From Pannonibacter carbonis (GTDB taxonomy: Bacteria; Pseudomonadota; Alphaproteobacteria; Rhizobiales; Stappiaceae), in contig NZ_PUDR01000004.1 of NCBI RefSeq assembly GCF_003012935.1, forward strand, positions 124,001-188,000: a DNA stretch of 64,000 bases, written 5' to 3'. The notes beneath the pieces were generated by a model. That model did no database searches. It was given only the letters and a program-made list of their open reading frames with translations, and had not been told where the DNA came from. The translations under genes and the position numbers were made by a program. Positions 1 through 64,000 of the stretch are shown here, piece after piece. The first letter of the stretch is position 1. Each line of letters starts with the position of its first letter.

Positions 1-957
1 CGCGTTGGGCTCGACGACCGGAACCAGGCCGGCACTCAGGGCCTCGATCAGGGCAATGCCGAACCCCTCATATTCCGAGGCACTTGCGAACAGGCTGCAC
101 TGCTGCATGATCTCTCGGATCTGTGTGTTCGACGGGCCGACATGCAAGATCACCGACGAACCGAGGCCGCGCACGTCGATCATCTGCCGGATATCGGCCT
201 CGCTCCAGTCCGACGCCGAACCCGCAATATGCAGGCGCCAGTCCGGATCGCGGCGAACGAGTTGCTGCATCATGTCGAGAAGCAGGTCGAGCCGTTTGTT
301 GTGCGAGAACCGGCCGATGGTGATGAGGCCCTTGCCCGGCCTTTCAGCGCTCGCGGACCCGAACTTCTCCAGATCCGCACCGTTCTCGATGAGGCGGACC
401 CGGGTCGGCGCAATCGTGGCAAATCGGGCGAAGTCGCTCTCGCTGCAACAGGCAATGCCCTTGTAGCGGCTCGCCGAAGTCCGGGTGACGCTGTTGAACC
501 AGAGCGACTTGAGCTGCCGGTAACTGGCCGTATGGAAGAAACCGCCATGGGTCGTGGTGACCATGGGTGTGCGCCGGGCGAGAGATGTCAACGCCAGGAA
601 ATCGAAGAAGAAATCAATGGCATGAACGTGAATGATATCCGCGCCCTGAAGCTGGGAGAGAACCGAAGGGGCGAGCGGATAACGCGGCGAGCCACGGAAC
701 GGAATGCGGCAGATCTCGACGCCATCCAGGGTATCCCTCTGTGGCAGATGCTTGTCCGGCTCGATGAACAACCGGTCCAGCGTCACAACCCGGACACGGT
801 CAAAGCGGTCGGTCTGCCGGCGGACGAGATTGCGGACGAAGTCCTCGAGACCGCCGACCATCGGATAGAACTGCCGCACGACATGCACGATGGTGCGCCC
901 GGAAAAGGGCGACGGCGCCAGGTCGGCTGCATCGGGCAGAACGCGGTCAATGGTCAT
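1..957 (-). CDS. GT4-family glycosyltransferase (3' end outside window)
   Basis: Partial gene; 319 codons are present and the C-terminus lies beyond base 1. The N-terminus has the GT-B acceptor-site motif FYPMVGGLEDFV typical of GT4 enzymes. The donor-site signature is visible near the end as EYEGFGIALIEALSAG (the E-x7-E motif). No signal peptide is seen, so it should act in the cytoplasm, transferring a sugar from a nucleotide donor to a lipid-linked or growing glycan. The start ATG (955-957) overlaps the stop of the upstream deacetylase gene by four bases (ATGA), so the two are translationally coupled. Family assignment is firm; the sugar specificity cannot be read. Confidence 0.9.
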   Translation of the reverse strand, partial: MTIDRVLPDAADLAPSPFSGRTIVHVVRQFYPMVGGLEDFVRNLVRRQTDRFDRVRVVTLDRLFIEPDKHLPQRDTLDGVEICRIPFRGSPRYPLAPSVLSQLQGADIIHVHAIDFFFDFLALTSLARRTPMVTTTHGGFFHTASYRQLKSLWFNSVTRTSASRYKGIACCSESDFARFATIAPTRVRLIENGADLEKFGSASAERPGKGLITIGRFSHNKRLDLLLDMMQQLVRRDPDWRLHIAGSASDWSEADIRQMIDVRGLGSSVILHVGPSNTQIREIMQQCSLFASASEYEGFGIALIEALSAGLVPVVEPNA

Positions 958-2030
958 TTGATATCTCCGGGACAGTCATAGGGAGCACCAAAGCGGGTGG
1001 ACAAGGCGCGGAAGACACCATTGGCGCCGGCCAGAGCATGGGAAACCGGGCTTGCCGGCACCTCGGCATTCTGGCGTGGGAGCAGGTAAGGCGCATTCAG
1101 ATGCGGCCGGAACAGACCGCCGGGATCGGTTGTGACAGCCGCCCGGAAACCCAGCTTTCGCACGATGTCGGCCTCGCGGGTGCCGCCGATGGAGGGGGGG
1201 CCATAGGGATAGGCGAACCAGTCCACGGGCCGGTCGAGCAAGGTTTCGAGATAGCGCTTGTTGTCGCCGATGTCCGTTTCAACCGCGGCATCATCCAGCA
1301 GCCGCAGGGCGCGATGCGTGGCGGTATGAGCCCCGATCTCGACCAGTGGATGGCGATCCGCAGCCCGGATGCCGGCCTCATCCAGCGCCAGCCGGTCGAC
1401 GAGATCCGGCATGGATACCCCATGGGCGACCAAGACCGGCGCAAGCAGGTCTGCCCGGGCGAAATCCTGCCAGACCCAGGCCGTCATGAGTTCAAGAGCA
1501 GCCTGCTTCCCCCGCAGGTCACGACACTCAAGCCGCAGCTCCATCGGCTCCATCTCGATCACGTCACAGGTCACGGCGAGTTCACGCAGACCCAGCCACC
1601 AGGCATTGATGCTCCGGTCAACCATGCCGGTCGGAACGAAAATCGTTGCCGGCGCGGCGTGGCGCTCCATGACCGGCAGTGCCAGGTCGATATTTGACCG
1701 GTAGCCATCATCAAAGGTCAGGACCACAAACGGACGGGCTTCGGGATCAGTGAGCCGGCGAAGGGCTTCATCGGCACCGACGAAGTCGCGTCCGGACGCC
1801 TTGAGGGCCGCCAGAATGGCGTCAAAGTGGTCGACCGGACAGCCCTGCCCCAGGGTATCAACGGGGGAGCTGACGAATTCGTGGAACATCAGGATCACAC
1901 CCTGTCCGCCATACCGGCGGCCAATAAGGCGATCTCCTCCAGACGCCGCAAGCAGCGTGGACAGGCCGGCCCTCACCATAGTTTTCAAGCGAGCCTTCGC
2001 CGTCACCTTCGGAGTGAGGGTGCGCATCAT
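954..2030 (-). CDS. Polysaccharide deacetylase (NodB-fold, CE4 family)
   Basis: 358 residues. The CE4 metal and catalytic motifs are present: TFDDGY at residues 105-110 (the DD pair) and EIGAHTATH at 231-239 (the HTxxH metal ligands), followed by a YPYG motif near 275. These enzymes remove N- or O-acetyl groups from polysaccharides. There is no convincing signal peptide; the N-terminus is basic with a short hydrophobic stretch, so location is uncertain. An AGGAGG Shine-Dalgarno lies just before a double ATG (2025-2030); the second ATG (2027) has the better spacing. It is the first gene of the minus-strand arm of the polysaccharide locus and is coupled to the GT4 gene downstream. Confidence 0.9.
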   Translation of the reverse strand: MMRTLTPKVTAKARLKTMVRAGLSTLLAASGGDRLIGRRYGGQGVILMFHEFVSSPVDTLGQGCPVDHFDAILAALKASGRDFVGADEALRRLTDPEARPFVVLTFDDGYRSNIDLALPVMERHAAPATIFVPTGMVDRSINAWWLGLRELAVTCDVIEMEPMELRLECRDLRGKQAALELMTAWVWQDFARADLLAPVLVAHGVSMPDLVDRLALDEAGIRAADRHPLVEIGAHTATHRALRLLDDAAVETDIGDNKRYLETLLDRPVDWFAYPYGPPSIGGTREADIVRKLGFRAAVTTDPGGLFRPHLNAPYLLPRQNAEVPASPVSHALAGANGVFRALSTRFGAPYDCPGDIK

Positions 2031-2316
2031 GTCCTCCTACCAGGCCGACAGCGCTGTCAGGCCCAGTGTTGCGTCCTTCAATCTGAGCGCAAGAATTGAC
2101 CTATTGTTTTTAAATATTCTTCCTAACCTGCGAGTTGATTTCTTAATTCAAAACTAACCTTAAATTTTCGTATTTTTCCAGAACTTCTTATGGTTAAAAT
2201 CAAAACCTACAGTCTGTTACATATTTTTAATTTGATTAAATTTCAGGCCGAATTACCGTTCTTCAATACTCCCTCCCTAAAATTCGCAAGCAATTGTTCC
2301 GGAGGGCTTGACCGAG
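2031..2316. promoter_or_regulatory. AT-rich divergent promoter region of the polysaccharide locus
   Basis: This 286-base gap separates the two divergent arms of the locus and is much richer in A+T than its flanks, especially 2100-2260 with several runs of T and A. It must hold promoters for both arms. I could not assign a specific -35/-10 pair or a clear operator palindrome. A GGAGGG Shine-Dalgarno at 2301-2306 belongs to the plus-strand GT4 gene. Confidence 0.6.
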
Positions 2317-3549
2317 ATGCGACTGTTGATGGCTTGCGCCGCCTTTCCCCCGAACCTTCCCGGCGGTGCCCAGACGTCCTCGTTCATGCTTGCCAAGATG
2401 CTGCAAGGACAGGGAATTGATGTGACCGTCGTCAATGTCGGAGACCGGAACGAACTGGATGAGGTACAGGGAATCCCGGTGCGCCGCATCAAGAGCCCGA
2501 ATATCTATTGGGACTACCTGAAACGGCGGCCGGACTGGAAAAAGCCGGTCTGGCATCTGCTTGAAAATGGCAACCCGTTTGCGCTGTCCGCGATGCGGCG
2601 GCAGATCGCCGAGGTCAAACCGGACATGCTTATGACGGTCAGTATCGAAAACATCAATGTGGCCAGTTGGGCGGCAGCGAAACTCGCCGGCCTGCCAGTC
2701 GCACATACCGCATTCAACTCGTTCCTGATGTGCTGGAACTCGGTGATGCAGAAGAACTCCGAGAACTGCACGCGCCAGTGCGGATCCTGCAAGGCCACGT
2801 CACTTGGAAAGAAATTCCTCACCCGCTATGTCGACGGCGTCGTTGGCGAAAGCCAGGACGTCCTGAACCGACATATGGCAGAAGGATATTTTTCCAATGC
2901 CATCATGAAACGTATCCCCGCTGCCCTGCCGCGCCTGTTTGCCGAGACGCCCCGTCCGTTTCCGACCGACCGGCCCTTTCGGGTCGGCTTCCTCGGGCTG
3001 CACAGCCATTTCAAGGGCGTCTCCTATCTTGGGGATGCTGCGGCCATGATGCCTGCAGACGCAAATGTAGAGTTCCACATCGCTGGCGAGGGCGCAGAGC
3101 GGGACAATTATGGCGAGGAAGTCCGCCGTCGATTCCCGGCTGACCGGACAACTTTTTACGGCTGGGTCAAAGCGGACGAGTACCTCAGGGAAATCGACGT
3201 ACTCGTTTACCCCTCGATTGGACGCGAGGCTTTTGGACGGGCCTCCATCGAGGCCTTCGCCCATGCTGTGCCGGTGATCTCGACGAGCATTGGCGGTGTC
3301 GCCGAGAATATCGCGGATGGTGTGAACGGCTTCCACGTCCCGCCGGCGGATGCCGGGTCAATCCGTGAGGCGATCCTGCGGCTGGCCGGGTCTCCCACCA
3401 CATATGAGCGACTGTCACGTGGCGCACTCACGTCAGCACACAGCTACCTTCCGGAACATCTCGGCACCGAGTTCAAGACGTTCCTCGGAGCCGTGATGGC
3501 GCGGCATGGCCACCGCGAACAGCTTGCGAGAAAGTTCCAGACGAGATGA
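2317..3549 (+). CDS. GT4-family glycosyltransferase with Cys-rich insertion
   Basis: 410 residues. N-terminal motif FPPNLPGGAQTSSF and C-terminal donor motif EAFGRASIEAF followed by GGVAE identify a GT-B fold GT4 retaining glycosyltransferase. A Cys cluster C-x3-C-x2-C (CTRQCGSC) sits near residue 150, a feature seen in a subset of GT4 enzymes of unknown role. Start choice: GGAGGG at 2301-2306 is 10 bases from ATG 2317 but only one base from the in-frame TTG at 2308, so the ATG is preferred. The stop overlaps the ATG of the flippase gene (ATGA, 3546-3549). Likely adds a sugar to the repeat unit that the next gene exports; donor and acceptor unknown. Confidence 0.9.
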   Translation: MRLLMACAAFPPNLPGGAQTSSFMLAKMLQGQGIDVTVVNVGDRNELDEVQGIPVRRIKSPNIYWDYLKRRPDWKKPVWHLLENGNPFALSAMRRQIAEVKPDMLMTVSIENINVASWAAAKLAGLPVAHTAFNSFLMCWNSVMQKNSENCTRQCGSCKATSLGKKFLTRYVDGVVGESQDVLNRHMAEGYFSNAIMKRIPAALPRLFAETPRPFPTDRPFRVGFLGLHSHFKGVSYLGDAAAMMPADANVEFHIAGEGAERDNYGEEVRRRFPADRTTFYGWVKADEYLREIDVLVYPSIGREAFGRASIEAFAHAVPVISTSIGGVAENIADGVNGFHVPPADAGSIREAILRLAGSPTTYERLSRGALTSAHSYLPEHLGTEFKTFLGAVMARHGHREQLARKFQTR

Positions 3550-4916
3550 GCCTGCTCTCCTCCTTGCGCTCGAAAGTCAGTCTGAAGGAATTCGTCTGGT
3601 CCTTCTTCAGCCGGATTGCCTCTCCGGTACTGAGCTTTGCTGTCCTTCTGATGGCAAGCCGGGTGCTGTCGATCGAGGAGTATGGTCTCTACAACTTTCT
3701 GTTCTCGGTCGGTTCGTCCCTCGGCATGATCCTGGTTCTTGGCCAGAATGTCCTGCTGCTGAAACATTTCCGCAGCAATGACGGCCCGGATCACGCCGCC
3801 CTCAACCGCAATCTGCTGTTCATAAACATGAAGTGGATCGCGTCGGGCATCGCCGTGATGCTGGTCGCGGCGGCCGCGGTCCAGCTCTTTGCTGTCGATG
3901 TCCCGCATCAGTATGATGCCCTGCCGATTGCCTTTATTTTTGCCTGCGTTTTCGCCATCAGCGAGTACATGCAGTATTATTTCCGCGTGCGCGGAAACAT
4001 CGGCCTGGCGCTTACACCACGGGAAAACATCTGGCGCATACTGTCGCTCATAGCCTTGCCACTTGCGGCCTATACCGGTCTTCTGTCCTCAGGTGCCAGA
4101 GCGATGGAAGTCATCACGGTGCTGCTGGCCGTGGTTGTCGGCTATCAGGCCTACCGCCTTGTCGGCATCGAGGGGTTTGGCTTTGTCAAGGACAAGGCTT
4201 CCGGGCTTGATGCCGAGACCCGTTCAAGCTGGACACAGGAAAGTCTGTTCTTCACAGCGAACAGCTTCTTCGTCTCGGCTGCGCTCTATCTCGAGACAAT
4301 CCTGATCGGCATCTTCCTCAGCCTCGAGGCTGCGGCCTTCTACTTTGTCGCCTTCCGCCTTGCCGCCTTATTGATGCTGCCGGTGTCAATCATCGACACC
4401 ATCGGGCTCCCCATGGTCTCGGCAAAGCTCCAGGATCGGGACATACCTGGGGCCCAGCGCCTGGTTTCCCTGCTGTCTGCAGCGAGCTTCGCGGGCACCT
4501 GCCTTGCCTTTGGCTTCATGATGCTGATCGGCAAGTTCGCGCTGTCCCTGTTCGAGCCCTCTTTTGCCGATCACTATGAAGTGCTGGCCATCCTGTGCCT
4601 GGCGCCGGTCACCCATGCCTTCTTCGGCCCAGGAACCAATTTGATGATGATCGGTGGCGGTGAGCGGTATTTCCTCGCCATGCGCAGTGTAGTCTTTGTC
4701 GTCTATGTTGCAGCCTTGGTGGTGATGGGCCTCTACCTTGGAATGGCCGGGGTCGCGATTGTTGGTCTTGTGCACGGTCTTGCGATTCTGGTGATCTGCC
4801 GGAACTGGACGCTGAAACACGTCGAGGTCGACACCATGGCGACAAGCGCGCGCGCCGCCTTGCGTCGCTGGCGCTCAAGCCGCCATGAGCCGCGTCCTGA
4901 GGAGCAAACACGATGA
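3546..4916 (+). CDS. Oligosaccharide flippase / Wzx-like polysaccharide exporter
   Basis: 456 residues, strongly hydrophobic with about 12 predicted membrane segments and an arrangement typical of the polysaccharide-export (Wzx/PST, MOP superfamily) proteins. The N-terminal stretch with VLLMASRVLSIEEYGLYNF matches the first two helices of this family. It should move lipid-linked oligosaccharide across the inner membrane. Four-base overlaps on both sides (ATGA) link it to the GT4 gene before and the GH5 gene after. No Wzy polymerase or Wza/Wzc export genes lie inside the window, so the rest of the export machinery would be elsewhere or left of base 1. Confidence 0.85.
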   Translation: MSLLSSLRSKVSLKEFVWSFFSRIASPVLSFAVLLMASRVLSIEEYGLYNFLFSVGSSLGMILVLGQNVLLLKHFRSNDGPDHAALNRNLLFINMKWIASGIAVMLVAAAAVQLFAVDVPHQYDALPIAFIFACVFAISEYMQYYFRVRGNIGLALTPRENIWRILSLIALPLAAYTGLLSSGARAMEVITVLLAVVVGYQAYRLVGIEGFGFVKDKASGLDAETRSSWTQESLFFTANSFFVSAALYLETILIGIFLSLEAAAFYFVAFRLAALLMLPVSIIDTIGLPMVSAKLQDRDIPGAQRLVSLLSAASFAGTCLAFGFMMLIGKFALSLFEPSFADHYEVLAILCLAPVTHAFFGPGTNLMMIGGGERYFLAMRSVVFVVYVAALVVMGLYLGMAGVAIVGLVHGLAILVICRNWTLKHVEVDTMATSARAALRRWRSSRHEPRPEEQTR

Positions 4917-6007
4917 ACCGGCGTCGGGCCAGAATTGGATCCGCAGCAACGGTCGGGCTGGCCGCTTGTCTGATGCTCTCGTCTGCCGCGGCGGCCCTTG
5001 CCGCACAATGCCTGCGTGGTGCGAATGTGGCCGGTGCCGAGTTTGGCGACACGATCGGCCAGCTGGGAACGACACACTTCTACCCGACGCGGGAAACATT
5101 GGACTATCTCGCCAGCAAGCGCATGAATGTCGTCCGGTTTCCGTTCAAATGGGAACGGTTGCAGCCGGTGCTCAACAAGCCCTTCGACATGAATGAACTG
5201 CAGCCGCTGATCAACAGCGTTGCCATGGCGAAAAGCATGGGCTTCAAGGTCATCCTGTCGCCACATACCAACGCACGCCACTTCGGCAAACAGATCGGCT
5301 CACGCGAGGTGCCCGCAAGGGCTTTTGCCGATTTCTGGGCGCGGCTCGCCGCGCTCTACGCCGGCGACGATGACATCATTTTTCTGCTGCAGAACGAGCC
5401 CGACTACATGGATGCCGCGTTCTGGCTCCCCTCTGCCAACGCCGGTATTGCCGCGATCCGGGCGACCGGCGCAAACAACATGATCCTTGTCCCCGGGACG
5501 ATCTGGACCAGCGCCTACCATTGGTATGCGGACCAGAACGGCGGCAGCAATGCCGCCGTGATGAATGGGGTCGTCGATCCGCTGGACAACTATGCCTATG
5601 ACATTCACCAGTACCCGGACGAGGACTTTTCTGGAACACATCGTTCCTGTCCAGCCAAGGACACGGCGATTGAGGCGCTGCAACAGGTGACCGACTGGCT
5701 GAAGGCCTCCGGAAAGCGGGCAATCCTGAGCGAATTCGGCGGCACGTCCTCCCCCGATTGCCTGAAGGCAATTGACGAGATGGCCGGTTTTATCAACGCC
5801 AATCCCGACACGTGGATCGGCTGGACCTATTGGGCGGCAGGCGATTGGTGGGGTGACTATCCGCTGTCGATCCAGCCCGCCACGCGGGGCGGTCCGGATC
5901 GTCCCCAGATGGATGCACTGGAGCCACATGTGCTAGGAAGCACTGGAGAAATTCCGCAGTGCGCCTCGATGACCGCCTCCCCTTCCGGCCTTCGCAGTAC
6001 CCGATAA
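4913..6007 (+). CDS. Secreted glycoside hydrolase family 5 (cellulase-like)
   Basis: 364 residues with an N-terminal signal peptide (basic MNRRRAR, hydrophobic core, likely cleavage after ALA near residue 30). The mature part is a GH5 (beta/alpha)8 barrel: NEP with putative acid/base Glu162, conserved DIHQY around His232, and SEFGG with putative nucleophile Glu274. GH5 enzymes cleave beta-1,4-glucans or related beta-linked polymers. Coupled by ATGA overlap to the flippase. Sitting inside a polysaccharide synthesis operon suggests a role in trimming, releasing or editing the exported polymer rather than in nutrition. Substrate is not predictable from the sequence alone. Confidence 0.9.
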   Translation: MNRRRARIGSAATVGLAACLMLSSAAAALAAQCLRGANVAGAEFGDTIGQLGTTHFYPTRETLDYLASKRMNVVRFPFKWERLQPVLNKPFDMNELQPLINSVAMAKSMGFKVILSPHTNARHFGKQIGSREVPARAFADFWARLAALYAGDDDIIFLLQNEPDYMDAAFWLPSANAGIAAIRATGANNMILVPGTIWTSAYHWYADQNGGSNAAVMNGVVDPLDNYAYDIHQYPDEDFSGTHRSCPAKDTAIEALQQVTDWLKASGKRAILSEFGGTSSPDCLKAIDEMAGFINANPDTWIGWTYWAAGDWWGDYPLSIQPATRGGPDRPQMDALEPHVLGSTGEIPQCASMTASPSGLRSTR

Positions 6008-6022
6008 CCCTGGACCCCACCC

Positions 6023-7804
6023 ATGACCGCTCCCTCTGACAGCCAATTGCGGCCGCGTCCCCTCGCCCTTGACGGGTCCCCGGCCCTGCTGCTTGGCCCC
6101 GACGGGCGGACCGGCGTGATCCTGATCGAGGACTGGGGCTATGAGGGTCTTTGTGCAAGACGCAGCATGCGCCTTCTGGCGGAGTTGCTGGCGCGCGACG
6201 GCTATCCCGTGCTGCGGTTCGATCTGCCGGGAATGGGCGGCTCGGTGATCGCGCCGGAGGCTGTGATCGGCATCGACATGCTGGACGCAGCGCTGGATGC
6301 CGCAATCGAAGCGCTGCAGCGGGAAACGGGAGCGGAGCAGATCGTCCTGGCCGGCCTCGGGCTCGGCACCCTGCTGGCGGGGCGCCGGATGGCGCGGAAC
6401 CGCCAGGGTATCGGCGCACTCGTGCTCATGGCTCCACTGTTGTCCGGACGGCTTTACCTGCGCGAGGCACAGATTCGCGGCGCGATGATTGCCGAGCGCA
6501 CCCGGATCACACCCGAACTGCCCGATGGAGCCGCAATGAGCGTCGCCGGCCTTGTCCTGAGCGAGGGGCTTTCGCGGGACATCAGGGCAGCAAGTCTTGG
6601 CGAAGCTGCCATTCCATGCGCATGCCCGGTCCTGTGCCTGCCGCGCCCGGGCCGGACGGGCGAAGAAGACTTTGCTGCAGCGCTACTGGCCAACTCCACC
6701 GGCGCTGCAAGTATCCCGTTCGCTGGCTATGACGAGCTGGTTACCGATCCGACGCTCTCGACACCCCCGCTGGCGGAACTTGCGGCAATCGGGACATGGG
6801 TGTGCCAGACGCTTCCCAGCGCTCCGTCTCCAGCCGCTGCCAGCCATGCCGGCAACAGCGCAAGAAGTCCGGTGCCCGGACCCGCCCTGCTGACCGGGAA
6901 TGGCTTCCGCGAGGAGGTGGTGACACTTGGCCGCCGCAGCACCTTGGTCGGAACCTGGTGCGAACCGAAAGAACACGCCCGGCGCGGGCGCACGATCCTG
7001 TTCCTGACCGCTGGCGGCACGCCGCGCACCGGTTGGGGCATGGCGACACGGGAGACCGCCAGGGATCTGGCCCAGCAAGGGATTGCCTCGCTGCGGCTGG
7101 ATGTCTCCGACATAGGTGACAGTGCGGCGGCTCCTGGCGCGCTGGAACCGGTGCACTACAGCGCGAGACAGCAGGAAGACGTGGCCGATGCGCTGGCATT
7201 CCTCGAGACAAGGAGCACCGGCGAGATCATCGCGACGGGGGCCTGCAGCGGCGCGTATCTGGCCTTGCGCGGGGCAATCGCTGATCCACGCATCAAGGGG
7301 GCTGTCTGTATCAACCTGCAACGATTCCTGTGGGACCCGCGCGAGAACATCGGTGACCTCTTGCGCTTCGACCATGGCGATACGGCTGACTATGCCCGCA
7401 AACTGTTCGACCCGGCGCGGATCAAAAAGTTGCTCAAGGGTGAGGTGCCGGTCTTCGCTCTCATCGGCTTCCTGATCCGGCGCGCCTTCAACCGCTTTGA
7501 GCGCGCCAGCGCGCCCTATGCGATGGGTCTGACGACGTCGTCACGGCTGCGCCGGCAGATCAGCAACGACCTCACAACGCTGGAGCGTCGTGGCCAGAGC
7601 GTCGACCTGATCTACAGCGAAAGTGACCCCGGACTGCCGTTCCTGGCGCAAACCCTTGGCGCGCGTGGCAAGGATGCGAGCAAGTACAGCAACTTGCGCC
7701 TCACGTTCCTCGACGCCACGGATCACAATCTGACGCCAATATCTGCAAGAACCACCGTGCGCGACACGCTGCTGCAGTACGCTCTGGCCGATATTGCCGG
7801 CTGA
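6023..7804 (+). CDS. Double alpha/beta-hydrolase-fold protein of polysaccharide locus
   Basis: 593 residues made of two alpha/beta-hydrolase-like halves. In the N-half (about 1-265) the nucleophile elbow reads GLGLG at 111-115, with Gly113 where the Ser nucleophile should be, so it is probably inactive. A Pro/Ala-rich linker follows (about 265-290). In the C-half the elbow is GACSG (406-410), giving a Cys408 nucleophile; Asp535 (SESDPG) and His568 (TDHN) complete a plausible Cys-Asp-His triad. No signal peptide or membrane segment. It follows the GH5 gene by 15 bases in the same operon. Similar hydrolases accompany exopolysaccharide and exosortase loci, where acyl-group processing is suspected; substrate unknown. 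Confidence 0.75.
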   Translation: MTAPSDSQLRPRPLALDGSPALLLGPDGRTGVILIEDWGYEGLCARRSMRLLAELLARDGYPVLRFDLPGMGGSVIAPEAVIGIDMLDAALDAAIEALQRETGAEQIVLAGLGLGTLLAGRRMARNRQGIGALVLMAPLLSGRLYLREAQIRGAMIAERTRITPELPDGAAMSVAGLVLSEGLSRDIRAASLGEAAIPCACPVLCLPRPGRTGEEDFAAALLANSTGAASIPFAGYDELVTDPTLSTPPLAELAAIGTWVCQTLPSAPSPAAASHAGNSARSPVPGPALLTGNGFREEVVTLGRRSTLVGTWCEPKEHARRGRTILFLTAGGTPRTGWGMATRETARDLAQQGIASLRLDVSDIGDSAAAPGALEPVHYSARQQEDVADALAFLETRSTGEIIATGACSGAYLALRGAIADPRIKGAVCINLQRFLWDPRENIGDLLRFDHGDTADYARKLFDPARIKKLLKGEVPVFALIGFLIRRAFNRFERASAPYAMGLTTSSRLRRQISNDLTTLERRGQSVDLIYSESDPGLPFLAQTLGARGKDASKYSNLRLTFLDATDHNLTPISARTTVRDTLLQYALADIAG

Positions 7805-7820
7805 CTGCGTCTACGCGGGT

Positions 7821-8471
7821 TCACTCCGCATCGGGCTGGTTCTGCGGGGCGGCGGCGATGAAAGCGGGGAGTTCCATGGCTGAGGCGTGGATGCGCCGGA
7901 TCACTGGATAGGGCTCCATGTCAACGCCAAAGCGGCCGTTGTTGGCGACCTGCGCGACGAGGCAGATGTCGGCCATCGTCGGCGTGTCGCCATGGCAGAA
8001 GCGGCCGGTCTGCGGATCATTGGCGAGGTGCTGTTCCAGCGGGCCGAAAGTCTCGGCAACCCAGGTTCGGAACCAGTCGGCGACCGCTGCATCATCAGCG
8101 CCAAAGCGGCTGCGTAGGGCGTTGAGAATGCGCAGGTTGTTCACCGGGTGGATGTCGCAGGCAATCATCTGCGACAAGGCCCTGACGCGGGCACGGCCGG
8201 CCGGGTCGCGCGGCAGCAGCGCCGGCTCCGCGATCACCTCATCCAGAAACTCGATGATGGCCAGCGACTGGGACAGCACCATGCCGTCCGACCACACGAG
8301 CGTCGGCACCAACCCTTGCGGATTGACCGCAAGATAGGCAGGATCGCGATGCTTGCCGAGCCGCAGGTGATGAAACTCTGACCGGTAGTCGACGCCCTTG
8401 AGGTTGAGCGCAATGCGGGCGCGGAAGGACGTGGAACTGCGGAAATACGTGTGAAGGACCACTTCGCCCAT
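7821..8471 (-). CDS. maiA: Maleylacetoacetate isomerase-like zeta-class glutathione S-transferase
   Basis: 216 residues: N-terminal thioredoxin-like GST domain (about 1-85) and C-terminal helical domain. The active-site stretch SSTSFRARIALNLKG at residues 12-26 matches the zeta-class signature SSCSxRVRIAL, but the conserved Cys is Thr14 here. NPQGLVPTL is the glutathione-binding cis-Pro loop. Maleylacetoacetate isomerase converts maleylacetoacetate to fumarylacetoacetate in tyrosine breakdown. Start at 8471 was chosen because a GGGAGAG site precedes it; longer in-frame reading upstream has no family similarity. No other tyrosine-pathway genes are adjacent, and the Cys replacement leaves the exact reaction open. 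Confidence 0.75.
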   Translation of the reverse strand: MGEVVLHTYFRSSTSFRARIALNLKGVDYRSEFHHLRLGKHRDPAYLAVNPQGLVPTLVWSDGMVLSQSLAIIEFLDEVIAEPALLPRDPAGRARVRALSQMIACDIHPVNNLRILNALRSRFGADDAAVADWFRTWVAETFGPLEQHLANDPQTGRFCHGDTPTMADICLVAQVANNGRFGVDMEPYPVIRRIHASAMELPAFIAAAPQNQPDAE

Positions 8472-8617
8472 GGCGCTCTCCCGGTCAGGATGGACAGGAA
8501 GAGATTGATTGCAAATGTAACCAATCGCCGTCAAGCGCAGACTATGCCCCCTGCCATGATCATCAGGCATGAGGACGGAGACAGGACCATGGCTGGCGCC
8601 TGTCTCCGGGCTGGACG

Positions 8618-9847
8618 TCACTTGCCGTCGAACCAGATCTTCCACTGCGGAACGGCGCGGGCGAAGGTGCCACGGTGGCTGGTGTTGCCGGTCGAAACCG
8701 CTTCAGCCATCGGATTGCCGGCGCCCATGGCCGACTGATAGTTCTGCGCCATCTTGGCAACGCCCACGGTGATCGCCTCGTCGGTGTCGCCATAGTAGTT
8801 GCGCACAGGGGTCTTGATCACCCAGCGATAGGACTGGGTTTCGGCAATCAGGCGGCCATAGGCAGACGCGGCAAAATACTGGGCGTCAAAATACTCCGGA
8901 CGGATGAGTTTCTTCAGGTCGGTCGGGATTGCCGCCGGATCGACCGGCTCGCGGACATAGGCCTTGCGGGCAAGCTCATAGGTCTCGTCGGTGAACAGCG
9001 AACGGGCGAGACCCGGGATGCCGTAGTAGTTCTCGAAGGAGAAGCTCGACAGGATGAACAGGCTGTTGACCCAGACCGCGTCGTTTTTGCGCGGGAAGTT
9101 GAGGAAGCCGTTCAGCGCGGCAAACACGTCCAGCGGGGCGCTGGCTGTGACTGTTGCTTTTACCTGAACGCCATCGCGTTCCAGTTTCTCCAACATGGCC
9201 ATGGCCACGAAGCCGCCCTGCGACCAGCCGGCGAGATAAAGGCCGGTATCGGAGAGTTTCATGTCAGCAATGACCGCCCGGCTCGCGGTCAGCATGTCGG
9301 TGGTGGCCTGCTGGTGGCTGGCCTTGACCATGTAGCCTTCCGGCTCGGTCGACGCACCCATGCCAAAATAGTCGGCGCCAATCAGCAGATAGCCTTGCCC
9401 GGCGAACTGGGCGATCATCAGCTGGGTTTCGGGCGACTGGTCGGGATAAGAGGGCACCTCCTGACGGCCGTAGACCGTGCCGTGCTGGTAGGACACCAGC
9501 GGCAGGGCAGTCTGCGCAATCTCCGGCACGGCAATCAGACCGGTGGCGACAGTCGGGCGGCTGTTCCGCTCGGGAATGACCGACGGATAGGTGACGCGGT
9601 AGAGCCGGACTGGGTTCGTGGCCGGCGTATAGGTCTCGGTGATACCGGCGAAGGCTGGCGTATCCTTGGTCAGGATCTGGTTCAGCTTGTCGACGTCCCA
9701 GCGGCCGATCAACTGGTAGGAGATGCCACTGGAAACGGTGATCACGGGCTCCTCCGCCCGCAAGCTTGCCGGTGACATCAGGGCAAGGCCTGCGGCGGCC
9801 CCGAGCGCGAGAAGAACACGGCGGGCATTCGAGACAGCAGGGTGCAC
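8618..9847 (-). CDS. Secreted alpha/beta hydrolase (secretory lipase-like)
   Basis: 409 residues beginning with a GTG at 9845-9847, preceded by GAGG seven bases away. A signal peptide is clear (ARRVLLALGAAAGLALMSPA, likely cleaved at LRAEE). The nucleophile elbow GWSQGG lies near residue 205 and an oxyanion-type YQHGTVYG near 145; a late SHRG supplies a candidate His. The arrangement resembles secretory lipase (LIP) or prolyl-oligopeptidase-like esterases that cleave lipids or esters outside the cytoplasm. It stands alone on the minus strand, downstream of the XRE-cupin regulator gene by about 120 bases. True substrate unknown. Confidence 0.8.
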   Translation of the reverse strand: MHPAVSNARRVLLALGAAAGLALMSPASLRAEEPVITVSSGISYQLIGRWDVDKLNQILTKDTPAFAGITETYTPATNPVRLYRVTYPSVIPERNSRPTVATGLIAVPEIAQTALPLVSYQHGTVYGRQEVPSYPDQSPETQLMIAQFAGQGYLLIGADYFGMGASTEPEGYMVKASHQQATTDMLTASRAVIADMKLSDTGLYLAGWSQGGFVAMAMLEKLERDGVQVKATVTASAPLDVFAALNGFLNFPRKNDAVWVNSLFILSSFSFENYYGIPGLARSLFTDETYELARKAYVREPVDPAAIPTDLKKLIRPEYFDAQYFAASAYGRLIAETQSYRWVIKTPVRNYYGDTDEAITVGVAKMAQNYQSAMGAGNPMAEAVSTGNTSHRGTFARAVPQWKIWFDGK

Positions 9848-9970
9848 GGGAAACCTCGTCAGCTGGACAGGAACGGGCAGGACGCCACAGGATCCCCGAC
9901 TGATAGCCTGAATCCGACAAAAAACCGTTATTTTACAAGGTTAACTGTTTACGTTGTCGGCCTCAAGGTA

Positions 9971-10534
9971 TCAGGCGTGCTCCATCAGGAGCACGACGAC
10001 GGTGTTCGGCTCCAGCGCCTCATAGCTGTGATGCACGTCGCCCGGATAGGCGAAGTAGTCGCCTGGCAGCAGCTCCTCCAGCGCATCCACCGGCCCCAGC
10101 CGGGCCCGTCCGGTTGCCACGATGACATGCTCGACCGTGCCGGGAATATGGGGCGGAGACCGGCGCACGCGACCGGGCTGAATGTCCAGCCGGTACAGAT
10201 CGCGCCGCACGGATTGCGCGCCGGCGCTCAGCAAGGTGCCGGTGTAATCGGCCAGTTCCGAGCGGGTGGCCGGCCCCTCGCCCGCGCGGATCAGACGTGC
10301 CGGGGCCCGGCGTGGACGATCAACCAGCCGGCTGAACGGCACGCCAAGCGCAACCGCCAGCGTCCAAAGGGTCTCGACGCTGGGGTTGCCGTTGCCGGCT
10401 TCGACCTGGGACAGCGTCGATTTCGACAGATTGGCCCGGCGGGCCAGTTCGCTGAGGCTGATGCCGGCCTTTTCCCGCTCCTGCCGCAGGGCGTAGGCAA
10501 TCCATTGCATCAGATCATCAGCGCCGGAGCCCAT
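9971..10534 (-). CDS. XRE-family regulator with C-terminal cupin
   Basis: 187 residues. The N-terminal Cro/C1-type helix-turn-helix (about 13-67) contains GISLSELARRANLSKSTLSQ and a recognition-helix region; the C-terminal cupin (about 105-183) holds the double-stranded beta-helix with PPHIPGTVEHV and GDYFAYPGDVHHSY. The HTH_3-cupin_2 architecture senses a small molecule through the cupin. The gene is divergent from azlCD, a branched-chain amino acid exporter pair, and the two share a 143-base gap with a strong palindrome (10630-10655). It is therefore the likely regulator of azlCD, by inference from position. Confidence 0.88.
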   Translation of the reverse strand: MGSGADDLMQWIAYALRQEREKAGISLSELARRANLSKSTLSQVEAGNGNPSVETLWTLAVALGVPFSRLVDRPRRAPARLIRAGEGPATRSELADYTGTLLSAGAQSVRRDLYRLDIQPGRVRRSPPHIPGTVEHVIVATGRARLGPVDALEELLPGDYFAYPGDVHHSYEALEPNTVVVLLMEHA

Positions 10535-10629
10535 GGCGGGATCCGAGGTCTGGGGTGAACCGGCCGGAGCGAGGTCCGGGGTGGGGCTGTCAGACGGCGT
10601 CAGAGGCTTGCTCCGTTCGAAATAAAATT

Positions 10630-10655
10630 CATTCGTTCGACTTGACGAACGAATG
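10630..10655. promoter_or_regulatory. Candidate operator palindrome upstream of azlCD
   Basis: Two perfect 10-base arms, CATTCGTTCG and CGAACGAATG, flank a 6-base spacer. A further GTTCGTTC occurs just downstream (10658-10666) and GTTCGAA just upstream (about 10615). The site lies 22 bases before the azlC start and between azlC and the divergent XRE-cupin gene, where the regulator's binding site is expected. Confidence 0.6.
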
Positions 10656-10677
10656 CTGTTCGTTCAGTTTAGCAAAC

Positions 10678-11400
10678 ATGTGGACGATATTTCAAACACC
10701 GATCTTCAAACACCTGACACGACAAGACGTCAGCGACGTCGCCCTGGTGGGCGTGGCTGCGGCGATTGTGGGCCTATCCTTTGGCGCGATTGCCACCGGC
10801 GGCGGGTTCCCGGTCTGGGTTCCAATCGTGATGTCACTGGTTGTCTTCGCTGGCGCGTCGCAGTTCGCCGCGCTCGGCGTGATCCTGGCCGGGGGCAGTC
10901 CTCTGGCTGCGGTCCTGGCCGGACTGATCCTCAATGCCAGGCACCTGCCGTTTGGCTTCACCGTCGCCAACCGGCTGAGGGCCAGTGTTCTCGAACGCAT
11001 CCTCGGTTCACACGTGCTGACCGATGAATCGCTGGCCTTTGCCCTGAAGGACAGCGATCCGGATCGCAGCCGTGCACTGTACTGGGCCTGCTCGCTCAGC
11101 CTGTTCGTGTCATGGAATGCCGGGACGGCCATTGGCGCGATCATGGGCGAGACGCTGGGGGATGCGGCCACATTCGGTCTCGACGCGGCGTTTCCAGCGG
11201 TGCTGCTGGCGCTGGTGCTGCCAGCGCTGAAAGACCGCCGGACACAAGCCGCTGCCAGCATCGGCGCAGCCGTCGGCCTGCTGCTGACGCCGTACCTGCC
11301 AGCCGGTGTCCCGGTGCTGGTGTCCCTCGTCGGGCTCATTGCCCTGATCGGACAGAAGCACCAGACCGAACCGCTCACCCGCGAGGAGCCAGCCGAATGA
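10678..11400 (+). CDS. azlC: AzlC-family branched-chain amino acid exporter, large subunit
   Basis: 240 residues with about seven hydrophobic segments and the AzlC signature around FGAIATGGGFPVWVPIVMS and VFAGASQFAALG, followed by NARHLPFG. AzlC with the small partner AzlD exports branched-chain or related amino acids and analogues across the inner membrane. The ATG at 10678 gives the usual family length; the longer reading upstream runs over the operator palindrome and shows no similarity to the family. The stop overlaps the azlD start (ATGA, 11397-11400). Likely controlled by the divergent XRE-cupin regulator. Confidence 0.9.
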   Translation: MWTIFQTPIFKHLTRQDVSDVALVGVAAAIVGLSFGAIATGGGFPVWVPIVMSLVVFAGASQFAALGVILAGGSPLAAVLAGLILNARHLPFGFTVANRLRASVLERILGSHVLTDESLAFALKDSDPDRSRALYWACSLSLFVSWNAGTAIGAIMGETLGDAATFGLDAAFPAVLLALVLPALKDRRTQAAASIGAAVGLLLTPYLPAGVPVLVSLVGLIALIGQKHQTEPLTREEPAE

Positions 11401-11720
11401 GCAGCGCCGTCATGCCGATCTCGGCCATTCTTGCCCTGGCAGCGGGCACCTATGCCTTCCGTGTTGCCGGCCCCCTGCTGCACGACCGGCTGACCCTGTC
11501 GCCGGCCCTGCAGAAGCTGTTCACCACGGCGGCGGTGATCATGCTGCTGTCACTGGTGATCAGCTCGACCATCCTCGACGGGGGTGCCTTCGCTGGCTGG
11601 GCCCGTCCGCTTGGTGTCGCGGCTGCCGCTGCCCTCTATTTTGCGAAGATGCCGTTTCCCGTGATCGTCATCGGGGCCGCCCTCACGACGGCCGGACTTC
11701 GAGCCCTTGGCGTTGCATGA
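11397..11720 (+). CDS. azlD: AzlD-family exporter small subunit
   Basis: 107 residues with four hydrophobic segments, including the AzlD-typical N-terminus with TYAFRVAGPLL and the C-terminal GAALTTAGLRAL. It pairs with AzlC as the small membrane subunit. The start codon overlaps the azlC stop by four bases, showing translational coupling. Its 3' end overlaps the convergent DoxX gene by 38 bases (11683-11720). Confidence 0.9.
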   Translation: MSSAVMPISAILALAAGTYAFRVAGPLLHDRLTLSPALQKLFTTAAVIMLLSLVISSTILDGGAFAGWARPLGVAAAAALYFAKMPFPVIVIGAALTTAGLRALGVA

Positions 11721-12162
11721 CGATGCCTCCAGCGACCAGTGCAAGCCAGACATAAAGCGGCTGAAACGCAAGGCGAACCCAGTAGTACCAGCCGGAAGAC
11801 GGCAGCCCGTCGACAGCCAGCCCATTCAATGCATTGGCGATATTCGCCGGGAAGACACAGACGAAGTAGATCGCCAGCATGATGCCGGCGAGACGCCGCG
11901 TGGCTGGCACCAGAAGCCCGATGGCGCCCGCGATCTCGCAAGCTCCTGTCACCAGCACGACTTGCTCCGCGAAGGGCACAAAGCCGTCGATCATCGGGAC
12001 ATAGCGTCCAACCGCCAGGAAATGATCGACGCCAAAGAACACCAGGGCTGCAGCCAGTCCGAACCGCAAGCGGCTGGCCCAGTCGGGTATGGAGGCAATG
12101 CCAACCCGGTCAGCTAGCAGTGCAAGGGCGGCAATACCGAAAACAAAAGCCAAAAAAATCAT
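11683..12162 (-). CDS. DoxX-family membrane protein
   Basis: 159 residues with four predicted membrane helices and DoxX-like features: GVDHFLAVG near residue 45 and ACEIAGAIGLLVP near 75, followed by FPANIANALNG. DoxX proteins are small inner-membrane proteins, in some cases tied to quinone or thiol redox chemistry; the function here is unknown. The gene is divergent from a TetR regulator, with twin 19-base operator-like sites in the 62-base gap, so it is probably the regulator's target. Its 3' end overlaps azlD on the other strand. Confidence 0.85.
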   Translation of the reverse strand: MIFLAFVFGIAALALLADRVGIASIPDWASRLRFGLAAALVFFGVDHFLAVGRYVPMIDGFVPFAEQVVLVTGACEIAGAIGLLVPATRRLAGIMLAIYFVCVFPANIANALNGLAVDGLPSSGWYYWVRLAFQPLYVWLALVAGGIVMQRQGLEVRPS

Positions 12163-12179
12163 GACAGACCCACCTCACT

Positions 12180-12198
12180 ATGTGAACAATGCTAACAT
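12180..12198. promoter_or_regulatory. Candidate TetR operator, site 1
   Basis: 19-base imperfect palindrome of the form ATGTGAACnnTGnnAACAT, here with AA and CT in the variable positions. It lies between the divergent doxX-type and tetR-type genes, 18 bases upstream of the DoxX start on that strand. A second copy of the same form begins 28 bases downstream. Confidence 0.6.
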
Positions 12199-12207
12199 TG
12201 CTCTCGC

Positions 12208-12226
12208 ATGTGAACGGTGTCAACAT
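12208..12226. promoter_or_regulatory. Candidate TetR operator, site 2
   Basis: Second 19-base copy of ATGTGAACnnTGnnAACAT, with GG and TC in the variable positions. Its last two bases are part of the tetR start codon (12225). The 28-base repeat distance and shared outer bases argue that both copies are bound by one regulator that represses both divergent genes. Confidence 0.6.
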
Positions 12227-12818
12227 GAGTGAAGTCCCCTACCACCACGGCAATCTGGCGACGACGATGCTCGACGCCGCGCATGCAATGCTGGAGCACA
12301 TGCCGGCGGAGAAAATCGGCTTGCGGGAAATCGCAAGACAGCTCGGCGTGTCGGCGTCCGCGTCCTACAGGCATTTTGGCAGCAGGGAGGCCTTGATGGC
12401 AGCGCTGGCGGCACGAGGCTTCCGGCAATTGTCCGCCGAACTGGATCGGGCGGCGGCGCTGCCAGGCGACACTCCGGCCCTGCAACGTCTCGGCCGCGCC
12501 TATGTCCGGTTTGCGCTCGCAAACCGGAACCTGTTCGACCTGATGATGCGGCACCCGCGGGACGGCACGTCACCAGACCTCGAATCCTCAACTGCGGAGG
12601 CATTCTCCAGGCTGAGCGTTGCCGTCTCCCGACTGACTGGAACGCATCAGCGGGAAGCGACTGTGGGTGCGTGGGCCCTTGTGCACGGGCTGGCCATCCT
12701 GATCAGCGACCGTCAGCTGGCAGAAGACCTTATGCAAGGCGACACACTTGATCGCCTGGTCGAGGTAACGACCGCAACCTATCTCGCAGGCCTGACCAGC
12801 TCGGCTCCGACGAGCTGA
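12225..12818 (+). CDS. TetR/AcrR-family repressor (WHG-type C-terminal domain)
   Basis: 197 residues. The start of the protein, PYHHGNLATTMLDAA, is typical of TetR repressors with a WHG (TetR_C_33) C-terminal domain. The HTH runs to about residue 60 with IARQLGVSASASYRHFGSRE. The ATG at 12225 matches family length; earlier in-frame starts would place the operator repeats inside the coding sequence. Divergent from the DoxX-family gene, so that gene and its own promoter are the likely targets. It converges on uppP with only six bases between the stops. The ligand is unknown. Confidence 0.9.
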   Translation: MSEVPYHHGNLATTMLDAAHAMLEHMPAEKIGLREIARQLGVSASASYRHFGSREALMAALAARGFRQLSAELDRAAALPGDTPALQRLGRAYVRFALANRNLFDLMMRHPRDGTSPDLESSTAEAFSRLSVAVSRLTGTHQREATVGAWALVHGLAILISDRQLAEDLMQGDTLDRLVEVTTATYLAGLTSSAPTS

Positions 12819-12824
12819 ACCGCC

Positions 12825-13631
12825 TCAACCGAACGCATAAAGCGCGGCGAGGCCGACGCCGCCAACGATGATGCGCCACCAGGCGAAGGGCGCAAAGCCG
12901 TGGCGGCTGACGAAGTCGAGCAGCGTCTTGACCACGAAGGCGCCAGCAATGAAGGACGTGACAAAACCGATGCCGATGATGGCTGCATCGTCCATCGAGA
13001 GCACGTCGCGGTTCTTGTAGAGATCATAGGCGAAGGCACCGGCCATGGTTGGCAGGGCCAGGAAGAACGAGAATTCCGCCGCCGAGCGCTTGTCCGTGCC
13101 CATCAGCAGGGCGCCGACAATGGTCGCGCCGGACCGCGACACACCCGGAACCATGGCAAGGCACTGGCAGAAGCCGATGGCAAGGCTGAGCCCAAGCGGA
13201 TAGTCCATCGCATTGGTATAGCGCGGTGTCAGCGGCAGGCGGTCAACGGCCAGAAGAACAAAGCCGCCCAGGATCAGGGTAACGCAGACAAGCGTCGGTG
13301 ATTCGAACAGCACCGTCTTGATGAAATCATGCGCCAGAACGCCGATCACCACTGCCGGGAAAAAGGCTAGAAGAACGCTGGCCGCAAAGCGGCGGGCAGC
13401 CGGGTCATGCGGAAGGCCGACGAAAACTTTCCACAGGCGACCGAAATAGACAGACAGGATGGCGAGGATCGCACCGAGCTGGATCAGAACCTCAAAGGTC
13501 TTGCCGGTGCTTTCGAAGCCGAGGAAATGGCCCAGAAGCAGCAAGTGTCCGGTCGAGGAAACGGGAATGAATTCCGTCAGGCCTTCGACAATTCCGAGCA
13601 GGAAGGCGCTGACAATGGTGTCGCTCGTCAT
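12825..13631 (-). CDS. uppP: Undecaprenyl-diphosphatase (BacA/UppP)
   Basis: 268 residues, about eight membrane segments. Both family signatures are present: [17 protein letters not shown] at residues 16-32 and [10 protein letters not shown] near 162. UppP removes a phosphate from undecaprenyl diphosphate to recycle the lipid carrier used in peptidoglycan and polysaccharide synthesis; its active site faces the periplasm. It stands alone on the minus strand, divergent from the GST-like gene. Length matches the family. Confidence 0.97.
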
Positions 13632-13811
13632 GACAATTGGCTCCTCGAAAAGACTTTCACGGATGGGATTGAATCAACTGGCTCGGCGTGATCTATGCGG
13701 GGCTTCGCGGCGGCCGGAAGGCGGCGGGACGGAAACAGGATGCTAACCATATCCTACTAATCTGGTGTCCGCGCGCTGGGGGGCCGCGGCGCTGAAGGTC
13801 CAATCAACTTA

Positions 13812-14504
13812 ATGCTCACGCTCTATCATCATCCGTTCTCTCCGTCTGCCCGTTTTGTGCGCCTGCTGCTCGGTGAGTACGGGGCAAACTTCGAGCTGAA
13901 GTCCGTCAACCCGTGGGAGCGGCATCGGGAATTCCTGATGCTCAATCCGGCCGGGACCGTTCCGGTGCTGGTCGAGAATGACGGACCGCCGATCTGTGGC
14001 CCGTTGCCGATCATGGAATATCTCGACGAAACGCGCGGCTACGCCATGGCCGACCGCCGGCTGATGCCCGATCACCCGGACCGCCGGGCCGAAACGCGCC
14101 GCCTGGTCGACTGGGCGCTGCGCAAGTTCGACGACGAAGTGGTGGGCCATTTCGTGCGCGAGCGGATCTACAAGCAGGACATGCCTCGCTCCGTTGGCGG
14201 CGGCGAACCGGATTCGGCGATCCTGCGCATCGCGCGTGCGAACATTCACCACCACATGCGCTATTTCGGCTATCTTGCAGCTTCGCGCAAATGGCTGGCC
14301 GGTGACCGCCTGAGCTTTGCAGATTTTGCCCTGGCCGCCGAATTCTCCTGCGCCGACTATCTGGGCGAGGTGCCGTGGGCGGAAGAGGACAACGTCAAGG
14401 CCTGGTATGCACGGGTGAAGTCACGCCCGAGCTTCCGGCCCCTCCTGGCCGAAAAGATGCTCGGCATGCCGCCGGCGCACAGCTACGCGGACCTCGACTT
14501 CTGA
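13812..14504 (+). CDS. fzlA: GST-fold protein, probable FtsZ-binding FzlA
   Basis: 230 residues: thioredoxin-like domain (MLTLYHHPFSPSARFVRLLL, then PWERHREFLMLNPAGTVPVL) and C-terminal helical domain, ending SYADLDF. In Caulobacter, FzlA is a GST-like protein that binds and bends FtsZ filaments and is needed for constriction; from memory that protein is of similar length with an important Asp at 227, and Asp227 is present here. The position next to queG and near uppP also fits alphaproteobacterial fzlA loci. The alternative is an ordinary glutathione transferase. The downstream queG reading frame overlaps or abuts the 3' end. Confidence 0.7.
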   Translation: MLTLYHHPFSPSARFVRLLLGEYGANFELKSVNPWERHREFLMLNPAGTVPVLVENDGPPICGPLPIMEYLDETRGYAMADRRLMPDHPDRRAETRRLVDWALRKFDDEVVGHFVRERIYKQDMPRSVGGGEPDSAILRIARANIHHHMRYFGYLAASRKWLAGDRLSFADFALAAEFSCADYLGEVPWAEEDNVKAWYARVKSRPSFRPLLAEKMLGMPPAHSYADLDF

Positions 14505-15682
14505 CAGCGGGCACACCAGAGGCTGCGTCCCGGTCAGCCGGGCGCAAACTGCGGGCGGCACTGGATGCCAAGGCACAGTCGCTCGGGTTCAGTTCCCTGT
14601 CGGTCACCCGCCCGGACGCCATTCCGGAGGCTCCTGCTCGCCTAAGGCAATTTCTCGACGCCGGCTGCCACGGCTCGATGGCGTGGATGGCTGAGACCGA
14701 GGACCGCCGCGCCGATCCCTGCGTCTTGTGGCCCGAGGTTCGCTCGATCCTGATCCTGACGATGAACTATGGTCCCGACCGGGATCCGCTGACGCATCTG
14801 GCCGACCCCTCAGTCGGCGGCATATCGGTCTATGCCCGCCATCGTGACTATCACGACATCATCAAGGGCAAGCTGAAGGAACTGGCCGGCTTTCTTGTCT
14901 CCCGGACCGGCGGCGATGTGAAGGTGTTCGTGGATACGGCCCCCGTGATGGAGAAGCCGCTGGCCGCGGCCGCCGGCGCAGGATGGCAGGGCAAGCACAC
15001 CAATCTGGTGTCGCGGCAACTGGGGTCATGGTTCTTTCTCGGCTCGATCTTCACGACTGCAGAGCTGGATCCAGACGCATCCGAGGTCGACCACTGCGGC
15101 TCCTGCAAGGCTTGCCTCACAGCCTGCCCGACCGATGCCTTTCCCGAGGCCTACCGGCTCGATGCCCGCCGCTGCCTGTCCTATCTCACCATCGAACACG
15201 CCGGGCCTATCCCGCATGAGTTCAGGCAGCCCATGGGCAACCGGATCTACGGCTGCGATGACTGCCTGGCGGCCTGCCCCTGGAACAAATTCGCCCAAGT
15301 GGCTCAGGAGGCCAAGCTGCAGGCACGGGCAGATCTCGTTGATCCGCCGCTGGCTGATTTGCTGCACCTCGATGACGCGGGTTTTCGGCAAAAATTCTCC
15401 GGCTCGCCGATCAAGCGCATCGGCCGCGACCGGTTCCTGCGCAATTGCCTCATCGCAGCGGGCAACAGTGGTGACAGGAGCCTGATCCCAGAAGTCTTGC
15501 GCCTTGCCAGCGATACCGCGCCAGTGGTGCGGGGGGCGGCGGCATGGGCACTTGGCCGGTTGCTGCCGGTTGCCGAACTTGACGCAGTGCGTGAAAGGCT
15601 GGCATCCGCCGAGACAGATGACGATGTGCTGTCTGAGTGGCAGGCGCCGCTGACAACTGCCGATTTTGACATCCCGCGCTGA
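14375..15682 (+). CDS. queG: Epoxyqueuosine reductase QueG
   Basis: Cobalamin-dependent enzyme that reduces epoxyqueuosine to queuosine at position 34 of tRNAs. Two ferredoxin-like 4Fe-4S motifs are present, CGSCKACLTACPTD and CDDCLAACPWNKF, followed by a HEAT-like repeat stretch (DTAPVVRGAAAWALG). Family similarity starts at KLRAALDAKAQSLGF, about 14 residues after the fzlA stop. No ATG lies between there and the fzlA stop: the choices are GTG 14375 (preceded by GAGG, overlapping fzlA by 130 bases) or a rare CTG at 14501 overlapping the fzlA stop (CTGA). The stated start is the GTG; the true start is uncertain. Confidence 0.93.
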   Translation: MGGRGQRQGLVCTGEVTPELPAPPGRKDARHAAGAQLRGPRLLTAGTPEAASRSAGRKLRAALDAKAQSLGFSSLSVTRPDAIPEAPARLRQFLDAGCHGSMAWMAETEDRRADPCVLWPEVRSILILTMNYGPDRDPLTHLADPSVGGISVYARHRDYHDIIKGKLKELAGFLVSRTGGDVKVFVDTAPVMEKPLAAAAGAGWQGKHTNLVSRQLGSWFFLGSIFTTAELDPDASEVDHCGSCKACLTACPTDAFPEAYRLDARRCLSYLTIEHAGPIPHEFRQPMGNRIYGCDDCLAACPWNKFAQVAQEAKLQARADLVDPPLADLLHLDDAGFRQKFSGSPIKRIGRDRFLRNCLIAAGNSGDRSLIPEVLRLASDTAPVVRGAAAWALGRLLPVAELDAVRERLASAETDDDVLSEWQAPLTTADFDIPR

Positions 15683-15699
15683 CCGCGCAGAGCCGGTTG

Positions 15700-16230
15700 T
15701 TACCGGGTCAGATGCGCGAATGCAGTGACGACTTCCTCATAGACCTGACGCTTGAACGGTACGATCAGGCCCGGCAGGCGGTGGGCTTCCTCCCAGCGCC
15801 AGTCACTGAATTCCTGGGAATGCCCATCCGGCGGCGTCAGGATGTTGATTTCACTGTCATCGCCCTCGAAGCGAAAAGCGAACCACTTCTGTGCCTGACC
15901 GCGAAACTTGCCGCGTCGCGCCGTAGCAATCACGTCCAGCGGGTAGTCGTAGAGGAACCAGTCCGGCGCTTCGGCCAGAAGTGTGGTGCTGGCGACCGAG
16001 GTTTCCTCGAACAGTTCACGCCGGGCGGCCTCGAGCGGGTCCTCGCCCGGATCGATCCCGCCCTGGGGCATCTGCCAGGCAAATCCGGGATCGACCTTGC
16101 CATGTCCGTCATGGCGGCGGCCGGCCCAGACCAGCCCGTCCCGGTTGATCAGCATGACGCCGACGCAGGGCCGGTAGGGCAGGCCATTGATGGCGTCAGG
16201 CCGGGCGGGGTCGAACAATGGGCCTTGCAC
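15700..16230 (-). CDS. rppH: RNA pyrophosphohydrolase (Nudix)
   Basis: 176 residues. The Nudix box GGIDPGEDPLEAARRELFEE starts at residue 57, and the RppH-typical WQMPQGGID and GQAQKWFAFRF follow the family. RppH removes pyrophosphate from the 5' end of mRNA to start decay; in alphaproteobacteria the enzyme is also named IalA/invasion-linked Nudix. Last gene of the minus-strand run that includes the YibQ-like and ctpA genes; it converges on queG with a 17-base gap. Confidence 0.95.
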   Translation of the reverse strand: MQGPLFDPARPDAINGLPYRPCVGVMLINRDGLVWAGRRHDGHGKVDPGFAWQMPQGGIDPGEDPLEAARRELFEETSVASTTLLAEAPDWFLYDYPLDVIATARRGKFRGQAQKWFAFRFEGDDSEINILTPPDGHSQEFSDWRWEEAHRLPGLIVPFKRQVYEEVVTAFAHLTR

Positions 16231-16338
16231 GGAGTTCTCCCTGGGGAGCTTGCGGATTGTCTGTTGCGACCGAACGGATCGCCCACTGCCGGTTTAGCGA
16301 TTGTTTCGTTGCAAGGAAAGCACGGATACTGGGCCGAG

Positions 16339-17490
16339 TCAGCCCTGCGGGGCGCGGTCAACAGTCGCACTGATCGGCACCAGCATCAGGCCGCGTTGTT
16401 CCAGATCGCGCGACCATTCCTGCAGAGCCTTGATCGTGACCGGCAATGCCGTTCCTGCAGCCACGGCAGTGCCGCGCGAACGCGCAAGGCCTTCGAGTTG
16501 CAGCAGGCGAGCATTGATCTCATCGGCTTTCGGGATTGCATCCAGCACGATGTCGACCCGGCTGAACGGGGTCTGCGCAGCGTTTGCAACGGCGGGAGCA
16601 ACCGTGCGCGACGACGAGCCGTCATCGACAAACATCAGCCCACGCCGCGTGATCTCCTCAAGGAGATACTGCATGGATGGCTCGGTGGCCGTGAACCGGG
16701 TGCCGTGGTGATTGATCACCCCGACATAATTGGTGAACCGACTGAGTAACCAGTAGAGCCGGTCCATGAATTCAGGGCCGCGCAGGCTGACCAGAAGCGT
16801 ATGCGGGCCGGGATCATTGTCCGGATAATCAAACGGCTCGAGTGGCAGTTGCAGCAGCAGTTCATGGCCAGATGTCCGGGCCTGACGCATCCAGCGGTCA
16901 AGCCGGTCGCCATAAGGCGCCAGGGCGAAGGTGACATCCGGCGGCAGGTTTTCCAGCGCATTGCGGCTGCCGGCTTCCGACAGGCCGATGCCGCCGATGA
17001 TGATGGCGATTCGCGGCGCGGAGGCTGGTTCGGCTGCAATCTGCTTGGCATAGAGATCCAGCGGCCGGATGCCATCGATGCCGACTTTCGGCACGAGACC
17101 ATGATCGGCCCGCTCGGTGACGCGGTCGTCCGGCAGCGCAGACAATTCACGGCGCGAGGCTACGTTCAGCTCAGCGCCAACAGGAGCCTCTTCGAAGCGC
17201 GGACCCAGAGTGTTGACCCTCGCCTGCACACCGTCCGGCTTGGAATCGCCGGGAATGTCGGCATTGAGCTCGACAACGGCGATATCCCGCGAGGACAGGC
17301 CCTCGACCGTGCGCTCAAGCGGCACCAAGGCGGTGGGCTCGCCGCCGAGCGGATCTTCCACCACGCCGATCCAGACCAGTCCGGTCATCAGCATGACCGT
17401 CATGATACCCATGCCGATCAGGCCAAAGGGCATGCGGAAGAACTTCCGCTTGCCCATGCCAAGGGGGGCTGTCAGGTCATTTCCGGCCAT
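16339..17490 (-). CDS. Divergent polysaccharide deacetylase family protein (YibQ-like)
   Basis: 383 residues: short cytoplasmic N-terminus, one membrane helix (about 21-44), then a low-complexity periplasmic stretch and a C-terminal YibQ/DUF610 domain (about 155-380). Visible family motifs are RIAIIIGGIGLSEAGS, LLLQLPLEPFDYP and NHHGTRFT, the last carrying the histidines. The fold is that of CE4 deacetylases, but the family is divergent and its substrate is not established. It follows ctpA and the EnvC-like gene and precedes rppH, the usual order in Rhizobiales; a cell-envelope role is likely by context. Confidence 0.88.
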   Translation of the reverse strand: MAGNDLTAPLGMGKRKFFRMPFGLIGMGIMTVMLMTGLVWIGVVEDPLGGEPTALVPLERTVEGLSSRDIAVVELNADIPGDSKPDGVQARVNTLGPRFEEAPVGAELNVASRRELSALPDDRVTERADHGLVPKVGIDGIRPLDLYAKQIAAEPASAPRIAIIIGGIGLSEAGSRNALENLPPDVTFALAPYGDRLDRWMRQARTSGHELLLQLPLEPFDYPDNDPGPHTLLVSLRGPEFMDRLYWLLSRFTNYVGVINHHGTRFTATEPSMQYLLEEITRRGLMFVDDGSSSRTVAPAVANAAQTPFSRVDIVLDAIPKADEINARLLQLEGLARSRGTAVAAGTALPVTIKALQEWSRDLEQRGLMLVPISATVDRAPQG

Positions 17491-17657
17491 GTCGCGTCTT
17501 GCCAGTGCTTGAGGCCCATCCTGGGCGATCTGTCGCCGGGGTCATCCGGCACATCTTTGTTCCCTTGCGGGATATGAGGCCGCAGCTCAAGGCGTCCGAC
17601 ATGGCTCCCTTACGCGACACACAGGAGCAGGCCGGAGACTTGAGCTGCAGCTCGCTC

Positions 17658-18998
17658 TCAGTTGGGGACGACCGCAGCCTTGCCACCGACCGGCGGGAAA
17701 GCGCTGTTCATCTGCACGCCGCGCAGGAGATCCAGCGCGAGGTTGAGCTGCTTGTCATCCTTCGGATCGGCCGGAACATAGGCCTGGCTACCGGACTCTT
17801 CCTTGCCCTCGGTGCTTTCAGAGGTCAGGTGGCCGCGCAGGCCGGCTTCGCCCTTGGTCTCGGCATTGCCCTTCATGTCTTCCGGCAGGTCCTGCAGGAC
17901 CTCGATGTCCGGCAGAATGCCCTTGGCCTGGATCGACGTGCCGGACGGGGTGTAGTAGCGCGCCGTTGTCAGACGGATTGCACCATTCGCGCCGAGCGGG
18001 ATGATGGTCTGGACCGAGCCCTTGCCGAACGACCGGGTGCCGAGCACTGTCGCCCGGCGATGGTCCTGCAGCGCACCAGCGACGATTTCCGAAGCGGATG
18101 CCGAACCGCCGTTGACCAGCACGATCACTGGCTTGCCCTTGGCGAGATCACCGGAACGGGCATTGTAACGCTGGGTTTCCTCTGCGTTGCGGCCACGGGT
18201 GGAGACGATCTCGCCGCGCTCCAGGAACGCGTCGGACACGGCGATGGCCTGGTCAAGCAGGCCGCCCGGGTTGTTGCGCAGGTCGATGACGAAACCCTTC
18301 AGCTTGTCCGCCGGGATCTTGGAGACGATCTCGTCAATGCCCTTCTGCAGGCCGTCAAAGGTCTGCTCGTTGAACTGCGTCACACGGACGTAGCCGACAT
18401 CACCCTCCTCGCGCCAGCGCACCGAGCGGATCTTGATCACATCACGTGTAATCTTCAGGACAAGCGGATCGGTTCTGCCCTGGCGGCGCAACGTCACTTC
18501 GATGTCGGTCTTGACCGGGCCACGCATCTTTTCAACGGCCTCGTTCAGGGTCAGGCCCTGAACCTGTTCGCCGTCGATGTGGGTGATGAAGTCGCCGGAC
18601 AGAACACCTGCCTTGAACGCCGGTGTGTCATCGATCGGGGAGACGACCTTGACCAGGCCCTCCTCCATGGTCACCTCGATGCCGAGGCCACCGAACTCAC
18701 CGCGCGTCTGCACCTGCATGTCACGGAAGGTCTTTGGCGACATGTAGCTGGAATGCGGGTCCAGCGAGGTGAGCATGCCGTTGATCGCCGATTCAATCAG
18801 TTCGGCATCATCAGGCACTTCGACATAGTCGGAGCGAACGCGCTCGAACACGTCGCCGAACAGGTTGAGCTGGCGGTAGGTATCCGACGCGGCCGCATTG
18901 GCTGCACCGCTCAGCCGCAGAGGCAGATTGGAGGCCGTCGTAGCGACAATGGCGCCGACCAGGATACCGGTGCACAGCAGGGTAGCTTTCCGAATCAT
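17658..18998 (-). CDS. ctpA: Carboxy-terminal processing protease (S41 family)
   Basis: 446 residues. N-terminal signal/anchor (KATLLCTGILVGAIVATTA), PDZ domain around 95-180, and S41 protease domain with the Ser-Lys dyad: Ser301 in NGGSASASEIVAG and Lys326 in RSFGKGSVQT. Periplasmic protease that trims or degrades proteins from their C-termini, often acting on peptidoglycan hydrolases. The start ATG (18996-18998) overlaps the stop of the EnvC-like gene by four bases, so synthesis is coupled to that murein hydrolase activator, in keeping with a shared role in cell-wall turnover. Confidence 0.96.
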   Translation of the reverse strand: MIRKATLLCTGILVGAIVATTASNLPLRLSGAANAAASDTYRQLNLFGDVFERVRSDYVEVPDDAELIESAINGMLTSLDPHSSYMSPKTFRDMQVQTRGEFGGLGIEVTMEEGLVKVVSPIDDTPAFKAGVLSGDFITHIDGEQVQGLTLNEAVEKMRGPVKTDIEVTLRRQGRTDPLVLKITRDVIKIRSVRWREEGDVGYVRVTQFNEQTFDGLQKGIDEIVSKIPADKLKGFVIDLRNNPGGLLDQAIAVSDAFLERGEIVSTRGRNAEETQRYNARSGDLAKGKPVIVLVNGGSASASEIVAGALQDHRRATVLGTRSFGKGSVQTIIPLGANGAIRLTTARYYTPSGTSIQAKGILPDIEVLQDLPEDMKGNAETKGEAGLRGHLTSESTEGKEESGSQAYVPADPKDDKQLNLALDLLRGVQMNSAFPPVGGKAAVVPN

Positions 18999-20428
18999 CC
19001 GCGTACCTTTTCTTCCTCCGTGCGGGCCCACCAGGGTGTGGGGTCGATCGCACTGCCATCTTTTCTGAATTCTACATACAGGACAGGACCTGCCGATCCC
19101 AAGGCAATCGTCGATGCGCTTGCCCAATGCGTGGAACCCATCACGCCCACCGGCTCTCCTGCCAGTACAAACTGCCCCGGTTCCACATCGATCCTGTCCA
19201 TCCCAGCCAGGAGAACATGATAGCCATCGCCGGCATTCAGGATCAAGAGTTGGCCAAATGACCTAAAGGGACCCGAGTAGACCACCCAGCCATCTCCGGG
19301 CGCGGTAATGCGCGCGCCGGCACGGGTGGCAATGGACTGGCCTTCAGTCACTCCGCCAAAATCATCTGCCTGGCCGAAATCCTTCAGCAAGGTGCCGGAA
19401 ACCGGGCGCGGAAGCTGGCCTTTTGTGTCGGCAAAGGCAACCGCAGGTGCAAGGCGACCGGGGTCGGCGAAGGGATCGGCGCTCCGTCGCCCGCTGGTCG
19501 GGCGCTGTTCTGTTGCCCGGGCTGCAGCTTCCGCAGCCTTGCGCGCAGAGGCGATTTCAACTTCAAGGCTCGCGATCAATTCCTTGAGAGATCCAGCCTT
19601 GCCGGCCAGTTCCTCGGCGCGCTTCTGTTCGCTCGTCAATACGCCGGCCGTCGCCTCGCGCTGCTGACGCTTGGCAGCAATCAACAGCTCAAGCCGGGAT
19701 TGCTCCTCGACCAGCCGCGTCGAATCACCGACGAGCCGCTCCTTCTCGGAAACGATGGAAATCTTCAGGCGCGTCAGTTCCTCAAGATCCGAGGCGAGCG
19801 CTTCGGCTTCGATCCTGAGGTCAGGCATGACGGCGTTCAGCAGGATCGCCGAACGGACTGCGGCCAGCGCGTCGGCGGGGCGGACTGCCAGCGCCGGAGG
19901 CGGGCGTCTGCCAATGCGCTGCAGGGAGGCCAGCACTTCGGCCAGCGTGTCCCGCCGCTCCCAAAGGGAGACGCGCACCGCATCCTCGTTTTCCGCCAGT
20001 CGCTGCAAGCGCCGCTCCGTGTTGGCGAGATCCGCCTCTAGTCCCTTGATCTTGCCTGCCGTGCGCAGGACGGCAGCATTGATTTCGGCACTGTCGCGGT
20101 CAATCGCGGCGATTTCCTGGGCGATCTCGCGCTGACGGGCGGCAGACAGTTCAATATCGCGTGACAAGGTCGCAAGTTCGGCTTCCCGCTCGGCCTTGCG
20201 CTGGCGTGCCTCGATCTCGGCAGGTGTCATTCCCGGCTGCGCTTCCGTGGCCGTGGTAACGGGCTCAGTCGCCTGCGCCAGCCCACCGGTTGCAAGGAGG
20301 CAAGCTGCTCCCAGAAGCGCAGCAAGATGCCTTGCGCGGCTCCTCACATCGCCCTGCCGTTGTCCCTTGCCTAGCACCCGTTGCTTGTCCCGGCCTTGCG
20401 CCGACCGGACGATCCGTTCAGCGCACAT
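18995..20428 (-). CDS. EnvC-like murein hydrolase activator (degenerate M23)
   Basis: 477 residues. A signal peptide lies around residues 34-53 (ALLGAACLLATGGLAQA), so the start may be later than the ATG given. Long coiled coil from about 65 to 310, Pro/Ala linker, then an M23/LytM domain (about 345-470). The metal-binding positions of active M23 enzymes are missing: GVTEGQSIAT where HxGxD is expected and LYVEFRKDG where HxH is expected. This matches EnvC, which activates amidases instead of cutting peptidoglycan itself. Coupled to ctpA downstream by an ATGA overlap. Confidence 0.9.
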   Translation of the reverse strand: MCAERIVRSAQGRDKQRVLGKGQRQGDVRSRARHLAALLGAACLLATGGLAQATEPVTTATEAQPGMTPAEIEARQRKAEREAELATLSRDIELSAARQREIAQEIAAIDRDSAEINAAVLRTAGKIKGLEADLANTERRLQRLAENEDAVRVSLWERRDTLAEVLASLQRIGRRPPPALAVRPADALAAVRSAILLNAVMPDLRIEAEALASDLEELTRLKISIVSEKERLVGDSTRLVEEQSRLELLIAAKRQQREATAGVLTSEQKRAEELAGKAGSLKELIASLEVEIASARKAAEAAARATEQRPTSGRRSADPFADPGRLAPAVAFADTKGQLPRPVSGTLLKDFGQADDFGGVTEGQSIATRAGARITAPGDGWVVYSGPFRSFGQLLILNAGDGYHVLLAGMDRIDVEPGQFVLAGEPVGVMGSTHWASASTIALGSAGPVLYVEFRKDGSAIDPTPWWARTEEEKVRG

Positions 20429-20576
20429 CTCATCCCCAAAGCATCAGACGGGGGCGTTAAGGAAGTGTTTACCAAGGTAACCGCTGCGCAAACCTTTGCG
20501 CCATTTTCCCCGCAGAACTTTGATGCAGGGGAAATACGGCAGGATGCAGGCGGACCGCCTCCTACAAACGCCCAAA

Positions 20577-20729
20577 GCCGCTCGGGCTAATCTTGTACCC
20601 AGGACGCTGAGATGCTGACGCATCACGCCCTGAGAAGGCTTAGACGCCGCTCGGGCTGGTCTTGTGTTCAGGGCGCTGAGATGCTGACGCATCACGCCCT
20701 GATAAGGCTCAGGCGCCGCACGGGCTCAG
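20577..20729. repeat. 69-bp tandem repeat (2.2 copies) with hairpins
   Basis: Two adjacent 69-base units (20577-20645 and 20646-20714) and the first 15 bases of a third (20715-20729), ending exactly at the rlmH stop codon. Each unit holds a hairpin: outer arms CAGGGCG/CGCCCTG and inner arms GATGC/GCATC around a TGAC loop (20600-20632 and 20669-20701); copy 1 has one mismatch in the outer arm. Because 69 is a multiple of three, a reading frame stays open through the repeat on the minus strand, but I do not regard it as a gene. The stretch 20429-20576 between the repeat and the EnvC-like gene shows nothing else. Confidence 0.85.
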
Positions 20730-21212
20730 TCAGACCCGATGATAGGGATGACCGGACTGGATGGTGAAGGCACGGTAGATCTGCTCGGCAATGAGAATGC
20801 GGACGATCTGGTGCGGCCAGGTCATGGCGCCAAGCGCCAGAACGACATCAGCGCGCTCACGGATGGCACTGCCGTGTCCGTCGGCGCCTCCAATGGCAAA
20901 GGCGATTTCCGGTGCGCCTTCGTCCATCCAGGTGCGAAGGCGGTCGGAAAGCGAGGGGCTGGTCATGGACTTGCCGGTCTCGTCCAGCACAACAAGCCTG
21001 GCGCGCGGCGACAGGGCCGCGAGCAGCGCGGTTGCCTCTTCGGACTTTCGGTCTTCAGGTCGCGCAGCGCGGCTTTCAGCGAGTTCGACCAGATCGACGG
21101 CGCTGACCCCGAGCCCCTTGCCCGTCTTGCGGGCGCGGTCGAGATAGCGGTCGAGGAGATCGCGGTCGGCACCCGCCTTCATGCGGCCGACTGCGGCAAT
21201 CAGGTAACGCAT
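20730..21212 (-). CDS. rlmH: 23S rRNA pseudouridine1915 N3-methyltransferase
   Basis: 160 residues. SPOUT-class methyltransferase: the SAM-binding knot includes FAIGGADGHG and the C-terminus ends with EQIYRAFTIQSGHPYHR, the hallmark of RlmH. It methylates pseudouridine 1915 of 23S rRNA on the assembled ribosome. Follows rsfS in the conserved nadD-rsfS-rlmH order; a perfect 22-base palindrome lies between rsfS and rlmH. Confidence 0.96.
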   Translation of the reverse strand: MRYLIAAVGRMKAGADRDLLDRYLDRARKTGKGLGVSAVDLVELAESRAARPEDRKSEEATALLAALSPRARLVVLDETGKSMTSPSLSDRLRTWMDEGAPEIAFAIGGADGHGSAIRERADVVLALGAMTWPHQIVRILIAEQIYRAFTIQSGHPYHRV

Positions 21213-21225
21213 GACAGATCAGCCT

Positions 21226-21247
21226 CCGGCGGGAACGTTCCCGCCGG
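21226..21247. repeat. Perfect 22-base palindrome between rsfS and rlmH
   Basis: Arms CCGGCGGGAAC and GTTCCCGCCGG meet without a spacer, giving a strong hairpin in the minus-strand transcript between rsfS and rlmH. No T-run follows on either strand, so it is more likely an RNA processing or stability element than a terminator. Confidence 0.5.
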
Positions 21248-21270
21248 TCCAGGGCAGCACAGCCGGCAAA

Positions 21271-21681
21271 TCAGCCGACGTAGTGCGGCGTTTCAGTCGA
21301 ATCTGCAGCCCACATCCGTTCCAGGTTGTAGAAGCCACGGACTTCCGGACGGAACACATGCACGATTACATCGCCGGCATCCACCAGCACCCAGTCACAA
21401 TGCGACTGGCCTTCGGCGCGCGGGTTGCCGTAACCGGCTTCCTTCAGGTCGCGCAGCAGATGGTCAGCGATGGCGCCGACATGACGGTGCGAACGGCCGG
21501 ACACGATCACCATGTAATCGGCCAAGGCGCTCTTGCCGGCAATGTTCAGGGAGACAACGTCTTCCGCCTTCGCGTCATCGAGACTGGCGAGGATCGTTTC
21601 AATCAGTGTGCCCTTGGCTTTGTCGCCGAGTGCGGACTGAAGAGGAGCGGTCGGAGCCTGCCCCTCGCTTTCAAAGGTCAT
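21271..21681 (-). CDS. rsfS: Ribosome silencing factor
   Basis: 136 residues with the RsfS/DUF143 core: AEDVVSLNIAGKSALADYMVIVSGRSHRHV and the C-terminal CDWVLVDAGDVIVHVF then FYNLERMW. RsfS binds ribosomal protein uL14 on the large subunit and blocks subunit joining when nutrients are short. The conserved gene order (nadD upstream, rlmH downstream) supports the call. The first roughly 20 residues are not conserved and the start could be slightly later. Confidence 0.95.
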   Translation of the reverse strand: MTFESEGQAPTAPLQSALGDKAKGTLIETILASLDDAKAEDVVSLNIAGKSALADYMVIVSGRSHRHVGAIADHLLRDLKEAGYGNPRAEGQSHCDWVLVDAGDVIVHVFRPEVRGFYNLERMWAADSTETPHYVG

Positions 21682-21866
21682 GTTCAGGTGTTCTGCCTTT
21701 CAAAAACAGTTGTGGCGGATGCGCATGCCTTGCCGCCGTTCACCAACAGGGTGGCAGTGTTTCAGACCTTGCCTGCCACCTGCCATCAAGAATAGCTGCC
21801 GGGACCTTACAATTTCAAGACAGATGCCTTGCCATCGTTAACGCCGGTTTACGGCAACCATGCTGC

Positions 21867-21894
21867 TTGCGCCAGTCACCTTGCGCCAGTCACC
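21867..21894. repeat. 14-bp tandem duplication at nadD 3' end
   Basis: TTGCGCCAGTCACC occurs twice head to tail (21867-21880 and 21881-21894). The second copy contains the nadD stop codon (21890-21892, minus strand). The rest of the 208-base rsfS-nadD gap shows nothing I can name. Confidence 0.6.
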
Positions 21895-22540
21895 GTTGCC
21901 CGGCTTCCCGCCGCAGGACCGTCGAGGACGTCGGGTCCAGTGGCGCATGCAGGAAAACCCAGGCCGGTGCCGGGCACCGCATCAACAGTCCAGCTTCGTT
22001 TTCCGGAACCCGGGCCCGACCGTAAACCTGAGCCATAGGGGCAAACAGCGGCGAAAGCGAGGCGCCCGGACGGTTTACCACCGCAATCGGCACGGTTTCG
22101 ACAATATCGCGCCAACTTTGCCAGCGATGGAAGCCGGCAAGATTGTCCGCACCCATGATCCAGCAGAAGGACACACCCGGCCGGCGATGCAGGATGCCGG
22201 CCAGCGTACTGGCGGTATAGCTGGTCCCCAGCACCGCCTCATAGGCGGTCACTTTCATGCGCGGATGATCGGCAATCGCGGATACCATGGCGATGCGGCG
22301 CTCGAGAGGCGCCAGTCCGGAATGATCCTTCAGCGGATTTCCAGGCGTCACCAGCCACCAGACCTGATCCAGCCCCAACCGCTGCATCGCGGTTTGGGCG
22401 ACGAGCCGGTGGCCAGAGTGGGGCGGATTGAAGGACCCGCCGAACAAGCCGATGCGATTGCCCGCTTCGGCATGAGGCAGGTTCATCCACGCAGGGTGGA
22501 CCCTTGAAGGGCAGTTCAGCTCATGCATCGACGGGGTCAT
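21890..22540 (-). CDS. nadD: Nicotinate-nucleotide adenylyltransferase
   Basis: 216 residues. The nucleotidyltransferase motif GLFGGSFNPPHSGH begins at about residue 31, and the C-terminal DPTSSTVLR corresponds to the STxxR motif. The enzyme adenylates nicotinate mononucleotide in NAD synthesis. The 18-base gap to proA indicates one transcript. The ATG at 22540 gives a long N-terminal tail before the motif; an internal ATG at 22486 is an alternative start. Shine-Dalgarno evidence does not settle it. Confidence 0.95.
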   Translation of the reverse strand: MTPSMHELNCPSRVHPAWMNLPHAEAGNRIGLFGGSFNPPHSGHRLVAQTAMQRLGLDQVWWLVTPGNPLKDHSGLAPLERRIAMVSAIADHPRMKVTAYEAVLGTSYTASTLAGILHRRPGVSFCWIMGADNLAGFHRWQSWRDIVETVPIAVVNRPGASLSPLFAPMAQVYGRARVPENEAGLLMRCPAPAWVFLHAPLDPTSSTVLRREAGQR

Positions 22541-22558
22541 CCTTCCCGCGGGCCAGCC

Positions 22559-23863
22559 TCACGGCCGTGTCTGCCCCTCGCCGCGCACGCGGTACTTGAA
22601 ACTGGTCAATTGTTCAACACCGACCGGTCCCCGAGCGTGCATACGTCCGGTCGCAATGCCAATCTCGCCGCCCATGCCGAATTCGCCGCCATCGGCAAAC
22701 TGGGTCGAGGCATTGTGCAGGACGATGGCCGAATCCACTTCCGAGAGGAACCGCTCCGCTACCGCCGCATCCTCGGTGAGGATGCAGTCGGTGTGATGCG
22801 ACCCGAAAGTCTCGATGTGGTCGATGGCCTCATCCAGACCACTGACAACACGGACCGACAGGATCTTGTCGAGATACTCGGTCGTCCAGTCCTCGTCGGT
22901 TGCCGGAATGGCCTGCGGACACAAGGCCTGAACTTCGGCATCGCCACGGATCTCGCAGCCCATGGCCGACAGTTCAGCCACAATGCCCGGCAGCAGGGCC
23001 GGCGCAATGGCGCGGTCAACGAGCAAGGTCTCCAGCGCGCCGCAGATCCCCGTCCGGCGCAGCTTGGAATTGATGATCACCGACTTTGCCGTCGCAGCAT
23101 CAGCTGCGCGGTCGAGGAAGATGTGAACGATGCCTTCGAGATGCGCGAAGACCGGGACCCGGGCGTCACTCTGGACGCGGGCGACCAGGCTCTTGCCACC
23201 ACGCGGCACGATGACATCGAGATTGCCGTTGAGGCCGGCCAGCATTTCGCCGACCGCAGCGCGATCCGCCACCGGCACGACCTGAATGGCGTCAACCGGC
23301 AAGCCGGCGGCCTGAAGCCCTGCCTGCAGCGCCGTGTGGATGGCCATGTTGGAATGCAGCGTGTCCGACCCGCCGCGCAGGATGACGGCATTGCCAGCCT
23401 TCAGGCACAGCGCGCCTGCATCGGCGGTCACGTTGGGGCGGCTCTCATAGATGACGCCGATAACGCCGAGCGGCGTGCGCACGCGCTCGATCTTCAGGCC
23501 GTTCGGGCGCTCCCAGGCGGCAATGGTGCTGCCGACCGGATCGGGCAGCGCTGCGATGTCTTCCAGTGCCCGGGCAATTGCCTCGATCCGCGCCTCGGTC
23601 AGGGTACCACGATCCAGAAAGGCCTCGGTCTGGCCGTTGGCACGCATGGCGTCCAGATCGCGCGCGTTGCCAGAAAGAATGTCCGGCGTCGCGGCGCGAA
23701 GCGCAGCGGCCATGGCGAGCAGCGCCTGGTTCTTGGTCTGCGCGGAGGCCAGCGCAAGGGCGCGGGCTGCGGCACGCGCCTTGCGGCCCATGGCCGCCAT
23801 CAACGCAGCGACATCGTCGCCCTGGCCTGCTGCATCCTTGATCTTGTCCAGCATCGTCCCCAT
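22559..23863 (-). CDS. proA: Gamma-glutamyl phosphate reductase
   Basis: 434 residues, standard length. Aldehyde dehydrogenase-fold enzyme reducing glutamyl-5-phosphate to glutamate semialdehyde with NADPH in proline synthesis. The catalytic Cys lies in [13 protein letters not shown] near residue 274, and conserved [20 protein letters not shown] and GGSDTLHSN are present. It follows proB by a 70-base gap on the same strand, so the two enzymes of the pathway are made together. Confidence 0.98.
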
Positions 23864-23933
23864 CCCAATCTGCCAGTCGGCGATCCGTCCGTTCAGTCTT
23901 CAGGCGCGCGGCCGGATGCGCCGCGATCCCTGC

Positions 23934-26146
<2,213 letters not shown>

Positions 26147-26695
26147 TCAGGTGTTACTTGATCCCAGAAAGTCCGCGCGCTCAAGGCGCAAGCGGACGGC
26201 CGGCACGGCGGCGCAGCGCGACAGGCTGCTGCAGTCCTCCGAACCGATGATAGCAAAGCCCGCCTTGCGCAACAGCGCCACCGAAGCGGGGTTTTCCTGC
26301 ATGACGGACGCTTCCACCGCCGCGACCTCGCGGGTGGCAAACAGCCAGCCGAGTGCGGCCAGCATTGCCTCGCCCATCAGTCCCTGTCCCCAATACGGGC
26401 GGCCAAGCCAATAGCCGATGACAGGTGTTTCATGCAATGCCCGGAAGGAAATCGCGCCCACAAGACCACCGTCATGGTCAATGGCGAAACCGATTTCCTC
26501 GATATCAGGCCAGCACGCCGCATTTGCCTCGGCGCTGCGCAGTTTTTCCAGCCCGTCCGCCCGGTCATAGGGGTGAGGCACGCGAGACAGCATCTTGGAG
26601 ACTTCATAGTCACCGAGATACTCGGCCACCCGGTCGATGTCGGCGGCGGCCAGCGGCCGCAGGGCGAGCCGCCGGCTGTCGATACGGATCGTCAT
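26147..26695 (-). CDS. GNAT N-acetyltransferase (RimJ/RimL type), first of three
   Basis: 182 residues. RimJ/RimL-like acetyltransferase: RLALRPLAAADIDRVAEYLGD at the N-terminus, PVIGYWLGRPYWGQGLMGEAM as the acetyl-CoA loop, and SVALLRKAGFAIIG near the C-terminus. Its start overlaps the stop of the next GNAT gene by four bases (ATGA). Acceptor substrate (ribosomal protein, small metabolite or antibiotic) cannot be read. It lies directly upstream of obgE. Confidence 0.9.
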   Translation of the reverse strand: MTIRIDSRRLALRPLAAADIDRVAEYLGDYEVSKMLSRVPHPYDRADGLEKLRSAEANAACWPDIEEIGFAIDHDGGLVGAISFRALHETPVIGYWLGRPYWGQGLMGEAMLAALGWLFATREVAAVEASVMQENPASVALLRKAGFAIIGSEDCSSLSRCAAVPAVRLRLERADFLGSSNT

Positions 26696-27258
26696 GCCGG
26701 CAGCCTCCGGTCCTCGAAGGACGCCCGGTCGAGGCGCACGACGATGTTGCGGACCTTGCGGTTCAGCGGCCGGGCAAAGCGCTCGGTCACCGCCGTCGGC
26801 AGGAAACCTAGCCGGCGAAGGACCGCGCGGGATGCTGCGTTTTCCTCATAGACCCGGGCCGCAACCGCTGCGCAACGGTGCGTCTCAAACGCCCATCCCA
26901 GTACCCGCTGTGCGGCTTCGGTCGTGTAGCCGAAGCCCTGAAATGGCCGGCCAAGCCAGTAGCCCAGCGTCGGACACTCCGCAGCTTCCGTGAGATCTCC
27001 GGGCGGATCGATCGCGATCAGACCGATGAACACGCCGCCCAGCGTGATGGCGAAGACCGCCGGGTCTTTCAGCGGATTGATCTTTTCCTGCCGGGCGATC
27101 AGTTGTTCCGCAGCCCCCTCCTCATAGGGCCAGGCAAAGCTGGTCATCCAGCGGGCAATCTCGAAGTCCTGACCGCCGAGGCGGGCAATCGCCTCGGCAT
27201 CACTGGCCTCCAGCGGCCGCAGGACAAGACGGCGCGAACGCAAAACGGGAAGCGTCAT
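26692..27258 (-). CDS. GNAT N-acetyltransferase (RimJ/RimL type), second of three
   Basis: 188 residues with the same layout as its neighbours: RRLVLRPLEASDAEAIARL at the start, PTLGYWLGRPFQGFGYTTEAA as the acetyl-CoA loop and ASRAVLRRLGFLPT. ATGA overlaps on both sides join it to the flanking GNAT genes. The three proteins look like products of old tandem duplication since they share architecture but differ widely in sequence. Substrate unknown. Confidence 0.9.
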   Translation of the reverse strand: MTLPVLRSRRLVLRPLEASDAEAIARLGGQDFEIARWMTSFAWPYEEGAAEQLIARQEKINPLKDPAVFAITLGGVFIGLIAIDPPGDLTEAAECPTLGYWLGRPFQGFGYTTEAAQRVLGWAFETHRCAAVAARVYEENAASRAVLRRLGFLPTAVTERFARPLNRKVRNIVVRLDRASFEDRRLPA

Positions 27259-27860
27259 GCCACCCTCCCCCAGTGCTTGAGCGCGCGCCAGACCGACCGC
27301 TCAAGCGCAAACCGTTCGATGGGAACCGAACCGCCGGCGCCGAGCGAGCGAGCCATGCTCTGGTCCCGGTACTGGAAGCCGCACTTCACCAGCACCCGCC
27401 GCGAGGCCGCGTTGGTGACCCGGCAGTCCGCCAGCAACTCACGCATCTCTCCCTGGGCAAACGCATGGTCGACGAGCATCTGCAGGGCTTCCGTCGCAAA
27501 GCCCTGGCCCCAGAAGGGCTCGCCCAGCCAGTAGCCGACCTGAACCGGACCGCCAGGCTCGAGCGCCGACCAGGTGGCCTGACCGATCAGCCGGCCGGTG
27601 GTGGCCATGCGGATGGCAAAGCTGGCATGGGTGGAATTGAGAACGGCGCTGCGCTGAACCATCCGCCGCGCGTCTTCCAGCGAGAACGGATGCGGCATGG
27701 TCGCCAGATGCGAGGCAATTTTTCGGTTGTTGGCGAGAAACACGATGTCTGCCAGATCGTCCGTTCGCGGCAGGTCGAGCCGCACGCGGACACCTTCCTG
27801 CGGCATCACGGCCGCACCGAGACAACTTTCGTCGAGATATCCTTCGCTTTCGAGAACCAT
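27255..27860 (-). CDS. GNAT N-acetyltransferase (RimJ/RimL type), third of three
   Basis: 201 residues; a roughly 20-residue extra N-terminus precedes the GNAT core (VRLDLPRTDDLADIVFLANN), with the acetyl-CoA loop QVGYWLGEPFWGQGFATEAL and ASRRVLVKCGFQYRDQ. It is the first gene of the GNAT-GNAT-GNAT-obgE-proBA run and is separated from rpmA by a strong terminator. Start is the ATG at 27858-27860; a later start just before the core is possible. Confidence 0.88.
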   Translation of the reverse strand: MVLESEGYLDESCLGAAVMPQEGVRVRLDLPRTDDLADIVFLANNRKIASHLATMPHPFSLEDARRMVQRSAVLNSTHASFAIRMATTGRLIGQATWSALEPGGPVQVGYWLGEPFWGQGFATEALQMLVDHAFAQGEMRELLADCRVTNAASRRVLVKCGFQYRDQSMARSLGAGGSVPIERFALERSVWRALKHWGRVA

Positions 27861-27882
27861 GGCTTCCTCCGGTCAAAGTGAA

Positions 27883-27918
27883 ATGAAAAAAGGGGAGATG
27901 GCGTCCCATCTCCCCTTT
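27883..27918 (-). terminator. Rho-independent terminator after rplU-rpmA
   Basis: Perfect 13-base arms (27889-27901 and 27906-27918, AAAGGGGAGATGG) around a 4-base loop, followed on the minus strand by a T-run. It sits 68 bases after the rpmA stop, separating the ribosomal operon from the GNAT-obgE run. Confidence 0.9.
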
Positions 27919-27985
27919 AACTTTGAACGGATCTTTCGAGCCGCCGGGTCGATTAGGACGCCGGCGATCGATGATGCACTCGGCG

Positions 27986-28255
27986 TTACTCCGCTGCTAC
28001 CGCTACCGGCAGCACGTTGATGGTGGTTCGGCCGTTGGATTTCGGCTGGAATACAACTTTACCTTCGACGGTTGCGAAGATGGTGTGGTCCTTGCCCATG
28101 CCAACGCCGGTGCCCGGATGCCAGGTGGTGCCGCGCTGACGCGCGATAATGTTGCCCGGAATCACAGCTTCGCCGCCGAACTTCTTGATGCCCAGACGGC
28201 GGCCTGCGGAATCGCGGCCGTTACGGGACGAGCCACCTGCTTTTTTGTGTGCCAT
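27986..28255 (-). CDS. rpmA: 50S ribosomal protein bL27
   Basis: 89 residues beginning [16 protein letters not shown] with the conserved bL27 core [19 protein letters not shown] and [20 protein letters not shown]. Its flexible N-terminus reaches the peptidyl transferase centre. Located 49 bases after rplU and ended by a clear terminator, the universal rplU-rpmA pairing. Confidence 0.99.
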
Positions 28256-28304
28256 GACGAAACTCCTCGTCTTTGCTGTTCAGTTGGAACCGAAGTGGCG
28301 GCGA

Positions 28305-28676
28305 TTACTCGCCAGCAGCTTCCTCGGCCTTTGCCTTCTTCGCCTTCTTCGCCGGCTTTGCGTCGCCGGTCACGATGCCAGTCACCTTCACGAGGGTGTA
28401 GGCCTGACGATGACCGTTGCGACGACGCGAGTTCTGGCGGCGGCGCTTCTTGAAAATGATGATCTTGCGGTTGCGGGCCTGATCGACCACTTCCGCAGTC
28501 ACGGTGGCGCCGGCCACGAAGGGCGCGCCAACGGTGGTTTCCTCGCCATTACCGAGCATCAGGACCTCTTCAAAGGTCACGATGGAGCCGGCTTCGGCGT
28601 CGAGCTTTTCGACCTTCAGAAGGTCATCCTGGGCGACGGTGTACTGCTTACCGCCAGTCTTGATCACTGCGAACAT
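28305..28676 (-). CDS. rplU: 50S ribosomal protein bL21
   Basis: 123 residues starting [16 protein letters not shown], with [17 protein letters not shown], the bL21 signature, and a Lys/Ala/Glu-rich C-terminal tail (from about residue 104) that extends the usual 103-residue protein and is common in alphaproteobacteria. The ATG at 28676 is set by the family; longer in-frame sequence upstream is leader. An AGGA lies upstream. Confidence 0.99.
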
Positions 28677-29272
28677 GTCTCGCACGTCCTTTTTTTCGTT
28701 CTGATGACGTATCCGAAACCCTGGTCCGGCAGTCAGATATCCATCGACGCCGCAGCGCGACGCGTCCGGGACCTGATTTTCGGGAGCTTTCAGGCGCTGC
28801 CGATCCAGCGGCAGAAACCTCAAAGGCCAGAGTTGCGAACAGCCGACCGCCTGGGCACACGTCTCCCAGTCCATCGAGCGGTTGCTGTATACCCCCGGGA
28901 AGCCGCCGAAGTCAACGCGCTTTTGCCTTCGCCGCCAAAGAGTCCTGCAACGCTGATCGCCTGGCCAGACCCGCATATGGCCCGCCTTTACCTAAGCCGC
29001 CAGCAGCCGATCAACCTGCGGCCAGCGAGCAACCGGAAGGTCGACGAAAGGCCGGCCACGTGAATATTTCACGGAAAGGATCGGGGACCTGGCCGCCTTA
29101 CACCGTGCCAAAAACATCCTGTCGGCAGAAAATACCGCGTTCGGCCAAGGCATTGCACCCACAACCCGGACGCCGAAACTTATCCCGCAAAATTCCGAAA
29201 TTGCCTCTTGCGGGCCTGAAAGCCCTTGTCTATGTTCCGCGCCACTTGAGACCCATTCATCTTGAGTGCCGC
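28677..29272. other. Non-coding interval between rplU and tRNA-Ser
   Basis: No reading frame here has recognisable similarity on either strand. The first part must contain the rplU-rpmA promoter and leader; the minus-strand leader has an A-run followed by AGGA close to the rplU start. The part nearest the tRNA should hold its promoter. I could not define boxes or a leader structure. Confidence 0.5.
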
Positions 29273-29362
<90 letters not shown>

Positions 29363-29437
29363 TTATCTGTCTTTGCGCATCCGTCCGCGCCGACACCGCG
29401 CGTGGCTTAGGGTTTGAACGTTGTTCCTCACCCTCGG

Positions 29438-29677
29438 TCATTCTTTCTTCCTAGTTTTCCCAAACATCTGCGCGAGCAGCTCCTCGGAACGGCGAATGCC
29501 TTCAGGGGTGAGCGTGACGGACTTTGCGGTGTTGACCGGGTTCTCGATGAACCCTTGCTGATGCAAGCGGCTCAATGTGTCCCAGTCGAAGCTTTTCCAG
29601 GCACGATTGCCATCATGCAAGGTGAGGGACAACAGGCCAAGAACGGCCGCGTCTACCCTATCCTCGTCGAGTTCCAT
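29438..29677 (-). CDS. DUF6429-like small protein
   Basis: 79 residues, soluble: MELDEDRVDAAVLGLLSLTL then RAWKSFDWDTLSRLHQQGFI and SVTLTPEGIRRSEELLAQMF. The pattern (a winged-helix-like body with a basic tail) matches my recollection of the DUF6429 family, small proteins common in proteobacteria with no known function. The ATG at 29677 follows GGAG by a suitable distance; the longer start at 29704 lacks a Shine-Dalgarno. Isolated between tRNA-Ser and the CMAH-like gene. Confidence 0.7.
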   Translation of the reverse strand: MELDEDRVDAAVLGLLSLTLHDGNRAWKSFDWDTLSRLHQQGFIENPVNTAKSVTLTPEGIRRSEELLAQMFGKTRKKE

Positions 29678-30029
29678 GGCAGTTTCTCCATCTGTCCGGT
29701 CCATCCGGTACCACTATTCGTCAATCCCCGGCCTGACCTGAGTGCTGCGATGCAGAAGCATCACCAACTGCGGGTTCAACCGCAAAAGGCTGGTTGAAAC
29801 GCATGGCGACAGAGGCCTCAGCCTGCTGGCTTCCGCGAAAATTTAGCAAGTCCCGCACAACTTGACCGCATAGGAATTGCTGCTCACTTGAACGGCAGCA
29901 CCCGCAAGGCCCATACTGAATCCATGTCGGTGTTGCCCGGTCCGCGCGGTTTGCGTCCGGCCTTGCACACGAGCTGTAAAAAATCAGCTGCCGAGTTTGT
30001 TCACCCCTGTCCAAATGGGCTTCTGAACC
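29678..30029. other. Intergenic region upstream of the CMAH-like gene
   Basis: 352 bases without a supportable gene on either strand. It must hold the promoter of the CMAH-like gene and that of the small minus-strand gene. No repeat, tRNA or clear operator was seen. The start of the CMAH-like gene has only a weak Shine-Dalgarno. Confidence 0.4.
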
Positions 30030-31733
30030 ATGTCCGCCAGTCATCCCTTTGCCGCCTTCCGCCGGGAACCTGCTGACTTCCGTGACCATGTCACCGAACA
30101 TGACCTGGTGCCGGGCGAACTCGGCGAGGGCCTGACAAATCATGAAGACTGGTTTGTCTGGCGGAGCGGACATGAAGTCCGGATTTATGACCGGATCTGC
30201 GACCACAACGGCGGCCGGCTGATCTTCAACAACAACCGCATTTCCTGCCCGATGCACGGCTGGAACCTGGATCCGGCAAGCGGCCGCTACCTGAATGTCG
30301 ACTGTGCCAAAACTCCGGTGCTCGCCGCCAGAGTTGAGGACCCTCAGGCACCCTTGCGGTTCGAGCTGCGCAAACCGTCCCGGCAGCTGACGGGGTTTAC
30401 GCGGTCCATTCCGGTCGAGGTCGAGTTTCTCAACCACGCCTGCCTGCTGATCCGCGCACCGGGGATCTGTTTTGCCACCGATCCCTGGCTCCTTGGCCCG
30501 GCCTTTTGCAATGGCTGGTGGCTGAGCCTGCCCTCCCCGGTCGATGCCCTGGAGCGGATCAACGCCTGCGACTTCCTGTTCATCTCGCACAATCACCCGG
30601 ACCACCTGCACCGGGAGACGCTGGAACAGGTCAGGCGGGACATGCCGATCCTGACACCCGCGTTCAGTTCAGGGTCAACAGAACGCTATCTGCGCGATCT
30701 CGGCTTTGCCGATATCCGCACCGAAGGCTTCGATACCCGCCTTGTCGACGACGTCAATGAAGTGGCGCTCTCCATTCTCAAAAGCGGCGATTTCCGAGAT
30801 GACAGTGGCCTGTTGCTGGAGATTGGCGGCTTTTCAGCCCTGCTTGCCGTGGATGCGAATTTCATCGATTTTCACCGGTTTCCGGAGGCGGTCACGCTCT
30901 ATGCGTCGTCCTTTGCCAGCGGGGCCAGCGGCTTTCCGTTGTGTTTCGACAATTATAGCGACGAGGAAAAGCAGGGCATCGTCACGCGCAACCGGAACGT
31001 GGCCCGCTACAGCAACACGCAGATCCTGTCACGCATGCGCCCTCAGGCGTTCCTGCCCTATGCCGGTTTCTTCAGCGAGGCGGCCACGCGGGATGATTAC
31101 ATCCGGACAAACAACAGGAAGAACTCCGTTGCCAGCTACGCGGGGCCTTGCAGTGACAACGGCGTGGAGTTGCTCGACGTGACAAGCCGCAACAGGTTCC
31201 TGTTCGCGGGCAACATGCTCATCGAGCAGGGGAAGTTGGGCGTTGCCGAGATGCCGCCGGCTGATGTTGACACCTATCTGATGGCGGCTGCGGCCGACTA
31301 CAGCGACCTCAGCCCGGACGAGGTCGAAACCTATTTCATGGAATCGGACTTCCGGCGCGCCCTCAACCTGTGCGTCCGGCTCACGGACGATGACTTCGAG
31401 GCCGGAGACGAGGCCTATTATTGCCGCTTCGGGCCAGAAGGGCCGGAACACGTCAAGGCACTCGACCGGCAAGGCTATGAGGCCCTGCTGGAACAACTTG
31501 ACACCTATCTGTCGATCCGGATCCGCCGCGCCGAGTTTATCCGCGTGATCCGGCTCGGGTTGCCCTGGGAAGATCTGTCCATTGGCTTCCAATGCCGGGT
31601 CAAACGGCAGCCGAATGTCTATCATTCCGACTTCTGGTACCATTTCTCCAATGTCTATGTGAACGATCGGGTGCGCCGCGAGTCGCTGAACTGCGATGCC
31701 TGCCTGAGGCTGCAACACGAATTTGTGGTGTGA
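30030..31733 (+). CDS. CMP-N-acetylneuraminate hydroxylase (CMAH)-like Rieske/MBL-fold protein
   Basis: 567 residues, about the length of mammalian CMAH (577 in mouse, from memory). Domains: Rieske 2Fe-2S (about 20-115) with ligands Cys57-x-His59 and Cys73-x2-His76; metallo-beta-lactamase fold (about 130-400) with SHNHPDH at 186-192. Segments agree closely with my memory of CMAH: DPWLLGPAFCNGWWL, ASGFPLCF, FLPYAGFF and the C-terminal GLPWEDLSIGFQ, then YHSDFWYHF. CMAH hydroxylates CMP-Neu5Ac to CMP-Neu5Gc using cytochrome b5 electrons. No sialic acid genes are in the window, so the substrate may be a different sugar nucleotide. Likely co-transcribed with the methyltransferase four bases downstream. 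Confidence 0.85.
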   Translation: MSASHPFAAFRREPADFRDHVTEHDLVPGELGEGLTNHEDWFVWRSGHEVRIYDRICDHNGGRLIFNNNRISCPMHGWNLDPASGRYLNVDCAKTPVLAARVEDPQAPLRFELRKPSRQLTGFTRSIPVEVEFLNHACLLIRAPGICFATDPWLLGPAFCNGWWLSLPSPVDALERINACDFLFISHNHPDHLHRETLEQVRRDMPILTPAFSSGSTERYLRDLGFADIRTEGFDTRLVDDVNEVALSILKSGDFRDDSGLLLEIGGFSALLAVDANFIDFHRFPEAVTLYASSFASGASGFPLCFDNYSDEEKQGIVTRNRNVARYSNTQILSRMRPQAFLPYAGFFSEAATRDDYIRTNNRKNSVASYAGPCSDNGVELLDVTSRNRFLFAGNMLIEQGKLGVAEMPPADVDTYLMAAAADYSDLSPDEVETYFMESDFRRALNLCVRLTDDDFEAGDEAYYCRFGPEGPEHVKALDRQGYEALLEQLDTYLSIRIRRAEFIRVIRLGLPWEDLSIGFQCRVKRQPNVYHSDFWYHFSNVYVNDRVRRESLNCDACLRLQHEFVV

Positions 31734-31737
31734 GCGA

Positions 31738-32445
31738 ATGACCGATGATGCCAAGCAACTGGAATGGGACGATGCCTACCGCCGGGGCGACAACTTCCTG
31801 TTCTATCCCAATGAGGAGGTGCTGCGCTTCTTTGCCCGCCATGTTGCCAAGCGGACCGGTGTTTCCGAGGTGAGTTTTCGTGAGGGCTTCAGTTCCTCAA
31901 GCCGTGTGCTCGATTTCGGCTGCGGGATAGGGCGTCATGTGCGCTTCCTGCTTGACCTCGCGCTTGACGGCGTTGGCATCGACCTGTCGTCCGAAGCCAT
32001 AGCGGTCGGCCGGCGCTGGCTGGTCGAGGCCGGCTATGGCGATGCGGCGGGACGCCTGACGGTCGGAGACGGGCGCGATTTGCCCTATCCTGCTGCCTCC
32101 TTTGATGTTGCCGTGGCGCATGGCGTTCTTGATTCGATGCCTTTCGATATCGCGCTTGCCTGTGTTGCCGATCTGGCCCGGGTGATCCGGCCCGGCGGTC
32201 TGTTCTACCTTGACCTGATCAGCGGCGATGACAGTGACTGTGAACCCGGCTTTTCAGGCGAACTGATCGTGGACAAGGCACATGAGCGTGGCACGATTCA
32301 AAGTTACTTTGACGAGGCGAAGCTCTGCCGGTTGCTGGACGGACGCTTTGCAATACGTGAGCTTGTTTTCGTGCGTCGGGCCGTCCTGACGACCTCAAGC
32401 CATGGCAGCCGATACCACGTCATTGCCGAGCGCCTGCCCGACTGA
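31738..32445 (+). CDS. Class I SAM-dependent methyltransferase
   Basis: 235 residues. Motif I VLDFGCGIGRH at 57-67 (SAM-binding), acidic end of strand 2 near VGIDLSSEA, and post-motif LARVIRPGGLFYLDLISGDD typical of Methyltransf_11/25-like enzymes. The N-terminal WDDAYRRGDNFLFYPNEEVLRFF resembles small-molecule methyltransferases of natural-product and surface-sugar pathways. The ATG at 31738 follows the CMAH-like stop by four bases, so the two are one unit and may act on the same compound. Acceptor unknown. Confidence 0.85.
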   Translation: MTDDAKQLEWDDAYRRGDNFLFYPNEEVLRFFARHVAKRTGVSEVSFREGFSSSSRVLDFGCGIGRHVRFLLDLALDGVGIDLSSEAIAVGRRWLVEAGYGDAAGRLTVGDGRDLPYPAASFDVAVAHGVLDSMPFDIALACVADLARVIRPGGLFYLDLISGDDSDCEPGFSGELIVDKAHERGTIQSYFDEAKLCRLLDGRFAIRELVFVRRAVLTTSSHGSRYHVIAERLPD

Positions 32446-32454
32446 ATACTCGAA

Positions 32455-32488
32455 GACTGGCCTGAGGGACTGGCCTGAGGGACTGGCC
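32455..32488. repeat. 13-bp tandem repeat after the methyltransferase gene
   Basis: The unit GACTGGCCTGAGG occurs twice in full and once for eight bases, starting ten bases after the methyltransferase stop. It is a simple local duplication with no obvious function. Confidence 0.7.
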
Positions 32489-33118
32489 AGAAGGACAAAG
32501 GGCTCCAAACCCTGACCCGCTTTGCTGGTCATGCCAGACTGCATCATGCGCTGGCGTCAACCTCCACATGTTTCATGTACACCCTCGCAAAATGCGCAGG
32601 TTATTGCGGAGCAAGGCAAGCAGCGGCGATTGAGCCACGTAAGCACTGCACGCAAGGTCAGCGGTTGTGACCGAAACATCTGCCTGCAAACACATCCGAA
32701 AATCCTGCCTCGATGACGAGGCAGTCCGCAGAACTTGTCCGTCTAAGCATTCTCGCTAGGGTCCGCGCTTCCGGTTACCTGCGCAACCGGCGGGCGCTGT
32801 CATTTCAGCCAAGGGCTCGGCTCGGCATTATTCCCTATGCTTTGAAAAACTCACCATACGGCAGTCTTAACTTTTTTGCATCGCATCATTGGGGTCTGAT
32901 TAAGAATTCAGAAACCATAATGATCATCGGATAATCATATTAAACTAGGATAACATACTTCAATTTACATAGACAATTTCTGCCTAGGCGAAATTTTCCT
33001 AGAGTTCCTTTTACTTTAACAGATCGATAACCTCGTTTATTGGATTCATTTTTACGTTTTGCGGCAAGTCTGCGTTAACGCTCAAGCCTTTCGGGCGGTA
33101 TTGCGAAAGTTCCGCATC
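32489..33118. promoter_or_regulatory. AT-rich upstream region of the cellulose operon
   Basis: About 630 bases without a supportable gene. The distal part contains an inverted repeat CCGGTT/AACCGG near 32772-32791; from about 32820 to 33060 the sequence is strongly AT-rich, as expected for a promoter region in this GC-rich genome. No c-di-GMP riboswitch pattern was recognised. It must carry the promoter of bcsA. Confidence 0.5.
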
Positions 33119-35368
33119 ATGGATTTGTTCAAACGTTTGATCCCCTGGCTCCTGTCAGCTGGACTGGTCGCTTTTCTGGTCACGCTGCCGCTGGGAACCC
33201 AGTCCCAACTGGTGCTGGGTCTCGTGCTCATTGCAGCGTTGCTGGCGGTCTGGCGGGTCTGGCGCGGTGCGAACCAGCGCATGATGATGATGTCGATCGG
33301 CACGCTGCTGGTGTTGCGTTACCTGTACTGGCGCGCGACCAGCACGCTGCCATCAATGAGCGACATGGCGGATTTCATTCCGGGTATGATCCTGTTCGCC
33401 GCCGAGCTGTTCTGCATCGGCATGTTGTTCATCAGCTTGTTCGTCGTGGCCAGCCCGCTGGAGCGGGCACCGGCTCGGCGCCTTTCTGATGAGGAGTTGC
33501 CGACCGTCGACGTGTTCATTCCGACCTACAACGAGGATGTCCATCTCCTGTCGGCGACGCTGGCGGCAGCGCGGGCGCTCGACTATCCGGCCGACAAGCT
33601 GAAGGTCTATCTGCTGGATGACGGCGGCACGGACCAGAAATGCACCCAGGATAACGTGATCGAGGCGGCAGCGGCCCGTCGGCGGCGGGCCGAGCTGATG
33701 TCCCTGTGCGCCGACCTTGGCGCGACCTATCTCACCCGGCAGAAAAACCTGTCCGCCAAGGCCGGCAACCTCAACAACGGCCTCGCCCATTCGACGGGTG
33801 AACTGGTGGTCGTGTTCGATGCCGACCATGCCCCGGTGCAGGAGTTCCTGCGTGAGACCGTTGGCCATTTCCGCGAGGATCCACGCCTTTTTCTGGTCCA
33901 GACGCCGCATTTCTTCCTCAACCCGGATCCTGTCGAGAAGAACCTGTCGACCTGGTTGCGAATGCCATCCGAGAACGAGATGTTCTACTCAGTCATCCAG
34001 CGCGGCCTGGACCGCTGGAACGCTGCGTTCTTCTGCGGCTCCGCGGCTGTCCTGCGCCGGGCGGCTCTGGTGGAGGCCGGCGGTTTCTCCGGTGTTTCCA
34101 TTACCGAAGATTGCGAGACGGCGCTTGAGCTGCATTCGCGCGGCTGGAACAGCCGTTATGTCGACCGGCCGATGATTGCCGGACTGCAACCTGAGACCTT
34201 CGCCTCGTTCATCGGCCAGCGCTCGCGCTGGTGCCGGGGCATGATGCAGATCCTGCTGCTGAAAACCCCCCTGCTGAAGCGCGGGCTCAGCCTGCCGCAG
34301 CGCGTCTGCTACCTGTCCTCGGCGCTGTTCTGGGCCTTCCCCTTCCCGCGCCTGACCTTCCTCGTGGCCCCGCTCCTGTTCATCTTCTTCGACCTGAAGA
34401 TCTTCATCGCCAATGGCCAGGAATTTGTCGCCTATGCGGTGACCTACCTGATCGCCAACATGATCCTGCAAAATTATCTGTACGGACGGGTGCGCTGGCC
34501 CTGGGTGTCAGAACTCTACGAGTACATCCAGTCGTTCTATCTGGCGCCTGCCATGTTGTCGGTATTGCTCAATCCGAAGAAGCCGAGCTTCAACGTGACG
34601 GAAAAGGGCGTGACCACGAACCGGGACTTCCTGTCGTCGCTCGCCACGCCCTATTTTGTCAGCTTTGCGGTGCTTGTGATCGCCATGGCCTTTGCGGGAT
34701 GGCGCTATGCAACGCAGACGCTCGACAATGATCTGCTGGTCGTGGTCTGCATCTGGAACGCCATCAATCTCGCCCTTGCGGCGGTCTCGCTGGGCGTTGT
34801 CTCCGAACGGTCCGAGCGGCGGCGCAACCAGCGCCTTGCCGTCCACAGGACAGGACGGCTGGACCTGCCCGGCGGCAGTCTGGCGGTGCATATCCAGGAT
34901 GCCTCGACGACGGGCGCGCGGGTCAAGCTGCTGACGCCGGGGGTTGATCTTCCGGCCGGCGAGGGCCTTCTGGTCGGCCGGCTGCATGTGGAGACGCTGG
35001 ATGGCCAGAGCGTGACAGGCGGCATCCCCGTCGCCGTCCGCCGCACCATTGCCGAACCGGACAGCCTCGCGGTCGGCCTGCAGTACCTGAAGCCGGCGCC
35101 GCATCACTACACCATCATCGCCGAGCTGATGTATGGCCAGGGCAAGCCCCTATCGGATTTCTGGAACCTGCGCCGTGCCGGCAAAGGCGTCCTGCGCGGC
35201 ACCTTGATGTTCCTGCGCATGTCGCTGGGCCAGACAATCCGCGGACTGCAGTTCGGATGGCTGGCAATGAACCGCACCGAAACGGCGGCAGCTGAACCGC
35301 CTGCGTCGCCGCCGCGCGGTGCCGAAGGCGGGGGCAAGGTTGCCGCATTCAAGACGGTGGAGGGATAA
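33119..35368 (+). CDS. bcsA: Cellulose synthase catalytic subunit (UDP-forming) with PilZ domain
   Basis: 749 residues. N-terminal membrane helices, GT2 domain with the catalytic series LLDDGG (about 165), VFDADHAP (about 235), ITEDCETAL (about 330) and the QxxRW motif QRSRWCRG (about 368), more membrane helices, then PilZ with RRNQR (about 569) and DASTTG (about 595). The PilZ motifs bind c-di-GMP and relieve autoinhibition. BcsA polymerises glucose from UDP-glucose and pushes the beta-1,4-glucan through the inner membrane. The ATG at 33119 is chosen since the family starts there. bcsB follows immediately. Confidence 0.97.
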   Translation: MDLFKRLIPWLLSAGLVAFLVTLPLGTQSQLVLGLVLIAALLAVWRVWRGANQRMMMMSIGTLLVLRYLYWRATSTLPSMSDMADFIPGMILFAAELFCIGMLFISLFVVASPLERAPARRLSDEELPTVDVFIPTYNEDVHLLSATLAAARALDYPADKLKVYLLDDGGTDQKCTQDNVIEAAAARRRRAELMSLCADLGATYLTRQKNLSAKAGNLNNGLAHSTGELVVVFDADHAPVQEFLRETVGHFREDPRLFLVQTPHFFLNPDPVEKNLSTWLRMPSENEMFYSVIQRGLDRWNAAFFCGSAAVLRRAALVEAGGFSGVSITEDCETALELHSRGWNSRYVDRPMIAGLQPETFASFIGQRSRWCRGMMQILLLKTPLLKRGLSLPQRVCYLSSALFWAFPFPRLTFLVAPLLFIFFDLKIFIANGQEFVAYAVTYLIANMILQNYLYGRVRWPWVSELYEYIQSFYLAPAMLSVLLNPKKPSFNVTEKGVTTNRDFLSSLATPYFVSFAVLVIAMAFAGWRYATQTLDNDLLVVVCIWNAINLALAAVSLGVVSERSERRRNQRLAVHRTGRLDLPGGSLAVHIQDASTTGARVKLLTPGVDLPAGEGLLVGRLHVETLDGQSVTGGIPVAVRRTIAEPDSLAVGLQYLKPAPHHYTIIAELMYGQGKPLSDFWNLRRAGKGVLRGTLMFLRMSLGQTIRGLQFGWLAMNRTETAAAEPPASPPRGAEGGGKVAAFKTVEG

Positions 35369-35369
35369 C

Positions 35370-37781
35370 ATGTTGACCTCCCTTGAGTTTCAATCCTTGC
35401 GGACCGGGCTGCTGCTGACGTTGCTTCTGCTCGGCAACACCGCCTTCCCCTTATCGGTGAACCCGGCGCTGGCCGAGGAGACTGCTCCCGGTGTTTCGGC
35501 ACCAGACCGGACCTTGCGGACGTTGCCAGCGCTGGCAGCGGGCTTGCGGCTGGCTGGCGAAAGCGATCACCGGGAATGGCCGGTGTATCTGACGCGCAAG
35601 CAGGCCGGACAGGGTGCCGTATTTGAGCTGGCGCTGACATCGGCGGTTTCGGTGATGCCGGAAGGCTCCAGCCTGAGCCTGATGGTCAATGGTCAGACAT
35701 TGGCCGAACGAGAGATCCACGCCTTCGGACAGCCGCAGAAATTGCTGTTCGACCTGCCGGCGGGCGTACTTCAGCCCGGGCTGAACGCAGTCCGGCTCTC
35801 CGTCAGCCAGCGGCACCGGGTCGCCTGTGACTCGGCGGCGACCTACGAGCTGTGGAGTGATATCGATCCGGCACGGACCGGCCTGAGGTTTCCAGACAAC
35901 GCGCTCGGGCTTGAAAGCCTGTCCGATCTGGCAGCGATCGCCCCGGATGGGCGCGGCGCACACCGTCTGCGGATCGTGCTGGCGGATGTCAGCGACATGA
36001 AGGCCCTGTCGCGTGCGGTTGCCGTCCTGACCCGAATCGCCCGGGAGACCGGCATCACGCACCCGATCGTCGAGGTGACCGGAAGCGCACAACACAGCGA
36101 CGGCCTGACCCTGATCATGGGAACGCCGGACGAATTGCGCGCCCTGGCCAGCCCCGCCATGCCGCAACCCGGCAACCTGACCCTTGTGGAGAACGGGAGT
36201 GGCGTTACCCTCGTTGCTGCGGAACTGGATGAGGCGGGTCTCGATAGCCTTGCCCAGCGGATCGGCAGCGGTGATCTGTCGGTTGCCGCAAGGACCGGAA
36301 CGCCGGATGGACTTGCCGCCCTGCGACGGCTGCGTGCAGCAGCAGTCGAACCCGGCTCCACTTTGACGCTTGCCGATCTCGGAGCTCGCACCAGCGAGTT
36401 CAACGGTCGCCTGCAACGCACCCGTTTCGACCTGCGGCTGCCTGACGATTTCTTTCCGGCAGAGACCGGCAGCATCAGCCTGTCCCTGGCCGGTGGCTAT
36501 GCCGCAAACCTGGAGCAGACGAGCCAGATCGTTGTCCGGGTGAACGGAAAAGTAGCAGCCGGTTTGCCTTTGGCAGATCCGCAAGGTGACGTGTTCTCGG
36601 ACAAGGTGCTGCGGCTGTCCCTGAAGGCTTTCCGGCCCGGGCTCAACACGGTGGAAATGACCACGCAGACCGACACGCAGGCAGACCGGCACTGTGACAC
36701 GCTGGCTGCACTACAGGATCCGCCGCGCTTCCTGCTGGTCGAGGAAACACGGCTCGACATTCCTTCCTATCCGCGCCTGCTGGGCCTGCCCTCGCTCAAC
36801 GCCAGCTTTGGCGGCGGACTTGCCCGGCAAGCCAAAGGCAATGTTCCAATCTATGTCCCATTCGCGACACCGGACATGCTGTCCGCTGCCGCAACGTTTG
36901 CGGTCCGTCTGGGCATCGACATGGACAGTACGGCAAAGGCCACGCTGAAGATCGGTCGTCCTGCAGTGACCGATGAGGCAGCTGTCCTGATCGGCGCGTT
37001 CGGCGACCTGTCGCCGGCAGCGCTCGCCGCAGCCGGGCTTGATGCCGAGCAGTTGCGCGCTGCCTGGTCCGGCCAGGGCATCGATGGTGCCGCGCCACAG
37101 ATGGTCAATGCCACCAATCCGCTGCAGCGCAGGGTCGTTTCCCTGCAGTCGATCAGCCGCAATGAACCCGTGATGACCGGCTCGATCCGATCACCGCAGG
37201 ATCCCGTGCTTCAGATCATGCCGGGAGCGACCCGCCCGGGCCCTGAAGGGTTCCCCCTGCCGCAAAGCCCGTCAGGGACCGAGGTAATGCGGCGGTGGGA
37301 ACAGCAGCAGCAGGGCCGCGACCCGTTGCGCAACACGCTGTCTAAGGTGGAAACCGCCGTTTCCAGCCTGTTCTTCGCCCCGCACATCCAGCGCAGGGAC
37401 CTGGCGCCGGGAACAACGCTCGTCCTTGCGCAGGGTTATCCGGGAGCCGGCAACGACAGTTTCTGGACCGTCGTGACAGCACCCAGCACGACGGCGCTGG
37501 CCATTGCGGTCGAGGATATCGTGGCGCCGCAGAACTGGCGCCAGCTGGTGGGCGAGGAGGCCCGCTATGACATGCAGAGCGGCATCATCGAGGCCGAGGA
37601 CAGCGCACCGCATTTTCACGTCGTCACCCAGCCAGGATCACTCTCGAACTGGCGGCTGGTGGCGGCCGGCTGGCTGTCGGGCAACCCGCTGATCTATGCC
37701 GGCCTGCTGCTGGTCGCGGCACTCCTGCTGGCCGTGACGACCGGCCGCGCCGTGCGTTACGACGGCAAGGGGACCGTCTGA
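35370..37781 (+). CDS. bcsB: Cellulose synthase periplasmic subunit BcsB
   Basis: 803 residues: signal peptide (about 10-37), long periplasmic region with two carbohydrate-binding/flavodoxin-like repeats (LSVSQRHRVACDSAATYELWS in the first, QTDTQADRHCDTLAALQDP in the second), and one C-terminal membrane helix (about 775-795, LIYAGLLLVAALLLAV) that packs on BcsA. Guides the growing glucan through the periplasm. ATG 35370 lies one base past the bcsA stop. The stop shares a base with the bcsZ start (TGATG). Confidence 0.95.
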   Translation: MLTSLEFQSLRTGLLLTLLLLGNTAFPLSVNPALAEETAPGVSAPDRTLRTLPALAAGLRLAGESDHREWPVYLTRKQAGQGAVFELALTSAVSVMPEGSSLSLMVNGQTLAEREIHAFGQPQKLLFDLPAGVLQPGLNAVRLSVSQRHRVACDSAATYELWSDIDPARTGLRFPDNALGLESLSDLAAIAPDGRGAHRLRIVLADVSDMKALSRAVAVLTRIARETGITHPIVEVTGSAQHSDGLTLIMGTPDELRALASPAMPQPGNLTLVENGSGVTLVAAELDEAGLDSLAQRIGSGDLSVAARTGTPDGLAALRRLRAAAVEPGSTLTLADLGARTSEFNGRLQRTRFDLRLPDDFFPAETGSISLSLAGGYAANLEQTSQIVVRVNGKVAAGLPLADPQGDVFSDKVLRLSLKAFRPGLNTVEMTTQTDTQADRHCDTLAALQDPPRFLLVEETRLDIPSYPRLLGLPSLNASFGGGLARQAKGNVPIYVPFATPDMLSAAATFAVRLGIDMDSTAKATLKIGRPAVTDEAAVLIGAFGDLSPAALAAAGLDAEQLRAAWSGQGIDGAAPQMVNATNPLQRRVVSLQSISRNEPVMTGSIRSPQDPVLQIMPGATRPGPEGFPLPQSPSGTEVMRRWEQQQQGRDPLRNTLSKVETAVSSLFFAPHIQRRDLAPGTTLVLAQGYPGAGNDSFWTVVTAPSTTALAIAVEDIVAPQNWRQLVGEEARYDMQSGIIEAEDSAPHFHVVTQPGSLSNWRLVAAGWLSGNPLIYAGLLLVAALLLAVTTGRAVRYDGKGTV

Positions 37782-38950
37782 TGCGCAAGATGCTTCTTGG
37801 GGTCGCGGTTGCCGCGCTTGCCGTTGCAGCTATTGCCACTTGGTGGCTTGGCAGCGGGCCGGAGAAAAAGGCTGAGGTTACAGCCATGGACATGGCATAT
37901 CCACGCCAGACAGAGCGGGGCACGGCGCCAGTCTCCGCCACCTTGAAGATCCTGCCCCGCCCCTTGCCCGGCAGCCTCGAAGCGCCGGAACTTTGGGCCG
38001 ACTACAAGCGCCGCTTCGTTTCACCGCAGGGCCGTGTGATCGATACGGCCAATGGCGGGATCAGCCATTCCGAGAGCCAGGGCTACGGGCTGTTGCTGGC
38101 GGTCGCTGCGGATGACCGGCCGGCCTTTGACCTGATCCGGAGCTGGACCGTCGCCAATCTCGACGTGCGCGACGACGGGCTGGCCGCCTGGCGCTGGGAA
38201 CCGCAGCCACCTCATGTGCGCGATACCAACAACGCCACCGATGGCGATCTGCTGATTGCCTGGGGCCTGGCCGAGGCGGGACGACACTGGAATGACGCGG
38301 CCCTGAGGTCCGAGGCTGTTGCCCGCGTTGGATCCCTGCGCCGCCTCGCGATAAAGGACGGATCGGACCGGCCGATGCTGTTGCCGGGTGCGAACGGGTT
38401 TTCCGCCGACGAGCGACCGGATGGGCCAGTGGTCAATCCTTCCTACTGGGTTTTTCCGGCTTTTCCCGTGCTTGCAGCCCTGGACGGGGGACCAGACCGG
38501 GCAATCGATTGGTCAGGCCTGCGCGAGAGCGGCCTCGCGCTGTTGGCAAACAGCCGGTTCGGCCGACAGGACCTGCCTGCCGAGTGGGTGGCGCTGGGAG
38601 AGGGCACACCGCGTCCAGCCGAGGGGTTTCCGCCTCTTTTCGGCTACAATGCGGTGCGCATTCCGCTCTATCTGGCCTGGGCAGGCCCGAGCGAGCGTCA
38701 GCAACTGGCGCCTTTTGCTGCGGCCTGGAGCCAGCGCACGCCTGAAGTCGTCGATCTCGTCACCGGGCAGGCCGGCGACCGCCTGGTGGATCGCGGCTAT
38801 CGCGCCATTGCCGATCTCGTCAGCTGCGCCATGGACGGTACGCCGATGCCGAAAGACGTGCTGCGGCCGTCGGACGAACCTTATTACCCCGCCACCTTGA
38901 GAGCGCTCGCCCTCATTGCCGTCAAGCAGAGGTATCCCGAATGCTGGTGA
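37781..38950 (+). CDS. bcsZ: Endo-beta-1,4-glucanase BcsZ (GH8)
   Basis: 389 residues with an N-terminal hydrophobic signal or anchor (about 4-24). GH8 features: ISHSESQGYG with putative acid Glu98, NATDGDLLIAWGL with Asp154/Asp156, and YWVFPAFPVL. The periplasmic enzyme trims or releases cellulose and is required for proper fibre formation in many producers. Overlaps bcsB by one base and the TPR gene by ten bases, so it is firmly inside the operon. Confidence 0.95.
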   Translation: MRKMLLGVAVAALAVAAIATWWLGSGPEKKAEVTAMDMAYPRQTERGTAPVSATLKILPRPLPGSLEAPELWADYKRRFVSPQGRVIDTANGGISHSESQGYGLLLAVAADDRPAFDLIRSWTVANLDVRDDGLAAWRWEPQPPHVRDTNNATDGDLLIAWGLAEAGRHWNDAALRSEAVARVGSLRRLAIKDGSDRPMLLPGANGFSADERPDGPVVNPSYWVFPAFPVLAALDGGPDRAIDWSGLRESGLALLANSRFGRQDLPAEWVALGEGTPRPAEGFPPLFGYNAVRIPLYLAWAGPSERQQLAPFAAAWSQRTPEVVDLVTGQAGDRLVDRGYRAIADLVSCAMDGTPMPKDVLRPSDEPYYPATLRALALIAVKQRYPECW

Positions 38951-40935
38951 GATCCCGTTTTCTTTTGAGCGCCGCAGTCCTGTTGCAAATCTCGGTCGGA
39001 ATGAGCATATCCCCGCGTGCCCAGAGCCTTGCGAGCGCGCCGGAAACCCTGCCCGATCCGACGCTGGCGGCAGCCGCCCTGCCCGCCGTGGACGAGAGCG
39101 CGCTGCGCTATTACGCCGCCCAGAACAACAGGGAACGGGTCGAGGCGGAGATCCGCCGGCTGCGCACGCTGCATCCAGGCTGGAGTGCGCCGACCGATCT
39201 TTACACCGGCGCAAACCGGGCCAACCCGCATCAGGACCTGTGGGACCTGTTCGCACAGGACCAGCTGGACATGCTGCGGGCCGAAATCGCCCGCCGCCAG
39301 GCCAGCGACGCCGGTTGGCAACCGCCGGCGGAACTGATTGAAAAGATTGCGCGCAAGGAGACCCGCCTGCGCCTGATCCAGGCTTCGGATGCCCAGCGTC
39401 CGGCCGAAGTCATCGCCGCAGTCGAGACCGATCCGATGCTGCTCAGCGTCGCGGACCTCGACGTGCTCTGGCGGGTGGCGGAGGCCTATGCGGTCTCCGG
39501 CGCGACGGCGGAAGCCTATGACCTGTACCAGTTGCCCCTGCGGGCCGGCGATGTCAGTGCCGACCACAAGCGAGCCAGCGTGCAAAAGGCGGTCGCAAGT
39601 TTGCCGCTAAGCGAGGCGGTCCGGCTGCTGGAAGGGTTGCAGGCGTCAGCGGGCACACCGGGTCTGCGGCTGGAGGATGTCGAAATCGATCTCGCCCGGC
39701 GTTGGGCCTCGGATTATCTTGAGCTTCGACAGGATGTGGCACCGCCGGAGCGGCAAGTGGCTGTGCTGGTACATGCAGTGGACACTGGCCCGGACATGAC
39801 CAACACGCGCCTGCTTGGCTGGCTGGCCCGCCGCGCCGGGCGCCACGCCGAGGCCCTCGCGCTGTTCGAGCGGGCACAAGCAGCGGTTAGCGGACCTGCC
39901 GCAGACGACGTGGCCCTTGGCCGGGCGTTGTCACTAGCCGGCCTTGGGCGCGGCGCGGAAGCCGAACAGATCGCCCGCAGCAACCGGCAGGCCCTGCCGG
40001 CCCTGGAAGACCTGTTCATCGGACTGGTGGCGGAGGACCTGGCATCGGCGAGCCCCCGCCCCTCCGACACCGGACGTCTGGAGGACTTTGCCGAAGCCGT
40101 GCGAAACCGCCAGTCCGTCGCCGGCGCCTCGGCGCTGGCCTGGTATGCCTTTTCGCTGAAGCAGCATCAGGCCGCAGCGGCCTGGTTCGAGACGGCCCTG
40201 CAGTGGGGCGGTGACGACAAGGCAGCGGAAGGGCATGTCCTCGCCACGCTCGGCCTTGGCGACCTCAAGACGGCGCAGGCCTTGCTGACCGGCTATGCGC
40301 CACGCTACCCGCATCTGGCAAGCCTGTCGCTCGCCGGGCCAGGACAGCAAAAGCCGGGCAAATCCGGAGGCTCCGGTGTCCTTGCGCGTGCCGAAAAGGC
40401 TCGCAAGGCCAAAGATCCCGCTGCCTGCCTCAAGCTCGTTGAAACCGCTGCCGGGGCCGAAGCTGCCTTGATGCGGGGCTGGTGCCTCATGGACCTGAAC
40501 CGCCCCGAAGAAGCAGCGCTGGCCTTTAATGCAGCCATGTCCGGCCCGGGCAAGGTGTCGCGCGATGCAGCCTATGGCAAGTCGCTGGCAATGCTGCGGG
40601 TTGGTCGTTCGTTCGATGCGGTGGCGGCGGCGCAGAGCGTGTCCCAGCCACAGGAGCGCAGGCAGGAGATCGCCAGCGCCGCACTGGCCCAGGCCGCTGC
40701 AAGTGCATTTGATGCGGGCAACTACGCCAGTACACTCGCCGCGCTCGACCGGCGCCGCCTGCTGGTGCCCGAGCCGCGCGACCTGATGCTGCTGCGCGGC
40801 TGGGCCCTGATCCACACCGGCCAGAAGACCGCCGCCCGCCAGGTCTTCACCCTGCTCGACCGGCAGCTCTCATCGCGTGAGACGCGGGCCGGGCTACAGG
40901 AACTGGATCCCATCCTGATCGTGGACAGCGAATGA
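38941..40935 (+). CDS. TPR-rich cellulose-operon protein (periplasmic)
   Basis: 664 residues with a signal peptide (about 5-28) followed by many degenerate TPR-like helical repeats across the whole length (for example LARRAGRHAEALALFERAQAA and LMDLNRPEEAALAFNAAM). It resembles the TPR portion of BcsC or the BcsK protein of Rhizobiales operons but has no C-terminal outer-membrane beta-barrel. A scaffold role between the synthase and the cell wall or outer membrane is likely. It overlaps bcsZ by ten bases and the BcsN gene by four (ATGA). The exact Bcs name is left open. Confidence 0.75.
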   Translation: MLVRSRFLLSAAVLLQISVGMSISPRAQSLASAPETLPDPTLAAAALPAVDESALRYYAAQNNRERVEAEIRRLRTLHPGWSAPTDLYTGANRANPHQDLWDLFAQDQLDMLRAEIARRQASDAGWQPPAELIEKIARKETRLRLIQASDAQRPAEVIAAVETDPMLLSVADLDVLWRVAEAYAVSGATAEAYDLYQLPLRAGDVSADHKRASVQKAVASLPLSEAVRLLEGLQASAGTPGLRLEDVEIDLARRWASDYLELRQDVAPPERQVAVLVHAVDTGPDMTNTRLLGWLARRAGRHAEALALFERAQAAVSGPAADDVALGRALSLAGLGRGAEAEQIARSNRQALPALEDLFIGLVAEDLASASPRPSDTGRLEDFAEAVRNRQSVAGASALAWYAFSLKQHQAAAAWFETALQWGGDDKAAEGHVLATLGLGDLKTAQALLTGYAPRYPHLASLSLAGPGQQKPGKSGGSGVLARAEKARKAKDPAACLKLVETAAGAEAALMRGWCLMDLNRPEEAALAFNAAMSGPGKVSRDAAYGKSLAMLRVGRSFDAVAAAQSVSQPQERRQEIASAALAQAAASAFDAGNYASTLAALDRRRLLVPEPRDLMLLRGWALIHTGQKTAARQVFTLLDRQLSSRETRAGLQELDPILIVDSE

Positions 40936-41936
40936 TGACGAAAGCCGGAAACGCCCTCCGTTTCGCGCTGTCACTTGCCGTGCTTGGCTCGGCCGGCTGC
41001 GCGCAAGTGCCTTCAACTGTGACGGCCTATCATGACGCGGCCCTGTCCGCCTTGACCGACACCGCGCCGCGCGATGTGGGCACCGCAATGGCGTTGGCAC
41101 GCCTGCCAGAGGCCGCCGGTCAGGTGATCGCGGTGACGCAGAGCCGCTCCGGCGGCATCGAGCGGCAGCGCATCACGCTCGCCGGAGACACCGGCAGCCG
41201 GGGTGAAAATGCCATCGAAATCCGGCTTGTGCCCGGGAAATCACAGCCCGCGCCCTCGGCCGCGACGCTGCAGGCGGAAATGGCAGCAGCCTTTCCGGGC
41301 CGCACGTTGCGCCTGTCCACGCGCTTGCCCGTCAACGCCTATGGCCCCTTCGGCATCGCCAGCGACAATTCCGGCTGCAACTACCTTTGGCAGGATGTCC
41401 AGCGCAGCTCGGACGAGGCGTCCTTCTTCCAGCCGAGCAAGACCGGGTTGGCCGAGATCCGGGTCCGGCTGTGCCGGTCAGGCCTCACGGAAACGGTTGC
41501 TGTGGACCTGATGCAGCGGCTGCAGCTTGCCGTGCCGGGCATCTCGTCCGCCAACCTGCTGTCGAGCCTGCAGTCGCCGGGCATGGGCCTGTCTCCCGCC
41601 CTCGCCAGTGTGGATACCTTGCTCGCTGCGCCGAACCAACCGGACACGGGCAAAACGCCGGCCCGGCGCACGCGACCGGCCCCAACCACGCCAACGGCAC
41701 AAGGTAACCTGTCGCCAGTGCTGTCTCCGGTTTCGGTGCAGGTGCCAGCTCTTGCACCGGTTGTGGCCACAGTGTCTCCGGCGCCCGTCACCGTTCCCCT
41801 TCCAGCGAAGGTGACCCCGGAAACACTGCCGAAGACGGTCGTGCAGCCGGTCGTTGCCACGGTTCCGCTGCCTGGACCGACTGTCGCGGCACAGGCTTCA
41901 ACGCGTTCCTTCGTGCGACCTATTCCGCTGCCTTGA
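40932..41936 (+). CDS. bcsN: Cellulose biosynthesis protein BcsN-like lipoprotein
   Basis: 334 residues. N-terminal signal with an approximate lipobox (LGSAGC, Cys at about 23), a conserved region ALARLPEAAGQVIAVTQSR then GENAIEIRLVPG and RLSTRLPVNAYGPFGIAS, NSGCNYLWQDVQ, and a Pro/Thr/Val-rich C-terminal third (about 225-334). The middle region fits the BcsN family found only in alphaproteobacterial cellulose operons. Function unknown; probably an outer-membrane-associated part of the export system. It ends three bases before the convergent ferredoxin gene. Confidence 0.72.
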   Translation: MMTKAGNALRFALSLAVLGSAGCAQVPSTVTAYHDAALSALTDTAPRDVGTAMALARLPEAAGQVIAVTQSRSGGIERQRITLAGDTGSRGENAIEIRLVPGKSQPAPSAATLQAEMAAAFPGRTLRLSTRLPVNAYGPFGIASDNSGCNYLWQDVQRSSDEASFFQPSKTGLAEIRVRLCRSGLTETVAVDLMQRLQLAVPGISSANLLSSLQSPGMGLSPALASVDTLLAAPNQPDTGKTPARRTRPAPTTPTAQGNLSPVLSPVSVQVPALAPVVATVSPAPVTVPLPAKVTPETLPKTVVQPVVATVPLPGPTVAAQASTRSFVRPIPLP

Positions 41937-41939
41937 TGT

Positions 41940-42260
41940 TCAGTGCTGGCTGGCGGGCAAATGCACCACCAGTCCGTCCTGCGCCGCGGTGAGCTTCACC
42001 TGGCAGGACAGACGGCTTTCGGGACGCGGGTCGATCACACATTCGATCATCGCCGTTTCCGCCTCATCAGCCGGCGGCAGCAAGGCGAGCTGGCTGGCCT
42101 CGATGTAGCAGTGGCAGGTTCCACAGGCACAAGCGCCGCCGCATTCCGCCGCGATTTCCTCTATGCCATGCGCCACGGCAGCGGCCATCAGCGTCTGGCC
42201 TTCCGTGGCCTCGACGTCCAGCTGCGTGCCGTCGGCGGAAATGAATGTGATGCGGGGCAT
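41940..42260 (-). CDS. Adrenodoxin-type 2Fe-2S ferredoxin
   Basis: 106 residues. Cluster ligands: C-x5-C-x2-C (CGGACACGTC around residue 40-49) and a fourth Cys near residue 87 (RLSCQVKL). It is like putidaredoxin and terpredoxin, which hand electrons to bacterial P450s. The ATG at 42260 gives the family length. It lies downstream of a P450 gene on the same strand (gap 204 bases), so it is the likely redox partner. No ferredoxin reductase gene is beside it. Confidence 0.93.
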   Translation of the reverse strand: MPRITFISADGTQLDVEATEGQTLMAAAVAHGIEEIAAECGGACACGTCHCYIEASQLALLPPADEAETAMIECVIDPRPESRLSCQVKLTAAQDGLVVHLPASQH

Positions 42261-42464
42261 GGGTCTCTGGCTCCGTTTTCCGGGGTCTGATGGCTGTTTG
42301 CTTGCGAAACTGTACGCGGCAGGCGGTCCGGAGATCACCTGCCGCGCGCAAAGGGGCAAAAGAGGTCGAGGCGGTCAGGTGGGGTGACGCCTTTGGCACC
42401 GGGGGAGGCCGCTGTCCTTGTTTCCTCTCCGGTCCCGATCAGGATCTTGTTTTGCTGGCCGATC

Positions 42465-43724
42465 TCATGCCGGCACCAGCCGCAGGTCGAGCCGCTTCGG
42501 CCCGCGCACCGACAGGCCGCGCTTGTAGGTAACAGCCGGATCGGCCAGCTCGATCGCGCGGGTGCGGGCCAGCAGCGAGCCGAAGATGATTTCCATGTCG
42601 AGGCGGGCGAGGTGATTGCCGAGACAGAAATGCGCCCCGCCGCCAAAGGCAAGGTGCCGGTTCGGCTTGCGTCCCACATCAAAGCGGTCCGCGGCCTCGA
42701 AGGCGGAAGGGTCGCGGTTGGCGGCGCCGTAAAGGAGGCCGAACTTGGTGCCGCGCGGATAGGGCGTGCCGGCGATGGTCACATCCTCGGTGGCGTAGCG
42801 ATGGAAGAACGGCAGCGGCGATTCGTAGCGGAACATCTCCTGCACCGCGGTCGGCAGCAGCGCCGGGTCGGCCTTCAGCCGGGCCGCCTGATCCGGGAAC
42901 TTCAAAAGGCAATGCATGCCCGATCCCAGAACATCAATCGTCGACCCGTGGCCGGCCATCAGGATCAGCATGCAGGTGGAGATGAACTCGTCCTCGCTGA
43001 ACTGGCCGGCGGCCTCGGCCTTGATCAGCTCGGAGATGAGGTCCGCGCGCAGGGCTTTCAGCCGGTCCGCCTTCAGCGCGGACAGATACTCATAGAACTC
43101 CGTCGTCGCGGTCTCGGCGATCTGCTTGCGCGCGTCCGAGCGGTCGATGTCGAAGAACTGGACGATGTTTTCCGACCAGATGCGCAGCTTCGGGCAATCC
43201 TCGTCCGGCACGCCAATGAGGCGGCCGATGATATGGCCGGGCACTTCGGCAGCCAGATCCTCGACGAAGTCAATGTCGCGCTGGTCGAGAAGCCGGTCGA
43301 GGAGGCGCGTCACATAGGCCTGGATGTCATCGCGGAGCCTTGCCACCATCGCCGGCGTGAACAGGCGGAACACCGCCTTGCGCAGGCGGTCGTGCACCTC
43401 GCCGTCGCTGTCCAGCAGGCTGAATTGCACGAAGCGGGAGTGATGCGGCATGTCATGCCAGTTGGCCGCGCGCTGCTGTGCCACGATCTCCTCCGGCGGC
43501 ACCAGCCCGTCCAGCGAGCGCACCATCGTCTTGTCCATCACAATGGCCGAGACGTCCTCGAAACGGGAGGCGAGGTGGATGTCGAAATCCGCGAAGTAAG
43601 TCAAGCCATCCCGCGCGCGCAGCCTGGCATAGGCGGCATAGGGATCGGCGGCGAAGGCCGGATCCAGCGGTGCGAAGTTGAACCCCTCTTCCGATGCCTC
43701 GGCGGGTGCGGTGAGATGCGGCAT
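42465..43724 (-). CDS. Cytochrome P450
   Basis: 419 residues. Haem-binding FGGGAHFCLGNHLAR with Cys near residue 366; I-helix LILMAGHGSTIDVLG; K-helix EMFRYESPLPFF with an E-x2-R. Class I bacterial P450 needing a ferredoxin, which is encoded just downstream. The ATG at 43724 is preceded by GAGGGAG. An AraC-type regulator is divergent, with a 110-base gap holding two spaced direct repeats. Substrate unknown; the typical range is terpenes, fatty acids or aromatics. Confidence 0.95.
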   Translation of the reverse strand: MPHLTAPAEASEEGFNFAPLDPAFAADPYAAYARLRARDGLTYFADFDIHLASRFEDVSAIVMDKTMVRSLDGLVPPEEIVAQQRAANWHDMPHHSRFVQFSLLDSDGEVHDRLRKAVFRLFTPAMVARLRDDIQAYVTRLLDRLLDQRDIDFVEDLAAEVPGHIIGRLIGVPDEDCPKLRIWSENIVQFFDIDRSDARKQIAETATTEFYEYLSALKADRLKALRADLISELIKAEAAGQFSEDEFISTCMLILMAGHGSTIDVLGSGMHCLLKFPDQAARLKADPALLPTAVQEMFRYESPLPFFHRYATEDVTIAGTPYPRGTKFGLLYGAANRDPSAFEAADRFDVGRKPNRHLAFGGGAHFCLGNHLARLDMEIIFGSLLARTRAIELADPAVTYKRGLSVRGPKRLDLRLVPA

Positions 43725-43787
43725 GATCGAACTCTCCCTCGATTGGCAAAAGATAGCGTCCGCTTCCATGAGGGAAAATGCAGTCCT

Positions 43788-43814
43788 CTCGCATAAACTG
43801 GACAAAACTCGCAT
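43788..43814. promoter_or_regulatory. Candidate AraC-type operator: two direct repeats 20 bp apart
   Basis: CTCGCAT occurs at 43788-43794 and 43808-43814, start-to-start 20 bases, close to two helical turns as needed for two AraC-family half-sites. It lies between the P450 gene and the araC-like gene, 21 to 47 bases upstream of the chosen regulator start. Confidence 0.5.
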
Positions 43815-43834
43815 CTTCTCACATTGTGCCGGCC

Positions 43835-44686
43835 ATGGTGAACACGCAGCCGGAACAGACCACCGAGGAAATTATCTTCCATACCCCGGGCAGACTGGCC
43901 GGTGCCCTGCCTTATGCGTTGCAGGTCGCCGGGCTCGGCATCGCGTACCCGGCGCAAGAGCCCGTGCGCAAGCGCTACCACGACCACGTGCTGCTCTTTG
44001 CACTTGCGGGCCAGGGCCGTGTCGAGATCGGCGGCGCGGTGCATGTGGTCGAGCCGGGCGAGGTGCTCTGGCTGGACACCTCGCGTCCCTATGCGCATGG
44101 GGCTGCAGGGGCGGCGTCCTGGCGCTATCTCTGGATGGGCCTGCGCGGAACCGGGCTCGACGGGCTGCATGGCCTTCTGGATGTAAGCCGGCAGCCGCTG
44201 TTCCGGCCCGAGCCCGCGCATGACCTGGAGACCGTGTTCCGGGAGGTCTGCGCGCTGGCCGGGAACCCCGCGCCGGAGGCCGATGCCCGCGCCAATGCTG
44301 CGGTGGCCGCGATCCTCGCCGTGCTGGCGGGCGCGCGGGACGGCGGCCTGTCCGGGCTGCAGCACAGCCCTCAGATGGCGCGGATTGCCGAGCTGCTGCG
44401 GCAGGATCTCGCCCGGGCCTGGACCATCGAGGATCTTGCGCGCCTCGCCGGTCTCAGCGCCTCGCAGCTGTTCCGGGCGTTCAAGGCGGCCAGCGGCAGC
44501 ACGCCGATGAGCTACCTGCGCCAGGAGCGGATTGCCGAGGCAAGGTGCCTGCTGACGGCAACGAACGATCCGGTGGCCGTGATCGCGCGGCGCTGCGGCT
44601 ATGCCGATCCCTATCACTTTTCGCGCGACTTCCGCCGGCTCACCGGCACGACACCGACGCTCCTGCGGCGCAGCACCGGCTTCTGA
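43835..44686 (+). CDS. AraC-family transcriptional regulator
   Basis: 283 residues from the ATG at 43835. N-terminal AraC-type cupin (about 25-110, with YHDHVLLFALAGQGRVEIGG and the HVVEPGEVLWLD turn), C-terminal double HTH (about 185-283) with IEDLARLAGLSASQLFRAFKAASG and VAVIARRCGYADPYHFSRDFRRLTG. An earlier ATG at 43778 has GAGGG just before it, but would place the operator-like repeats inside the gene; the choice is therefore uncertain. Divergent from the P450-ferredoxin pair and probably its regulator. Convergent with uxaA. Confidence 0.9.
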   Translation: MVNTQPEQTTEEIIFHTPGRLAGALPYALQVAGLGIAYPAQEPVRKRYHDHVLLFALAGQGRVEIGGAVHVVEPGEVLWLDTSRPYAHGAAGAASWRYLWMGLRGTGLDGLHGLLDVSRQPLFRPEPAHDLETVFREVCALAGNPAPEADARANAAVAAILAVLAGARDGGLSGLQHSPQMARIAELLRQDLARAWTIEDLARLAGLSASQLFRAFKAASGSTPMSYLRQERIAEARCLLTATNDPVAVIARRCGYADPYHFSRDFRRLTGTTPTLLRRSTGF

Positions 44687-44689
44687 GCC

Positions 44690-46243
44690 TCACATCACCG
44701 CACCGACCTGCCAGGGCACGAATTCGTTGTCGCCAAGGCCCAGCGCTTCAGATTTCGATTGTGCCCCGGAGGCAACCGCGAGGAGGAGTTCGAGGATTTG
44801 CAGCCCCTTGTCAGACAGAGGAACACTCTCGCTCAGCACATCGCCGCAGTTCAGGTCCATGTCCTCAGGCATGGACGCGAACAGGGCATCGTTGGTGGCC
44901 AGTTTCACGGTCGGGGCCGGCTTGGAGCCAAAGGCGGAGCCGCGCCCGGTGGTGAAGACCACGATCTGGGCCCCGCCGGCAATCTGCCCCGTTGCCGAGA
45001 CAGGATCGTAACCGGGCGTGTCCATGAACACGAGGCCCGGCGCCGTCACCTGCTCGGCGTAATCGTAGAAGGCGGTGAGCGGCGTCGAGCCCCCCTTGGC
45101 AACGGCGCCGAGAGATTTTTCCAGAATAGTGGTGAGGCCGCCGGCCTTGTTGCCAGGACTGGGGTTGTTGTCCATGCTGCCGCCGTTCATCGCGGTGTAG
45201 CGCTCCCACCAGCCGAGACAGGCGATCAGCCGGTCGGCAACCTGCTGGTTCACCGCCCGGCGCAGCAGCAGCTGTTCGGCACCATATATCTCGGGGGTTT
45301 CAGACAGGATCACGGTAGCGCCGAGCCCCACCAGAAGATCGCAAGCCGCGCCCAGCGCCGGATTGGCGGTGATGCCCGACAGGCCGTCCGAACCGCCGCA
45401 TTGCAGCGCGACCTTCAGCGCCGACACCGGCACCGGCTCGCGGTGGACTTCGTTCACGGCGGGCAGAATCTCCAGCACCTTGGCCTTGATCGCGGCAATC
45501 GTCTGGCGTGTGCCGCCGCTGTCCTGAATTGTCAGGCCGTGGAAGTGGTCTGCGCCGGCCGCACCAAACACCGACTTCATGCGGGCGATCTGCATGACCT
45601 CGCAGCCGAGCCCGACAAACACGGCCGCCCCGACATTGGGATGTGTGGCATGCCCCCACAGAACCCGCTGAAGAATATCGAAGCCACGCCCCTCGCTGGC
45701 CATGCCGCAACCGGACCCGTGCGCGAAGGCGACAATCCCGTCGACGTTGGGATAGTTGGCCAGCACGCCGGAGGTTTCCAGCTCAAAGGCGGCACGACGG
45801 ATGACGGTGGCCGAACAGTTGACCGTGGCACAGAGCGCTATGAAGTTACGGGTGCCGATCCGGCCGTCGGCACGGCGGTAGCCGGCAAAATGACGGGGTG
45901 CAATGTCTGGTATCGCAGCCGCGGCCCGAGCAAGATCGTCGCCGATCGTATAGGCGCGGTCATGCTCGCTGAAGGCGCAGTTGTGGGTATGGACATGTTC
46001 ACCGGCAGCGATGTCCATCTTCGCGGTGCCGATGATCTGGCCGAACTTGAGGATAGAAGCGCCATGCGGGATCGGGCGCAACGCGATCTTGTGCCCGGCG
46101 GACAGCGGCTGCGGCAACGGCCGCCCGAACCCGAGCGGATCACCGCCGCCGGCCACCCGCTCCCGCAGGATTGCAACGTTATCCGCCTCATGCAGGATGA
46201 TCGCGGCGGGGCCCGACCGGTCAGCGTGCAAGCCACCCTCCAT
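44690..46243 (-). CDS. uxaA: Altronate dehydratase family protein (UxaA-like)
   Basis: 517 residues: N-terminal SAF domain (about 1-95, with ILHEADNVAI and HTHNCAF) and the large C-terminal dehydratase domain containing GRIGTRNFIALCATVNCSA, GLGCEVMQI and LQCGGSDGLSGITANPALG with metal-binding cysteines. The family dehydrates altronate (or galactarate) to 2-keto-3-deoxygluconate-type products; the neighbours favour altronate. Last gene of the uronate operon; it overlaps kduD by 23 bases. The start was chosen at the ATG directly before the SAF domain. Confidence 0.9.
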   Translation of the reverse strand: MEGGLHADRSGPAAIILHEADNVAILRERVAGGGDPLGFGRPLPQPLSAGHKIALRPIPHGASILKFGQIIGTAKMDIAAGEHVHTHNCAFSEHDRAYTIGDDLARAAAAIPDIAPRHFAGYRRADGRIGTRNFIALCATVNCSATVIRRAAFELETSGVLANYPNVDGIVAFAHGSGCGMASEGRGFDILQRVLWGHATHPNVGAAVFVGLGCEVMQIARMKSVFGAAGADHFHGLTIQDSGGTRQTIAAIKAKVLEILPAVNEVHREPVPVSALKVALQCGGSDGLSGITANPALGAACDLLVGLGATVILSETPEIYGAEQLLLRRAVNQQVADRLIACLGWWERYTAMNGGSMDNNPSPGNKAGGLTTILEKSLGAVAKGGSTPLTAFYDYAEQVTAPGLVFMDTPGYDPVSATGQIAGGAQIVVFTTGRGSAFGSKPAPTVKLATNDALFASMPEDMDLNCGDVLSESVPLSDKGLQILELLLAVASGAQSKSEALGLGDNEFVPWQVGAVM

Positions 46244-46949
46244 CCACGTTGAGGACCGCGCCATGAATATAGCTGGAAGCGGGTGAGGCGAGGAACACCG
46301 CTGCCTCACCAATGTCCGAGGCCCGGCCCCAGCGTCCGGCGGGGATCCGCTCCAGGATGGCACGGTTGCGATCCGGGTCGTCGCGCAGGGCCTCGGTGTT
46401 GTTGGTCTCGATATAGCCCGGCGCGATGGCATTGACGTTGATGCCCCGCGCCGCCCATTCATTGGCCATCAGTTTGGTGAGGCCTGCAACGCCATGCTTC
46501 GACGCCGTATAGGAAGGCACGCGGATACCACCCTGGAACGACAGCAGCGAGGCGATGTTGATCACCTTGCCCACGCCTCCCCGTGCGAAGGCCGACCGGG
46601 CAAAGGCCTGACTTGTGAAAAAGACGGCCTTCAGGTTGATGTCCATGACGGCGTCCCAGTCACTTTCGGAGAAATCAACCGTGTCGGCGCGGCGAATGAT
46701 GCCGGCATTGTTGACCAGAATGTCCACGGGCTCGGCATCGAAGACATCCTTTGCTGCCAGCGGGTCGGACAGGTCCAGCTTCAGGTCGCGTGCGTGGCCG
46801 ATGAGGGCTACGGTTTCCGCAGAGGAACTGCGTCCGGCGCAAATGACCTCTGCGCCCGCCCGGCCGAGAGCGATGGCAATCGCCTGGCCGATGCCGGTGT
46901 TGGCACCCGTGACCAGCGCGACCCGCCCCTCCAGCGAGAACGGGTTCAC
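46221..46949 (-). CDS. kduD: 2-deoxy-D-gluconate 3-dehydrogenase / KDG dehydrogenase KduD
   Basis: 242 residues. Short-chain dehydrogenase: VTGANTGIGQAIAIALGRAG (NAD-binding), NNAGI, and the Ser-Tyr-Lys triad in SLLSFQGGIRVPSYTASKHG. The stretch VNAIAPGYIETNNTEALRDD and RIPAGRWG is typical of KduD. It reduces 2,5-diketo-3-deoxygluconate to 2-keto-3-deoxygluconate with NADH. Coupled to kduI by a four-base overlap (46946-46949). Confidence 0.95.
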   Translation of the reverse strand: MNPFSLEGRVALVTGANTGIGQAIAIALGRAGAEVICAGRSSSAETVALIGHARDLKLDLSDPLAAKDVFDAEPVDILVNNAGIIRRADTVDFSESDWDAVMDINLKAVFFTSQAFARSAFARGGVGKVINIASLLSFQGGIRVPSYTASKHGVAGLTKLMANEWAARGINVNAIAPGYIETNNTEALRDDPDRNRAILERIPAGRWGRASDIGEAAVFLASPASSYIHGAVLNVDGGWLAR

Positions 46950-47770
46950 CGCAGGTCCTCCATCGCCACCATTTCAACGTCCTTGTAATCGACATTGTCG
47001 CCGGCCATGGCCCAGATGAAGGTGTAGCTGCCGGTGCCTGCGCCGCAATGGATCGACCAGGGCGGCGAGACCACCGCATCCTCGTTCTGCATCACCAGGT
47101 GACGGGTTTCATCCGGACGGCCCATGAAGTGGAACACGCGCTGCTCCGGCTTCATGTTGAAGTAGAGATAGGCCTCCATGCGCCGGTCATGCAGATGGGC
47201 AGGCATGGTGTTCCAGACCGAACCATTGTGCAGTTTGGTGTAGCCGACAACGAGCTGGCAGGACGTCATCACGGCGGGATGCACGAACTGGTAGATGGTG
47301 CGGTCATTCGAGGTCTCGCCGGAGCCCAGCTTGACGACAGCGGCCTCCTCAAGGCGGATCAAACGTGCCGGATGAACGCTGTGGGCAGGGGCGGACAGGA
47401 TGTAGAAGCGCCCCTCACCCGCAAATGTCACCGGACCTGAACCAAGCGGCAGGTAGAGCACGTCGCCACGCTCGAGCGTATGTGTCTGCCCACCGGCAGA
47501 AACGGTACCGGTCGCGCCGACATTCACGACGGCCATTTCGCGGCGATCAAGAATGCTTGCGGTGCCGCATTCCTTGACATGATCCAGCGTCAGCGGCGCA
47601 CCGGCCGGGACCGCACCCCCGACGATCATGCGGTCATAGTGCGTATAGACAAGGCGGATCTCGCCAACACGGAACAGCTCGCCCAGATGAAAATTCTTGC
47701 GCAGTTCGGCGGTGCCCATCCGCTTGGCAGCTTCCGGGTCGATGGCGTGGCGGGTTTCAACGGTCAGCAT
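46946..47770 (-). CDS. kduI: 5-keto-4-deoxyuronate isomerase KduI
   Basis: 274 residues, close to the family's 278. Metal ligands lie in WNTMPAHLHDRRMEAYLYF (HxH and Glu), with HYDRMIVGGAVPAG and SPPWSIHCGAGT conserved. Converts 5-keto-4-deoxyuronate to 2,5-diketo-3-deoxygluconate in the breakdown of unsaturated uronates from pectin, alginate-like or glycosaminoglycan polymers. Between kdgF (25-base gap) and kduD (overlap) in the operon. Confidence 0.96.
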   Translation of the reverse strand: MLTVETRHAIDPEAAKRMGTAELRKNFHLGELFRVGEIRLVYTHYDRMIVGGAVPAGAPLTLDHVKECGTASILDRREMAVVNVGATGTVSAGGQTHTLERGDVLYLPLGSGPVTFAGEGRFYILSAPAHSVHPARLIRLEEAAVVKLGSGETSNDRTIYQFVHPAVMTSCQLVVGYTKLHNGSVWNTMPAHLHDRRMEAYLYFNMKPEQRVFHFMGRPDETRHLVMQNEDAVVSPPWSIHCGAGTGSYTFIWAMAGDNVDYKDVEMVAMEDLR

Positions 47771-47795
47771 GGCGGTGTCCTTGAAGTCGGATGAG

Positions 47796-48122
47796 TCAAA
47801 GAAAATCGTCCCGGCGCGGGGTGAACGTGTCGATCAGCCTACCAGGAGCGAGGCAGACGCAGCCGTGCATGGCGAGGGACGGAATGACGAAGCTGTCTCC
47901 AGGGCCAACCTCGACGGCCTCCCCGGCCACGGAGAAGCGGAAGCGTCCGCTTTCCACGTAAGTCGACTGGATGTGCGGGTGGTTGTGCAACTTGCCCTCC
48001 GCCCCGGCATGGGCAAAGCGAAACGCCACGACCATGAGGTCCGGGCATTCGGAGAGCACCTGGCGCGTCACGCCAGGATCCGTTGCAACGACGGGAAAGC
48101 TCTTCAGCATCGGGGGCCTCAT
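47796..48122 (-). CDS. kdgF: Unsaturated-uronate ketonising cupin KdgF
   Basis: 108 residues, a single cupin: KLHNHPHIQSTYVESGRFRFSV (His ligands) and GDSFVIPSLAMHGCVC, ending FTPRRDDFL, a C-terminus I recall as characteristic of KdgF. KdgF turns 4,5-unsaturated galacturonate into its linear keto form, the step before KduI. The ATG at 48120-48122 overlaps the dctM stop (ATGA); a second ATG at 48110 is an alternative. Its place next to kduI and kduD supports the call. Confidence 0.85.
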   Translation of the reverse strand: MRPPMLKSFPVVATDPGVTRQVLSECPDLMVVAFRFAHAGAEGKLHNHPHIQSTYVESGRFRFSVAGEAVEVGPGDSFVIPSLAMHGCVCLAPGRLIDTFTPRRDDFL

Positions 48123-49399
48123 CGGAACAGGGAAGGGAGCCACAAGGACAGGGCGGGGATATAGGTCACCAGCAAAAGCGCCGCGAAAGCCGCACCGTAG
48201 AAGGGCCAGATCGTCTTCACCGCCTCCCAGACCGTTATGCGCCCGACGGCGCAGCCGACGAACAGCACCGAGCCGACGGGCGGCGTACACAGACCGATGC
48301 CCAGATTGAGGATCAGGATCACGCCGAAATGCACCGGATCGACCCCATAGGCCGCAGCGACTGGCAGGAAGATCGGCGTCGTGATGACGATCAGCGGCGA
48401 CATGTCCATGAAGGTGCCGAGGAACAGCAGAATGACGTTGATCAGCAGAAGGATGACAATGGGATTGTCGGAAACGCCGCGCAGCAGCGCGACCATCTCG
48501 GCAGGAACCTTCAAGAGGGCCATCAGCCACCCGAAAGAGGCTGCGCAGCCAATCACCAGCAGCACCATCGCGGTGGTGCGAACTGCCGCCATGGTGGAGG
48601 CGACAAAGTTGTCCAAGGTCATCGTGCGATAGGCCAGGACGGTGACCAGCAGTGCATAGACTGCGGCAATGCAAGAGCTTTCCGATGCGGTGAAGACACC
48701 GGAGCGGACGCCGAAGAAAATGATGCCGATCAGCATCAGGCCGGGAATCGCATTGGCGAACAGGAAGCCGACCGCCCCCCAGCCGGGAAAGGCTTCAGTG
48801 GGATAGCCACGGCGCTTTGCCACCCACCAGGCTGCGGACATCAGCGACAGCGCCAGCAGCAGGCCGGGGATGATGCCGGCGGTGAACAGGTCGGCGATGG
48901 AAATGCGCCCGCCGGCCGAGATCGAATAGATGATCATGTTGTGCGACGGCGGGATCAGCAGCGCGATGATCGAGGAGACCACGGTGACGTTAACGGCATA
49001 GTCCACGCCATAGCCGCGCTCCTTCATTTGCGGGATCATCAGGCCGCCAATGGCGGAGGCATCAGCCGCGGCTGAACCCGAGATGCCACCGAACATGACG
49101 GAAGCTGCGATGTTGACCTGCCCGAGACCACCGCGCATGTGCCCGACCGCCGCTCCGGCAAGCGCCACGAGACGGCGGGCGATATCGCCGCGCACCATAA
49201 GTTCGCCGGCAAAGATAAAGAACGGGATTGCCATCAGCGCGAAGACCGATACGCCGGAATTCAGCCGCTGGAACACGATCATCGGCGGCAAGCCGAGATA
49301 GACGACGGTGGCAAAGGACGAGATGCCGAGGCAGAAGGCGACCGGCATGCCGATCAGCAGCAGGAAGCCGAATGTCCCGAAAAGAACCCAGAACTCCAT
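48119..49399 (-). CDS. dctM: TRAP transporter large membrane subunit (DctM)
   Basis: 426 residues, about 12 membrane segments with DctM motifs such as GIPFFIFAGELMVRGDIARR-like (AIPFFIFAGELMVRG), GISGSAAADASAIGG and LIPPSHNMIIYS. The main transport subunit of the TRAP system, using the sodium gradient. The ATG at 49399 lies just after the dctQ stop. Together with the dctP and dctQ genes it probably imports uronates or unsaturated uronate oligomers. Confidence 0.96.
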   Translation of the reverse strand: MEFWVLFGTFGFLLLIGMPVAFCLGISSFATVVYLGLPPMIVFQRLNSGVSVFALMAIPFFIFAGELMVRGDIARRLVALAGAAVGHMRGGLGQVNIAASVMFGGISGSAAADASAIGGLMIPQMKERGYGVDYAVNVTVVSSIIALLIPPSHNMIIYSISAGGRISIADLFTAGIIPGLLLALSLMSAAWWVAKRRGYPTEAFPGWGAVGFLFANAIPGLMLIGIIFFGVRSGVFTASESSCIAAVYALLVTVLAYRTMTLDNFVASTMAAVRTTAMVLLVIGCAASFGWLMALLKVPAEMVALLRGVSDNPIVILLLINVILLFLGTFMDMSPLIVITTPIFLPVAAAYGVDPVHFGVILILNLGIGLCTPPVGSVLFVGCAVGRITVWEAVKTIWPFYGAAFAALLLVTYIPALSLWLPSLFR

Positions 49400-49400
49400 G

Positions 49401-49913
49401 TCACGCCTCCGCGCTGTCAACTTCGCCGAAGCGGGCGGTGGGGAGGCCGGCGGCCCGGCGCAAGAGACGTTCAACCGAGAACAGGAAGATCAGCACGCCG
49501 CCACCAACCAGCGGCATGAAGTCGACCGCCCCGGAGAGGCCGAGCGAAGGCAGCTTGACGTTCCAGGCAGAAAAGCAAAGCTCCAGCCCGTACCACGCCA
49601 TGCCGGCCCCGAAGGCCCCGACCAAGGCGTCAGACAAGCTGAACAACGCAAGCTTGACCCGCGGCGGCACGACGTAGAGCAGGATGTCGAAGCTGAGGTG
49701 GTAGCCCTCCCGGATGCCGACAGCTGCCCCGAAAAAGATGAACCAACCCATGAGGATGACGGCGAAGGGCTCGCTCCAGACAATGCTGTCGTTGAGCACA
49801 TAGCGAAAGAACACCTGGGCCGCGATGATCGCGGTCATCAGGGAAAGGCCTACTCCGGCGATCCAGAGGGCCAGGCGGGAGATCGTCCCGCAAATCTGGG
49901 CAAGCGCGTGCAT
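49401..49913 (-). CDS. dctQ: TRAP transporter small membrane subunit (DctQ)
   Basis: 170 residues with four predicted membrane helices and the DctQ pattern FRYVLNDSIVWSEPFAVILMGWFIFFGAAVGIREGYHLS. Forms the membrane complex with DctM. Separated from dctP by 67 bases that hold a strong terminator-like hairpin, so it is probably expressed less than dctP. Confidence 0.94.
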   Translation of the reverse strand: MHALAQICGTISRLALWIAGVGLSLMTAIIAAQVFFRYVLNDSIVWSEPFAVILMGWFIFFGAAVGIREGYHLSFDILLYVVPPRVKLALFSLSDALVGAFGAGMAWYGLELCFSAWNVKLPSLGLSGAVDFMPLVGGGVLIFLFSVERLLRRAAGLPTARFGEVDSAEA

Positions 49914-49935
49914 GATGACCTGAAACCAACAGCAA

Positions 49936-49967
49936 GAAGAAAAGCCCGCGCCGGAACCGGCGCGGGC
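49936..49967 (-). terminator. Hairpin and T-run between dctP and dctQ
   Basis: Perfect arms of 11 bases (GCCCGCGCCGG at 49944-49954 and its complement at 49957-49967) with a 2-base loop, followed on the minus strand by TTTTCTTCTT. It lies inside the operon and probably gives partial termination or 3' protection of the dctP message, a usual way to make more binding protein than membrane subunits. Confidence 0.8.
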
Positions 49968-49980
49968 ATGCGGGCTCAGG

Positions 49981-50961
49981 TCACTCGGTGGCCTGGATCC
50001 GGGCCACCAGTTCCTTCAGCTTGTCCGAGGTGACATGCTTTTCGTAGACCGGCTTCATCGCGTCGATGAACGGCTTTTTGTCAATGTCGGTGATCACCTG
50101 GGCACCGGCAGCGCGAACCTTTTCCTCTGATGCCTTTTCACGGGCGACCCACAGGTCACGCATTAACGGAACTGCATCCTTGGCTGCCTCACGGACCGTG
50201 GCCTGATCTTCGGCCGACAGCTTGTCCCAGCTGGACTTCGACATCACCAGGACTTCCGGCACCATCAGATGCTGGTTCAGGGTGTAGTACTTGGCGACTT
50301 CGAAGTGGCCGGAGGATTCAAACGAGGGCCAGTTGTTCTCGGCCCCGTCGATGACACCGGTCTGGATCGAGGAATAGACCTCGCCATAGGGCATCGGCGT
50401 CGCATTGGCGCCAAGGGCCGTCATCATGTCGACGAAAATGTCGGACTGCATGACGCGGACCTTCATGCCCTTGAGGTCCTCGACCGACGTGATCGGCTTC
50501 TTCGAATTGTAGAAGCTGCGCGATCCGCCATCGAAGAAGGCAAGGCCAACGTAACCATGCTCTTCGAAGGCCTTGAGAATGTCTTCACCGATCGGCCCGT
50601 CCATCACCTTGTGCATGTGCTCGGTCGAGCGGAAGATGAAGGGCAGCGAGACGACCTTGGTCTCCTCGACGAGGTTGTTGAACGGACCCATCGAGACGCG
50701 GTTCATGTCGATGACACCGAACTTGGTCTGCTCGATGGTGTCCTTCTCCTGCCCCAGCTGGGCGGAGTGAAACACCTCGATGCACAGCCGGCCGTTGGTC
50801 CGCTCCTCAAGCAACTTGCCCATCGCCTTGACCGCCTCGACGGTCGGATAGCCGTCCGGGTGGGTGTCGGATGACCGCAAGGTGGTCTCGCAGGCCATGG
50901 CCGACCCGGTCATCATCACGCTCGCCAGGAGCGCTGCCTTCGCCAGTTTCATAAAAGTCAT
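49981..50961 (-). CDS. dctP: TRAP transporter solute-binding protein (DctP)
   Basis: 326 residues with a signal peptide ([19 protein letters not shown], cleaved near SAMA-CE). DctP-fold features: [17 protein letters not shown] and [22 protein letters not shown] with the carboxylate-binding Arg in KVRVMQ. Binds the acid sugar in the periplasm. GGAGG seven bases before ATG 50961 sets the start. First transporter gene after uxaC. Confidence 0.95.
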
Positions 50962-50988
50962 GATTTCTCCTCCCATCAGTAAAACCGG

Positions 50989-52395
50989 TCAGAGCCGGTA
51001 GGCTTGCCGCGCAAGCCGGTAGGCAAGGTCGTGTGCGACCTCGCGCGCCTCGTCGCCATCCAGCCGCCCGGAGGCGACGAGACCGGCTAGGAAGGCACAA
51101 TCCACGCGCCGCGCCACATCATGGCGGGCCGGGATCGAACAGAACGCCCGGGTGTCGTCGTTGAAACCGACAGTGTTGTAGAACCCGGCCGTTTCCGTGG
51201 TCATCTGGCGGTACCGCGACATCCCCTCCGGACTGTCGAAGAACCACCAGGCGGGACCGAGCCGAAGTGCCGGATAGACACCGGCAAGCGGAGCGAGTTC
51301 CCGCGAATAGGCCGTCTCGTCCAGCGTGAAGACGATGACGGTCAGATCAGCCCGCATCCCGACGGCGTCCAACAGGGGGCGCAGGGCGCGAACGTAGTCG
51401 GTGCGTGTTGGAATATCGAAGCCCTTGTCCCGCCCGAAACGGGCAAGCACGTCCGCGTTGTGGTTGCGGGCCGAGCCTGGATGGATCTGCATCACCAGAC
51501 CATCGTCAAGGCTCATGCGGGCCATTTCCGTCAGCATCTGGCCACGAAAGGCATCCGCCTCCTCAGCCGTGCAACGCCCCTGCAAGGCCTTGTCAAACAG
51601 GGCGGCGGCTTCGGCCTGTGGGAGATTTTCAGTGCGGGCTGTGGGATGGCCGTGGTCCGTCGAGGTCGCCCCGAACTGCTTGAAGTAGGCCCTCCGGCTC
51701 CTGTGCGCCTCAAGATAGCCGTCCCAGCTTGTCGACCGGGTTCCCGCCAGGGCGCCGAGTTGCTCAACCGCCCCGGAAAAACCGGGCATTTCCGGATCGA
51801 CCACCTGATCGGGACGATAGGCCGTGATCACCCGCCCCTTCCAGCCGCTGTCGCGGATCATCGCATGCCAGCGCAGATCATCCAGCGCGCTTTCTGTCGT
51901 TGCCAGAACCTCGATGTTGAAACGCTCGAACAACGCGCGCGGGCGGAACTCGGGACGGGCGAGGCAGTCGGCGATCTGGTCGTAGATCTCATCCGCCGTT
52001 TCTGCGCTCAGGCGGCGGGTGACGCCGAAGACATCGGCAAAGGCATGATCGAGCCAGAGACGGGACGGTGTGCCGCGAAACACATGATAATTCTGCGCGA
52101 ACAAGTGCCAGATGCCGCGTCCGTCGATTTCTGTCCAGCCACCGTCGACACGTGGAACACCAAGCTTTTCCAGGGGAACACCCTGCGAGCACAGCATCCG
52201 AAAGACATAGTGATCGGGGGTGACGAAGAGCTGCGCCGGATCTGGAAAGGCTGCATTTTCGGCGAACCAGCGCGGGTCCGTATGGCCATGCGGACTGACG
52301 ATCGGGAGGCTCTGGGTGTCGGCGTAAAGATCGCGCGCCAGGGACCGGGCTTCCAAGTCCAGCGGGAAAAGTCGGTCCGGATCCAGTATCGTCAC
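50989..52395 (-). CDS. uxaC: Glucuronate/galacturonate isomerase UxaC
   Basis: 468 residues, the family length. Conserved N-terminus SLPIVSPHGHTDPRWFAEN with metal-binding histidines, and FDIPTRTDYVRALRPLLDA and RHDVARRVDC near the end. Converts glucuronate and galacturonate to fructuronate and tagaturonate. First gene of the operon; the divergent GntR gene shares its promoter region. The stop lies 27 bases before dctP's start. Confidence 0.96.
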   Translation of the reverse strand: MTILDPDRLFPLDLEARSLARDLYADTQSLPIVSPHGHTDPRWFAENAAFPDPAQLFVTPDHYVFRMLCSQGVPLEKLGVPRVDGGWTEIDGRGIWHLFAQNYHVFRGTPSRLWLDHAFADVFGVTRRLSAETADEIYDQIADCLARPEFRPRALFERFNIEVLATTESALDDLRWHAMIRDSGWKGRVITAYRPDQVVDPEMPGFSGAVEQLGALAGTRSTSWDGYLEAHRSRRAYFKQFGATSTDHGHPTARTENLPQAEAAALFDKALQGRCTAEEADAFRGQMLTEMARMSLDDGLVMQIHPGSARNHNADVLARFGRDKGFDIPTRTDYVRALRPLLDAVGMRADLTVIVFTLDETAYSRELAPLAGVYPALRLGPAWWFFDSPEGMSRYRQMTTETAGFYNTVGFNDDTRAFCSIPARHDVARRVDCAFLAGLVASGRLDGDEAREVAHDLAYRLARQAYRL

Positions 52396-52460
52396 TCTTG
52401 TTCTCCTCCCTGAGGCCGACTATTGCGGTTCTTTGACTGCTTGGTAGTCGGCAACAAAAC

Positions 52461-52480
52461 TAATATGCTAGTATGCAAAG
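52461..52480. promoter_or_regulatory. Candidate GntR operator between uxaC and the regulator
   Basis: ATGCTAGTAT at 52465-52474 is an imperfect palindrome centred on CTAG; read another way, TATGC is repeated eight bases apart. It lies 20 to 35 bases upstream of the regulator's start. The match to a specific GntR-family consensus is not certain. Confidence 0.3.
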
Positions 52481-52499
52481 CGAGTCAACGGAGGTGCGG

Positions 52500-53207
52500 A
52501 TGTCAGGATCAGTGCAACTGCGGGCCATCGAGGCCCTGAACCGGCCATCGGTCGCCGATGCCGTTTTTGACGCGCTGCACCGGCAGATCCTGTCGCTGGA
52601 ACTGCCGCCGGGCACGAAAATTTCCGAAGTCGATGTCTCGAAGGCCTCCGGCGTCTCGCGCCAGCCTGTCCGCGATGCCTTCTACCGGCTATCCAAGCTC
52701 GGCTTCCTCACCATACGTCCGCAACGGGCGACCTGCGTGTCGGTGATCTCGGAAAACGCCGTCCTCCAGGCGCAGTTCATCCGCACGGCCATCGAGGCCG
52801 AGACCGTGCGTATTGCCTGTAGCAAGCTGACATCTGCGGACCACACCGTGCTGGACGGGTTGCTCGACCTGCAACGCAAGGCGATACAGGAGGGGCGTCC
52901 GCTCGATTTCCAGGCGCTGGATGACCAGTTTCACCGTGAAATCTGTGAGCGGTCAGGGCATGGGCATGCCTGGGAGATCATTCGCGAGAACAAGGCGCAT
53001 ATGGACCGGGTGCGCTACCTGTCCCTCGCCTTTGCCTCGAATGAAGCTTTCGAGGATCATTGCAAGGTCATGGATGCAATCCGCGCCCGCAACGCTGAAC
53101 TGGCCGTGAGCGACATGCGCAAGCATCTGGCGCGCATCCGTACCCAGATCATCCGCATCCGCGCCGAGCACATGCAATATTTTGCGCAGGAGCCGTTGGA
53201 AGACTGA
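52500..53207 (+). CDS. GntR-family (FCD) transcriptional regulator of uronate operon
   Basis: 235 residues. N-terminal winged helix (about 20-85) with GTKISEVDVSKASGVSRQPVRDAF, and C-terminal FCD domain with the Asp-x3-His metal motif in LDDQFHREICERSG and later His residues. FadR/ExuR/UxuR-like FCD regulators bind acidic sugars or organic acids. GGAGG at 52490-52494 six bases before ATG 52500 sets the start over an earlier in-frame ATG at 52473. Divergent from the uxaC operon, its obvious target. Confidence 0.92.
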   Translation: MSGSVQLRAIEALNRPSVADAVFDALHRQILSLELPPGTKISEVDVSKASGVSRQPVRDAFYRLSKLGFLTIRPQRATCVSVISENAVLQAQFIRTAIEAETVRIACSKLTSADHTVLDGLLDLQRKAIQEGRPLDFQALDDQFHREICERSGHGHAWEIIRENKAHMDRVRYLSLAFASNEAFEDHCKVMDAIRARNAELAVSDMRKHLARIRTQIIRIRAEHMQYFAQEPLED

Positions 53208-53225
53208 CGCCTGGTCGCAATTACC

Positions 53226-54662
53226 TCACCGCAGCGAAAAGGGCACGATGCCCCGGGCGCGCTGGTCGACCAGCAGTTCCTTGTCGAGCGCCGGGAAGGC
53301 ACGGTCCTGGCAATCGCCGCGCGGGCATATGCGGCAGTTGATGCCAATGCGCGCCGGATTGACCCGGTCGGTCAGGCCGAGCTCGTCCGCATAGACGATC
53401 ATGTCCGCGTATTTCAGCTCGCAGCCAAGCCCCAGCGCATAGCGCCGCTCGCGCTCGCCGAACCGGGCAGCCGGCTTCGAGATGGAACGGGCCAGACAAA
53501 GATACTGGCTGCCGTCGGGCATCTCGCCCACCTGCGCCTGCAGCCGCCCGTCGCGATTCTCGAAGGCCTCATGCACGTTCCAGACCGGACAGGCGCCGCC
53601 GTAACGGGCAAACTGGAATCGCGTCGCGCTGTGCCGCTTGATCACATTGCCGGCCCGGTCAACCTTGAGAAAATAAAACGGTACGCCCTTCTCGCCGCTG
53701 CGTTGCAGCGTCGACAGACGATGGCAGATCTGTTCGAGGCTGGCACCGGTCGTCACCATCAGGCGATCGAGATCGTGGCGGTAGGACTTGGCCAGCGCCA
53801 GAAAGCCGCCATAGGGCAGCAGCAATGCGCCGGAGAAATAGTTGCGCAAGGCCAGACGGCAGATGTCGCGCGCAGCCTGACTGCGGAACCCGGCCTTTGA
53901 CACATGACCGGAAATCAGCGGATCGGCGGTCAGGTCCGCAATCAGGCACCCGAGCTGGAATTCCATCGCCGAACGTGGCAGGGCCCGGTCCAGCGTCACG
54001 GTCTTGCTGCGCGGGTTGAAGGCGGTGATCGGGCCATCCGGACGGGTGCGTTCGGCCACATCCACCCGCACGCCATGCGTCTCGAGCAGGAAGCCGGCGA
54101 GGACGGCGAACCGGTCCGGATGCCAGGCCAGACCGAGCCGCTCCGCAAGGGCTTCCGCGCTGACGTCCAGCGCATCGACATAATTGTCGATGTAGTGGAA
54201 GTGATCGCGCACCTCGTCGAAGGGCGGCACCATGCGCGGACCGCGTCCGGCCGCTTCCCCTTGCGAATCCAGGGCATCGTCAAAGGACGCCTGCTGCTCG
54301 CTCATGCGCCGCAGCCCGCCATAGAGGCCAAGCACGGCGCGGGCAAAATCCGGCGTGTGGGTGGCAACGCTTTTCAGGTCCTGCAACCCGACGCTGCCAT
54401 CATGAAAGCGCGTGTCGGCGAAGGCCTCGCCCAGATCGGCGACGAGGCGGTCGAGGTCGCTGGCCTCGAAACTGGCAAGATCGGCGCCAAATTCGCGGCT
54501 GACGGCAATCAGCACCGAGGCCGAGACCGGACGAATGTTGCTTTCAAGCTGGTTCACATAAGAGGGCGACAGATCCAGCCGGCTGGCAAAGGCGACCTGC
54601 GTCAGCCCCGCACGCTCGCGCAGCTTGCGCAGCACGTGCCCGGCAAAGAGTTTCTTGGCCAT
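53226..54662 (-). CDS. ScfR/PrpR-type short-chain acyl-CoA-responsive regulator
   Basis: 478 residues: XRE HTH (about 10-66, VAFASRLDLSPSYVNQLESN), ImmA/IrrE-like region (about 165-310) and the C-terminal short-chain fatty acyl regulator domain. Near the end Cys443, Cys446 and Cys451 form C-x2-C-x4-C (CRICPRGDC); in the Mycobacterium homologue PrpR similar cysteines hold a 4Fe-4S cluster, recalled from the literature. Such regulators control glyoxylate or methylcitrate genes in response to acyl-CoA. No such target gene is adjacent; the gene is convergent with the GntR gene. Confidence 0.88.
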   Translation of the reverse strand: MAKKLFAGHVLRKLRERAGLTQVAFASRLDLSPSYVNQLESNIRPVSASVLIAVSREFGADLASFEASDLDRLVADLGEAFADTRFHDGSVGLQDLKSVATHTPDFARAVLGLYGGLRRMSEQQASFDDALDSQGEAAGRGPRMVPPFDEVRDHFHYIDNYVDALDVSAEALAERLGLAWHPDRFAVLAGFLLETHGVRVDVAERTRPDGPITAFNPRSKTVTLDRALPRSAMEFQLGCLIADLTADPLISGHVSKAGFRSQAARDICRLALRNYFSGALLLPYGGFLALAKSYRHDLDRLMVTTGASLEQICHRLSTLQRSGEKGVPFYFLKVDRAGNVIKRHSATRFQFARYGGACPVWNVHEAFENRDGRLQAQVGEMPDGSQYLCLARSISKPAARFGERERRYALGLGCELKYADMIVYADELGLTDRVNPARIGINCRICPRGDCQDRAFPALDKELLVDQRARGIVPFSLR

Positions 54663-54822
54663 GCTTACACGCGCCCTCTCAAATTGCGAATAATTTGCAA
54701 TTTAACATATCACTTCTTTGCATATCGCTACAAGCCGTCAAAACGGCTAGGGTCTTCGCAACCGGACCTGACCACACGCAAATCCGGGGTGAAGGCAAGT
54801 GAGCCATTGGCGGGAGAGAGAC

Positions 54823-55104
54823 ATGCTGGATACCGTTTCTGAGAACTGGCATCGCGCGGCTGAATTCACGGCCCGTCCGGCGGGCGTCGTCTTGGCAGAG
54901 GAGCGGGTGTCGCTTCTGACCGACAGGCAGAAAGACGTGATGCGGATGCTGGCCGAAGGCATGATCAACAAGCAGATCGCCCATCGCCTCGACATCTCCG
55001 TCGCCACCGTGAAGACCCACATCGCTGCTGCCGTGCGCCGGATGAAGGCGCGTAACCGCATTCACGCGGTCGCCATGCTGATCCGCGCCGAAACCTTTGC
55101 CTGA
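54823..55104 (+). CDS. Single-domain LuxR-type HTH protein
   Basis: 93 residues. The C-terminal two thirds is one LuxR/GerE HTH (about 35-93): LLTDRQKDVMRMLAEGMINKQ and then ISVATVKTHIAAAVRRM. No receiver or ligand-binding domain precedes it. The ATG at 54823 follows GGGAGAGAG; an earlier GTG at 54799 has less support. Divergent from the ScfR-type gene (gap 160 bases) and convergent with a WYL regulator. Single-domain LuxR proteins act as DNA-binding regulators; target unknown. Confidence 0.85.
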   Translation: MLDTVSENWHRAAEFTARPAGVVLAEERVSLLTDRQKDVMRMLAEGMINKQIAHRLDISVATVKTHIAAAVRRMKARNRIHAVAMLIRAETFA

Positions 55105-55139
55105 GTGACAACTGCCCAGGCCAGGCAATTCGGTATGAC

Positions 55140-56153
55140 TCATGGCGCGGCACCTCCATGTGCCGCCGCCATGGCAGTCAGTTCGGTGGCCAGTCCGGCG
55201 CGCAGCGCCTCAGGCGCGATCAGTTCAGCTCCAGGCCCCAGCCAGCGCAGCAGCGGATAGAGCCGTTCTGCCGAAGTATCGGCAAGCCGCACCCGGACTG
55301 CGCCCGCGCCATCGGGCGTGAACAGAGCGTGGCGATAAAACCAGTCCTGCGACAGGCGACGGGCCTGTTCTGCAGTCACGCGGAGCTCTGCAAGACCGTC
55401 CTCCTGCGCCCAGCGCCGCATGGCACGGGACAGCCAGGCGCCGCCCAGCAGCGATTCGACCGAGAATTCCTTCGGCGCACGAAAGCGCATGCCGGTGACC
55501 GTAAGGTTGCGCAGCCGGTCGGCCCGGTAGATGCGCAGGTCATCGGCGTCGACGGAGCGGCCGGCGAGATACCAGAGATTGCGGTCAAACAGGATGCCGT
55601 AGGGCTCGACTTCATGTTCGCGGATCTCGTTCCGCGCCGGATTGCGATGCTCGAAGCGGACGCGGCAGCCAGCCAGGATCCCTTCCATAAAGCCATCCAG
55701 CGCGGCCTGCCACTCACCCACCGGCGGCGCCTGGGTAGCGTGATGAAACACGTCCACCGCCATGGGCTCGATCCCAATGATGCGCTCGGCCCGGGACAAA
55801 AGATCCTTGGCGCTTTTCGGCAGGGCGGAGACCAGTTTGCTCTCCGCCGTCTCGAGTTCGCTCGCCAGTGGCGTCGCGCGGATGCCGCGGACAAAGGCCA
55901 GCGCAACCAGCAGCGCCGCCGTCTCCTTGCGGGTCAGGGCAACGGGCGGCTGGTGATAGCCGCCCGCAAGCCGGTAGCCACCCTCCGCTCCCCGCTCGGC
56001 CTCGACCGGCACGCCAAGGGCAATCAGACGGTCGACATCCCGGTAAATGGTGCGCAGGGACACGGCAAACCGCTCGGACAAGGTGGCAGCGCTGACCAGC
56101 TTGCTACCGGAAAGCAGCAGCAGAATGCCCAGGGCACGGTCGATCGGGTTCAT
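55140..56153 (-). CDS. YafY/WYL-domain transcriptional regulator
   Basis: 337 residues: N-terminal HTH_11 winged helix (ATLSERFAVSLRTIYRDVDRLIALGVPV) and C-terminal WYL domain (about 140-330) with EHRNPARNEIREHEVEPYGI and LWYLAGRSVDADDLRIYRADRL. WYL domains sense nucleic acid or small ligands. The gap to the DUF1127 gene on the other strand contains two CTGTCAG repeats that may be its operator. Confidence 0.92.
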   Translation of the reverse strand: MNPIDRALGILLLLSGSKLVSAATLSERFAVSLRTIYRDVDRLIALGVPVEAERGAEGGYRLAGGYHQPPVALTRKETAALLVALAFVRGIRATPLASELETAESKLVSALPKSAKDLLSRAERIIGIEPMAVDVFHHATQAPPVGEWQAALDGFMEGILAGCRVRFEHRNPARNEIREHEVEPYGILFDRNLWYLAGRSVDADDLRIYRADRLRNLTVTGMRFRAPKEFSVESLLGGAWLSRAMRRWAQEDGLAELRVTAEQARRLSQDWFYRHALFTPDGAGAVRVRLADTSAERLYPLLRWLGPGAELIAPEALRAGLATELTAMAAAHGGAAP

Positions 56154-56238
56154 GGGGCCAGCGCTCGTCGGGGTTCAGGCATCGATTCGAGAAAAATCTA
56201 TACGCCAAGAACAAAACAAGATCAAAGCTGACTCGCAG

Positions 56239-56259
56239 CTGTCAGGATTGACCTGTCAG
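56239..56259. promoter_or_regulatory. Candidate WYL-regulator operator (two CTGTCAG repeats)
   Basis: CTGTCAG occurs at 56239-56245 and 56253-56259, 14 bases apart, and the second overlaps an inverted repeat TGAC-CT-GTCA (56249-56258). Position is between the divergent WYL regulator and DUF1127 genes. The same core (CTGTCA) occurs beside the second WYL gene. Confidence 0.45.
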
Positions 56260-56301
56260 TGTCCCCTCAAGGCGGATCACCCGCCGGACAGGAGAGACAC
56301 A

Positions 56302-56553
56302 ATGCACGCAGGACAGGACACAGCCCAGGCACATGCGACACCGGGACACGCAGCAGGCATCCGCACGCTCATGCGGCTGCTCCTAGACAGGTTCCGGTGT
56401 CATCTGAAAATCCGCCGGGCACAGCGCGAATTGTCGGCACTGGATGCACGCATGCTGAAGGACATCGGCCTGATGCGCGGTGACGATGGCCGATGGCAGA
56501 TCGACCGAGCCGGCGCTGAGCCCTTGCAACGCCACAGGACATCGGAGCGGTGA
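56302..56553 (+). CDS. DUF1127-domain small protein
   Basis: 83 residues. C-terminal half carries a DUF1127-like motif: RRAQRELSALDARMLKDIGLMRGDDG. Small Arg-rich proteins of this type are common in alphaproteobacteria, some acting in phosphate, RNA or stress regulation. The ATG at 56302 follows AGGAGAG. Divergent from the WYL regulator. A terminator used by the opposite-strand NDUFA9-type gene overlaps its 3' side. Confidence 0.82.
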   Translation: MHAGQDTAQAHATPGHAAGIRTLMRLLLDRFRCHLKIRRAQRELSALDARMLKDIGLMRGDDGRWQIDRAGAEPLQRHRTSER

Positions 56554-56593
56554 AACGAAAACAGGTTCACGGCCGGGAGGACCGTGAACCTGT
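56549..56593 (-). terminator. Rho-independent terminator of the NDUFA9-type gene
   Basis: Perfect 12-base arms (ACAGGTTCACGG at 56561-56572 and its complement at 56582-56593) around a 9-base loop, followed on the minus strand by TTTTCGTTTC. It ends the transcript that crosses the stop at 56629. Confidence 0.85.
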
Positions 56594-56628
56594 CAAAATT
56601 CGGGCATCAGCCCTGCAGGAACACCGCC

Positions 56629-57603
56629 TCAGGCGAGACGATGCGCGTCGTACTGGCCGCGCTCGCGGAACCGGTCCAGATAGGTCGGCAGCACCGCCGC
56701 CAGCGAGGACGGGTTGATACCGATGCCTGCCAGCGTGCGTCCGGCCTGCTCGGCCTCTGCGGAAACAATATTGTCCACCTTCAGCATGCGGACCTGATCG
56801 GTGGTCAGCAGCTTGCCCGGCAGCCGTTCCAGAATGCCGGCCTGAAGGCTGGCCACGCCAAAGGGAATCGGCAGCAACAGGCGCTGGCGCTGGATCACCT
56901 CGAGCATCAGTTCCATGCATTCCTTGAAGCTCTTCACTTCAGGACCGCCCAGTTCATAGACCGCGCCGGGCGTCAGGTCGCCGTCGACAGCCTTCGCAAC
57001 GGCTTCGGCGACATCACAGACATAAACCGGCTGGAACTTCGTCATCCCGCCGCCGATCAACGGCAAGGCCGGCGACACCCGGGCCATGGCGGCAAAACGG
57101 TTGAAGAACTGGTCTTCCGGGCCAAACACGATGGAGGGCCGCAGGATCACGCTGTCCGGCAGCGTTTCCAGCACGGCCGCCTCACCGGCCGCCTTGGTGC
57201 GGGCATAATCCGCATCGGAAGCCGCATCCGCGCCGATGGCGGAGAGATGCGTGATCGCGGACAGCCCGGCGCCGCGCGCGGCCTCGGCAATGGCGCGCGG
57301 ACCAAAGGCCTGAACTGCGTCGAAGGTCTGCTTGCCGGAGGCAGCCAGAATGCCGACCAGGTTGACCACCGCATCCGCGCCCTCGACCGCCCGGTCGACA
57401 GACCAGCGATAGCGCAGGTTCGCCTGCACAGGCATGATCTGCCCGACGCCGCCGAGCGGCTGCAGGTGTTCGGCCAGGTCCGGCCGGCGCACGGCTGCCC
57501 GGATCCGGTAGCCACGGCGCGCCAGCGCCTGAACCACGTGGCGGCCAATAAAGCCCGAACCGCCAAACACTGTTACGAGTTTTCCGTTGAGCGCCTTGGA
57601 CAT
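56629..57603 (-). CDS. Complex I NDUFA9-subunit family protein (atypical SDR)
   Basis: 324 residues. Extended/atypical short-chain dehydrogenase with NAD(P)-binding GGSGFIGRHVVQALARRG (about 14-31) and a YxxxK pair in YARTKAAGE. The pattern NLVGILAASGKQTFDAVQ and LRPSIVFGPEDQFFNRFA is typical of NDUFA9-like proteins, a supernumerary complex I subunit in mitochondria and alphaproteobacteria. Monocistronic, with its own terminator. Catalytic activity unknown. Confidence 0.92.
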   Translation of the reverse strand: MSKALNGKLVTVFGGSGFIGRHVVQALARRGYRIRAAVRRPDLAEHLQPLGGVGQIMPVQANLRYRWSVDRAVEGADAVVNLVGILAASGKQTFDAVQAFGPRAIAEAARGAGLSAITHLSAIGADAASDADYARTKAAGEAAVLETLPDSVILRPSIVFGPEDQFFNRFAAMARVSPALPLIGGGMTKFQPVYVCDVAEAVAKAVDGDLTPGAVYELGGPEVKSFKECMELMLEVIQRQRLLLPIPFGVASLQAGILERLPGKLLTTDQVRMLKVDNIVSAEAEQAGRTLAGIGINPSSLAAVLPTYLDRFRERGQYDAHRLA

Positions 57604-57777
57604 GCCTGCCGCTCCCTCTCGTGTCGCTTGTGAAATCCCATGCCGCCCGAAAAGCGGCTACCCGAGGGTTCTTAGCCCTTTGCCAGCCCAGTGTGAAGGC
57701 ACGATGTACACAAACACATTTTTCCTCAAAAGGCCGATTGACAACCCCCCGAGCCATCCTTAAAAGCCCCTCTCACA

Positions 57778-57864
57778 GCCCAGGTGGCGGAATTGGTAGA
57801 CGCACTAGCTTCAGGTGCTAGCGCTCGAAAGGGCGTGGAGGTTCGAGTCCTCTCCTGGGCACCA
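57778..57864 (+). tRNA. tRNA-Leu(CAG)
   Basis: 87 bases with an encoded CCA. Acceptor arms GCCCAGG (57778-57784) and CCTGGGC (57854-57860), discriminator A at 57861 and CCA to 57864. The anticodon stem ACTAGC/GCTAG encloses the loop TTCAGGT with anticodon CAG, reading CUG leucine codons. The long variable arm fits a class II tRNA. Confidence 0.97.
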
Positions 57865-57896
57865 AATCTGCTTCGGACCACTACCAGGTCCGAATG

Positions 57897-57926
57897 AAAA
57901 AGGTCCGGTTCGCCGGACCTTTTTTC
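57897..57926 (+). terminator. Rho-independent terminator after tRNA-Leu
   Basis: Arms GGTCCGG (57902-57908) and CCGGACC (57913-57919) around a TTCG tetraloop, followed by a run of six Ts (57920-57925). It lies 33 bases after the tRNA CCA. Confidence 0.92.
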
Positions 57927-57995
57927 GTTTTCAGCACGTCTTTTCAGCAGCTTGACGACTGGTCTGCGTACCAGGCCAACTATCTGCTCATAGGC

Positions 57996-58685
57996 TTATG
58001 GCGCCCCGCGCTCCCGCTGCAGGGCGTCGGCAAACCGTTTGCCAGCTTCGTCCCGGAATGTCTCGCCGGTGGGCTCTGCCGTCCTGATCAGATCGACGCG
58101 GAGGTGCCTGAAATCCCCGGCCTGTTCACACCAGATTGTGAGAAGCCAGCTTTCATCAAAGGCTGTCAGGCCAAGCGGCCGAGCAAGGCGTGAGGACGCC
58201 TGGCCATTCCGACTGACATAGTCGATCCGCAGCCTCTGTCGATCACGGATGGCAACACGAAGCCGATCATGCCGAGCCCGGTCCTCCGGTGAAAACCCGG
58301 TCGAGCTTGGCCCAGCCTCTAGCGGCGTCTTGATCATTGTTTCCCGGGCAGTGTCACCGATCGACGAGGCGATCTTGGCCGACACCCGTCCAGCCGCTTC
58401 GGCCAGCTGCGAACCACCTCGCTCGGCCACCAGCCGCATGCCGAGGGCAATTGCCTCAAGTTCGTCCGTATCGAATCGCAGCGACGGCATGAAGTAGCCG
58501 CGCTCCATCACGTAGCCGATACCGCCTTCGCCGCGAATCGGCGCCCCCATAGCCTGCAGATCGGCAATGTCCCGGTAGACGGTACGCACCGACACGCCGA
58601 GAAGAAGCCCGAGGTCCCGCGCCGTCGTCGGCTGCAGGCGCGAGCGAAAATGATCCATCAACGCAAAAAGTCGGAACAGGCGCAT
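57996..58685 (-). CDS. Second YafY/WYL-domain transcriptional regulator
   Basis: 229 residues, shorter than the WYL regulator at 55140. HTH_11 at the N-terminus (TTARDLGLLLGVSVRTVYRDIADLQAMGAP) followed by a compact WYL-like region with RIDYVSRNGQASSRLARPLGL and ESWLLTIWCEQAGDFRHLRVD. The ATG at 58685 is preferred to a GTG at 58697, since the operator-like repeats overlap the latter. Divergent from the secreted SnoaL-like gene, which may be its target. Confidence 0.88.
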   Translation of the reverse strand: MRLFRLFALMDHFRSRLQPTTARDLGLLLGVSVRTVYRDIADLQAMGAPIRGEGGIGYVMERGYFMPSLRFDTDELEAIALGMRLVAERGGSQLAEAAGRVSAKIASSIGDTARETMIKTPLEAGPSSTGFSPEDRARHDRLRVAIRDRQRLRIDYVSRNGQASSRLARPLGLTAFDESWLLTIWCEQAGDFRHLRVDLIRTAEPTGETFRDEAGKRFADALQRERGAP

Positions 58686-58696
58686 GCGAACCGCCA

Positions 58697-58718
58697 CTGC
58701 CAGAAACTGTCACTGCCA
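58697..58718. promoter_or_regulatory. Candidate operator of the second WYL regulator
   Basis: Three related hexamers lie in line: CTGCCA (58697-58702), CTGTCA (58707-58712) and CTGCCA (58713-58718). The core equals that of the repeats beside the first WYL regulator. They lie upstream of both divergent genes. Confidence 0.4.
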
Positions 58719-58757
58719 CCCTTGATACACGACGGGCCGACAACAACGGAGGTTCAA

Positions 58758-59234
58758 ATGCGCAAGCACAGCGCGGCAGCGGTGATGGCAGTCCTTTTTG
58801 GCCTGATCCCTGCTTCCCTTCACGCAGACACCGGAGCGACCCGCATGACAAAGGACGTCCACGCAACCATAACCCGCATGACCGACGCCTTCGCCAAGGG
58901 CGACGTTGCGGGCATTCTGTCCACCTATGAGCCAGACGCCGTCGTCGTCCCGGCACCGGGGGCGGCGCAGAGCGGTGCTGTGGCGACAGGCACAGCAGAA
59001 CTGGCAGCCATGTTCCGTCAGTTTGTTGATGCGGGCGTCGCCTTCTCCTACGGCGGCCACGAGGTGGTTGTCGCCGGTGATATCGCCCTGCATCTGATGC
59101 AATGGACCGCTCCCGGTCCGCTCGGAAACACAACGGCACTGTCTGTCGCTGTTCTGCGCAAGCAGCCGGACGGGACATGGAAAATGGTTCTCGACCATCC
59201 TTTCGGGGATACGGTAATGCAACAGGCGAACTGA
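58758..59234 (+). CDS. Secreted SnoaL/NTF2-like protein
   Basis: 158 residues with a signal peptide ([20 protein letters not shown], likely cut after LHA). The mature part is a small NTF2-like barrel: [42 protein letters not shown] and [11 protein letters not shown], as in SnoaL/DUF4440 proteins of unknown substrate. The ATG at 58758 follows GGAGG (58748-58752) by five bases. Divergent from the WYL regulator. Confidence 0.82.
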
Positions 59235-59238
59235 CAGC

Positions 59239-59270
59239 CATCGCCGGGCGAGCTCTCGCGCCCGGCGATG
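59239..59270. repeat. GC-rich hairpin after the SnoaL-like gene
   Basis: Perfect 12-base arms (CATCGCCGGGCG at 59239-59250 and its complement at 59259-59270) with an 8-base loop. It begins five bases after the stop codon; no T-run follows, so it may be a Rho-dependent 3' end or a stability element. Confidence 0.6.
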
Positions 59271-59301
59271 TGGCGTCCCGTCCCGTCCATTCTTCCTTTA
59301 C

Positions 59302-59347
59302 CCCGTTCGCAGCTTTTCGAACGGGATATAAAGAAAGCTTTATATCC
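59302..59347 (+). promoter_or_regulatory. Overlapping inverted repeats upstream of ahcY
   Basis: Two hairpins share bases: CCCGTTCG/CGAACGGG (59302-59309 with 59318-59325) and GGATATAAAG/CTTTATATCC (59324-59333 with 59338-59347). They overlap at 59324-59325, so the complete stems compete for those bases. The second is also a 24-base DNA palindrome and could be an operator of an ArsR-type SAH-responsive regulator (SahR-like). Confidence 0.5.
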
Positions 59348-59491
59348 GAATTGCAGGGCCGGGCCGCGCGGGGTATAAGGGCGGCGGTTGCTGCAGGGTG
59401 GCCGGCTGCTTTGTGGCCGGGCGCACCCTGTGGCCAGATGCGTTTTCCGCCCCGCTCCGGGCCACTGGCCCGTCAGACACAGGACATTTTC

Positions 59492-60880
59492 ATGACCGAC
59501 TATATCGTCAAGGACATCAAGCTCGCCGACTGGGGCCGCACCGAGATCGAGATCGCCGAAACCGAGATGCCGGGCCTGATGGCCTGCCGCGCCGAATTCG
59601 GTGCCTCCAAGCCGCTGAAGGGCGCCCGCATCGCCGGTTCGCTGCACATGACGATCCAGACGGCCGTTCTGATTGAGACCCTGGTCGCCCTTGGCGCCGA
59701 CGTCCGCTGGGCTTCCTGCAACATCTTCTCGACCCAGGACCAGGCCGCTGCCGCGATTGCCGCCGCCGGCATCCCGGTGTTCGCCACCAAGGGCGAGACG
59801 CTGGAAGAATACTGGGACTACGCCGACCGCATCTTCGACTTCCCGGAAGGTGCCAACATGATCCTCGATGACGGCGGCGATGCCACGCTCTACATCCTGA
59901 TCGGCGCCCGCGTCGAAGCCGGCGAGACCAGCCTGATCGAGAACCCGAAGTCGGAAGAGGAAGAGTACCTCTTTGCCCAGATCAAGAAACGCATGGCCAA
60001 GAACCCGGGCTGGTTCATCAAGCAGCGCGACCTCATCCAGGGCGTGACGGAAGAGACCACCACCGGCGTGATGCGTCTTTATGAAATGCAGAAGAAGGGC
60101 CAGCTGCCGTTCCCGGCGATCAACGTCAACGACAGCGTCACCAAGTCCAAGTTCGACAACCGCTATGGCTGCCGCGAATCGCTGGTCGACGGCATCCGCC
60201 GCGGTACCGACGTGATGATGTCGGGCAAGGTCGCCGTGGTCTGCGGCTATGGCGACGTCGGCAAGGGCTCGGCCCAGTCGCTCGCCGGCTCCGGCGCCCG
60301 CGTCATCGTCACCGAAATCGACCCGATCTGCGCCCTGCAGGCGGCGATGGACGGCTTTGACGTCAAGACCCTCGACCAGGTTGCCGGCACCGCCGACATC
60401 TTCGTCACCGCCACTGGCAACAAGGACATCATCACCCTCGACCACATGCGGGCGATGAAGGACATGGCCATCGTCTGCAACATCGGCCACTTCGACAACG
60501 AGATCCAGGTTGCTGCGCTGAAGAACTTCCAGTGGCGTCCGGTCAAGGACCAGGTCGACATGGTCGTGTTCCCGGATGGCAAGCGGATGATCCTCCTGTC
60601 GCAGGGCCGTCTCGTGAACCTCGGCAATGCCACCGGTCACCCGAGCTTCGTCATGTCGGCGAGCTTCACCAACCAGGTGCTGGCCCAGATCGAGCTCTTC
60701 ACCCGCGGCGACCAGTACCAGAACGAGGTCTACGTCCTGCCGAAACACCTCGACGAGAAGGTTGCGCGCCTGCATCTCGACAAGCTCGGCGTCACGTTAA
60801 CCGAACTGTCTGACGATCAGGCCCAATACTTGGGGATTGCGAAGGCCGGTCCGTTCAAGTCGGAACACTACAAGTATTGA
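59492..60880 (+). CDS. ahcY: Adenosylhomocysteinase
   Basis: 462 residues. NAD-dependent hydrolysis of S-adenosylhomocysteine to homocysteine and adenosine, restoring methylation capacity. NAD-binding [39 protein letters not shown], and the C-terminal HYKY are all family features, and TSADIQ-like catalytic segments are in place. ATG 59492 is chosen by family. Preceded by palindromic control elements and followed by a clear terminator. Confidence 0.98.
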
Positions 60881-60948
60881 TTTGACGCCGGACAGACACA
60901 ATATCTGGTAAGGATCCGCAGTCTTACCCTGCGGAAAAGCACGATCCA

Positions 60949-60983
60949 CAGGCCCCGCCCCAAAGCGGGGCCTGTTAACTTTT
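60949..60983 (+). terminator. Terminator of ahcY
   Basis: Perfect 10-base arms (CAGGCCCCGC at 60949-60958, complement at 60965-60974) with a 6-base loop, followed by TTAACTTTT. It lies 68 bases after the ahcY stop and before the divL promoter region. Confidence 0.85.
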
Positions 60984-61109
60984 CAGCAACAGACTCTTTA
61001 GCGCGATTCTCGAACGCGGTATGGTCAGGACGAATCAGGGGAAACGAGGCATTTCCTTGAGGACTCCGGCCTCCGGCCGGACTTACAGGCGGCGAATGAG
61101 GATCACGAA

Positions 61110-63635
61110 ATGCCGGCAGTCGGCGTGTCACGCTTGCGCATCAGCGCAGGGCGGCGGGAGCGGATTCTGAAAAGGATATCCCTTTCCGGCGTCAGCATCC
61201 TGGCCATGCTGGCCAGTGGCGGCGACGCACTGGCAGCGGCGGAGGCTGCTGTCGTTGCTCCGGCGCAGATGGTCTGGCTCGCCGCACTTGGCGGAGCCTG
61301 CGTCTTTGCCATCACTGCCTCGCTCGCCTATGTCCGCAATCGCCGCGTCTCTGCCGAGAAGATCGCAGGGATGTCGGCGGACATGCTGAACCTGCGCCTC
61401 ACTGTCGACCGTCTCGAATCCATGCTCGATACCGACGGCCAGCGCATTATCGCCTGGACCGACGCCGGCGAAGGCAACGGAACCCGCATCGGTGCCCGCC
61501 CTGGCGTGTGGGGCGTGCTGCCGGAAAGCTCCGGCGTTCCGCGCGCGCCGGCTCAACTGCTTGCCTTTGGCAGCTGGCTGGAACCGAAATCGGCCGAGCT
61601 GCTGGAAGACCACCTGCTGCGCCTGCGCACGGCCGGCGAGAGCTTTGCCCTGACGCTCGAGACCCGCGAACAGACCTTTGTCGAGGCGGTTGGCCGCACC
61701 GCCGGTGCCTCGGCCGTGCTGCGGCTCAGCGACCTGACCGGCGACCGGCAGGCGCAAGCCGAACTCGGCGCCCTCAACGCACGCCTGGCCGGCGAGCTGG
61801 CAACGCTGCGGGCCCTGCTGGAGGCCATGCCGGCACCCGCCTGGCAGAGCAACAGCGAAGGCCAGATCACCTGGGCAAATTCCGCCTATGCCCACGCCGT
61901 GGACGCTGCCGATCCGGCGCGGGCGGTTGAGGGCAACATTGACTTCCTGGATGCCTCCGCGCGCGAGGCAATCCGCCGCGACCGACAGGCCGACGGCGCC
62001 TTCTCTGCCCGCATGCCCATCGTGGCCGCTGGCGAGCGCCGGATCTTCGAAGTCACCGACGTGCGCAACCTGCAAGGCGGCGCAGCGCTGGCCATCGACG
62101 TGTCGGAGCTTGACCGGACGCGCAAGGAACTGCTGCGCACCGAGGAGTTCCACGGCCGCACGCTGGATCAGCTTGCAACTGCCGTTGCCATCTATGGCGC
62201 CGACCGCAAGCTGCAGTTCTACAACGCTGCCTTCCGCGCCCTCTGGGATCTCGACCCGGCTTTTCTCGATGCGAACCCGGAAGACGGCACCGTGCTCGAC
62301 ACGCTGCGCGCCGGCCGAAAGCTGCCCGAGCAGGCGGATTACCGCGTCTGGCGCACCAAGATGCTGGAGAGCTACCAGTCTCTGGCTGCGCGCGAATTCT
62401 GGTGGCACCTGCCGGACGGCCGCACGCTGCGCGTCATTGCCAACCCGCATCCGCAGGGCGGCGTCACCTATATCTATGAAAACGTCACCGAACGGCTGGA
62501 CCTGGAAAGCCGCTACAACGCGCTGATCCGGGTCCAGGGCGAGACGCTGGACAACCTGTCCGAAGCCGTCGCCGTGTTCGGCTCCGATGGCCGCCTGCGG
62601 CTGTGGAACCCGGCCTTTGGCCGCATCTGGCATTTGCCGGAAGAGAACCTCGCAACCCTGCCGCATGTCAATGAAGTGGTCGACAGCTGCGCTGCCACCT
62701 CCAATGAAGCCGAGGCCTGGCGGCAACTGGCCGGGTCCGTGACCGGACTGATGGACAGCCGGACACATCTGGCCGGACGCATGGAGCGGCGCGACGGCAT
62801 GGTCCTCGACTATGCCACCGTGCCCCTGCCGGATGGCGGCACGCTGGTGACCTTCGTTAACGTTACCGACAGCGTCAACGTCGAGCGCGCGCTCGTCGAC
62901 AAGAACGAGGCGCTGCAGCAGGCCGACGGGCTCAAGAACGCCTTCATCCAGCACGTGTCCTACGAGCTGCGCTCGCCGCTGACGAACATCATCGGCTTTG
63001 CCCAGCTTCTGTCCGACCCGAAATTCGGCGACCTGTCCGACAAGCAGTCGGAATATGCCGACTACATCCTGTCGTCATCCTCGGCGCTGCTGGCCATCAT
63101 CAACGACATTCTGGACCTCGCCACCATCGACGCCGGCATCATGGAGCTGGATCTCAGCGAAGTAGATGTGGGACGGACCGTCTCGGAAGCGGTTGAAGGC
63201 CTCAAGGACCGGCTGGCGGAAGCCAATATCACCCTGCGCACCCATGTGCCGGACGACATCGGCACCATGCTGGCGGATGAACGCCGGCTGCGCCAGGTTC
63301 TGTTCAACCTGATCGCCAATGCCGTGCGCTATTCCGAGGAAGGCGGCGTGGTCGACATCACCTGCGGCCGGCGTGGCAGCAGCATCGTGTTCACGGTGAA
63401 GGATCGCGGCTGCGGCATTCCGCAGGACATGATAGAGGCGGTGTTCAACCGTTTTGTCGGCCATGATTCCGGGGCCCGCAGACGCGGAGCCGGTCTCGGC
63501 CTTTCCATCGTCAAGAGCTTCGTCGAGCTGCATGGCGGGGAAGTGGAGATCGAATCCCGCGAAGGCGCCGGAACCACGGTCACCTGCATCTTCCCGGCCC
63601 GGCCGGAAGCAAGCGGCCGCGTTGCCGCCGAATAA
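61110..63635 (+). CDS. divL: DivL-type pseudo-histidine kinase (Tyr in place of catalytic His)
   Basis: 841 residues: N-terminal hydrophobic segments (about 22-45 and 52-75), at least three PAS-like domains between about 215 and 600, a dimerisation/phosphoacceptor domain and an HATPase domain (about 725-830: NLIANAVRYSEEGG, DRGCGIP, GAGLGLSIVKSF). The H-box reads QHVSYELRSPLTNIIGF, with Tyr618 where kinases have His. This Tyr is the hallmark of DivL, which in Caulobacter interacts with phospho-DivK and controls CckA in the CtrA cell-cycle pathway. Next to tsaE, as in related genomes. Confidence 0.92.
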   Translation: MPAVGVSRLRISAGRRERILKRISLSGVSILAMLASGGDALAAAEAAVVAPAQMVWLAALGGACVFAITASLAYVRNRRVSAEKIAGMSADMLNLRLTVDRLESMLDTDGQRIIAWTDAGEGNGTRIGARPGVWGVLPESSGVPRAPAQLLAFGSWLEPKSAELLEDHLLRLRTAGESFALTLETREQTFVEAVGRTAGASAVLRLSDLTGDRQAQAELGALNARLAGELATLRALLEAMPAPAWQSNSEGQITWANSAYAHAVDAADPARAVEGNIDFLDASAREAIRRDRQADGAFSARMPIVAAGERRIFEVTDVRNLQGGAALAIDVSELDRTRKELLRTEEFHGRTLDQLATAVAIYGADRKLQFYNAAFRALWDLDPAFLDANPEDGTVLDTLRAGRKLPEQADYRVWRTKMLESYQSLAAREFWWHLPDGRTLRVIANPHPQGGVTYIYENVTERLDLESRYNALIRVQGETLDNLSEAVAVFGSDGRLRLWNPAFGRIWHLPEENLATLPHVNEVVDSCAATSNEAEAWRQLAGSVTGLMDSRTHLAGRMERRDGMVLDYATVPLPDGGTLVTFVNVTDSVNVERALVDKNEALQQADGLKNAFIQHVSYELRSPLTNIIGFAQLLSDPKFGDLSDKQSEYADYILSSSSALLAIINDILDLATIDAGIMELDLSEVDVGRTVSEAVEGLKDRLAEANITLRTHVPDDIGTMLADERRLRQVLFNLIANAVRYSEEGGVVDITCGRRGSSIVFTVKDRGCGIPQDMIEAVFNRFVGHDSGARRRGAGLGLSIVKSFVELHGGEVEIESREGAGTTVTCIFPARPEASGRVAAE

Positions 63636-63643
63636 GGACTTAC

Positions 63644-64000
63644 ATGGCGCCTGTTCCCGCCACCGAGCTCTTCAGCCTCGACCTTGCCGATGAAGCTGCG
63701 ACCGTCCGGCTCGCGGAAGATCTGGCCGCCCTTCTCTCCGCCGGTGATCTGATCGCCCTGTCCGGGAACCTCGGGGCCGGCAAGTCGACCTTCGCCCGCG
63801 CCCTGCTGCGCGCCTTTGCCGCCAACAGCACGCTGGAGGTTCCAAGCCCCACCTTCACCTTGGTGCAGACCTATGATCTGCCGCGCCTGACTGTCTCGCA
63901 TCTTGACCTGTACCGACTGGACGATCCGGAAGAGCTGCTCGAACTCGGGCTCGACGAGCTGGTTGCAACCGGCGCGGCGCTGGTGGAATGGCCGGAAAAG
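63644..64000 (+). CDS. tsaE: tRNA threonylcarbamoyladenosine ATPase TsaE (3' end outside window)
   Basis: Partial, 119 codons. Walker A is SGNLGAGKSTFARALL, followed by EVPSPTFTLVQTY and HLDLYRL, all family motifs. TsaE is the ATPase that resets the TsaB-TsaD complex making t6A37 in ANN-decoding tRNAs. The ATG follows the divL stop by eight bases, so they share a transcript. In several Rhizobiales TsaE is fused to a C-terminal phosphotransferase domain; this cannot be seen here. Confidence 0.95.
   Translation, partial: MAPVPATELFSLDLADEAATVRLAEDLAALLSAGDLIALSGNLGAGKSTFARALLRAFAANSTLEVPSPTFTLVQTYDLPRLTVSHLDLYRLDDPEELLELGLDELVATGAALVEWPEK

Follow-up and report, generated by a model that had tools for sequence, protein, structure and literature searches.

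Hydroxylation of an N-acetyl group to an N-glycolyl group by proteins that combine a Rieske domain with a metallo-beta-lactamase (MBL) domain has two precedents, namely CMAH (PMC8227644) and the mycobacterial N-acetylmuramic acid hydroxylase NamH (PMC10050696). In CMAH, the Rieske domain precedes the beta-lactamase-like domain (PMC8227644), and the animal enzyme uses a CMP sugar as its substrate (PMC6481270). NamH has the opposite order, with an N-terminal UlaG domain and a C-terminal Rieske domain, and its substrate is peptidoglycan (PMC10050696). A further MBL protein of relevance here, CmlA, is an enzyme of chloramphenicol biosynthesis (PMC7785958). The presence of the CMAH family in bacteria is already reported and is not new: a passage of the review PMC8227644 refers to Peri et al. 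2018 for the occurrence of CMAH genes in bacteria and algae. Nevertheless, according to reviews from 2019, Neu5Gc synthesis is not known from any microbe (PMC6524697, PMC6481270).

We analysed a 64,000-nucleotide stretch of Pannonibacter carbonis DNA, referred to below as the window, in which a gene for a CMAH-like protein is followed directly by a methyltransferase gene. The features are as follows.

29273..29362, + strand: tRNA-Ser(CGA), upstream context (ARAGORN, Rfam)
30030..31733, + strand: putative CMAH-family Rieske/MBL monooxygenase, 567 aa (ORF; Pfam Rieske and Lactamase_B_3; AlphaFold2 model)
30099..30311, + strand: Rieske [2Fe-2S] domain, residues 24-94, ligands C57, H59, C73 and H76 (Pfam; ligand conservation)
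30405..31229, + strand: MBL-fold catalytic domain, approximately residues 126-400 (VIA-align, Foldseek, motif invariance)
30585-30605, + strand: SHNHPDH motif, residues 186-192 of the CMAH-family protein (invariant, 32/32)
31738..32445, + strand: SAM-dependent methyltransferase, 235 aa, beginning 4 bases past the CMAH stop (ORF, junction sequence, Methyltransf_11/25)
33059..35368, + strand: bcsA cellulose synthase, downstream context (TIGR03030, 849 bits)

Domains and fold of the oxygenase

The 567-residue protein contains a Rieske domain at residues 24-94 (38 bits versus a Pfam cut-off of 20.3) followed by a Lactamase_B_3 match at residues 130-217 (28.9 versus 24), which is the domain order of CMAH. 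A preliminary description of this DNA had read the 567-residue frame as a bacterial CMAH relative with Rieske ligands C57, H59, C73 and H76 and an MBL metal motif, SHNHPDH. The reading frame and its conservation bear this out. The Rieske ligands are kept in all homologues that cover them (31/31 for C57 and H59, 32/32 for C73 and H76), and H187, H189, D191 and H192 of the motif are invariant in 32/32 homologues, as are the MBL residues D254, D258 and D275. The blocks singled out in the same description, DPWLLGPAFCNGWWL, ASGFPLCF and YHSDFWYHF, are present and lie within the conserved core of the family. No NCBIfam model names the 567-aa oxygenase.

An AlphaFold2 model of the oxygenase based on 32 homologues has a mean pLDDT of 90.2 and a pTM of 0.87; it replaces an earlier model from 6 sequences with a mediocre pLDDT of 76. 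A Foldseek search with the model gave FrsH and CmlA, both MBL-fold diiron hydroxylases, as the top solved matches. When the MBL domain was aligned using VIA-align, we observed a Z score of 20.1 for CmlA (234 residues, rmsd 3.8) and of 19.0 for FrsH (239 residues, rmsd 4.2). Several other MBL hydrolases tie with CmlA and FrsH in VIA-align, and thus the diiron reading draws on sequence ranking and family precedent rather than on the fold by itself. The best solved relatives by sequence are likewise CmlA (E 2.9e-9) and FrsH, for the MBL part only, and CmlA matches the oxygenase family profile (E 1.9e-10) at positions 132-284 only. The window oxygenase therefore shares a CmlA-type MBL domain with these enzymes. 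The profile match does not extend to the N-terminal region of CmlA, and the window protein has its Rieske domain there. Comparison with solved structures and family profiles, which had been suggested as a check, thus returned an N-terminal Rieske domain and an MBL domain of the diiron-oxygenase kind, and neither the family searches nor the AlphaFold model spoke against a CMAH relative.

The window protein is nearly equal in length to the CMAH of deuterostomes (567 aa versus 578 aa for the dog enzyme; PMC6842231). An unverified vertebrate CMAH sequence, which provides a lead rather than a test, aligns with it over nearly the whole length (28% over 550 aa) and scores 334 bits against the bacterial family profile. 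The window enzyme differs from deuterostome CMAH in that it is bacterial, is paired with a methyltransferase, and belongs to a family linked to NeuABC and Leg clusters. We consider the protein to be best described as a putative bacterial CMAH-family hydroxylase of a CMP-activated nonulosonic acid (CMP-NulO).

Genomic setting and nonulosonic acid genes

In the window's genome, the CMAH-methyltransferase pair lies between the tRNA-Ser gene and the cellulose operon. Homology to the CMAH-less congeners G009 and G010 resumes only at ~32845 (blastn), indicating that the pair sits at a synteny break. GC content drops to ~48-50% at 32440-32850, where homology to these congeners ends shortly before the cellulose synthase operon. 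The small ORF at 29438-29704 has no match in the congeners. A link between the pair and the cellulose operon was considered and dropped, since bcsA is kept in congeners that lack the pair. Elsewhere in the window, three consecutive short GNAT-like acetyltransferase ORFs (26147-27860, - strand) lie next to obg and proB.

It had been stated that the window holds no sialic acid gene, which is true, yet neuA, neuB and neuC are present on another contig of the same genome. They form a TPR protein-neuA-neuB-neuC locus on contig C23, without the pair. An equivalent locus is found in P. indicus DSM 23407 (G007), and here the methyltransferase-CMAH pair is located within it, between neuC and a TylF-like gene. 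The CMAH proteins of the two genomes are 64% identical, and these are the only carriers of a CMAH-family gene among 87 genomes of the bacterial family (2/87). Three congeners have the neu locus and no CMAH. The TylF-like gene ending the neuABC locus (L027:8779-9459, L008:17741-18436) encodes a homologue of macrocin O-methyltransferase and is a second candidate sugar methyltransferase; it is also present in two congeners without CMAH. The ferredoxin-NADP reductase Fpr, encoded near several of the loci, was considered as an electron donor and dropped, since it flanks the neu locus in CMAH-less congeners too.

The NeuC protein of this genome scores 333 bits versus a cut-off of 236 (TIGR03568). 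Its single NeuB scores 350 bits for NeuB_NnaB (TIGR03569), below the cut-off of 400, and 236 for PseI, and its NeuA has no equivalog model above cut-off. An aminotransferase of the LegC/PseC type is needed by both the Leg and the Pse pathways. We found none in this genome (best score 26 bits versus a cut-off of 420), and because the LegC and PseC models cross-match, PseC-like proteins should have been caught as well. With one NeuB and no LegC/PseC-type aminotransferase, the genome is expected to produce Neu5Ac but not Leg or Pse. The only NulO pathway predicted from its gene content is thus of the Neu5Ac type, and the likely substrate of the oxygenase in this genome narrows to CMP-Neu5Ac.

A genome-wide scan revealed 31 CMAH loci, distributed among Alphaproteobacteria (including Bradyrhizobium and Pelagibacterales), Gammaproteobacteria, Bacteroidota (Chitinophaga, Pontibacter, Flavicella), Helicobacter, one Prochlorococcus and others. 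In the CMAH tree, the window protein groups with that of P. indicus, and a cyanobacterium and a gammaproteobacterium fall among the Alphaproteobacteria, as horizontal transfer would give. A search of plasmids for CMAH produced partial MBL hits only; the surroundings of one of these, which include pabB and chorismate genes, are CmlA-like. A search of phages produced no hit.

NeuB is present in 28/33 CMAH genomes versus 135/289 genomes of the class sample (Fisher 1.3e-5), although the enrichment is weak within the alphaproteobacterial CMAH genomes (13/18, p 0.027). Five of the 33 have no NeuB, several of these being small partial genomes. A NeuB gene lies within ~13 kb of ~10/34 CMAH genes, compared with a few percent at most expected under an assumed chance rate. 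NeuB, NeuC and NeuA are all encoded within ~10 kb of CMAH in Pontibacter, Lacimicrobium and three gammaproteobacteria, and the Lacimicrobium locus is beside a flagellin-like gene. In two other genomes (G311 and G397), a complete Leg-type operon, whose LegC exceeds its cut-off, precedes the CMAH gene. The recommended search beyond the window for neuABC or Leg genes was therefore positive: the genome itself has neuABC, P. indicus has it next to the pair, and other genera have Leg clusters adjoining CMAH. For many CMAH homologues (Pelagibacterales, Helicobacter, Flavicella), the neighbourhood contains no NulO gene. In each of Helicobacter cynogastricus, H. cetorum and H. baculiformis (L068, L074, L076), the single CMAH homologue does not adjoin any NulO gene, and the genome has two NeuB genes at other locations. 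The homologues of Pelagibacteraceae and of one Prochlorococcus single-cell genome (L051, L053, L056, L058, L060, L067) mostly lack nearby NulO genes. One Pelagibacterales homologue (L072:3564-5292) is split across two frames, by sequencing error or decay.

The methyltransferase partner

The methyltransferase that had been noticed beside CMAH is confirmed by a Methyltransf_11 match of 58.7 bits versus 21.2 (Pfam); it is a class I SAM methyltransferase, and its gene is separated from CMAH by 4 bases. The ATG at 31738 is a likelier start than the TTG at 31723. The protein is 62% identical to the partner methyltransferase of P. indicus. Among solved structures it is matched best by generic SAM methyltransferases. 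The subfamily to which it belongs is narrow, is marked by a conserved FYP-E motif near the N-terminus and an HE-GT-QS block, and occurs in 3/385 genomes of the class sample. Including the window's own genome, 8/34 CMAH genomes carry this methyltransferase (7/33 without it), and in all 8 it adjoins CMAH, flanking it on one side or the other and in either orientation. The adjacency is seen in both Alphaproteobacteria and Bacteroidota, and presence of the methyltransferase changes at least 5 times on the CMAH tree, suggesting that the association has been kept or rebuilt repeatedly. The suggested survey of whether the pair is conserved thus found the two genes adjacent in two phyla, with the methyltransferase as an optional partner. 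In the literature covered by our search, with most subscription papers and Peri et al. 2018 lying outside it, we found no description of the neuABC linkage or the methyltransferase pairing of bacterial CMAH.

The third genome of the class sample with the methyltransferase, G207, gave no CMAH hit. There the gene is part of a set encoding ACP, FkbH, epimerase-like and acyltransferase-like proteins beside a legionaminic-type operon (L080:4116-8336), and it overlaps the end of the acyltransferase-like gene. The FkbH protein scores 280 bits versus a cut-off of 147; the acyltransferase-like and ACP proteins matched no family model and are labelled by eye. FkbH proteins load glyceryl-type groups onto carrier proteins. 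A swap between CMAH and FkbH/ACP as the hydroxyacyl source would be expected if the methyltransferase methylates that hydroxyl, and we infer that it probably O-methylates the hydroxyl that CMAH introduces on the glycolyl group. Methylated hydroxyacyl groups occur on other nonulosonic acids: passages of PMC7099621 and PMC3958885 describe di-O-methylglyceryl pseudaminic acid on the flagellin of C. jejuni.

Proposed pathway and its alternatives

Given these genes, we infer a substrate, a methylation site and an acceptor. We assign a probability of roughly 0.6 to a pathway in which the bacterial CMAH would convert CMP-Neu5Ac to CMP-Neu5Gc, the methyltransferase would probably O-methylate the new glycolyl hydroxyl, and a TPR protein would possibly transfer the sugar. 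Electrons would enter at the N-terminal Rieske cluster, and the metal centre of the MBL domain, most likely diiron, would activate O2 and hydroxylate the N-acetyl methyl of a CMP-activated nonulosonic acid. Since Neu5Ac is the only CMP-NulO predicted by gene content (neuA-neuB-neuC on the other contig), conversion of CMP-Neu5Ac to CMP-Neu5Gc would be the most likely reaction in this genome. The adjacent methyltransferase would probably act next, and the TPR protein encoded beside neuA may attach the sugar to a surface protein such as flagellin. The pair is distant from the neu locus in this genome, so that their co-regulation can only be presumed.

The TPR protein (L027:12416-14278) has an unassigned C-terminal half and an FlmG-like architecture, making it a possible sialyl/flagellin transferase. 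It has 620 aa with N-terminal TPR repeats, compared with 596 aa for FlmG, the flagellin O-glycosyltransferase of Caulobacter (PMC7591256), and Pfam called no glycosyltransferase domain in it. FlmG works with pseudaminic acid, and for the TPR protein transfer is a proposed step. The NulOs of Campylobacter, N-methylacetimidoyl Leg and di-O-methylglyceryl Pse, likewise carry tailored, methylated substituents on flagellin, according to passages of PMC3958885 and PMC7099621; these variants come from other enzymes, and the same passages mention no CMAH homologue.

Several alternatives concern what the oxygenase does. It might hydroxylate another NulO, at an N-acyl group of legionaminic acid, or work at another step, on a precursor such as UDP-GlcNAc or ManNAc before NeuB. 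The Leg-type clusters that hold the CMAH family in G311 and G397 suggest a family substrate range wider than Neu5Ac, and NeuB of the window's genome falls under its equivalog cut-off. However, this genome, without a LegC/PseC-type aminotransferase, should make neither Leg nor Pse, its NeuC is above cut-off, and animal CMAH works on a CMP sugar (PMC6481270), so that we regard such a substrate as unlikely. The location of the pair away from neuABC at a synteny break, and the neuABC loci of three congeners without CMAH, would also fit a relic: the pair, acquired or displaced, would be intact but would have ceased to function together with the strain's neu locus. This is quite improbable given that both reading frames are intact with every ligand kept and that both genes occur together in P. 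indicus at 62-64% identity. A still fainter prospect is a NamH-like hydroxylase making N-glycolylmuramic acid for peptidoglycan. NamH too joins an MBL (UlaG) domain to a Rieske domain and turns N-acetyl into N-glycolyl (PMC10050696), but the order of these domains, by which alone we compared the two proteins, is reversed in the window protein, the pair of P. indicus adjoins neuABC rather than peptidoglycan genes, and a gene found in so few genomes of the bacterial family is unlike a cell-wall housekeeping gene.

The methyltransferase, for its part, might act elsewhere than on the CMAH-made hydroxyl, for example on O-8 or another hydroxyl of the ring or chain, or on the carboxylate. Its fold does not give the methylation site, methylated NulO substituents of several kinds exist, and G207 carries the methyltransferase without CMAH. 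We consider this less probable, if a serious contender, because the methyltransferase always adjoins CMAH in those CMAH genomes that have it, because the FkbH/ACP set of G207 would provide another hydroxyacyl group there, and because the methyltransferase is found at Neu-type as well as Leg-type loci, whose sugars have few hydroxyls in common.

Methylation of the glycolyl hydroxyl, our preferred reading, can be extended to an all-bacterial route from UDP-GlcNAc to CMP-Neu5Gc by NeuC, NeuB, NeuA and CMAH, followed by a methyl cap that would yield N-(O-methylglycolyl) sialic acid on a surface protein. The wider family would then glycolylate sugars of the Neu and Leg types alike, and one methyltransferase would draw on CMAH or FkbH/ACP interchangeably as its hydroxyacyl source. 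This full scheme is tentative, and we give it somewhat less than even odds.

If the conversion to CMP-Neu5Gc is true, microbes may make Neu5Gc-type sugars, contrary to the literature. The belief that no microbe makes Neu5Gc underlies the open question of the origin of human anti-Neu5Gc antibodies. With its CMAH gene inside a neuABC locus, P. indicus DSM 23407 opens bacterial Neu5Gc synthesis, a question treated by the field as closed, to direct testing. Retention of the methyltransferase pairing in two phyla points, in addition, to a sialic acid variant for which apparently nobody has looked.
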